A stretch of 34,304 nucleotides of DNA from an uncultured Ignavibacteria bacterium (GTDB lineage Bacteria > Bacteroidota > Ignavibacteria > Ch128b). The notes under the pieces are model-generated. The model was not told the DNA's origin, ran no database searches, and worked only from the letters and a program-made list of their open reading frames with translations. Made by a program: the position numbers and the translations under genes. Shown in pieces: positions 1 through 34,304 of this stretch (within the stretch, counting starts at the first letter, position 1; the number at the start of each line of letters is the position of its first letter). The stretch is from assembly GCA_937944105.1 (NCBI GenBank), contig CALDZP010000091.1, positions 1 to 34,304 on the forward strand. The letters run 5' to 3'.

Positions 1-2
1 TA

Positions 3-197
3 ACTGAAAGAATAAAAGAGCATAATTTAGGGAAATCACATTTCACGTCAACAGGGATTCCATGGGAATTAGTTTATTATGAAGAGTATTCAACTCGTTC
101 AGAAGCTACAAAGAGAGAGAGATTTCTGAAAACGGGTCAGGGGAGAAAATTTTTAGATGAGATGTTAATTAACCGCGGGTTCTCAGCCGAAGGCTGA
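3..197 (+). CDS. GIY-YIG endonuclease, C-terminal part (5' partial)
   Basis: The reading frame is open from the window edge to a TGA at 195-197 and gives 64 residues. It starts with TERIKEHNLGKSH, continues with GIPWELVYYEEYSTRSEA, and then TKRERFLKTGQGRKF. This is the second half of a GIY-YIG nuclease domain: the conserved Arg/His-Asn helix, the WELVYYEE strand, and the R..EA..RE..LK helix carrying the catalytic Glu. The GIY and YIG motifs lie upstream of the window. Small stand-alone GIY-YIG proteins of this kind are common in Bacteroidota-like genomes and often sit beside tRNA genes. Here the last eight codons (NRGFSAEG) are read from a tRNA-Ser T-arm copy, so the gene end and the tRNA-like sequence are fused. 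Family call is firm; activity cannot be judged from half a domain. Confidence 0.8.
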   Translation, partial: TERIKEHNLGKSHFTSTGIPWELVYYEEYSTRSEATKRERFLKTGQGRKFLDEMLINRGFSAEG

Positions 198-232
198 TCC
201 GCCTCTGGCGGAGAATCCCGCCCTCTCCGCCA
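175..232 (+). repeat. tRNA-Ser 3'-end-like sequence with a split T-loop
   Basis: Positions 175-182 (GCGGGTTC) and 213-232 (GAATCCCGC, then CCTCTCC, G, CCA) together form a complete T-arm, acceptor 3' strand, discriminator G and CCA. They match the tRNA-Ser(CGA) at 11549-11637 except for one compensated stem pair and the encoded CCA. Between them, inside the T-loop after TTC, lie 30 extra bases made of two 15-base hairpins: TCAGCC-GAA-GGCTGA (183-197) and TCCGCC-TCT-GGCGGA (198-212). The 5' part of a tRNA is not next to it; the GIY-YIG gene occupies that place. It is probably not a working tRNA. It may be the end of a tRNA-Ser-linked mobile or repeated unit whose other end lies outside the window. 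Confidence 0.7.
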
Positions 233-255
233 TGTATTTTGTATATGTTTTCTAG
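232..255 (+). pseudogene. Start of a second GIY-YIG gene, truncated after 7 codons
   Basis: Directly after the acceptor-like sequence an ATG (overlapping the CCA end) opens MYFVYVF and then hits TAG at 253-255. The residues fit the first strand of a GIY-YIG domain, which typically reads like YYVYIL or FVYVL. Upstream in the same frame the tRNA-like sequence is open and reads AENPALSA. Nothing after the stop resembles the rest of the domain in any frame I read. I take this as a relic of a further copy of the unit at 1-232. The stretch is short, so chance resemblance is possible, but position and frame fit. Confidence 0.45.
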
Positions 256-442
256 ATTAAAAATTAAATACATAAGTCACAAATTTAATTTTATCAAACG
301 ATTTTGAGAATGTGATTTTTGTGATTCACATTTCAATTCATAAAGAATTACCTGGAATATAATTTACAACGAAAAATTCTCTGAATTGTAGAACGCTATA
401 GAAAAGGAAAATTATTTAAGACCCTTAAGAAAATAAATTTTA

Positions 443-479
443 GCTAATGAGATAAAAAATTTAATTTTTTATTTTTAGC
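443..479. repeat. Imperfect long hairpin
   Basis: The centre, 452-472, is a 10-bp perfect inverted repeat, ATAAAAAATT / AATTTTTTAT, around a single T. Flanks GCTAA (443-447) and TTAGC (475-479) pair again across a small unequal bulge. It lies between the GIY-YIG remnant and rfbA with no gene ending nearby. It might be an old terminator or only an AT palindrome. The sequence does not decide. Confidence 0.4.
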
Positions 480-670
480 CAACAAGATACATTTAATATC
501 TAGTGCAATTACTATACCTTAAAACTAATTTTTATCATTTTGAAATTAAAATTTTAACTCATCGATAAATTATCTAAGATTTCTTATTACTTATTCCATT
601 TCTCAACTAATTGTGCATTTTGAATCTATTAATTTTTATTAAACTTCTTTTAATCATCAATCCGAATAAT

Positions 671-678
671 TAATTTTG
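671..678 (+). promoter_or_regulatory. Possible -7 box of rfbA (TAATTTTG)
   Basis: TAATTTTG fits the Bacteroidota -7 consensus TAnnTTTG and lies 31 bases before the rfbA ATG. No clear TTTG/TTG -33 partner is seen about 20 bases upstream, so this rests on one box in AT-rich sequence. Confidence 0.3.
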
Positions 679-709
679 CTTTGTTTATCAATAAATTAAA
701 GGTCATATC

Positions 710-1582
710 ATGAAAGGCATTATTTTAGCTGGAGGTTCAGGTTCTAGATTATATCCGATCACAAAAATATATTCAAAACAACTTGCAATGATTTATGACA
801 AACCACTGATTTATTATCCTTTATCTGTATTAATGCTTGCAGGAATTAAAGATATTCTTATAATATCAGATGAAAATACAATTCCACTTTATCAGAAACT
901 CTTCAATACGGGAACTCAGATTGGTTTATCTATTTCATACGAAATTCAGAAGGCACCAAATGGAATAGCAGAGGCTTTTATTATAGGTGAGAAATTTATT
1001 GGAAAAGATCAAGTGAGTTTAATCCTTGGTGATAATATTTTTTATGGTAAGCTTGATTTCTTCTATAAAGCAATTCAACAAAAAAGTGGAGCTACAATTT
1101 TTGGTTATCAGGTAAGTGATCCAGAAAGATATGGTGTCATTGAATTCGATGAGAATGGAAAAGCAATATCAATTGAAGAGAAACCAAAATATCCTAAATC
1201 AAATTATGCAGTTCCTGGACTATATGTTTATGATAATCGTGTAATTGAAATTGCAAAAAATTTAAAACCATCCTGGCGTGGTGAACTTGAAATTACAGAT
1301 GTTAATATTGAATATCTTAAAATGGGCGAATTAAAAGTGGAGAAGATTGGTAGAGGTGTCGCATGGCTGGATACTGGAACCCCAGAAGCACTTCTTAAAG
1401 CATCTAATTTTTTTGGTGTAATTGAAGACCGTCAGGGTTTGAAGGTAGCTTGTATTGAAGAAATCGCCTTTAAAAAAGGATTTATTACAAAAGAACAATT
1501 CAAAGATTTAATAAGTCAAATACCAAAGTCAATGTATAGAGATTATCTTGAAAAAGTATTAAAAGAGGCAGATGAAGAATGA
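710..1582 (+). CDS. rfbA: Glucose-1-phosphate thymidylyltransferase
   Basis: Joins dTTP and glucose-1-phosphate to dTDP-glucose, the first step of dTDP-rhamnose and related deoxysugar synthesis, in the cytosol. The 290 residues match family length. The nucleotide-binding loop AGGSGSRLYPITK is at residues 7-19, SKQL with the phosphate-contacting Lys at 22-25, YDKPLIYYPLSVLMLAGI at 29-46, the metal-binding Asp in LGDNIFYG near 108, and VPGLYVYD and GRGVAWLDTGTP further on. ATG at 710 has an AAAGG ribosome site about 7 bases upstream. The stop overlaps the ATG of rfbC (ATGA), so the two are translationally coupled. rfbB and rfbD are not in the window. The short loop after SKQL reads AMIYDKP rather than the common LPVYDKP, a mild change. 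Confidence 0.95.
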   Translation: MKGIILAGGSGSRLYPITKIYSKQLAMIYDKPLIYYPLSVLMLAGIKDILIISDENTIPLYQKLFNTGTQIGLSISYEIQKAPNGIAEAFIIGEKFIGKDQVSLILGDNIFYGKLDFFYKAIQQKSGATIFGYQVSDPERYGVIEFDENGKAISIEEKPKYPKSNYAVPGLYVYDNRVIEIAKNLKPSWRGELEITDVNIEYLKMGELKVEKIGRGVAWLDTGTPEALLKASNFFGVIEDRQGLKVACIEEIAFKKGFITKEQFKDLISQIPKSMYRDYLEKVLKEADEE

Positions 1583-2133
1583 AAATTTATAAAACAGAAT
1601 TTCCAGGTTTGCTATTAATTGAACCAAAAGTTTTTAGCGATCAAAGAGGTTATTTTTTTGAGTCGTATAACAAATCAAAGTTCGATGATGAAGGTTTAAA
1701 ATTAAATTTTGTACAAGATAATATTTCGAAGTCTGTATACGGAACAATTCGAGGTCTTCATTTTCAAATTAATCCTTTTGCTCAAGGAAAGTTATGCCAG
1801 GTAATAAAAGGAGAAGTTTTAGATGTTGTGGTTGATTTAAGAAAAGGTTCTCCAACTTATGGGAAGCATTATTCAGTTATTCTATCAGAAGAAAATCATT
1901 TACAACTCTGGGTTCCGGAAGGATTTGCTCATGGGTTTTCGGTCCTTTCTGAGGAAGCAGTCTTCCATTATAAATGTACAAACTTTTATAATCGTGATTC
2001 GGAAAGAGTGATAAGGTTTAACGATCCTGATTTAAAGATTAATTGGCAGATTGATAATCCAATTGTATCAGAAAAAGATATGCAAGGTCTTCTACTCTCG
2101 GATATACCAACATATTTTACCTATCAAGGATAA
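1579..2133 (+). CDS. rfbC: dTDP-4-dehydrorhamnose 3,5-epimerase
   Basis: Epimerises dTDP-4-keto-6-deoxyglucose at C3 and C5, the third step of dTDP-L-rhamnose synthesis. It is a cupin-fold protein of 184 residues, the normal length. Conserved parts are FFESYNKSKF (26-35), FVQDNISKS, GTIRGLHFQ with catalytic His61, Lys71 in GKLCQVIKGE, DVVVDLRKGSPTYGK, WVPEGFAHGF and Tyr131 in FHYKCTNFY. It starts within the last codons of rfbA and is followed four bases after its stop by the lhgO ATG. With rfbA it covers two of the four rhamnose steps. The dehydratase and reductase must be encoded elsewhere. Confidence 0.95.
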   Translation: MKIYKTEFPGLLLIEPKVFSDQRGYFFESYNKSKFDDEGLKLNFVQDNISKSVYGTIRGLHFQINPFAQGKLCQVIKGEVLDVVVDLRKGSPTYGKHYSVILSEENHLQLWVPEGFAHGFSVLSEEAVFHYKCTNFYNRDSERVIRFNDPDLKINWQIDNPIVSEKDMQGLLLSDIPTYFTYQG

Positions 2134-2136
2134 AAA

Positions 2137-3339
2137 ATGACATACGATTTAATTATTGTCGGTGGAGGGATTGTTGGCTTAGCGACAGCATACCAGATGC
2201 TTAATCAAAAGCCAAATATAAAACTATTAATTCTCGAGAAAGAATCTACTATTGCTAAACATCAAACCGGAAATAATAGTGGTGTAATTCACTCAGGGAT
2301 TTATTATAAACCCGGCAGTCTAAAAGCTAAAAATTGTCGTGAAGGTTATGAACAATTGATTAAATTTTGTAATGATGAAAATATTAAATACGATTTGTGT
2401 GGAAAAATAATTGTTGCAACAGAAGAAAAAGAATTAGAGTTATTGAATAATTTATTTCAAAGGGGACTCCAGAATGGATTGACTAAAATTAAAAAATTGT
2501 CATCTTCAGAACTCAAAGAATATGAACCTTATGTGAATGGAATTGCGGGAATTTTCGTTCCGTATACAGGGATTATAGATTTTAAGGAAGTCGCAAAAAA
2601 ACTATCAGAAAAAATTTTTGAAAAGGGTGGTAATATTTTATTTAATGAAGAAGTGGTAGAAATCAATGAGAAGGAAAATTTAATTGAATCGATAACTAAA
2701 AATTCAACATTTCACTCAAAATTTCTAGTGACTTGTGCTGGTTTATACTCAGATCGTATAGCAAAAATGACTAATAAAAACTTGAACTTGAGAATCATCC
2801 CGTTTAGAGGTGAATATTATAAAATTAAAGAAGAAAAAAAATATTTAGTGAAAAATTTGATTTATCCAGTTCCGGATCCCAATTTTCCATTTCTTGGGGT
2901 TCACTTTACTAGAATGATTAATGGGGATATTGAAGCAGGTCCAAATGCTGTACTTGCTTTTAAAAGAGAAGGCTATAGTAAATTTGATATTAACTTAAAA
3001 GATGTATTCGAAATATTTAACTGGAATGGTTTCAGAATAGTGATGAAAAAATACTGGAAAACTGGATTAGCCGAATTTTATCGTTCGTTTTCAAAAAGTG
3101 CTTTTACAAAAGCCCTAAAGAAACTCATTCCAGAGATTGAAGAAAATGATTTAATTACCGGTGGTTCAGGTGTTCGCGCTCAGGCTTGTGATGATAAAGG
3201 TAATTTGATTGATGATTTTTTCTTTGTTGAAAATAGAAGAGCAATTCATGTCTGTAATGCACCAAGCCCTGCAGCTACTGCATCACTTTCAATAGGTAAT
3301 TATATTGCGTCAAAGGTTTTTTCGAATTTTAATTTTTGA
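2137..3339 (+). CDS. lhgO: L-2-hydroxyglutarate dehydrogenase/oxidase (FAD)
   Basis: Oxidises L-2-hydroxyglutarate to 2-oxoglutarate with FAD. Electrons go to quinone in characterised LhgO, and some relatives use oxygen. The 400 residues carry the Rossmann loop VGGGIVGLATAYQ (8-20) and the family signature HQTGNNSGVIHSGIYYKPG. PFRGEYY, LIYPVPDPNFPFLGVHF and GPNAVLAFKREGY follow, with the C-terminal GGSGVRAQA and NAPSPAATAS. These match LhgO throughout, far better than general glycerol-3-phosphate or glycine oxidases. AAGGA sits 6 bases before the ATG at 2137. It is co-directional with rfbA-rfbC, only 3 bases after rfbC, so probably one transcript, although no link between the two functions is obvious. 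Confidence 0.9.
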   Translation: MTYDLIIVGGGIVGLATAYQMLNQKPNIKLLILEKESTIAKHQTGNNSGVIHSGIYYKPGSLKAKNCREGYEQLIKFCNDENIKYDLCGKIIVATEEKELELLNNLFQRGLQNGLTKIKKLSSSELKEYEPYVNGIAGIFVPYTGIIDFKEVAKKLSEKIFEKGGNILFNEEVVEINEKENLIESITKNSTFHSKFLVTCAGLYSDRIAKMTNKNLNLRIIPFRGEYYKIKEEKKYLVKNLIYPVPDPNFPFLGVHFTRMINGDIEAGPNAVLAFKREGYSKFDINLKDVFEIFNWNGFRIVMKKYWKTGLAEFYRSFSKSAFTKALKKLIPEIEENDLITGGSGVRAQACDDKGNLIDDFFFVENRRAIHVCNAPSPAATASLSIGNYIASKVFSNFNF

Positions 3340-3417
3340 TTTAATAGATTTTATATATTGTTTTTTTAATTAATTTTTTAGATTTTTGTAATTGAAAATT
3401 TGAAAACGATAATTGAT

Positions 3418-3491
3418 GGGCCCGTAGCTCAGTTGGTTAGAGCAGCTGACTCATAATCAGCGGGTCGGAGGTTCAAGTCCTTCCGGGCCCA
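3418..3491 (+). tRNA. tRNA with CAT anticodon (elongator Met, or Ile2)
   Basis: A 74-base cloverleaf: acceptor GGGCCCG (3418-3424) pairs with CGGGCCC (3484-3490), discriminator A at 3491, and CCA is not encoded (CA follows). The D-arm GCTCAGTTGGTTAGAGC, anticodon stem GCTGA/TCAGC around loop CTCATAA, and T-arm GGAGG-TTCAAGT-CCTTC are all present. The CAT anticodon can mean elongator tRNA-Met or the lysidine-modified tRNA-Ile2. The G8T9 start and GGGTC variable loop lean to Met, but sequence alone leaves this open. It is not an initiator tRNA, as the three G-C pairs at the base of the anticodon stem are absent. Confidence 0.93.
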
Positions 3492-3492
3492 C

Positions 3493-3534
3493 AAAAAAGC
3501 CTTCAAAATTAACATGATTTTGAAGGCTTTTTTT
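3493..3534 (+). terminator. Rho-independent terminator after the CAT tRNA
   Basis: Stem GCCTTCAAAAT (3499-3509) and ATTTTGAAGGC (3517-3527) pair perfectly over 11 bp with a 7-base loop, followed by seven T (3528-3534). The preceding six A extend the pairing. It starts two bases after the mature tRNA end. It probably works in both directions, as the A-tract could serve the oxidoreductase genes ending at 3588 on the other strand. Confidence 0.9.
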
Positions 3535-3587
3535 ATGCTTTATTAAAAACCAGGCGGGATTTAGATTTTAAGTAGTATAACGCCTAT

Positions 3588-4973
3588 TTAATTCAAATAT
3601 TTCAAAATATCCTCTTTATAAAGATTTTCGTAGGAACCAAATCTTTTTTGTATTAAATTTTTAAACGTCTCTATTTGAAAAGGTTGGGTGAGATTTAAGA
3701 GAAAGTCAATTCCACCAAGTGCTGCTTTATCAGGTCCACACGATTTTCTTAATGGTAATTTATACATTTTGCTTGTTAGCACTGGCATATTTAGACTTTC
3801 ATCAAATATTAAAATTGTATCTGAAGTAATCTTTTCAAAATAATTTTGGGAGCGCAATTCATTCAAACCGTCATTAGAAACAATTATAATGGCAAAAGGT
3901 TTATCAACTCCTGTGTAAAAAATTTCCTGAGGAGAGATAATAACTTCCGATAGTGAGAAACCACTTCCTTGTGTTACAGGATTATCATTTTTTTGAGTAG
4001 TAAATAATCCATTCAAAGCTGCTGATTGACAAAGTAGCGCTGCAGATGATTGAACTTTTTCACCTGCACTTCCAGCAATAATAATTTCAAGTTGCGATTC
4101 CCCAAATTTACTTTGGAATTTATCTTGGTCTAAGTTAACATTTTCAGTGGATAAAAATTGAGAAAACAAATTAAATTCAAAAGGTTTATCCATAAATTTT
4201 TCTGAGTAGATTTTTGAAAATTCTGGTCTTAATTTTTCATTTATAAGTAAACCTAATTGGTGACCGTGTTCGAGTGCAATTTCGGGAAGATCTGTTCCCT
4301 TTAATTTGTTTTTTTCTACCGCATATTCTGTGCACAACTCGAGAATTTCAACAAGAGAGAATCCTTCAAACGAAATAGCTTCGGCAATAACATCAACCAG
4401 ATCTTTGTCTGTCGAAATTTTTCTTGCAACAAATTGAGCTTTGGATGAAATTGCAACTTTACAAAGATCAAGTGGGGGAATGATATTTCCGAAAGGAGAA
4501 GTTTGGGTGACAAAATTGATTGGACTAAAAGCCGATTGTTGACCACCTGTCATTCCAAATAAAAAATTATCAGCAACTAGTACGGTGACATCTGTATTTA
4601 GTAATGCAGCATTAACAATATGAAGTAAGCCAATCATTGCACCACCGTCACCAATCAAAACTATAGTTTTTAACTTTTTACTTGCGAGAACCTTATCAGC
4701 CAGTGCTATTCCAGTAGCAAAGGCAGTTGACCGTCCATGAGTTGTATGAACAGTATGAACTTTATCAAATAAATAATCTGCTAATCCAATGCAACCTATG
4801 TCAGTTACAAGACAAATATCTTCAGGATTAAGTTTTATCCGAAACAATGCTTCATCCAATTTTCTAAGAATATGTGTATGGCCACATCCTTTGCAAAAAG
4901 GCATTTGAGCACCTTTTGTCATGTAGGTGCATTCATTCTGTATATCTATTTTTGTTAATAATTTTTCCATCAT
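3588..4973 (-). CDS. 2-oxoacid:ferredoxin oxidoreductase, fused beta-gamma subunit
   Basis: Partner of the alpha subunit encoded just upstream; together they oxidatively decarboxylate a 2-oxoacid to acyl-CoA and reduce ferredoxin. Residues 1-240 form the thiamine-diphosphate beta domain: FCKGCGH (Cys27, Cys30), IGCIG (Cys61), THGRSTAFATGIALA, GDGG...N (108-136) for Mg-TPP, and Cys214 in ELCTEY. These four Cys match the usual [4Fe-4S] ligands. Residues about 292-445 form a gamma (POR_gamma) domain beginning LEIIIAGSAGEKVQSS. In most bacterial KOR the gamma domain is separate or fused to alpha, so this order is unusual. The ATG overlaps the alpha stop (ATGATG). No separate 4Fe-4S ferredoxin subunit lies nearby. 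The substrate (2-oxoglutarate, branched-chain or other) is undecided. Confidence 0.85.
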   Translation of the reverse strand: MMEKLLTKIDIQNECTYMTKGAQMPFCKGCGHTHILRKLDEALFRIKLNPEDICLVTDIGCIGLADYLFDKVHTVHTTHGRSTAFATGIALADKVLASKKLKTIVLIGDGGAMIGLLHIVNAALLNTDVTVLVADNFLFGMTGGQQSAFSPINFVTQTSPFGNIIPPLDLCKVAISSKAQFVARKISTDKDLVDVIAEAISFEGFSLVEILELCTEYAVEKNKLKGTDLPEIALEHGHQLGLLINEKLRPEFSKIYSEKFMDKPFEFNLFSQFLSTENVNLDQDKFQSKFGESQLEIIIAGSAGEKVQSSAALLCQSAALNGLFTTQKNDNPVTQGSGFSLSEVIISPQEIFYTGVDKPFAIIIVSNDGLNELRSQNYFEKITSDTILIFDESLNMPVLTSKMYKLPLRKSCGPDKAALGGIDFLLNLTQPFQIETFKNLIQKRFGSYENLYKEDILKYLN

Positions 4974-6109
4974 ATTTTCTCCAGAATTTCTTGCGGTGTT
5001 ATCATGCCTCCAATCTTATTAACACCGATTACTTCTTTATTATTAAAAAGATATTGAATTAGTCTTCGATATTGTCCATTAAGATTTTCTTCAGCAATAA
5101 TTATACGATTGTATTTATCTGAAATAGTTTTAAATAAATTTTCAGGAATGGGAAAAAGACTTCGAATAATTAAGCTTGAAACATTTTTATTCATTTTTTT
5201 TGTGCGTCTTATCACTTCCCTTACAGTTCTACCAGTAATTCCAAAACTAATAATCAAAGTATTAGAATTTGGATTTTCAAAATATTCATAATCTATTAAT
5301 TCGTCTTTGTGGCTTTGAATTTTATCCTCAAGATGTTTAAGTACTGAGATTGTTTCAGGGTCATTTTTCTTTAATTCACCATCCATATTATGAGCAGATC
5401 CCGTTGCTGTTACTTTGATTTTTCCACCGACAGGAGCAAATTTGGCAATGTCCTTAGCATCTTTGAACCCATACATCTTCCAATCTTCAAAATTTGAGTT
5501 TTCAGGGTCAATGTATTCTCTGTTTTCTACTATTAAATTTTCCAGATCTGAATAATCTACCGTTTCGGTTGTCATTCCTATTTCCTTGTCTGAGAGTAGA
5601 ATTACAGGAGTTCTTAATTTTTCTGACCAATTAAATGCTTTAACAGTTAATTCGAAGCATTCTCTTGGATTTGTTGGATAAAGAACAGGTATAGTATACC
5701 CGCCACTGGTTGCAAATTCAGTAAAAAGTATATCTCCTTGTGCTCCTTGTGTTGCACCACCTGTTGCTGGACCTAAACGTTGAACAACAACTATTACTAA
5801 TGGGGTCTCTGTAATTAAAGCGTATTGAACTGTTTCAATCATTAGAGACCAACCAGGACCAGAGGTTGCAGTCATAGATTTAATCCCACGCATAGAAGCG
5901 CCTACACAATACGCAATAGCTGAAATTTCATCCGGAGATGGAATAGCTAATCCGCCAACCTGAGGGAGCAAGTCAATCATACCTTTATAGATTCCTGATG
6001 CGGGAGTAATAGGATAACCAGCAAAAAATTTGCAACCAGCATAAATTGCCCCCTCTGCGATCATTTGATTTCCATTCCGTAGTTTAATTTTTCTCTGTGA
6101 TGTTTGCAT
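4970..6109 (-). CDS. 2-oxoacid:ferredoxin oxidoreductase alpha subunit
   Basis: The alpha chain supplies the pyrimidine-binding half of the TPP site and domain II. At 379 residues it matches gamma-less alpha chains (KorA/VorB type). Visible motifs are GNQMIAEGAIYAGCKFFAGYPITPAS (about 13-38), PDEISAIAYCVGASMRG, MTATSGPGWSLM, TPLVIVVVQRLGPATGG (about 128-144) and TEFATSGGYTIPVLYPTNP. The C-terminal domain begins TLIISFGITGRTVREVI. ATG at 6109 has an AGAGG ribosome site. It is the first gene of a two-gene operon and couples to the beta-gamma gene by a 4-base overlap. A TAATTTTG box lies 22 bases before the ATG on this strand. Assignment to the enzyme class is firm; the exact 2-oxoacid is not. 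Confidence 0.87.
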   Translation of the reverse strand: MQTSQRKIKLRNGNQMIAEGAIYAGCKFFAGYPITPASGIYKGMIDLLPQVGGLAIPSPDEISAIAYCVGASMRGIKSMTATSGPGWSLMIETVQYALITETPLVIVVVQRLGPATGGATQGAQGDILFTEFATSGGYTIPVLYPTNPRECFELTVKAFNWSEKLRTPVILLSDKEIGMTTETVDYSDLENLIVENREYIDPENSNFEDWKMYGFKDAKDIAKFAPVGGKIKVTATGSAHNMDGELKKNDPETISVLKHLEDKIQSHKDELIDYEYFENPNSNTLIISFGITGRTVREVIRRTKKMNKNVSSLIIRSLFPIPENLFKTISDKYNRIIIAEENLNGQYRRLIQYLFNNKEVIGVNKIGGMITPQEILEKI

Positions 6110-6130
6110 TTTTTCCTCTGTATTTACTTA

Positions 6131-6138
6131 CAAAATTA
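6131..6138 (-). promoter_or_regulatory. Possible -7 box of the oxidoreductase operon
   Basis: On the minus strand this reads TAATTTTG, fitting TAnnTTTG, 21 bases before the alpha-subunit ATG. No convincing -33 box is visible. The intergenic space (6110-6302) serves this operon and the divergent pyrF. Confidence 0.3.
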
Positions 6139-6265
6139 GAAAAATACTTTTTTACTTTATCACTGATATTAAAAATTTTGAAAATTTTAACTAAGAAAGT
6201 TCATTTCCAAAAAATTGGGTAAGATTGTTTGCTTAACAAAAATTTAATCTTAAAATCAACTTCTT

Positions 6266-6273
6266 TATATTTG
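6266..6273 (+). promoter_or_regulatory. Possible -7 box of pyrF
   Basis: TATATTTG fits TAnnTTTG and lies 29 bases before the pyrF ATG. The nearest TTTG upstream (6229-6232) is about 33 bases away, too far for the usual spacing near 20, so only the -7 element is supported. Confidence 0.35.
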
Positions 6274-6302
6274 TAATAAAATTTGATTGTAAAATAATTA
6301 AA

Positions 6303-7112
6303 ATGAAAAAGTTGGCTTTAACAAAAACTGAGAGACAAACACACTTATGTATTGGACTTGATATATACCCCGAACTTTTACCTTCCTACATTACTTTCAA
6401 AAAGGATTTTGTAGAATATTTTATTGAAGGTGTTATAGAAACTACTTATGAAATTGTAGATGCCTATAAATTTAATATGGCATTTTTTGAATCGATGGGT
6501 AGCTATGGTTTAAGAGTTTTGGAAAATATTCTTCCTAAAATTCCAAAACAAATTCTTAAAATTTGTGATGCAAAAAGAGGTGATATTGGTTCATCCTCAA
6601 GAATGTATGCAAAAGGAATTTACGAACATTTTCGATTTGATGCAGTAACATTAAATCCATTTTTAGGATATGATTCATTAGAGCCATTTTTTAGATACAT
6701 TAATAAAACAAATTATATTTTAGCTCTTACTTCAAATCCAGGGGCAAAAGAATTTCAAAAATTAAAACTGAAAAATGGGAAATCTCTTTTCCAGGAAATA
6801 ATTTCAAAGATAAAAAATTGGAACTCAAAGCATAAAAATCTTGGTATTGTTTTTGGTGCAACACAAAAGTCAGAATTTAAATTTCTAAATGAAGAATTGT
6901 CTGAAATGCCATTATTGATTCCAGGGGTTGGTTATCAGGGTGGAAGTCTTGAAGAAATAGTTACTCACCTTAAGAAGAATAAAATTAAAAACTTTTTGAT
7001 AAACTCAAGTCGGGATGTTTTATATACAAACCTGAATGGTGATTTTCGAAAATGTATTTCAAGCAACGCTAATCAACTTGCACAGAAAATAAAAGAAATA
7101 TATTACAAGTGA
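6303..7112 (+). CDS. pyrF: Orotidine-5'-phosphate decarboxylase
   Basis: Decarboxylates OMP to UMP, the last step of de novo pyrimidine synthesis. The 269-residue length and motif layout fit the longer type-2 PyrF. CIGLDIYPELLP is at 16-27, and DAYKFNMAFFESMG follows. CDAKRGDIGSS (88-98) contains the catalytic Asp-x-Lys-x-x-Asp with Lys91 and Asp94. TLNPFLGYDSLEPF, LTSNPGAKEFQ and a C-terminal PGVGYQGGSLEE phosphate loop complete the fold. The ATG follows AT-rich sequence with little Shine-Dalgarno character. The stop overlaps the GTG of the next gene (GTGA). It is divergent from the oxidoreductase operon. Confidence 0.95.
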   Translation: MKKLALTKTERQTHLCIGLDIYPELLPSYITFKKDFVEYFIEGVIETTYEIVDAYKFNMAFFESMGSYGLRVLENILPKIPKQILKICDAKRGDIGSSSRMYAKGIYEHFRFDAVTLNPFLGYDSLEPFFRYINKTNYILALTSNPGAKEFQKLKLKNGKSLFQEIISKIKNWNSKHKNLGIVFGATQKSEFKFLNEELSEMPLLIPGVGYQGGSLEEIVTHLKKNKIKNFLINSSRDVLYTNLNGDFRKCISSNANQLAQKIKEIYYK

Positions 7113-8596
7113 ATAATTTAAATAACATAAAAGAAAAATTCTTATATCAAATCTGGCAGAATAAAAGATTTTCAAATGGCAAATTAACAACAATTACTAA
7201 CGATGAAATCGAAATTCTTGATGTAGGGACCAGAGTTGAAGGGGAAGATGGACCTGATTTTAAAAATGCAAGAATATTAATCGGTGGTATTAAGTATGTT
7301 GGTGATATTGAAATTGATACCAACATTAGTGATTGGGCAAAACATGAACATAATCGAAATGAAAAATATAATAAAGTCATCCTTCATGTATTTTTCAATC
7401 GTGATTTGAAAGATTTTTATCCAATAACCGCTTCGGGTCGTATTGTTCCTGCATTAAACTTGAGTAGTTTCATTGAAGAAGATTTACGTAAAGTTATTCG
7501 TGAAGCAATATCGATGGAAAAAGATCATCGATTAAAAGGGATACCGTGTCAATATAAGGAATTACAAACGACCGTAGATAAAAAGTTAACATTCTTACGA
7601 GAACTGGGTATCAAACGATTTGAAAAGAAATGTAATAGAATTTACCAGAGATTAAAAGAAATTTATTTTGAAGAACAATTAAAAAATTCTACAAAAGAGC
7701 CAGCAATACATTACACACCGAATGAAGAATTTTACAATAGGGAATTTAAACCCTCTGATTTTAAGAATGAAAAATTCTGGTTACAATTATTTTATGAATT
7801 AGTTTTCGAAGCTCTTGGTTATTCAAAAAATAAAGATATTTTTAGACGACTGGCAATAGAAGTTGATTTAGATTTCCTTTTGAAAAATCTGTCTAAAGAG
7901 AATTTTATCGATCAGGCAGAAAGTATTTATTTTTATGTTTCTGGTTTAACTCCAAAACTTAATGAAATTCATGATGAAGAGACTAAAGTTTATGTAAAGA
8001 AAATTTATGATGATTGGAAAAAATATCAATCCGATTTTAATGGTGAAATTTTAGAAGCATGGAAATGGCATTTCTTTCAATTGAAACCTCAAAATTTCCC
8101 TACAATTAGAATTGCTGGTGGTGTCAGATTATTGCATGAGTTATTATACAATAATCTACTCGGTAAGATAATGTCAACATTCGAAAAAATTGATAATACC
8201 TCGCAAATGTTGAAAAGTTTAAAATCTCTTTTGACAGTTGAAGCAGGTGGTTTCTGGAAGAATTATTTTCATTTTCATAAAAAAGCAGAAGTTCCTTTCA
8301 GGCATTTTATTGGAATATCTCGGGCAGAAGAAATTGTCGTAAATGTTGTTCTTCCATTTATTAAAGTTCTTTCAGATATATTTGGAAGAAAAAAAGATTC
8401 TGCAAAAGTCATGGCAATTTATAAGACCATGATGCAAAAGACAGATAACCAGATTGCAATAGATATTGCAAATGCACTTCAATTACCAAATATTGTTCAT
8501 CAGAGCATTTTTTATCAAGGTTTAATAGAATTGTTCAGAGAATATTGTAGTAAAAAGAAATGCAAACAATGTGAGATAGGAACCACCGCTGGCTAA
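7109..8596 (+). CDS. DUF2851 family protein
   Basis: A protein of 495 residues with the DUF2851 hallmarks: FLYQIWQNKRF near the start, VGTRVEGEDGPDFKNARI (about 38-55), GDIEIDTNISDWAKHEHNRN, YNKVILHVFF, and in the second half AGGVRLLHELLY. The C-terminus has a Cys cluster, YCSKKKCKQCEIG, which could bind a metal. No membrane segment or signal peptide is seen. DUF2851 proteins are typical of Bacteroidota and relatives. I know of no established function, though the N-terminal region has a nuclease-like look. The GTG start overlaps the pyrF stop, which indicates coupling. The stop overlaps the convergent DUF151 gene by four bases, with no room for a terminator. Confidence 0.85.
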   Translation: MNNLNNIKEKFLYQIWQNKRFSNGKLTTITNDEIEILDVGTRVEGEDGPDFKNARILIGGIKYVGDIEIDTNISDWAKHEHNRNEKYNKVILHVFFNRDLKDFYPITASGRIVPALNLSSFIEEDLRKVIREAISMEKDHRLKGIPCQYKELQTTVDKKLTFLRELGIKRFEKKCNRIYQRLKEIYFEEQLKNSTKEPAIHYTPNEEFYNREFKPSDFKNEKFWLQLFYELVFEALGYSKNKDIFRRLAIEVDLDFLLKNLSKENFIDQAESIYFYVSGLTPKLNEIHDEETKVYVKKIYDDWKKYQSDFNGEILEAWKWHFFQLKPQNFPTIRIAGGVRLLHELLYNNLLGKIMSTFEKIDNTSQMLKSLKSLLTVEAGGFWKNYFHFHKKAEVPFRHFIGISRAEEIVVNVVLPFIKVLSDIFGRKKDSAKVMAIYKTMMQKTDNQIAIDIANALQLPNIVHQSIFYQGLIELFREYCSKKKCKQCEIGTTAG

Positions 8597-9237
8597 TTAC
8601 CTTCTCCTGTTAACTTTTTAAGTTCATCTCTAATTTTAGCAGCTTTTTCATACTCTTCTTTTTCTATTGCTTCTTTTAATTGAGCTTGAAGCTGGGCGAT
8701 TCTATTTTCTTTATTTCTGTAAAAGGAAGGTTTTTCCTGTGATTGTGATTTTTTCTTCGAAGGGAAGATGTCATCATCATCATTTTCTTCTTCTTCTTCA
8801 CTTAATTTAAATCTATGAGTTTCCTCGGGTTCAACTTCAAAGCTTGCTTCTCGCATAACAATTTCACTTGCAAAAATAGGACATTTGAATCTAACAGAAA
8901 GAGCTATAGCATCACTTGGTCGTGCATCAATTTCCTGAGTCATGGATGAAATATCTAAAATTAACTTTGCATAAAAGGTGTTGTCTCTTAATTCATCAAT
9001 AATTATTTCTACGAGACTTGCGCCGAGTGACTCTATTATATTTTTTGTAAGATCGTGAGTTAAAGGTCTTGGAGGTTTGATGCCTTCAAGCTCCATTGCA
9101 ATTGCTTGAGCTTCGAAGGCACCAATTATAATGGGAAGATTCCTTGTTCCGTTCACTTCCCTTAAAATTAATGCATAAGCACCGCTTCCAGTCGGCGTCT
9201 GATGCAATCCTGCGATTTCAACTCTAACTTTTTCCAT
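8593..9237 (-). CDS. Bifunctional-nuclease (DUF151) protein with a UVR motif
   Basis: Residues 1-130 form the DUF151/BFN domain: VEIAGLHQTPTGSGAYALIL, LPIIIGAFEAQAIAMELEG, RPLTHDL and DARPSDAIALSVRFKCPIF. An acidic linker (EEEEENDDDDIF) follows, then a basic stretch. The end, about 178-210, is a UvrB/UvrC-type helical hairpin (KEAIEKEEYEKAAKIRDELKKL). DUF151-UVR fusions are common in Bacteroidota. A plant relative has RNase/DNase activity, and the bacterial role is not settled. It lies 13 bases after etfA on the same strand and is probably the third gene of that transcript. There is no clear Shine-Dalgarno before the ATG at 9237. Its stop overlaps the DUF2851 gene tail-to-tail. Confidence 0.88.
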   Translation of the reverse strand: MEKVRVEIAGLHQTPTGSGAYALILREVNGTRNLPIIIGAFEAQAIAMELEGIKPPRPLTHDLTKNIIESLGASLVEIIIDELRDNTFYAKLILDISSMTQEIDARPSDAIALSVRFKCPIFASEIVMREASFEVEPEETHRFKLSEEEEENDDDDIFPSKKKSQSQEKPSFYRNKENRIAQLQAQLKEAIEKEEYEKAAKIRDELKKLTGEGN

Positions 9238-9250
9238 TTTTTAATTTTTT

Positions 9251-10228
9251 TTAATTAACATATTTTTTTAATTCTTCTTTCAATACAGGTAAAATTTCTA
9301 AAACATCACCCACAATACCATAATCAGCAACTTGAAAAATTGGAGCATCTTTATCTTTGTTAATTGCAACTATACACCTTGCTGATGACATGCCAGCAAG
9401 ATGTTGAATTGCGCCAGAAATTCCACACGCAATATACAATTTTGGGGAAACAGTTTTTCCCGTTTGTCCAACTTGTTCAGAGTGAGGTCGCCATCCAGCA
9501 TCAACAACAGCTCTTGATGCACCAACGGCTCCATTTAGTAATTGAGCTATTTCCTCTAAAAGATAAAAATTTTCTGGTCCTTTCATTCCACGACCTCCTG
9601 AAATAATTATATCAGCTTCTGCTACATCAATTTTACCTTCAGATTTTACATAATCAACAGTTAAGCTGCGTAGATCAAGATTACTTTCCGGAACTTCTAT
9701 CACTTCAACATTTGTATTAACATTATATCCGTTTTCTGTTAAAGAAACAGTATTAGGTCGAATAGTTAGAACTTTAAACTCGGAATTGAGTGAAAAGTTC
9801 ATTATTGCTTTACCTGCAAATATTGGTCGTTCAAAAATTAAATTATTTTCTTTAAATGTAATAGACACACAATCTGCACCATAACCGGCTTTTAATTTTG
9901 CAGCTACAATTGGTGCTAAATCTTTACCCATTGAAGTATGCGAAAAGAGTAAAAGATTAAAATTATTTTCTTTTGCAAAATCAGAAATCAGTTTTGAATA
10001 AGCAGTGGATGAGTAATTTTTTAGTTTACTGTTTTTAAGATGGATTACTTTTTCCAAACCATGTTCAGAAACAATATTGAGATTTTTAATTTCATTACCA
10101 ACTACGATTCCGATTAATTCTGTATTTAATTCTTTAGACAATTGAAAACCTTTTCTAGCAGCTTCGAGTGATTGTTTTTTTATTTCATCATTTCGTTGTT
10201 CAAGAAAAACTAAAATTTTATTATACAT
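9251..10228 (-). CDS. etfA: Electron transfer flavoprotein alpha subunit
   Basis: The large ETF subunit (325 residues) holds FAD and moves electrons from acyl-CoA and similar dehydrogenases to the quinone pool. The N-terminal half is the adenine-nucleotide-hydrolase-like fold (ILVFLEQRNDEIKK onward, VSEHGLEKVIHL). The C-terminal FAD domain has GGRGMKGPENFYLLEEIA, GAVGASRAVVDAGWRP, QVGQTGKTVSPKLYIACGISGAIQH and APIFQVADYGIVGD. AAGGGG precedes the ATG. It lies 11 bases after etfB. No ETF:quinone oxidoreductase or acyl-CoA dehydrogenase is in the window, so the electron donors are unknown here. Sequence gives no sign of the bifurcating type. Confidence 0.95.
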   Translation of the reverse strand: MYNKILVFLEQRNDEIKKQSLEAARKGFQLSKELNTELIGIVVGNEIKNLNIVSEHGLEKVIHLKNSKLKNYSSTAYSKLISDFAKENNFNLLLFSHTSMGKDLAPIVAAKLKAGYGADCVSITFKENNLIFERPIFAGKAIMNFSLNSEFKVLTIRPNTVSLTENGYNVNTNVEVIEVPESNLDLRSLTVDYVKSEGKIDVAEADIIISGGRGMKGPENFYLLEEIAQLLNGAVGASRAVVDAGWRPHSEQVGQTGKTVSPKLYIACGISGAIQHLAGMSSARCIVAINKDKDAPIFQVADYGIVGDVLEILPVLKEELKKYVN

Positions 10229-10239
10229 TTTTTTCCCCT

Positions 10240-10986
10240 TTAAATTACTTTTGCTTCCTCTCTTAACAATCTGACTAATTCTGGAACAGCGGTTGCGTCT
10301 GTTCCAAGAATTTTAGATTTTCTTTGTGATTCAGGTAATCTTAATTCATTGACCACAAGTCGATTTTGTTTTACTTCGAAAAATTTTTCTTCAATTGGTT
10401 TGGATTTTGCTGCCATAATTCCTTTTAGTGAAGCATATCGAGGTTCATTCAATCCTTTTTGAGTTGTGATGACAACAGGTAGAGAAGATTCACATTTCTC
10501 TATTCCGCCTTCAACTTCTCTTTCAGCTTTAATAATGTTATTATCAATCTCTAATTTAACAACAGTTGAAATTGAGGGGAATCCTAAGAGTTCAGCGAGC
10601 ATTTGTCCAACTGCAGAACTATCGTAATCCACTGATTGCTTTCCACAAAAAACAATATCAGGTTGGAGAGGTAAAATTTCACTGGCTAAAGCTTCTGCAA
10701 TCGTAAGTGTATCAACATTTGTTTCGCCTTTAATTAAAATACCTTTATCTGCACCCATTGCCAAAGCTTTTCTTATTGATTCTTTTGCATTATCGTTACC
10801 ATAAGTTACTACAATTACTTCACCACCAAATTTCTCTTTAGTTCTGAGAGCTTCTTCTACAGCAAATTCATCATATGGATTTATTACAAAAGAAACTCCC
10901 GTTTGATCTATTGTTTTTCTATCTTGAGATATTTTTATTTTAGTTGCTGTATCAGGAACATGACTTAAAGCAACAACAATTTTCAT
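10240..10986 (-). CDS. etfB: Electron transfer flavoprotein beta subunit
   Basis: The small ETF subunit (248 residues) binds AMP in ordinary ETFs and pairs with EtfA. It shows the full family pattern: MKIVVALSHVPDT, INPYDEFAVEEALRTKE, VVTYGNDNAKESIRKALAMGADKGI, PDIVFCGKQSVDYDSSAVGQMLAELLG, and EVEGGIEKCESSLPVVITTQKGLNEPRYASLKGIMAAKSKPIE. AAGGAAG sits 5 bases before the ATG at 10986. It heads the run etfB-etfA-DUF151 and is divergent from clpS, with 88 bases between the two starts. Confidence 0.95.
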   Translation of the reverse strand: MKIVVALSHVPDTATKIKISQDRKTIDQTGVSFVINPYDEFAVEEALRTKEKFGGEVIVVTYGNDNAKESIRKALAMGADKGILIKGETNVDTLTIAEALASEILPLQPDIVFCGKQSVDYDSSAVGQMLAELLGFPSISTVVKLEIDNNIIKAEREVEGGIEKCESSLPVVITTQKGLNEPRYASLKGIMAAKSKPIEEKFFEVKQNRLVVNELRLPESQRKSKILGTDATAVPELVRLLREEAKVI

Positions 10987-11074
10987 TTTTCTTCCTTTAT
11001 TTTTGTAAGTAAATTACTAATCAAAAAATTAAATAACAATTGATTAAAATTTAAACTATGATTAAATTTTTTAT

Positions 11075-11356
11075 ATGGAAGAGCCAATTGTAATTGAAGA
11101 AATCAAAACTACTGATGGAACTGATGTAACTTTTCCATGCAAAGTCATTTTGTTTAATGACGACTGGCATACATTTGATGAAGTGATAAATCAGTTAATT
11201 AAAGCTACTGGTTGTTCATACGAAAAAGCCGAGGCTTTAACTTGGGAAGTTCATACTAAAGGTAAGGCTGTCGTATTTTCAGGTGAATTATCAGAATGTT
11301 TAAGGGTAAGTGCTATTCTTGAGGAGATAGCTCTTCATACACAAATTGAATCTTAA
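11075..11356 (+). CDS. clpS: ClpS-like N-degron adaptor
   Basis: ClpS hands proteins with destabilising N-termini to the ClpAP or ClpCP protease. This 93-residue version has VILFNDDWHTFDEVINQL, with the N-degron-binding Asn28-Asp29-Asp30, and TWEVHTKGKAVV with His60, the residues that contact the N-terminal amino group in characterised ClpS. The segment after the His is shorter than in E. coli ClpS and ends LHTQIES. No ClpA/ClpC gene is nearby, as is usual in this group. No Shine-Dalgarno is seen before the ATG at 11075; another ATG at 11058 is out of frame. It stands alone between the divergent etf operon and tRNA-Ser. Confidence 0.85.
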   Translation: MEEPIVIEEIKTTDGTDVTFPCKVILFNDDWHTFDEVINQLIKATGCSYEKAEALTWEVHTKGKAVVFSGELSECLRVSAILEEIALHTQIES

Positions 11357-11548
11357 TAATTGTGATTGTATTCGTTGATAAAAATTATTTAATACATATT
11401 TTCTAAATCAAATGAATAAAGTAAAATCAATATGTAAATTGATTTTTAGTAAGCAAAAAATTTTAATAATATGATTTACGATTATTCATAAGTTTTTGAT
11501 ATTTAGATGTTTAAAAACTTTATATTTGAGACAAGTTTTTGAAAATTT

Positions 11549-11637
11549 GGAGAGGTGCTAGAGTGGTTGAATAGGCCGGTCTCGAAAACCGGTGTCCTGG
11601 GTAACCGGGACCGTGGGTTCGAATCCCACCCTCTCCG
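11549..11637 (+). tRNA. tRNA-Ser (CGA)
   Basis: Class II tRNA of 89 bases: acceptor GGAGAGG (11549-11555) with CCTCTCC (11630-11636), discriminator G, and CCA not encoded. The anticodon stem CCGGT/ACCGG encloses CTCGAAA, so the anticodon is CGA, reading UCG. The long variable arm GTCCTGG-GTAA-CCGGGAC marks serine. The T-arm is GTGGG-TTCGAAT-CCCAC. This is intact and is the in-window reference for the split tRNA-Ser-like sequence at 175-232. Confidence 0.96.
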
Positions 11638-12298
11638 CAAAGTTTTAAGTCATATGTTGTTTTTATTATACACCTGCTAAATTCTGAGCTAAAGTTTAAT
11701 GCATTTCTGGAGTAAAATCCCATTAACTAAGAAAAAGTTGAATTTGTAATCAAAATTTTGTTCGTAATTTTTTAATTTCTCAAATTGTAGCGAGTTGTTT
11801 GTTTGACTGCTTAAATTTTTTTAAATCCATCTAATTCAAAATTTATTTCTTTAAGAAAATCAAAATTCCATCGATCTTGATAAACATTTGTGTGAATTCG
11901 ACATTATTAGATTATATATATTTCTGTAATTCAACCTACTCTGTATGATTCTAATTTTTTCATAAAGGAATTAGTTATAAATTTTTAGTTTATAATTTAT
12001 ACTAAAATTTTTTTGCAATTAAAAATTTATCTGAAATATCATAAGAAAATAGTATTGGTTTGATGATTTATTAAGATGATTTTATTCTAGCGAGAAATTT
12101 AAAGTTATTAAAATCTATATTTATAAATCGAAGATGAGTCGTTATAATTTTATATCTAATTGAGTATTTAATTTAATGTTTAATATTCTGACTTAATTAA
12201 AGCAGAATTATTAAATACCTCTTTACTTTTAATAAAAATTTCCATAGAATTTCGTAAAATTTTTAGAAAAATCAATAACAAAATAGAGTGGGCTTAAA
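11638..12298. other. Gene-free stretch of 660 bases
   Basis: Very AT-rich, with stop codons in all frames. No RNA gene, promoter box or hairpin convincing enough to list was found. It separates tRNA-Ser from the lipoprotein gene. A reverse-strand frame over the tRNA (to 11723) is discounted as a tRNA shadow. Confidence 0.6.
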
Positions 12299-13672
12299 AT
12301 GAAATACATTAAAATACTGTTTTTACTTGTCCTTCCATTCATCTTAATAAATTGTGCTTCTTCTGAACCCGAAGAAGAAACTTCAACTCATACATCAGTT
12401 CCGATAGTTACTGAAACTAAAACAAGCTCAAATACTATTATATTCCGTGATGATTCAAATGAAATATTAAAGAATGCGTTGAAAAATAATAAAGTTGATT
12501 TAGTCTCCCAGTCTGTTTGTCCAAAAGTATTTAATGGCTGTTGTCTTTCAAATGGTGTATCAAAATATCATAATGGTATTTATGCAGAATTTTACAATAT
12601 GTCATCATCGCTGGGAAAAGATATATATTGTGATTTATGGTTGCATTATAAATCTGATGAGGGACAGGTTCTTGCTTTTCCAGTGGAATATCAGAATAAC
12701 AGAAATATGATGAAAGTTAATGGGGTTTATTTCGAGTGTATAGAAGATGGGGAGCATTTCTGGGTACCAAATTTTAATTACTTTCACACTGGCTGGCCAA
12801 GTGAAACATTTGATTATGTAATGGATTTTGCCCCAGGTAAATTTATAAGATTTAAACAACAATTTTGTAGAAATCTGGGAATCCCAGAGCCGAAATCTTC
12901 GACTGGTAAAATATTTCCTCTTGAAATTTCTGAAAATCAATCTTTAAAGATTTTTTCCCAACTTCCATTTGAAGATCTGGTTGTAGAGTATAAAGATTTG
13001 ACTGCTGGATTAGATAACTTTGCTGATTATTATTACTTTGATCGACTAGATTATTTGAGGGACAAATTGGCCAATGTATCGTTTTTAATTCGAGATAACG
13101 AAACGCTTTTTCCTGTCGAAGATGCTATTGTAACGATTACTCCTTTAGAAGCAGCTGAAGAACTTTCAGAAGTTTTTGAAAGATTTACAGATTTTACATT
13201 AAGAGCACCAAACTTTGATTATGGTTTCTACGGATTCAAAAGTTGCGCTTCGGAAAAAACACTTGATAAATTTTCAATGCAAAAAAAATTGTTCAATTAT
13301 TTTACCGAATATAAATTGAACCCATGGGCAGTTATTAATAATGAAATTAAAACAAAAACAAATAGAGATGGTGAATTTTATTGGACTACTAATGAACTAC
13401 TTAATAGTAACCCTGATCTTTACACTGATTTGATTAAGACCCCATTATTCAAAAAAGAAATCATGCTGAAAGGACATTATTATGTTTTGTCGAAAGATAA
13501 AAAGTATGCTATCAAAGTAATTCATCCAAGATATCAATATTTTGAAAGAACATTTTCAATTTCAGGAGATAGCCAGGTGATTATTGATTTAGCACAAGTA
13601 ACAACAAAACTTGAAAATGTTGGAGGAAGAGGTAATAAAGAGAATTTATATATCAGGCCAATTTTAAAATAA
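12299..13672 (+). CDS. Lipoprotein of unknown function
   Basis: I do not recognise the family. The 457 residues start with a lipoprotein signal: MKYIKI, a hydrophobic run FLLVLPFILI, then Cys19 in LINC (Asn at -1 is tolerated), followed by an acidic/Thr-rich linker. Residues about 60-190 hold five or six cysteines (VCPKVFNGCCLSNG, IYCDLWLHY, YFECIEDGEHFWVPNF, QQFCRNLG), suggesting disulphides in an exported domain rich in Trp/Tyr/Phe. The last 60 residues (KKYAIKVIHPRYQYFERTF...QVIIDLAQV) look like a carboxypeptidase-regulatory/PEGA-type beta domain, which is inference. The gene is monocistronic, with 660 gene-free bases before it and a strong terminator after. Likely a periplasmic or outer-membrane-anchored protein. 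Confidence 0.8.
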   Translation: MKYIKILFLLVLPFILINCASSEPEEETSTHTSVPIVTETKTSSNTIIFRDDSNEILKNALKNNKVDLVSQSVCPKVFNGCCLSNGVSKYHNGIYAEFYNMSSSLGKDIYCDLWLHYKSDEGQVLAFPVEYQNNRNMMKVNGVYFECIEDGEHFWVPNFNYFHTGWPSETFDYVMDFAPGKFIRFKQQFCRNLGIPEPKSSTGKIFPLEISENQSLKIFSQLPFEDLVVEYKDLTAGLDNFADYYYFDRLDYLRDKLANVSFLIRDNETLFPVEDAIVTITPLEAAEELSEVFERFTDFTLRAPNFDYGFYGFKSCASEKTLDKFSMQKKLFNYFTEYKLNPWAVINNEIKTKTNRDGEFYWTTNELLNSNPDLYTDLIKTPLFKKEIMLKGHYYVLSKDKKYAIKVIHPRYQYFERTFSISGDSQVIIDLAQVTTKLENVGGRGNKENLYIRPILK

Positions 13673-13694
13673 TTCAATTTATGGTTGAAAGTTC

Positions 13695-13732
13695 AAGGTT
13701 TGTTCATAGTTATCTATGGACAAACCTTTTTT
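13695..13732 (+). terminator. Strong terminator after the lipoprotein gene
   Basis: AAGGTTTGTTCATAG (13695-13709) pairs with CTATGGACAAACCTT (13714-13728) over 15 bp, with a single G-T wobble and a 4-base loop. A run of six T (13727-13732) overlaps the stem end. It lies 22 bases after the lipoprotein stop. Confidence 0.9.
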
Positions 13733-13883
13733 GTTATCATTATTAGAGTGGGTAAAAAACTTTTATTAAATAAACATTGGGTGTTAAAATTGAAAATTAT
13801 ATCATATGAGTCTTTAATACTAAGAGTGATTTGTTATAGAGCTGAATTACAATAAGAGAAATTCTTGTATGTTTAGGTTAATA

Positions 13884-15068
13884 TTAAAACGTTATAATAA
13901 ACTTTAAAGAATCGTGAGAAAAATCTTTAAATATTATTCTTTTACTCAATTCGTATGAATTTCTAAGGATCTTTTCGTTAATTGAATTTAGTCGAATGAA
14001 ATCAGAATTTATCATCTCGTGAGTCAAAGGGATAATTTTGTATTGTAGCTTTTTTGAAATCATTCCTTTATAAACATATGTAGGTATTATCTTAATTGTT
14101 TTGAGTTTTAATCGATTGGTTGTTAAATTTTTTTCGATAGTTATGTACAAAATTGCACCTGTAGCAGTTTCTAACTTTCTTTGATTTGAGAGAAAATTTC
14201 CAAGTGAATATGCTACTAATACACTATCAAGTTTCGAATTAATTGAACTCTCAAGTCTTAATGGTTGAAGAACGTGCGGATGATTTCCAATAATTATATC
14301 CACACCATAGCTGATTAATGAATCAACCACTTGTTTTTGAAATTTATTTGGAGTGAAAGAATATTCATCTCCAAAGTGTAAATTTACTACAATCAAATCT
14401 GTTTGTGCATTTTTTGCTTTTATTACTTGACTTTTTAGAGAATCAGGATTTATTAAATTCAAAAGATATTTTTTCTCGTTTGAAATTAAATTGCCATTCG
14501 TACCATAGGTGGCTGCAATAAAGCAAACTCTAATATTTTTTATTGTAAATATTCTCAATGAATCGTAATCATTAAAACTTTCGAAAGAACCTGTATAGTG
14601 AAGTTTGTATTGTTTTAGTTTCTCGATAGTTTTCAAAATTCCTTTCTCACCGTAATCAAGCATATGATTATTTGCTGTAAATAACAGATCGAATCCAGAA
14701 TTCTTTAAAGCCCTTAAATATTCAGTTGGTGAGCGAAATCTTGGATAACCAGTATATGTATCATTTGAATCACCAATTGTCGTTTCAAGATTCCCTGCTG
14801 TAAAATCTGGTTCTGCTAAATAATTTCGCACCAATTCAAAGACAGGTTCAAAATCAATTTTATTTGAATCGTTAATCGCAGTTTTTATTTGTGGTGTATG
14901 ACACATTAAATCTCCAACAAATGCAAGGGTTATTGTACTTATAGAATCTTGCTCTTGATTGAACACTAAATAATTTTGAGAAACAGTTGAAGAAATGAAT
15001 AAATATGTAAGTATAAATGATAAAATAAAGATTGAAAACATCTGGTTAGATTTAAATTTGAGATTCAT
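13884..15068 (-). CDS. CapA-family (PgsA-like) exported phosphoesterase-fold protein
   Basis: CapA/PgsA proteins have a calcineurin-like metallophosphoesterase fold and take part in poly-gamma-glutamate synthesis in some bacteria; elsewhere their role is unclear. The motifs in order are LAFVGDLMCH, AGNLETTIG, FRSPTEYLRALKNSGFDLLFTANNHMLDYGEKGI, VVNLHFGDEY, IIIGNHPHVLQPL and VAYSLGNFLSNQ, which supply the expected Asp, Asn-His, His and Asn-His-x-His metal ligands. The frame stays open to a TTG at 15119, but I choose the ATG at 15068 because a lysine-rich start and hydrophobic signal segment (FSIFILSFILTYLFISS) follow; an ATG 27 bases further in is also possible. No pgsB/pgsC neighbours, so capsule synthesis is not implied. 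Transcribed away from pdxJ. Confidence 0.83.
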   Translation of the reverse strand: MNLKFKSNQMFSIFILSFILTYLFISSTVSQNYLVFNQEQDSISTITLAFVGDLMCHTPQIKTAINDSNKIDFEPVFELVRNYLAEPDFTAGNLETTIGDSNDTYTGYPRFRSPTEYLRALKNSGFDLLFTANNHMLDYGEKGILKTIEKLKQYKLHYTGSFESFNDYDSLRIFTIKNIRVCFIAATYGTNGNLISNEKKYLLNLINPDSLKSQVIKAKNAQTDLIVVNLHFGDEYSFTPNKFQKQVVDSLISYGVDIIIGNHPHVLQPLRLESSINSKLDSVLVAYSLGNFLSNQRKLETATGAILYITIEKNLTTNRLKLKTIKIIPTYVYKGMISKKLQYKIIPLTHEMINSDFIRLNSINEKILRNSYELSKRIIFKDFSHDSLKFIITF

Positions 15069-15245
15069 AAAATTCGAATTTAATTCTTTGGTTTTTAAAC
15101 TTATTAAAATTTGTATCAAAAATTTTCTTATTGAAAAAATCTTATTTTTATTATTTCTTTCTTAATATCTAATGAAATAGCAAGAGCATTGATTTTATTA
15201 AATTCTTTTGTAGAAAATTAAATTTCAATTTAATATGCCATTAAC

Positions 15246-15253
15246 TAATTTTG
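15246..15253 (+). promoter_or_regulatory. Possible -7 box of pdxJ
   Basis: TAATTTTG fits TAnnTTTG. If used, transcription would begin near 15260, which excludes the in-frame TTG at 15251 as a start and agrees with the ATG at 15275. No -33 partner is evident. Confidence 0.3.
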
Positions 15254-15274
15254 ATGAAAAATATGGAGAAAAAA

Positions 15275-15991
15275 ATGCGTCTCTGTGTTAATATAGATCA
15301 TGTTGCAACCTTAAGACAGGCAAGAGGAGAATTTGAACCTGATCCAATAACAGCTGCTTTAATATGTGAACTTGCAGGAGTTGATGGTATTGTTTGTCAT
15401 TTGAGAGAAGATAGAAGACATATAAACGATAGAGATGTCTATTTATTGAGGGAACTTGTTAAAACAAAACTCGATCTCGAAATGTCGATGGATCCACAAA
15501 TTGTCTCGATTGCTTGCAAAGTAAAACCAGATCTTGCAACACTCGTTCCAGAAAGAAGACAGGAACTAACAACAGAAGGTGGATTGGATGTTGTTAAATA
15601 TTTTGAAAGAGTAAAAGAAGTTGTTGAAGAACTTCATTCAAATAAAATTGAGGTTAGTCTTTTTGTTGACCCTGTAGAAGAACAGATTGAAGCAGCAGCC
15701 GAAGCTGGAGCTGACTTAATTGAAATTCATACTGGGTTCTATGCAAATACAATTAGTGAAGAAGAAGCAAAAGAAGAGTTAGAAAAAATTCGATATGCAG
15801 CAAAATTAGGTAAAAGATTAAATCTTGGTGTAAATGCTGGACATGGATTAAATTATTTAAATATTATTCCATTAAGAGAAATAAGAGAAATTGATGAGGT
15901 AAGCATTGGCCATTCAATAATTGCAAAAGCGGTTTTCGTTGGATTAGAAAATGCTGTAAAGGAAATGATCAGGTTGGTCAAGGGTGTATAA
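15275..15991 (+). CDS. pdxJ: Pyridoxine 5'-phosphate synthase
   Basis: Condenses 3-amino-2-oxopropyl phosphate with 1-deoxyxylulose-5-phosphate to pyridoxine phosphate, the last step of DXP-dependent vitamin B6 synthesis. The TIM-barrel motifs are clear: RLCVNIDHVATLRQARGE, GVDGIVCHLREDRRHINDRD (catalytic Glu/His region), LDLEMSMDPQIV, LVPERRQELTTEGGLDV, SLFVDPVEEQIEAA, IEIHTGFYA, LNLGVNAGHGLNY and EVSIGHSIIAKAVFVGLENAV. The frame extends upstream to a TTG at 15251, but PdxJ proteins begin at MRL-VNIDH, and GGAG lies 6 bases before the ATG at 15275, so that start is used (238 residues). The downstream gene overlaps its last codons. Confidence 0.95.
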   Translation: MRLCVNIDHVATLRQARGEFEPDPITAALICELAGVDGIVCHLREDRRHINDRDVYLLRELVKTKLDLEMSMDPQIVSIACKVKPDLATLVPERRQELTTEGGLDVVKYFERVKEVVEELHSNKIEVSLFVDPVEEQIEAAAEAGADLIEIHTGFYANTISEEEAKEELEKIRYAAKLGKRLNLGVNAGHGLNYLNIIPLREIREIDEVSIGHSIIAKAVFVGLENAVKEMIRLVKGV

Positions 15992-16760
15992 AAGAAGATT
16001 AACAAAGGCATTTTTAGAAAAACTTTATCATAAATATAATAAAGTCAATTCAGTTAATGATCCAATTTGGAATGTAATAAGGCAAAAAGATGAGATCAAT
16101 CAAGAAATTTTAGCATTTATTTCAGCAGTATATGCTTTCGGAAATATTTCTCAAATAAATTTTACTATTGAAAAAATATTAAAATTACTTGAACCCTTCC
16201 CATTAGAAAGAATATTAGATAAAGATTATTTAGACTATTTGAAAAATAAAACAAATATTTATCATCGTTTTTTGTTTCATGAAGACTTTATTGGATTGAT
16301 GAATACTTTAAATTATGTCTATTCAAAATACGGTAGTTTAAAGAAATTATTTTTACTTAACTATATACCAGAAGAACAAAATCTTAAAAATTCAATTATT
16401 CAATTTTCGAGAGAATTGAGAGCAATTAATAAAAAATTTATAAGAGATTCGAAAATTAAATTGAAGTTCCTATATCCCTCACCTGAAAGTGGTTCACCTT
16501 GTAAGCGACTAAATTTATTTCTTCGATGGATGGTTAGAAAAGATAATATTGATCTTGGTTTATGGAATGAGATTAAAACTTTACAACTTATTATACCTCT
16601 GGATACGCATATTTTTCAAGCTGCTAAATATTTTGGTTTAACGAAATTAAAAAATCCATCATGGAATATGGCAGTTGAAATTACCGAATCATTAAAAAAA
16701 TTTGATCCCATCGATCCTGTAAAATATGATTTTGCTTTGTCTCATCTAAAATTGGATTAA
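15984..16760 (+). CDS. TIGR02757 family protein
   Basis: A protein of 258 residues with the TIGR02757 pattern: FLEKLYHKYN near the start, EILAFISAVYAFGNISQI, FLFHEDFIGLMNTLNYVYSKYGSL, then PSPESGSPCKRLNLFLRWMVRKDNIDLGLW and PLDTHIFQAAKYFGL. The Pro/Lys/Arg motif followed by P-L-D-T-H resembles the helix-hairpin-helix and Asp region of HhH-GPD DNA glycosylases, so a DNA-repair role is plausible but unproven. The GTG start at 15984 lies inside the pdxJ end (8-base overlap) with weak ribosome-site character; there is no ATG candidate for about 90 codons. The C-terminus DPVKYDFALSHLKLD stops soon after the family's usual end, so it is near full length. Confidence 0.82.
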   Translation: MYKRRLTKAFLEKLYHKYNKVNSVNDPIWNVIRQKDEINQEILAFISAVYAFGNISQINFTIEKILKLLEPFPLERILDKDYLDYLKNKTNIYHRFLFHEDFIGLMNTLNYVYSKYGSLKKLFLLNYIPEEQNLKNSIIQFSRELRAINKKFIRDSKIKLKFLYPSPESGSPCKRLNLFLRWMVRKDNIDLGLWNEIKTLQLIIPLDTHIFQAAKYFGLTKLKNPSWNMAVEITESLKKFDPIDPVKYDFALSHLKLD

Positions 16761-16936
16761 AACTCACAAAGAAAATTTTAAATACAAACAGGATATTTTG
16801 TCTTTAATATTTGGAATGAAGATTAAACTTTTTAAGAATTTTGAAATTTTTAATAAGATATTACAAAAGAGCTGAACAAATTTTAGAACTTTATCAAGAA
16901 AATTTAAATAAATATTTAATCGAATAACTGAAGTGC
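16761..16936. other. AT-rich gap before the OPT promoter
   Basis: The whole gap from the TIGR02757 gene to the OPT gene is 303 bases. This first part shows no gene, hairpin or repeat; the second part holds the promoter at 16937-16967 and a leader of about 90 bases. Confidence 0.5.
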
Positions 16937-16967
16937 TTGAAGGACTTAACTTTCATACTTATATTTG
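16937..16967 (+). promoter_or_regulatory. Bacteroidota-type promoter of the OPT gene
   Basis: TTG at 16937-16939 (in GCTTGA) and TATATTTG at 16960-16967 are 20 bases apart, matching the Bacteroidota -33/-7 layout (TTTG, about 19-21 bases, TAnnTTTG). This is the only place in the window where both boxes sit at the right spacing. Transcription would start near 16974, giving a leader of about 90 bases with AAAGGAG before the ATG. Confidence 0.5.
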
Positions 16968-17063
16968 ATAAAATTTTTTGATAAGAAAAACATCAGGAGA
17001 GCACAAAATTAGAATCTTAAATTCAAACAAAATCCCATTAATAACAAATCAAAAGGAGTTATT

Positions 17064-19067
17064 ATGACAGAAGGTAAAAAATATGTTCCTTTTGTTCCAC
17101 CAGATAAAATACTTCCAGAATTTACAGTACGAGCTTTAATCATTGGATTAATAATGTGTGTTGTTCTTGGTGCTGCTAATGCATATTTAGGTTTGAAAGC
17201 TGGAATGACAATCGCAGCGACATATCCTGCTGCAGTTATTGGTATGGCTCTTTTGAAAGCAATGAAGGGCTCTATTCTGGAAGAAAATTTTGCTAGAACT
17301 GTTGGTTCAATTGGTGAATCTGTAGCAGCAGGTGCAATTTTTACTATTCCTGCATTTTTTATTGCTGGTATATGGCCTGAATTTACAACTCAATATTATC
17401 TTGAATCAGCCGTGATAATGTTTGTTGGTGGTGTACTGGGAATAATGTTTGTAGCATTGTTAAGAAGAGTGATGGTTGAAGACGCTGAGTTACCTTTCCC
17501 GGAATCTGTTGCTGCAGGTGAAATCCATAAAGCTGGTAGAACTGGCGGTACTGGTGCTAAATTTCTGTTTGGTGCTATGGGAATTGGTGCTTTAATTCAA
17601 GCTTTAGGTCAATTGAACTTTTTTGCAAAAAGTTGGGAAAAATTTGTTCATTTTTCAAAAACAGTTATTGGATTAAAAGGTTCTGGGGATGCAACTGCAC
17701 AAGGTGGAATTTTATTAAGTTCTCCTGGTGTTAGCCCTGCTTATATTGGTGTGGGATACATTATTGGACCAAAATTAGCTTCATTAAATTTTAGTGGTGG
17801 ACTTTTAGCCTGGGGATTATTTGTCCCTATTATAACTTATTTCCTCGCACCAAGCTTATTATCTTCTAAGCCAGATCCTCAAGAAAGTGATTGGATTTCA
17901 ATGTCAGTGAATGTTTGGAAATATATTGTAAGACCAATTGCTATTGGTGGAATGTTGGTAGGTGCTGGTTATACTTTGTTTAGAATGAGAAAAAGTTTAT
18001 TAACTGGAATAAAAAGGTCTATAAGCGACGTTAAAAAAGCTGCTACTGGTGAACATGTTGAAATTCGAACTGAACAAGATATCAAATTTACCTGGGTAAT
18101 GATTGGGATTTTACTTTCTGCTGTGGCTACTTTTTTCATTTACAATTATTTTGCTCAGGATGTGATTGCTGCATTAGTTGCAACTTTGGTAATGATAATA
18201 GCAGGATTTTTCTTTGCTGCAGTTTCCGGTTATCTCGTAGGAATTATTGGTTCAAGTAACAATCCGATAAGTGGGTTAACTCTATCAACTTTACTTGTTG
18301 CGGCTTTATTAATGGTTGCTCTTGGTATGAAAGGTACATCCGGGGTTGCTGCAGTTCTTGGGGTTGCTGCTGTTGTTTGTGTTGCTGCTGCTGTCGCTGG
18401 TGAGATGTTACAGGATTTGAAAGTAGGACATATTCTTGGAGGTACGCCATGGAAAATGCAAGTGGGTGATATTATTGGAGTTGGATTAGCTGCAGCTGTA
18501 ATGTTTATTCCATTATTGATTCTTCATCAAGGTGATATAAATACTGGTGGAACTGGATTTGGAGGTAAGAATTTACCAGCACCACAAGCAAGTTTAATGG
18601 CATTACTTTCACAAGGAATAGTAAAAGGTGAGATGGCATGGCCATTAATTATTGTTGGTATGTTAATGGGATTTGGTTTTATTTTAATGCAAGTTAGAAG
18701 TCCAATGCTTGTTTCCGTTGGTATGTATTTACCACTTGAAACTACATTTGCAATTTTTATTGGTGGATTAATCAAAGGTATTGTAGAAAAAATAAATGAT
18801 GCGAAAAAATTTAATGAAGCGCAGAGAGCCAGAGTTGAGAATACTGGTGTTTTACTCGCTGCTGGATTAATTGCTGGCGAAGCATTGATTGGACTTGTGT
18901 TTGCTGGATTTGCATTCTTTGAGGTTTCTCTACTTAAAATTTTTGAACAACCAACTTTTGGAATTAGTTTGCTTGTCTTTTTATTCATTGCCTGGTTATT
19001 GGTTCAAATACCTGTGAAAAATGCTGGCAAACCCGATGAACCAGCTCCACCAAGTGCAATGATGTAA
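17064..19067 (+). CDS. OPT family oligopeptide transporter
   Basis: Integral membrane importer of the oligopeptide transporter family (667 residues, within the bacterial OPT range), expected to take up small peptides by proton symport; some OPT members carry metal chelates instead. Many hydrophobic segments run the full length. Family signatures are EFTVRALIIGLIMCVVLGAANAYLGLKAGMTIAATYPAAVIGMALL at the start, NFARTVGSIGESVAAGAIFTIPAF, LPFPESVAAGEIHKAG, GSSNNPISGLTLSTLL and GTPWKMQVGDIIGVG. AAAGGAG lies 5 bases before the ATG. It has its own promoter and a strong terminator, and precedes a run of peptidase genes, which supports peptides as substrate. The end (PDEPAPPSAMM) is a short Pro-rich tail. 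Confidence 0.92.
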   Translation: MTEGKKYVPFVPPDKILPEFTVRALIIGLIMCVVLGAANAYLGLKAGMTIAATYPAAVIGMALLKAMKGSILEENFARTVGSIGESVAAGAIFTIPAFFIAGIWPEFTTQYYLESAVIMFVGGVLGIMFVALLRRVMVEDAELPFPESVAAGEIHKAGRTGGTGAKFLFGAMGIGALIQALGQLNFFAKSWEKFVHFSKTVIGLKGSGDATAQGGILLSSPGVSPAYIGVGYIIGPKLASLNFSGGLLAWGLFVPIITYFLAPSLLSSKPDPQESDWISMSVNVWKYIVRPIAIGGMLVGAGYTLFRMRKSLLTGIKRSISDVKKAATGEHVEIRTEQDIKFTWVMIGILLSAVATFFIYNYFAQDVIAALVATLVMIIAGFFFAAVSGYLVGIIGSSNNPISGLTLSTLLVAALLMVALGMKGTSGVAAVLGVAAVVCVAAAVAGEMLQDLKVGHILGGTPWKMQVGDIIGVGLAAAVMFIPLLILHQGDINTGGTGFGGKNLPAPQASLMALLSQGIVKGEMAWPLIIVGMLMGFGFILMQVRSPMLVSVGMYLPLETTFAIFIGGLIKGIVEKINDAKKFNEAQRARVENTGVLLAAGLIAGEALIGLVFAGFAFFEVSLLKIFEQPTFGISLLVFLFIAWLLVQIPVKNAGKPDEPAPPSAMM

Positions 19068-19086
19068 TTTTTTGATTAAAATTTTT

Positions 19087-19133
19087 AATCAATGTCATCC
19101 TTTGAGAATAAAGGATGACATTGATTTGTTTTT
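19087..19133 (+). terminator. Terminator after the OPT gene
   Basis: AATCAATGTCATCCTTT (19087-19103) and AAAGGATGACATTGATT (19110-19126) form a perfect 17-bp stem with a 6-base loop, followed by TG and five T. It lies 20 bases after the OPT stop and separates that gene from the pqqD-like run. The A/T flanks would let it work on either strand. Confidence 0.85.
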
Positions 19134-19276
19134 ATGATTAATTTATCAATTTCTTTTATTTGAATTGTTAAGTTTTTTTCAACTAAATATTTTGAATGTC
19201 CATTTTTCTCGCAAAAGAAAATTTATAGTCATGTTTTTATGATATTTGATAAACAGAAATCTAGTAATTCAAAAAT

Positions 19277-19284
19277 TATCTTTG
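19277..19284 (+). promoter_or_regulatory. Possible -7 box of the PqqD-PepD run
   Basis: TATCTTTG fits TAnnTTTG, 59 bases before the PqqD-like ATG. The nearest TTTG (19245-19248) is 28 bases upstream, longer than usual, so the call is weak. Confidence 0.3.
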
Positions 19285-19343
19285 CTGATTGTTTTTATAA
19301 TTAAAAAAGTAAAAATATATGACATTATAATTCTTAAAAAATT

Positions 19344-19721
19344 ATGCTAAAAAAATTATTGAAATCAGAATTAAAAGAAAATCAAACCATTAATTTATTC
19401 GAATTAATTCCACAAAAGAATTTTAATTATGAATTAGACAGTTCAAATAATGTGGTTATTTTAATACCAAAATTTTCAAATAAATTTCTGGTTAAAAATC
19501 TAATGCCCCGTCTGAAGCATCCTTATATAAAAATTAAATTAGATGAAATCGGATCTGCTGTCTGGCTTGAAATTGATGGTGAAAAAACTGTCGGAGAAAT
19601 TGCAGAAAATTTGACATATAAATTTGGAGATAGAATTCAACCAATTGAAGAGAGACTTTCAAAATTTTTTACTCAACTTAAATTATATAATTTTATAACC
19701 TTCATAAATAAGGAGAAATAA
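19344..19721 (+). CDS. PqqD-like (RiPP recognition element) protein
   Basis: Small protein of 125 residues. The second half, about 68-120, follows the PqqD fold pattern: IKLDEIGSAVWLEIDGEKTVGEIAENL, then EERLSKFFTQLKLYNFITF, a winged-helix-like RiPP recognition element. The first 65 residues add an N-terminal extension with an RLKHPYIKI segment just before the domain. PqqD-like proteins normally bind a precursor peptide for a radical-SAM or other modifying enzyme, but none is visible in this window. It is one base before pepD, and the pepD ribosome site (AAGGAG) lies in its last codons, so the two are expressed together. In Bacteroidota-like genomes free-standing PqqD-like proteins exist with unknown roles. 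No Shine-Dalgarno is seen before its own ATG. Confidence 0.75.
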   Translation: MLKKLLKSELKENQTINLFELIPQKNFNYELDSSNNVVILIPKFSNKFLVKNLMPRLKHPYIKIKLDEIGSAVWLEIDGEKTVGEIAENLTYKFGDRIQPIEERLSKFFTQLKLYNFITFINKEK

Positions 19722-19722
19722 A

Positions 19723-21180
19723 ATGGGAGAATTATTATTCTTAAAACCTGAACTCGTCTGGAAACATTTCGAGCAACTTTGTAATTACCCGCGACCTTCA
19801 AAAAAAGAGCAGAAAGTTGTTCAATATGTATTAAATGTAATTCAAGATTTGGGTCTCGAATATGAACAGGATAGTTTCGGGAATATTCTCGTAAGAAAAC
19901 CAGCAACTCCAGGATTTGAAAATAAAAAAACAGTTTGTCTTCAAGGTCATTTGGATATGGTTTGTGAGAAAAATAGTGATGTGCAACATGACTTTGAAAA
20001 TGATCCCATTCAACCATATATTGATGGTGACTGGGTTAAGGCAAAAGGTACAACACTTGGAGCTGATAATGGAATTGGCGTAGCTGCAGCTATGGCTGTA
20101 ATGGAATCAAAGGAAGTTCAACATGGTCCAATCGAATTTCTTTTCACACTCGATGAAGAGACTGGACTTACAGGAGCAAGTAATCTTAAACCTGGGTTTG
20201 TGAAAGCTGATATTTTATTAAATCTTGATTCAGAAGAAGACGGATCGTTTTACATTGGATGTTCCGGCGGAAAAGATACGGAAGGAAAATTTTTTTATAA
20301 AAAAGAAAATGTTCCACAAAATTCACTTGCCTACAAAATCAAAGTTACTGGATTAAAGGGTGGTCATTCAGGACTTGATATTCATCTTGGTAGAGGAAAC
20401 GCAATTAAAATTTTGAATCGTCTTTTATGGAATCTTCAAAATATGTTTGATATTAGATTATCAAAAATCGAAGGTGGAAGCAAACGCAATGCGATTCCAA
20501 GGGAAGCATTTGCAGAATTAGTTGTTACGGAAAATAAATCTGATGAACTTGAAAAATTCATCAATTCATACAATAATCTCGTAAGAAGTGAAATATCAAA
20601 TGTTGAACCAAACTTAAGAGTTGAGTTCGAGAAAATAAACTTACCTGAATTTGTAATTGATAAATCAACTCAAATAAATTTACTAAACGCTTTATATGCT
20701 CTTCCTCATGGCGTTATTAAAATGAGTGCTGATTTACCAGATTTAGTTGAGACTTCAACAAATCTCGCAACTATAACTTTTGGAGATGAGATTATTGTTG
20801 GTACAAGTCAAAGAAGTTCCGTTGAAAGTGAAAAGGAGGATATTGTTATAATGAATCGAACTGTTTTTCTTTTAGCAAATGCTGAAGTAAAACATGGAGA
20901 CGGTTATCCCGGCTGGAAACCTGATGTAAATTCAGAAATTTTAAAAATCATGAAGGAAGTCTATAAAAATCTTTATGGTAAAGAACCAGAAGTAAAAGCA
21001 ATTCATGCTGGGTTAGAATGTGGAATTATAAAAGAAAAATATCCTACTATGGATATGATTTCATTTGGACCAACAATTATGGGTGCACATTCTCCTGATG
21101 AAAAAGTTCAGATTAGCACAGTTGAAAAATTTTATAATTTATTGCTTGAGGTCTTAAAAAATATTCCAGATAAAAACTAA
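19723..21180 (+). CDS. pepD: Cytosolic dipeptidase (aminoacyl-histidine dipeptidase), M20 family
   Basis: Cleaves dipeptides of broad sequence, including Xaa-His, in the cytosol with zinc. At 485 residues it matches PepD of E. coli. The metal and catalytic residues are all present: His76 and Asp78 in LQGHLDMV, Asp115 in TTLGADNGIG, Glu145-Glu146 in FTLDEETGLTGA, Asp169 in LLNLDSEEDG and His456 in GAHSPDE. The lid domain carries GGHSGLDIHLGRGNAIK and EGGSKRNAIPREA. AAGGAG stands about 9 bases before the ATG. Its stop shares one base with the next ATG (TAATG), so it is coupled to the MFS permease gene, which suggests that the permease supplies its dipeptide substrates. Confidence 0.95.
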   Translation: MGELLFLKPELVWKHFEQLCNYPRPSKKEQKVVQYVLNVIQDLGLEYEQDSFGNILVRKPATPGFENKKTVCLQGHLDMVCEKNSDVQHDFENDPIQPYIDGDWVKAKGTTLGADNGIGVAAAMAVMESKEVQHGPIEFLFTLDEETGLTGASNLKPGFVKADILLNLDSEEDGSFYIGCSGGKDTEGKFFYKKENVPQNSLAYKIKVTGLKGGHSGLDIHLGRGNAIKILNRLLWNLQNMFDIRLSKIEGGSKRNAIPREAFAELVVTENKSDELEKFINSYNNLVRSEISNVEPNLRVEFEKINLPEFVIDKSTQINLLNALYALPHGVIKMSADLPDLVETSTNLATITFGDEIIVGTSQRSSVESEKEDIVIMNRTVFLLANAEVKHGDGYPGWKPDVNSEILKIMKEVYKNLYGKEPEVKAIHAGLECGIIKEKYPTMDMISFGPTIMGAHSPDEKVQISTVEKFYNLLLEVLKNIPDKN

Positions 21181-22526
21181 TGGATATTAAAATGAAAGAA
21201 ATTCGAAGAGAACCACCATCATATTTACGATGGATTGTTTGGCTATTTATTAGTCTTTCTATGTTTGGTAATTATTACATTTATGATAGTATAAGTCCCT
21301 TAGCAGATTTGCTCAAAAATCAACTCGGATTTTCAGATTCAAATATTGGATTGCTTAATGCTATTTATAGTTTTCCAAATATAATTATGGTTTTGATTGG
21401 TGGCATAATCATTGACAGAATAGGAACAAGAAAAGCTGTCTTTATCTTTACAACTCTTGTGATGTTTGGTTCTCTTCTTACTGCCTTAAAAGGTGATATA
21501 CTTGTCATGGCTTCAGGAAGGTTACTTTTTGGACTTGGTGCCGAATCAATGATTGTTGCAATTACTACAATAATTGCCAGATGGTTCAAAGGAAAAGAAT
21601 TATCTTTTGCTTTTGGATTGAATTTGACTTTAGCTCGGCTTGGTTCATTTATGGCTTTAAATTCACCAATGTGGGCAAAACAATATTATGATTACTGGCA
21701 AAATCCATTGTGGATTGCTTTCTATGCTGGTCTTTCTGCACTTTTCTTTATTTCAATTTATTTTGTTATTGATTTAATGAGTTCCAAAAAATATGAACTT
21801 CCACCCGAAGGAAACCAGGATAAAGTCGTCATAAAAGAAATTTTCAGTTTTGGCAAAGCTTTCTGGTTTATTTCTGCTTTGTGCGTTACTTTTTATTCTG
21901 CCATGTTTCCGTTTCAAACTTTTGCAATTAAATTTTTTCAGGAAGTTCATGGTACAACTAGAGAAGTAGGTGGAAATCTTTCAAGCATACTTACATTGTC
22001 AGCAATGATTTTTACTCCGCTTTTTGGTCTATTAGCTGATAAAGTTAAGAAAAAATCTCTTTTGATGATGTTTGGTTCATTTTTAATTATTCCCGTTTAT
22101 TTAATTATGGCATACAAAATTGATCTTGCTACACCATTTGGAATTAGCGGAAATCTGGAAATCAATCTTAATTTTTTTGATATTCATACATCTATACCAG
22201 CTTATTTAATTATACCAATGTCAATGATGGGAATCGCATTTTCATTAATTCCTGCAGTAATGTGGCCATATGTTGCTTTAGTTGTTGATTCATCGAAACT
22301 TGGAACTGCTTATGGTTTGATGACAATGATTCAAAATATTGGTTTATTTTTGTTTAATATTTTGATTGGTTTTTCGAATGATTTATTTAAAGCAAGCGCT
22401 GAAAATCCTTCAGGTTATATTCCAGGTATGTGGATATTTTCGATTCTTGGATTTTCAGGTTTACTATTTTCTTATTTATTAAGAAAAGAAGAAAAGAAAA
22501 TTAATCTACCATTAAAATATGAGTAA
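21180..22526 (+). CDS. MFS permease related to MFSD1
   Basis: Major facilitator protein of 448 residues with about 12 hydrophobic segments. The loop after the second segment carries GGIIIDRIGTRK (MFS motif A). The N-terminal half resembles animal MFSD1, a lysosomal dipeptide transporter, closely as I recall its sequence: FGNYYIYDSISPL, YSFPNIIMVLIGG, GRLLFGLGAESMIVA and RWFKGKELSFAFGLNLTLARLGS. That similarity is from memory, not a search. Together with its place between a dipeptidase and an aminopeptidase, it makes dipeptide transport the best guess; sugar or drug transport is less likely. The start overlaps the pepD stop by one base; a second in-frame ATG is at 21192. Eight bases overlap the next gene. 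Confidence 0.85.
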   Translation: MDIKMKEIRREPPSYLRWIVWLFISLSMFGNYYIYDSISPLADLLKNQLGFSDSNIGLLNAIYSFPNIIMVLIGGIIIDRIGTRKAVFIFTTLVMFGSLLTALKGDILVMASGRLLFGLGAESMIVAITTIIARWFKGKELSFAFGLNLTLARLGSFMALNSPMWAKQYYDYWQNPLWIAFYAGLSALFFISIYFVIDLMSSKKYELPPEGNQDKVVIKEIFSFGKAFWFISALCVTFYSAMFPFQTFAIKFFQEVHGTTREVGGNLSSILTLSAMIFTPLFGLLADKVKKKSLLMMFGSFLIIPVYLIMAYKIDLATPFGISGNLEINLNFFDIHTSIPAYLIIPMSMMGIAFSLIPAVMWPYVALVVDSSKLGTAYGLMTMIQNIGLFLFNILIGFSNDLFKASAENPSGYIPGMWIFSILGFSGLLFSYLLRKEEKKINLPLKYE

Positions 22527-23487
22527 AATTATGAACAGAGATTTGTTAAAAAGTTCAAAAATTGCTCTCAAAGATTATCTCGGTTTACAAAAAGAAGAGA
22601 ATCTATTAATAATTTGTGATGAAGCTAAAAGGGAAATTGGTTTAGCTTTATATGAGATTGGAAAAACTTTATGCAAGGAATCAGTTTATGTAGAAATGAA
22701 GGCTCGTGAAGTTAATGGGGAGGAACCTCCAGATCAGATATCAGATTTGATGAAAAAATTTGATGTAGTTGTTTGTCCAACTTCAAAATCATTGACACAT
22801 ACAAACGCAAGACGAGAAGCTGTTAAATTTGGTGCAAGAGTTGCTACTATGCCCGGAATTACAAAATCAACAATGGTTCGATGTCTTTCTGCCGATGCAA
22901 AGAAAATTATTGAACTAACTGAGAATGTCAAAAATGCTTTACAAAATGCAAAAGAAATTCATGTGGTTTCGAAAAATGGAACTGATTTAAAAATGAATAT
23001 TGAAGGTAGAAAGATAATTCCAAGTACTGGGGTTTTAAAGAACAAAGGGGATAGTGGGAATCTTCCCTCAGGAGAAGTTTATCTTGCTCCAATTGAAGGT
23101 TCCACAAATGGTGTCATTGTATTTGATGGTTCCGTTGCTGGGATTGGAATTTTGAAAAATCCAATAAAAGTTACAATTATAGATGGTTATGCTCAAAAAT
23201 TTTCTGGTAGAAACGAAGCAAAACAATTACAAAAACTTCTTGATAAAATTGGTGGAGATGCAAAAGCCGTTGCTGAATTTGGTATTGGTACAAACTATAA
23301 AGCAAAAATAACAGGTCATATTCTTGAGGATGAAAAAGTTTTAGGAACGGTTCACATTGCATTCGGAAATAACTTATCTATGGGTGGTATTTTAGATGTT
23401 TCAATTCATATTGATGGTTTAATTAAGAAACCAACCGTTTTAGTTGATGATATTGTGATAATGGAAAATGGTGTATTATTAGTTTGA
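22519..23487 (+). CDS. M29-type (thermophilic-like) aminopeptidase
   Basis: Probable metallo-aminopeptidase that removes N-terminal residues from peptides. The 322 residues have an N-terminal domain with VVCPTSKSLTHTNARREAVKFGARVATMPGI and a C-terminal metal domain. The latter shows NLPSGEVYLAPIEGSTNG, AEFGIGTN, ILEDEKVLGTVHIAFGNN and a final Asp in LVDDIVIMENG, giving the Glu, Glu, His and Asp pattern of peptidase family M29. M29 proteins are often near 400 residues, so this is a short form of the family. The ATG at 22519 overlaps the MFS stop by eight bases; the ATG at 22531 is an alternative. Last gene of the PqqD-PepD-MFS run; only weak A/T hairpins follow. Confidence 0.83.
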   Translation: MSKIMNRDLLKSSKIALKDYLGLQKEENLLIICDEAKREIGLALYEIGKTLCKESVYVEMKAREVNGEEPPDQISDLMKKFDVVVCPTSKSLTHTNARREAVKFGARVATMPGITKSTMVRCLSADAKKIIELTENVKNALQNAKEIHVVSKNGTDLKMNIEGRKIIPSTGVLKNKGDSGNLPSGEVYLAPIEGSTNGVIVFDGSVAGIGILKNPIKVTIIDGYAQKFSGRNEAKQLQKLLDKIGGDAKAVAEFGIGTNYKAKITGHILEDEKVLGTVHIAFGNNLSMGGILDVSIHIDGLIKKPTVLVDDIVIMENGVLLV

Positions 23488-23536
23488 TTTTGATTCTGCA
23501 AGAAAAAAAAGATTATTTTTTCAGATAAAATTAATT

Positions 23537-24895
23537 TTAATTAAATTTTTTAATTGAATAAATCTTTGTGAATCCAAGCCAATTGAAATTATCAAAACTA
23601 CCGAAATGTTCTTCAAAGATCTTGTAATAAAAATACTCTTCCTTTGTTCGAATAATAAATCCGTTTTCAAGTTCCCTATTATCATTAAAATCAAAATCCG
23701 AAATTTTTGATTCTGCGTAATCTTCGAGTAAACTTTTTAATCCACTTCCCAGCCAGAATTTTTCTTTTGGTCGATTAAAAATTTGTTCGGGTAAAATATT
23801 TTTCATTGATTCTCTTAAGATCCATTTTTCAATCCCATCTTTTATTTTTAATTCAGGAGGGATTTGTAAGGCGAACTTGACGACATCAGGATCTGAAAAT
23901 GGAATATGCGGAATTATCCCATGAGAATATGCACTGCGATCCACTCTTTGAAATGCAGTATTAGCTAAATCTTTTGTAATGTTTAATAATTCAGCAGGGA
24001 GTTCGGATAAAGGTATAAATTTCAAATATTCATAACCTGCAAAAAGTTCATCTCCACTTTCGCCGGAAAAAACTTCCTGTACATAATCTTTTGCTATGGA
24101 TGTGATTATATAGTTTATAATTGATGATCTCACCAGATAAGCATCAAATGATTCGAGATGATAAATAACCTCTGGTAAGACTTCCAAGATTTGATTTCTA
24201 TCAACAACTATTTCAAAATGATGTGATTTAATGTATTCAGCCAATAGTTTTGCAAATTTTAAATCGGTGGAATTCTTAAGACCACCAGCAAAGGTATAAA
24301 ATTTTTTGACTCGGGAACTCGCAATTGAAGCAATAACACTTGAATCAATTCCACCACTTAACCAACTTCCAAACTCTGTTTTAGTTTCAATTCTCTTATA
24401 AATTGAATTTTGAATTTTTTCTCTTAGCTTATTCGAAATTGATTGAACTGGTTCGTTAAAAAATTTGTCTGGTAACTTTATTTGGTCAAATGAGGATAAT
24501 GTATGATTAAAATATTTCACTCCTGGTTTTAGCTCATTAATATCTCGAGTCGCTACAAGTAATGCTTTTATTTCAGAAGCGAAACACAAAGAATTTAATT
24601 TATCATGACCGTAATACAATGGAACAACTCCAATAAAATCTCTTCTTAATTCAATTGAACCATTAATTTCTTTTGCAATGCTAAAATGAACATCATAAAG
24701 ATTATGGGCTACCATCTTTTCATTTATGAAATTATTAATTTCATCTTCCGAATGAAAATTTGTTAGAATGCCCAAAGTAGAGTTTTCTGTTGAGAAAACC
24801 TTTCTGACCTTATCAGCTCTGTGAGATATTTTATCCAGCATTTTGTTGACAAGATCAAATTCGTTTGGTCGATTAATTCCAGCTATTCCTGACAT
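23537..24895 (-). CDS. Asparagine-synthetase-like ligase lacking the glutaminase Cys
   Basis: Residues 170-400 match the ATP-dependent synthetase domain of AsnB: the PP-loop SWLSGGIDSSVIAS (177-190), TFAGGLKNSTDLKFAKLLAEYI, IYHLESFDAYLVRSS, VFSGESGDELFAGYEY and a C-terminal RPKEKFWLGSGL. The N-terminal glutaminase domain starts MSGIAGIN: Ser2 stands where AsnB has the nucleophile Cys2. The NGEIYNH glutamine site is missing and the domain is about 50 residues short, although GVVPLYYG and FASEIKALL remain. It should therefore adenylate a carboxylate and use free ammonia or another amine, not glutamine. Length is 452. It follows the B12 gene by 16 bases with weak GTAAAG before the ATG, as third gene of the operon. 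The substrate need not be aspartate. Confidence 0.85.
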   Translation of the reverse strand: MSGIAGINRPNEFDLVNKMLDKISHRADKVRKVFSTENSTLGILTNFHSEDEINNFINEKMVAHNLYDVHFSIAKEINGSIELRRDFIGVVPLYYGHDKLNSLCFASEIKALLVATRDINELKPGVKYFNHTLSSFDQIKLPDKFFNEPVQSISNKLREKIQNSIYKRIETKTEFGSWLSGGIDSSVIASIASSRVKKFYTFAGGLKNSTDLKFAKLLAEYIKSHHFEIVVDRNQILEVLPEVIYHLESFDAYLVRSSIINYIITSIAKDYVQEVFSGESGDELFAGYEYLKFIPLSELPAELLNITKDLANTAFQRVDRSAYSHGIIPHIPFSDPDVVKFALQIPPELKIKDGIEKWILRESMKNILPEQIFNRPKEKFWLGSGLKSLLEDYAESKISDFDFNDNRELENGFIIRTKEEYFYYKIFEEHFGSFDNFNWLGFTKIYSIKKFN

Positions 24896-24911
24896 CTTTA
24901 CTCATTTCATA

Positions 24912-26552
24912 TTAATCAAGATATTTTTTCAATCGTTGTTTTTCTTTCAAAATTTTTCCAGTTCGACTACTTACAGCATACCAGGCTCCATTAATAAGAT
25001 TTGTTTTTATCTTACCGCAGAGATGAGGGTTACCAATAAAGTGAGGAGTATCTAAAATTCCTTCTTTAATTGCTTTTGCTAATACAATGGGATCTGATAT
25101 TGGATCCTCGCTCAAGTTTTTACCAAAATTTTGAATTGCTTTAATAATTAACTTGGCTTCATTTTTTAATTCTTCTTTTCTTTTAATTAAAGCTTTGTCT
25201 TTAGAAATATCAGGGAGACCATCCAGAACATTTCTAATTACACCATGAACTATTTTACAACTTTCAATTAATTCTTCTGGATAAACAGCGTGATCTCCTT
25301 CACAATATGCGACAACATGTAAGATGTGTGGTTTAAGATAAAGCATAACCAACGACGAAGCTGCAAGTTGACCTTTTGCAATAAATGGGTCAGGAAAGAA
25401 ATGTGCAATGCCGGCTCGAACTTCTCTAAAGAAATCGAAATTACTGTCTTTTAATTCTTCTATTAACTCATTTTTAGCCATCATTTTTGCTAGATCCATT
25501 TGTGGTGAAGTGCCTGGTGGAGTATTAAACATAAATTGAGCAACATATTTTTTTACACCCATTTTTTTTGCATTGTAAGCTGCAAGATAAGCAGTTGCAA
25601 CTGCAAGAGAATCGTGAGCATCTCTTAAGCTCCATTGATGTGACTCATTTACTTCAACAGGAATATTTCTTTCGGCATACCATTTCATAGCTTTTTGGTT
25701 TTCTGCTATTGAAATTTCAAGTGGTCTTTTTGACCTACCATCCATAACGCTATACCATGTAAGTGGTATCGCAGCCCAAGCGTTATTGATTGTGTCGACG
25801 GACATTTCAGCCCATTTAATTAGATTATTAGTACCACTATAAACTCTCATTAAAGGGAAATTGCCAGTTCTTGAAGCCTCGAATATTTTCTTTAAATCTT
25901 CCGCTTTTCTTACAGGCACTCCTCCCGCACCATCGAGTTCAGGTCTCATCAATTCAGGTGTAAAGAAAAATTCTTGAGCATTTTGATCCGTTCCGAGAGA
26001 GATAACATCAAGTACTTTTGATTCTGCTATTTTTCGAACTCCATCAATGGTTTCTTCTAATGATGGTCTACCAAAGTGATGTCTTATAATTGGATAGGGG
26101 AATTTTTGTTCGATTCTTTCAACCAATGTTTGAGGGTAATTTTCATCAGAAATTTGATGTGATTCACCTCTTAAAAACGCAATAACCTCTTCAGTAGTTT
26201 CGGTTCCATCAAAAACACTATCGAAAATATTTGCTCGTCTGGCAATTTCTGCTACTTGTGGTGTTCCACCAAAAATAAATTTTTTAGACTTTAGAAATTC
26301 CTCTTTTGAAATTTTGTCTTTGATTTGTTGAATGAGTTTTTCACCGACTTCAGGTGTTAAGCGGTAACTTATGGCAACAATATCAGGATTATATTTTTTA
26401 ATCTCTTTGAATAATCTTTCCAAAGGAACAGCAGGACCAAGTGAAATTGTTTGGAATCCTTCTAAATGAGCAAGCTGTAAGAAATGATTCAAACCACCAA
26501 TATGAACACAATTACCGATAGCACAACCTAAGATTAATTTTTTATTTCTCAT
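24912..26552 (-). CDS. Cobalamin-binding mutase-like protein
   Basis: Residues 1-130 form a B12-binding Rossmann domain: GCAIGNCVHIGG with the lower-ligand His17, SYRL (62-65) and GG (95-96). The usual D-x-H-x-x-G reads C-V-H-I-G-G, so Cys15 replaces the Asp. Residues about 160-420 look like a TIM barrel of the adenosylcobalamin mutase type: LDVISLGTDQNAQEFFF, MRVYSGTNNLIKWAEM, INNAWAAIPLTWYS, NESHQWSLRDAHDSLAVATA and FMFNTPPGTSP. Glutamate mutase is the nearest known type I can name, but there the B12 part is a separate subunit and here it is N-terminal. The C-terminal 80 residues are helical. I cannot name the reaction. It overlaps the dehydrogenase stop (ATGA) with AGGAGA before the ATG. 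Confidence 0.78.
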   Translation of the reverse strand: MRNKKLILGCAIGNCVHIGGLNHFLQLAHLEGFQTISLGPAVPLERLFKEIKKYNPDIVAISYRLTPEVGEKLIQQIKDKISKEEFLKSKKFIFGGTPQVAEIARRANIFDSVFDGTETTEEVIAFLRGESHQISDENYPQTLVERIEQKFPYPIIRHHFGRPSLEETIDGVRKIAESKVLDVISLGTDQNAQEFFFTPELMRPELDGAGGVPVRKAEDLKKIFEASRTGNFPLMRVYSGTNNLIKWAEMSVDTINNAWAAIPLTWYSVMDGRSKRPLEISIAENQKAMKWYAERNIPVEVNESHQWSLRDAHDSLAVATAYLAAYNAKKMGVKKYVAQFMFNTPPGTSPQMDLAKMMAKNELIEELKDSNFDFFREVRAGIAHFFPDPFIAKGQLAASSLVMLYLKPHILHVVAYCEGDHAVYPEELIESCKIVHGVIRNVLDGLPDISKDKALIKRKEELKNEAKLIIKAIQNFGKNLSEDPISDPIVLAKAIKEGILDTPHFIGNPHLCGKIKTNLINGAWYAVSSRTGKILKEKQRLKKYLD

Positions 26553-27646
26553 AATTTTTCTCCTATAGCTAATAAACGAAGCTCTCTTAAATTTAGATGT
26601 GCAATATTCAAATTTTCAACAGTTCTGCCTTCAGACCAATAATCTGTTTGATTTAAGATGCAAGCCAATCTAATTATTGAATCAATAGTAGGGGTTTCAA
26701 CTCCAAATTTCTTACCAATTGAAGCGATTGGAACAAGACTCGTTGGCACATCTTCAGTTAAATAACGCATATTCAATCTAGTAGGAGCAAGAATACCTCT
26801 GTAGCCTGGATTTGCAAGCATTGCATCATATAAATTTTCACCTGAGGCGCTATATGCAAGGTAAAGCCATTCACGGGCTGTAATAGCTCTAATTCCAAGT
26901 GCCTCTGCAACCATTACTCTTTCTCTATCAACAGCTTCTAAGACTTTCGCTACAGATGGTGTTACACCTTGAACATAAAATTGAAATTCCGAATCATCTT
27001 CAATCCAACCAGCGTTTAAAACACATATTGTTGGATGAAAAACAGCTCCAATATTATCTAAACTTGTTTTAAAAATGTTATCTCCGGGTACAAATTGTGG
27101 ATAAGCTATTCTTAATTTCTTTAAAACTTCAGGAATTAGATGAGCTCTAATTGATGCAATGGGAATAGAATTTTTAATTCTATAAATCTTTGCTTGACCT
27201 GGATTGATTGCTCTTGATGCATAAATAAAAGTTTGTGTCTCAGCGATAATAACATCGGCAGTTACATTTTTAGAATTTAATGTTTGTCGAAATTCAAGTG
27301 CTCCAAAAGTTCTTCCAGGATTTAGAACTACTATCTGACCATCTTTTAAGTATGGAGCCATTGCTTCTGCAATAAATTTATGTGCAGTAGCAGGTACAAC
27401 GACCATAATTATATCTACACCTTCTATTGCCTCAGCCATATTTGTAGTTGCTAATGAAACTTTTCCAAAACCTTTTAATCCAAAGTCGCTTTCAATTTGA
27501 ATACCGCCGGTGGCAGTAACTCCCCATAATCTTTCTTGAGTTCTATTGTATAGTTTTACTTCAAAACCCATCAAACCAAGATGACCAGCCATTGCAAGTC
27601 CACCATGACCTGCACCGATAACTGCAAATTTGGGTTTATTGTCCAT
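26549..27646 (-). CDS. NAD(P)-dependent opine/octopine-type dehydrogenase
   Basis: Enzymes of this family reductively join an amino acid to a 2-oxoacid, or run in reverse, and include octopine, nopaline and related opine dehydrogenases. The 365 residues have a Rossmann domain starting FAVIGAGHGGLAMAGHL (GxGxxG at 11-16), VVVPATAHKF, VVLNPGRTFGALEF, and the octopine-DH domain with DNIGAVFHPTICVLN, where His204 fits the catalytic His. First gene of a three-gene operon, with AAGGAG 7 bases before the ATG. The stop overlaps the start of the B12-binding protein. The operon partners suggest an amino-acid-like substrate, but neither amino acid nor oxoacid can be read from sequence. Ketopantoate reductase is the main alternative and fits less well. 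Confidence 0.85.
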   Translation of the reverse strand: MDNKPKFAVIGAGHGGLAMAGHLGLMGFEVKLYNRTQERLWGVTATGGIQIESDFGLKGFGKVSLATTNMAEAIEGVDIIMVVVPATAHKFIAEAMAPYLKDGQIVVLNPGRTFGALEFRQTLNSKNVTADVIIAETQTFIYASRAINPGQAKIYRIKNSIPIASIRAHLIPEVLKKLRIAYPQFVPGDNIFKTSLDNIGAVFHPTICVLNAGWIEDDSEFQFYVQGVTPSVAKVLEAVDRERVMVAEALGIRAITAREWLYLAYSASGENLYDAMLANPGYRGILAPTRLNMRYLTEDVPTSLVPIASIGKKFGVETPTIDSIIRLACILNQTDYWSEGRTVENLNIAHLNLRELRLLAIGEKL

Positions 27647-27943
27647 TTTCTACTCCTTATAATTTCAATCTTTAATAAAGATAAAAATTATTTTGACAAA
27701 TGCAAGTTATGTTTATACTTTCAAGTTAGAATTGTCGATGATATTGTAAGCTTAGTGAAAAAAAGTTTAGTTGTGCAAAGCTGTGAATGATTTGTAATAT
27801 TGAAATAATTTTGTAGCGTTTAGAAAAGCTTTTTAATTTTCAAGAATTTTAAGAAATATAATTTATATCATTTTTTAGTTTGATATGATAATTTTATGAT
27901 AAACAAAAATTCAATAACAAATAATTGAAGAATCACAAAAATT
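27647..27943. other. Intergenic region between two divergent genes
   Basis: Carries the control region of the minus-strand opine-DH operon and of the plus-strand membrane gene. I looked for a cobalamin riboswitch, which would fit the B12 gene, and found neither its conserved B12 box nor a long structured leader. No clear TAnnTTTG box is present; a TGCATTTG on the minus strand near 27700 is one base off. Confidence 0.5.
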
Positions 27944-28975
27944 ATGTTTGAAAAATTAAAACAAATTTTTGCTCAACCAAATAGAGATCCATTTCCAGAT
28001 TTTCTTCGTGGTCTTGCTGTTATCTTTATGATTCAGATACACATAACTGAATTATTGTTATTACCAGACCCTACATATCATTTATTAGAAAAATGGTTGT
28101 ACTTTTTAGGAGGAATTCCCGCTGCTCCAATTTTTTTGATTCTAATGGGATATTATCAGGATAGAACAAATGCCGACATGAAAAAAGAATTTTTTCGTGG
28201 GATAAAAATATTCCTGCTTGGATTGAGTTTAAATTTGTTAATGAATTTATCTTTACTATATAAATATTTCTCTCAACAGATTGATGTTAATATTTACAGT
28301 TATATTTTCGGTGTGGATATCTTATTATTTGCGGGTTTAAGTTATTCAGTAGTGGCAATTTTAAGAAGAAAAATCCGAACTACATCTTTTTTGGTTTTAT
28401 TAATTTTAATGATTTATATAATACATTTTTCAATAAAAGATATTTCAATGGATAATTTTGAGGGAATTTATTTTCTTTCGTTTTTTTATCGGGTAAGTTA
28501 TTGGTCTTATTTTCCACTGATACCATGGTTAGTATACCCAATAATAGGAATTATTCTTAATCGAACTGAGCTCTTTACCAAAATCATTGATAAAAATTTT
28601 TCATCATTTTTTTGGATTATATATCTCATATTATTTTTCATTACAATAGAATTTGGTTTAATAAGTTCTTATGATCTTGATAAATATTATAATCACAATT
28701 TTATAATATTTATTTATTCCTTATTTATTTTGTTTGGATGGATAAAACTAATCAAAACAATATTTGACAAATTTTACGAAAATTTATTCGTAAAATATTT
28801 AAGCTGGCTTGGAAGAAATGTAACTATAGTATATTTCTTACAATGGATTATAATTGGTAATATTGGTACATATCTTTATAAATCATTAACCGTAAATTCT
28901 TGTGCTTTAGTTTTATTAGTGGTTTTGTTTTCTGTAACAATATCCACTTATCTATATCAACTTAGTCGTTCTTAA
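27944..28975 (+). CDS. HGSNAT/DUF1624-like multi-pass membrane protein
   Basis: Membrane protein of 343 residues with about ten hydrophobic segments. The start, RDPFPDFLRGLAVIFMIQIHITELL, matches the R-x-x-x-x-D-x-x-R-G-x-x-x-x-x-M-x-x-x-H pattern of the heparan-alpha-glucosaminide N-acetyltransferase (DUF1624) and acyltransferase-3 groups, with Arg22 and His33. IPAAPIFLILMGYY forms the third segment and WLGRNVTIVYFLQW a late one. Transfer of an acyl group to a sugar or lipid headgroup across the membrane is plausible from the family, with substrate unknown. Codons are strongly A/T biased, like the neighbours. There is no Shine-Dalgarno before the ATG. It overlaps the convergent 1033-residue gene by 14 bases at the 3' ends. 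Confidence 0.72.
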   Translation: MFEKLKQIFAQPNRDPFPDFLRGLAVIFMIQIHITELLLLPDPTYHLLEKWLYFLGGIPAAPIFLILMGYYQDRTNADMKKEFFRGIKIFLLGLSLNLLMNLSLLYKYFSQQIDVNIYSYIFGVDILLFAGLSYSVVAILRRKIRTTSFLVLLILMIYIIHFSIKDISMDNFEGIYFLSFFYRVSYWSYFPLIPWLVYPIIGIILNRTELFTKIIDKNFSSFFWIIYLILFFITIEFGLISSYDLDKYYNHNFIIFIYSLFILFGWIKLIKTIFDKFYENLFVKYLSWLGRNVTIVYFLQWIIIGNIGTYLYKSLTVNSCALVLLVVLFSVTISTYLYQLSRS

Positions 28976-31900
28976 TTTTTTGAGTTTGTCTTTTTGCTTC
29001 TTTTACTTTCCACTCAATTTTTTTGCTTAAGAACTTTTTCGGTTGATAATTCTGATTATAATTTGCTAATTGTATAAAGTATTCTATCACTTTTTGATAA
29101 TTATCTGTATAGAATGCACTTGCAGCAAAAGTATAGAAGAATTCTGAGAGGTCAAAATGATTAATTAAATGCGGATTATCTTTCAAAATTTGTTCAACTT
29201 TATAGCAATACTCAATTGCTTTATCTGGCTGACTATTTTTTAAGAATACAGAGGCGAGTTGGGTATAAAACTTTAAATCAGAAAGTTTGTCACTATTGTG
29301 ATGGGATAACAAAATTTTTTCAGCTTCCACAATTGGAAATATTTTTAGAAAATTTGTTGCATTTATGTTTTCAAGTAAAATTTGATTTGCAAGAAAACCA
29401 GCTATTTGACTTGAATTATTATGAATAGAATAATCCTCAATTAATTCTTTTTTATCGTACTTGATAACTCCTAAAATTTCCTCAGTCTTATACTTATTTA
29501 TTACAGCATAGATATTTGATTTATACTTTATTGATAAATATTTGCTGAAGCCATAAACTAATCTATAATTTTTACTTCTGTTTAAATGATATTCTATAGC
29601 ATTTAAAATTTCATTGTCAGTTACTTTAAATTTTTTGATATATTCCTTCACAAGAAGATTTAAATTTAGTGTATCAAATTTTTCATCATTTTGATATACT
29701 AATAAAGATGTATTACCTTTATAAAATGCAATTGGTGCAAGAAACTCAAGAAGTGGTTTTCTTTCAGAATTAATGAAGTTATCAGTTGTTAAAGTAAAAG
29801 AACCTTCCGGTGAAAGAATTTGTGTAGTCAAAAGGGTAAAAGGAGTTTCAATACCGATTTTCTTTAAATTTTCTTTCACTTCAAATTTTGAAAATTTAGA
29901 AGAAAGTACATTAAAATCAGGTTGAATATTTTCTAACGAGCCAATTAAAATTAAATCGCCATAAGCGCCACCCCAAATTTGAACATAAGGAAAAACAGAA
30001 TTGAAAGTTGAAATAACCAAAGTCAATACATCATCATCCATTTCATATATATGGAACCACTGGCACATTATTCCTCCTGAATTCAACTTATCTTTACACC
30101 GCTCAAAATATTCCTTCGAAAAAAGATTTCCAATACCAGCAATCCACGGGTTTGAAGGTTCGGAGATTATTACATCAAATTTTTTATTTGTTATTTTCAG
30201 AAATGACTGTGCATCTTCCACAACTACTTTAACTCTTTTATCGTTCAAACAATTCTCGTTCACCTCTGAAAAGAGTTTAGATGCTTCCAACACTTCTTTC
30301 GAAATCTCGGAGCAGATCACTTCATTTGGATTATGTTTTAAAACTGCATTTACAGTCGAACCACTACCATAACCAATAATAAAAATATTTTGAGGTTGGG
30401 GATGTAAAATCATGGGGATATGACCAAGAAGTAATTGTGTTGGCAAATCACCCACACTACTTGCATCTGATTTTCCATTAATCAATAAAATTTTTTGACT
30501 TATTGTGTCCAATGTTTTAATAACGCTCACATTCCCACTTATTCCATCTTTGTAAAAAATAATCTCTCTATTCTTAAAAATCTTTTTATAATCAGAATAA
30601 CTTGGAGGAGGAGAATCATTTAATTTTCTAAAAACTCCAGAAGTCATTATTTGTGGAGCCCAATCTGGAATAATAAACAACAAAAGAACTGTTATAACGT
30701 ATGATGGATAGATGAATTTTTTATAACTTTTTCTGATTGTTTCTTTCTGCGATACAAGCAGAATTAATACGGCTAAAAGATTAATTATTATTCCTAATAA
30801 GAATGAATTTTTGATACCTAAAAATGGAATCAGAATTAAACCAGTTGCAAAGGAACCGAGAACATTTCCAAAGGTGTTGACAGAAAAAACAATTCCAACT
30901 GAATAACCAATTAGTTGTTTGTTATGAGCTATAATTTCCACAATTAAAGGTAGACTCATTCCCATAAAAATAGTCGGGATAAACATTAAGGTAAAACAAA
31001 TAAAAAATTCAAAACTCAAAAAAATTGAAAAAGCCTCGTTTGACTTTGCAAAAAGTGTACTTAATTTCCAGAATTGATAGGGAAGATAAGGTAAAATTAA
31101 AAGGGCAATTAAGATTGTGATTGAAATCATCAACTGGGAAAAAATTAAAACATTTATTCTATTAAATTTCGAAATAAAACTTGATGAAACTATAAAACTT
31201 CCAATAGTTATTCCACTTATGAATGCCATTAACATTAAAGAAAATGAATAAGTCGAAGAACCAAAAACTGAAATTAAAACCCTTGTCCATAAAATCTCAT
31301 ACATTAAAGAAGCAAATCCACTTAGACCTGCAATAAGTACAACTAACTTTATTGCTACCGGGCTAAGATCTGTAATGTTATTTTTTATTTCTTCACCCTG
31401 AAATACTTTGTTGTATGTTGCTTTTTGTAGCAAGACAAAAGAGCTTATTAAAATACTTATTGAACCAATCAATACATTAACTATTCCACCAATTCTCATC
31501 GTAATGTCTAAACCAAATGTTTTTATAAAGATGAAACCGGCAAAAAAGACTCCTACAACCGCCCCAAAAGAATTAAGAAAATACAGATTTGCATTTTCCT
31601 TTCGAATATTCTCAACGCGCTCAGTAAAAAATTGAGTTAACAAAGGTAGAGTGCCGCCCATTAGAATGGTGGGAAGTATTAAAATTAAAATTGAAATCAG
31701 AAATTTTATAAGTAAATATATGATCGAATTATTTAACAAAAGTTCTTCACTAATTGTAAAATAAAACATTTTCTCAAACAAATTAATTATAAAAGGAAAA
31801 AAGAGGCAATAAAGTCCAATTAGTAATTCAATCAATCCATAAAATAAAAGTTCATTTTTGATTCTGTCAGCAATTTTTCCAAAAAAGAAATTACCAATAG

Positions 31901-32063
31901 CAAGTCCACCAAGAAAAGTAGCAAGAACAATTGTTTGAGCATATGTAGTATTTCCCAGAAATAACGATAAATATTTAAACCAGGTGATTTGAAATATTAA
32001 ACCTGTCATTCCAGATAATAAAAAGAAAAGATAAACGATAGAACGAATATTATTATTGTTCAT
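28962..32063 (-). CDS. Fused membrane transporter / spermidine-synthase-like / TPR protein
   Basis: A 1033-residue fusion. Residues about 1-215 and 235-455 hold two sets of hydrophobic segments, each with a repeated G-x-x-x-P-L motif (ILPTILMGGTLPLL and FIPTIFMGMSLPLI) typical of the fused MFS/spermidine synthase family. Residues about 500-700 are a Rossmann aminopropyltransferase-like domain: FIIGYGSGSTVNAVL (near 556), VICSEISKEVLEAS, VVVEDAQSFL and DVIISEPSNPWIAGIGNLFSKEYF. True spermidine synthases have a G-G-G-D-G loop and a catalytic Asp where this has GYGSGS and SEPSNPW, so polyamine synthesis is doubtful. Residues about 920-1010 form TPR-like helices (FLKNSQPDKAIEYCYKVEQIL). AGGAT precedes the ATG. 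Members of this fusion family lack a settled function. Confidence 0.85.
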   Translation of the reverse strand: MNNNNIRSIVYLFFLLSGMTGLIFQITWFKYLSLFLGNTTYAQTIVLATFLGGLAIGNFFFGKIADRIKNELLFYGLIELLIGLYCLFFPFIINLFEKMFYFTISEELLLNNSIIYLLIKFLISILILILPTILMGGTLPLLTQFFTERVENIRKENANLYFLNSFGAVVGVFFAGFIFIKTFGLDITMRIGGIVNVLIGSISILISSFVLLQKATYNKVFQGEEIKNNITDLSPVAIKLVVLIAGLSGFASLMYEILWTRVLISVFGSSTYSFSLMLMAFISGITIGSFIVSSSFISKFNRINVLIFSQLMISITILIALLILPYLPYQFWKLSTLFAKSNEAFSIFLSFEFFICFTLMFIPTIFMGMSLPLIVEIIAHNKQLIGYSVGIVFSVNTFGNVLGSFATGLILIPFLGIKNSFLLGIIINLLAVLILLVSQKETIRKSYKKFIYPSYVITVLLLFIIPDWAPQIMTSGVFRKLNDSPPPSYSDYKKIFKNREIIFYKDGISGNVSVIKTLDTISQKILLINGKSDASSVGDLPTQLLLGHIPMILHPQPQNIFIIGYGSGSTVNAVLKHNPNEVICSEISKEVLEASKLFSEVNENCLNDKRVKVVVEDAQSFLKITNKKFDVIISEPSNPWIAGIGNLFSKEYFERCKDKLNSGGIMCQWFHIYEMDDDVLTLVISTFNSVFPYVQIWGGAYGDLILIGSLENIQPDFNVLSSKFSKFEVKENLKKIGIETPFTLLTTQILSPEGSFTLTTDNFINSERKPLLEFLAPIAFYKGNTSLLVYQNDEKFDTLNLNLLVKEYIKKFKVTDNEILNAIEYHLNRSKNYRLVYGFSKYLSIKYKSNIYAVINKYKTEEILGVIKYDKKELIEDYSIHNNSSQIAGFLANQILLENINATNFLKIFPIVEAEKILLSHHNSDKLSDLKFYTQLASVFLKNSQPDKAIEYCYKVEQILKDNPHLINHFDLSEFFYTFAASAFYTDNYQKVIEYFIQLANYNQNYQPKKFLSKKIEWKVKEAKRQTQKIKND

Positions 32064-32147
32064 AAATTTATCCTAAAAATTTTTTAAAATTGAAGATGAT
32101 TTTTTATTTAAAGTTTTATAAATTAAAAATAGTTAGATAATTAAAAA

Positions 32148-32155
32148 CAAATATA
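32148..32155 (-). promoter_or_regulatory. Possible -7 box upstream of the fused transporter gene
   Basis: The minus strand reads TATATTTG (TAnnTTTG), 84 bases before the ATG at 32063. It overlaps the ribosome-site region of the divergent HicB-like gene. No -33 box was found. Confidence 0.25.
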
Positions 32156-32168
32156 CAAAGGTGGCCTG

Positions 32169-32369
32169 ATGGAAAAAATAAATTACGATATTTTAGTGCG
32201 GAAAGATGGAGATAATAAATACGCTGCATTTTGTCCACAGTTAAATATTCTGGTTAAGGGCGCTTCTCATGAAGAAGTTGAACTCGAGGTTAGGAAACGC
32301 ATTCAAGCGTATTTAGAACAAAAGGAACTCAAACAAGAATTGGATAAAGAAAAAAATATTCTTTACTGA
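32169..32369 (+). CDS. HicB-like small protein (orphan antitoxin type)
   Basis: Only 66 residues: YDILVRKDGDNKYAAFCPQLNILVKGASHEEVELEVRKRIQAYLEQ fits the HicB partial RNase-H fold (beta strand, D/E-rich turn, CPQL in place of CPDL, G-x-S/T-x-E-E helix). It lacks the C-terminal DNA-binding helix-turn-helix of full HicB antitoxins, and no HicA toxin gene precedes or follows it. AAAGGTGG lies before the ATG. Similar solo HicB-like proteins are widespread; a toxin-antitoxin role is not supported here. The last 20 residues are a charged helix rich in Lys and Glu. Confidence 0.75.
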   Translation: MEKINYDILVRKDGDNKYAAFCPQLNILVKGASHEEVELEVRKRIQAYLEQKELKQELDKEKNILY

Positions 32370-32537
32370 AATATCGTATCTTGATTATTAAATAAAATAA
32401 TATTAAATAACATTTAGAATTTTTGATTCGGTGAGAAAGAGAATGATTTTTATGGGGCATCAAAAAAGATTCGACTTTCTTTATCTTAATATTAAATTAA
32501 CTAGTAGGAGTCATCAATAAACAAAGGAGAGCTCATT

Positions 32538-34304
32538 ATGATAAAAAACATACATTACTCAAAAAAGCTCACTGTATTATTTCTAACTTTTTTGCTTATG
32601 ATTTTTTCAACGAGCATTGTTAAAGCTCAAATTACTACATTATGGGAAAAATCAAAATCAAACGGTAACTTGCCAGCATTTTTCGGAACCAACACTGAAA
32701 GGGGTTTTGCTTATGGATTTGTTGGGGGAAATCATAGGTTATATGTTGTTAAAAATAACCCTGTATCAGTAATAGTTTTAAATGCTACAAATGGAGATTC
32801 AGTAGGAACATTAAATGTAACGGGAATCTCTGGTGGAACTTTTGCTTTAAATGATATTGAAGTTTCTCAAGATGGGGTCATATTTGGATGTAATTTAACC
32901 ACAAGTGCATCAACCACAGCATTTAAAGTTTATATGTGGACTAATGAAAGTGCAACTCCTACCCAGATTATAAATTATACTGGTGCAGCTTATCGATTAG
33001 GAGATTTATTTACTGTAGTGGGCTCGCTAACTGATAATTCAGTTGCAATATATGCTGCACAATCAGGGGGAGTAAATGTTGTTAAATTTACTACAACAGA
33101 CGGTGGAACTACGTGGAGTTCTTCAGTAATTACAGCAAGCGGTTTTACAAGTTTTGGAACTGTGCCAAAAATTTATCCCTCTAATTCCGGTTTCTGGGTA
33201 AATGGTACTGGCCAAAATTTAAGACAACTAACCGCTACTGGTTCTTTAGTAGGTGCTACTGATTTTAACTTAGTTCCATCAAATAGTAATTCATTGGTTT
33301 ACTTTACTTCAGGAAGTAAAGAATATTTAGTACAATTCTTGTACGGTCCAGGAACAGCTATAACATCTACGGCATCATTTTTTGAGAGAGCTTTTATCTT
33401 GGATGTAACTTATGGTTATGCACAAGTAATGAATGTAGGATTTACTCCGTTTTTAGGCGATAATGCTAACACTAATGGGACAGGTGATGTTGCTATTAGA
33501 AATAATGGTGATGGTACATTTACAGTATACGTTTTAGCAACAAACAACGGTATTGGGGCTTATACTGTGAATCCTGCAGGTTTAACAGGAATTCTTACAC
33601 CACCTGCACTTGAAACCTTCGCTGCATTCTGGCCACCGGCTAATTGGACAAGGTTTACGGGATTCTTGGGTAATCCAGCAGTTCTAACTTCAGTCACTGC
33701 AGGTTGGGTGCCTGATGATTTTGGAAATATTACCTCTCCAATAAACAGATCAGCAAAATTAAATATCTATGGGACTTCAATTCGACATTGGTTTGTATCT
33801 CCAACTATTAATCTCGGTTCAGGTTCAACAAATTATCAACTGGAGTTTGATCTGGCTTTAACAAAATTTGGCCAAACTACTCAGGATACATTAGGTGTAG
33901 ATGACACATTGGCCGTATTAATTTCAACCGATAATGGTCAAACTTGGTCAACTAGCAACATTCTAAAATTGTATACATATGAAAACTTTATTCCACCAAA
34001 TGGAATGCGTGAAATTATCCCATTAACAGGTTACTCTGGTCTTGTCAAGATTGCTTTTTATGGTTCAAGTACTGTCTCCAATAAAGATAATGATATTTTT
34101 GTTGATAATTTTCAAATAAAAGAACTCGTAACGACTCCACAATTGAGTGTTGATCCATCTTCAAAAGATTTTGGTGAACTTCAAATTAATACAACTTCAC
34201 AACCACAAAACTTTTCATTATTAAACAGTGGTGCAGGGACATTGATTATTAATTCAGTGGCTTTAACGGGTACAGATTTTTCTCAATTTGTTTTAACGGA
34301 TAAC
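32538..34304 (+). CDS. Large secreted protein with choice-of-anchor domains (3' partial)
   Basis: Open from the ATG at 32538 (AAAGGAGAG about 8 bases upstream) to the window end, 589 residues visible. Residues 1-30 are a signal peptide: basic KNIHYSKK, hydrophobic LTVLFLTFLLMIFS, cleavage after VKA before Gln31. Residues about 40-350 form a beta-rich repeat domain with an Asp-box-like TTDGGTTW, as in sialidase/BNR propellers. Residues about 360-525 look like a MAM/choice-of-anchor-J jelly roll, with AFWPPANWTRF, WFVSPTINLGSGS, a second STDNGQTW and NDIFVDNFQI. From about 535 a choice-of-anchor-D/HYDIN-type Ig domain begins (LSVDPSSKDFGELQI...LLNSGAGTLIINSV). In this group such proteins usually end in a type IX secretion sorting domain, which would lie beyond the window. 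Confidence 0.85.
   Translation, partial: MIKNIHYSKKLTVLFLTFLLMIFSTSIVKAQITTLWEKSKSNGNLPAFFGTNTERGFAYGFVGGNHRLYVVKNNPVSVIVLNATNGDSVGTLNVTGISGGTFALNDIEVSQDGVIFGCNLTTSASTTAFKVYMWTNESATPTQIINYTGAAYRLGDLFTVVGSLTDNSVAIYAAQSGGVNVVKFTTTDGGTTWSSSVITASGFTSFGTVPKIYPSNSGFWVNGTGQNLRQLTATGSLVGATDFNLVPSNSNSLVYFTSGSKEYLVQFLYGPGTAITSTASFFERAFILDVTYGYAQVMNVGFTPFLGDNANTNGTGDVAIRNNGDGTFTVYVLATNNGIGAYTVNPAGLTGILTPPALETFAAFWPPANWTRFTGFLGNPAVLTSVTAGWVPDDFGNITSPINRSAKLNIYGTSIRHWFVSPTINLGSGSTNYQLEFDLALTKFGQTTQDTLGVDDTLAVLISTDNGQTWSTSNILKLYTYENFIPPNGMREIIPLTGYSGLVKIAFYGSSTVSNKDNDIFVDNFQIKELVTTPQLSVDPSSKDFGELQINTTSQPQNFSLLNSGAGTLIINSVALTGTDFSQFVLTDN

Follow-up and report, generated by a model that had tools for sequence, protein, structure and literature searches.

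The window, as we call the whole stretch of 34,304 nucleotides analysed here, carries three genes read one after the other on the minus strand. The first encodes an opine dehydrogenase (ODH; 26549..27646, 365 aa), the second a B12 mutase-like protein in which an N-terminal B12 domain is followed by a glutamate-mutase-like barrel and a C-terminal domain (24912..26552, 546 aa), and the third an AsnB-like ATP-dependent carboxylate ligase (23537..24895, 452 aa). The stop of the ODH gene overlaps the start of the B12 gene by 4 bp (26549..26552, minus strand) and a gap of 16 bp separates the B12 gene from the AsnB-like gene; the operon of overlapping or closely spaced genes proposed in an earlier, sequence-only reading is confirmed to the exact coordinate. 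Ribosome sites precede the ODH (AAGGAG) and the B12 gene (AGGAG), and a weak one precedes the AsnB-like gene. The three proteins match Pfam families Octopine_DH (4e-48), B12-binding (7e-7) and Asn_synthase (3e-56), respectively. No Rfam element, cobalamin riboswitch included, was found near the operon, and a scan of the operon for promoters and terminators gave roughly chance level. Beside it lies a convergent operon (window 19723-23487) with an aminoacyl-histidine-type dipeptidase, an MFS transporter and an M29-peptidase-like gene, followed by an OPT peptide transporter at 17064-19067; on the other side, window 28962-32063 encodes a 1033-aa protein in which a spermidine-synthase domain is fused to an MFS-like membrane part.

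The same arrangement recurs far beyond this genome. A profile scan of GTDB genomes returned 250 relatives, from which 80 loci were taken, 81 with the window. They span about 25 phyla, archaea included, and the groups represented include Ignavibacteria, Acidobacteriota, Aminicenantes, Armatimonadota, Atribacteria, Caldisericota, Omnitrophota, Thermotogae, Bacillota, Actinomycetota and Planctomycetota (organisms are called by their deposited names, which belong mostly to MAGs, and single names may be wrong). One of the carriers is Fusibacter sp. 3D3 (L098). In 74 of the 80 further loci the B12 gene has an ODH gene next to it, on the same strand in 73 and with a gap of <200 bp in 71, which rules out chance adjacency; a separation of the genes in relatives, which would have spoken against the first reading, is not what we see. 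Five of the six loci without an ODH run into a contig end, and L077 alone truly lacks it: its 10-kb flanks are complete, and it has the B12 protein and AsnB with no ODH nearby. Two genomes of the window's class (L002, L003) have the identical three-gene set, and of 198 genomes from the window's phylum three encode an ODH, exactly the three operon genomes. For Clostridia, 13 of 14 genomes with the B12 protein encode an ODH versus 35 of 245 overall (P about 1e-11). Distances between ODHs correlate with those between B12 proteins (r 0.71 over 75 loci, shared species descent left in), as expected if both genes travel together. A plasmid search with the B12 protein as query gave no match. The operon is a real, widely conserved pathway module. 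Apart from the main family, two Clostridia (L181, L182) have divergent B12 barrels of 600-650 aa with a DAHTLG motif adjoining an ODH, and in a third Clostridia genome (L183) the contig stops at the gene of a similar barrel.

The solved structure nearest to the window ODH is 1bg6 (E 3e-76), the N-(1-D-carboxyethyl)-L-norvaline dehydrogenase of Arthrobacter (CENDH/ArODH). Hot-spring enzymes about 40% identical to it (mODHs) prefer Asp and Glu with pyruvate and mostly use NADPH, the A111R/N198G swap and its reverse switched ODH specificity upon mutagenesis, and Arg35 marks NADPH use (Telek 2024, PMC10787698). Throughout the operon ODH family, window included, we find this signature, with R111 in 73/73, G198 in 73/75 and R35 in 71/72 sequences (ArODH numbering), together with H204 in 75/75 and D299 in 76/76. 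In the window the specificity residue is Arg112 (codon 27311..27313, minus strand; equivalent to A111R) and its partner is Gly200 (codon 27047..27049, minus strand; equivalent to N198G), with R35, R112, G200, H204 and D299 conserved. His204 is the catalytic His of the His-Asp dyad, and Asp299 is taken as its catalytic Asp. These signature residues, together with similarity to ArODH, predict that the window ODH acts on an acidic amino acid and pyruvate with NADPH. We reject an octopine/norvaline-type enzyme, as in the earlier label "octopine/opine-type", since the signature residues differ. The operon ODHs are like the mODHs in being ArODH-like with Arg 111, Gly 198, Arg 35 and the His-Asp dyad; the physiological role and gene context of mODHs are not given in that study (PMC10787698), and the operon described here supplies a context. 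The mODHs are slow on Asp, and 3-methylaspartate is absent from the substrates named (PMC10787698).

To what extent does the signature follow the B12 gene? Among 30 Clostridia ODHs taken as a control, both R and G are present in 14/14 B12-linked enzymes (L163 being counted as linked via an intervening ATP-grasp gene) versus 3/16 unlinked ones (P about 5e-6). The three unlinked ODHs with this pair (L138, L139, L143) carry Lys35, and their genes are flanked by one for a DctM TRAP transporter and one for an ornithine-cyclodeaminase-like protein (OCD), a cluster that probably serves uptake and breakdown of an acidic opine.

Such a cluster is a point in favour of reading the operon itself as catabolic, with the ODH oxidatively cleaving an opine that is imported or already inside the cell, and with the mutase feeding a glutamate/3-methylaspartate fermentation. 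Glutamate mutase is classically a fermentative enzyme, ODHs are reversible, and many operon carriers are anaerobes. Against this, neither a methylaspartase nor a dedicated transporter recurs beside the module in the 81 neighbourhoods, an ATP-consuming ligase is unsuited to breakdown, and R35 points to NADPH, a donor used in biosynthesis, in contrast to the K35 of the TRAP-linked ODHs. We therefore regard a catabolic role as decidedly unlikely.

The B12 protein resembles glutamate mutase in its architecture. Residues 1-130 (26163..26552, minus strand) constitute the B12-binding domain, which is matched by all 50 of 50 sampled members of the family; the DxHxxG motif reads CxHxxG, with His17 and Gly20 invariant and the Asp replaced by Cys15. 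Residues 143-546 (24915..26126, minus strand) form a mutase barrel with a GlmE-like C-terminal domain, as judged by an AF2 model (pLDDT 92.5), a fold search and hhalign. The top Foldseek match of the model is glutamate mutase subunit E (6h9e/1cb7, E 5e-17, 16% identity), then come ornithine 4,5- and lysine 5,6-aminomutase, and then methylmalonyl-CoA mutase. Profile comparison with genuine GlmE is colinear over GlmE residues 31 to 433 (E 1.7e-8 / 1.1e-5), and the GlmE-type C-terminal domain falls inside this match. At the Pfam level, 13 of 50 members match MutE weakly and below its curated cut-off (E up to 0.01, the best being 4.7e-8), and the window protein does not match it. PF06368 matches elsewhere in the phylum are mainly methylmalonyl-CoA mutases, so the Pfam label by itself would be misleading.

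Comparison with the GlmS/GlmE enzyme of Clostridium cochlearium (1cb7/6h9e) shows both how close and how different the two are. The folds are alike (TM 0.66 on target), with B12 domain, barrel and C-terminal domain in common, and the ribose-contacting Glu330 of GlmE (in the numbering of the crystal structure) aligns with the invariant Glu418. However, the S and E domains are here fused in one chain, and Arg66, Arg100 and Arg149, which we take to be the arginine claw that holds glutamate in glutamate mutase, are matched by His159, a gap and Tyr238, respectively (a remote alignment, to be given moderate weight). Free glutamate may consequently not be the substrate of the mutase. There is moderate evidence, drawn from the alignment, that the B12 protein forms a family of its own, with a different substrate or a different mode of binding it. 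It does not fall inside a characterised mutase family, which would have spoken against the first reading. Whereas GlmS/GlmE has methylaspartase as a partner, here the mutase is paired with an opine dehydrogenase and a ligase, and a stand-alone fermentative glutamate mutase is rejected because the partner genes are absent. In one locus (L069) a GlmL gene lies between the ODH and B12 genes (597 bits versus a cut-off of 475), and a cob(I)alamin adenosyltransferase is encoded in the window genome; both support the B12 protein working as a mutase of this kind.

The third position of the operon is more variable. The window ligase contains the ATP PP-loop SGGIDSS (SGGxDSS) and the SGE..DE motif, and Ser2 (codon 24890..24892, minus strand; N-terminus MSGIAG) replaces the catalytic Cys of the glutaminase. 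Asparagine synthetase B of E. coli (1ct9), with its PP-loop synthetase domain, is the best profile match, from which the operon ligases differ in that the glutaminase is mostly shortened with its Cys lost, and in conserved changes near the aspartate site. The dead glutaminase noticed at the outset is real in the window but not a rule of the family: 7 of the 36 AsnB partners retain the Cys, which suggests ammonia as the nucleophile. Beta-lactam and carbapenam synthetases are AsnB relatives that lack this Cys and have N-carboxyalkyl amino acids or similar compounds as substrates, and the remote structure matches of the window ligase include 1jgt and 1q15, so it might be thought to close a lactam ring and yield a cyclic product. 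This appears very unlikely, given a profile match of 2e-82 to AsnB versus 1e-32 to beta-lactam synthetase and 8e-29 to another lactam-type enzyme, and given that ammonia is the implied nucleophile where the Cys is intact. A lactam synthetase as such is rejected on profile, asparagine synthetase being far closer.

AsnB-like genes are found in 36 of the 81 loci and Ddl-like ATP-grasp genes in 16, and never both together (P about 2e-5, kinship ignored). Other kinds of ATP-grasp take the place of the ligase in two loci within polysaccharide clusters (L035, L184), and 30 of the 81 loci have no ligase nearby. That several ligase families fill one slot argues that ATP-driven activation of a carboxylate is a real step of the pathway. 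ODH and mutase are the invariant core and the ligase is the exchangeable part. The three-enzyme pathway originally envisaged survives in its conserved mutase, secondary-amine formation and amide ligation, with the amendment that the last of these enzymes can be swapped. In three loci (L082, L083, L090) the genes of the Ddl-like ligase and the ODH are separated by an ornithine-racemase-like gene that scores below the Orr cut-off, a hint that the partner is a D-amino acid in these lineages.

Genes around the operon suggest a function in osmotic stress. MscS channels are encoded within 5 kb of the operon in 7 loci from several phyla, where 0.33 were expected (P about 6e-8, kinship included), and none occur at 5-10 kb. 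The expectation is derived from 44 MscS matches in 85.8 Mb of 30 carrier genomes, and is conservative because these genomes were picked partly for nearby MscS. MscS TM-helix proteins are found near the operon in 3 loci, as is trehalose-phosphate synthase in 3, once together with a trehalase-like GH15; Na+/H+ antiporters are present in several loci and two-component systems also recur. It is these channels, antiporters and trehalose genes that form the basis for proposing an osmolyte. It should be noted that the loci with osmotic-type neighbours are a minority and that the window has none. A MarC gene is near the operon in 7 loci, directly 3' of the AsnB-like gene in L044, L046, L051, L058, L075, L076 and L102; we know of no agreed function for MarC, and its link with AsnB may serve as a lead. 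A Na+/glutamate symporter gene is located upstream in L186, the only such case among the loci checked. The NAGGN osmoprotectant cluster offers a parallel, as there too an AsnB-type amidation takes part in making a compatible solute, but it contains neither mutase nor opine dehydrogenase, and the window AsnB scores 112 bits against a cut-off of 570.

A different context is seen in a divergent branch (L004, L034, L035) and in L184, where modules of ODH, B12 barrel and ATP-grasp lie inside surface-polysaccharide clusters. Bacterial O-antigens contain opine-type amino acids, and the Ddl-like ligases of the operon loci resemble cell-wall enzymes. The same three-enzyme chemistry could accordingly produce a building block of surface glycan or cell wall and not a free solute. 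We consider this unlikely for the module as a whole, since most main-family loci are without adjoining glycan genes and some have the channels, antiporters and trehalose genes described above. An opine metallophore, similar to staphylopine or pseudopaline, or another exported secondary metabolite is also conceivable in principle: known metallophores are made by opine dehydrogenases, and polycarboxylate amines chelate metals. Neither an exporter, a metal importer nor a nicotianamine-synthase-like gene recurs in the 81 neighbourhoods, however, which makes a product of this type highly improbable; a metallophore operon proper is rejected, its transport genes being absent.

Weighing these observations (the operon and its conservation, the fold, the ODH signature residues, the interchange of ligases and the bias of the neighbourhoods), we give about an even chance to a biosynthetic pathway whose product, most likely an osmolyte, is a branched acidic amino acid that bears an N-(1-carboxyethyl) group and is amidated or peptide-linked. 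The class of chemistry is well supported, whereas the exact substrate, the order of steps, the product and its role are inferred. The fused glutamate-mutase-like enzyme would use adenosylcobalamin and radical chemistry to rearrange the skeleton of an acidic amino acid, in the simplest case from glutamate to the 3-methylaspartate skeleton. The ODH would reductively couple an acidic amino acid with pyruvate at the expense of NADPH, and whichever of the two enzymes goes first, the product would be an opine of the N-(1-carboxyethyl)-3-methylaspartate type. The AsnB version of the ligase would then convert one carboxylate to an amide, much as Asp is converted to Asn, and the Ddl-like and other ATP-grasp versions would join a carboxylate to another amine; amidation or peptide linkage would lower the negative charge of the product. 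Anionic and zwitterionic solutes are the usual osmolytes of anaerobes and thermophiles. Most lineages probably make the product as a solute inside the cell under osmotic stress, and in the divergent branch it probably decorates the surface polysaccharide.

A useful analogy, limited to the way the system may work, is the formation of pyrrolysine by PylB, PylC and PylD, where a skeleton mutase, an ATP-grasp ligase and a dehydrogenase are encoded in one small operon. In contrast to the present case, PylB is a radical-SAM and not a B12 enzyme; moreover, there is no same-role homologue among the three enzymes and no link to tRNA. A literature search found no published description of a set of opine dehydrogenase, B12 mutase and ligase, in line with the initial impression that no pathway with this set had been described, and nothing relevant on opine dehydrogenases in connection with a mutase, cobalamin or compatible solutes.

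To our knowledge, carbon-skeleton adenosylcobalamin mutases belong to few families, nearly all of them catabolic or acting on CoA thioesters. More tentatively, we see it as possible, rather than probable, that Bacteria and Archaea share an undescribed B12-dependent pathway to a new class of osmolytes, namely branched acidic amino acids with an N-(1-carboxyethyl) group in the form of amides or peptides. Its first step would be catalyzed by a new family of adenosylcobalamin mutases, possibly acting on the opine itself, a secondary amine. If true, this would be a new use of B12, linking a glutamate-mutase-like family to an opine dehydrogenase specific for acids and to an amide ligase, and it would provide a probable function for the orphan opine dehydrogenases from hot springs. 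The operon points to an undescribed metabolite with which anaerobes and thermophiles may withstand osmotic stress.
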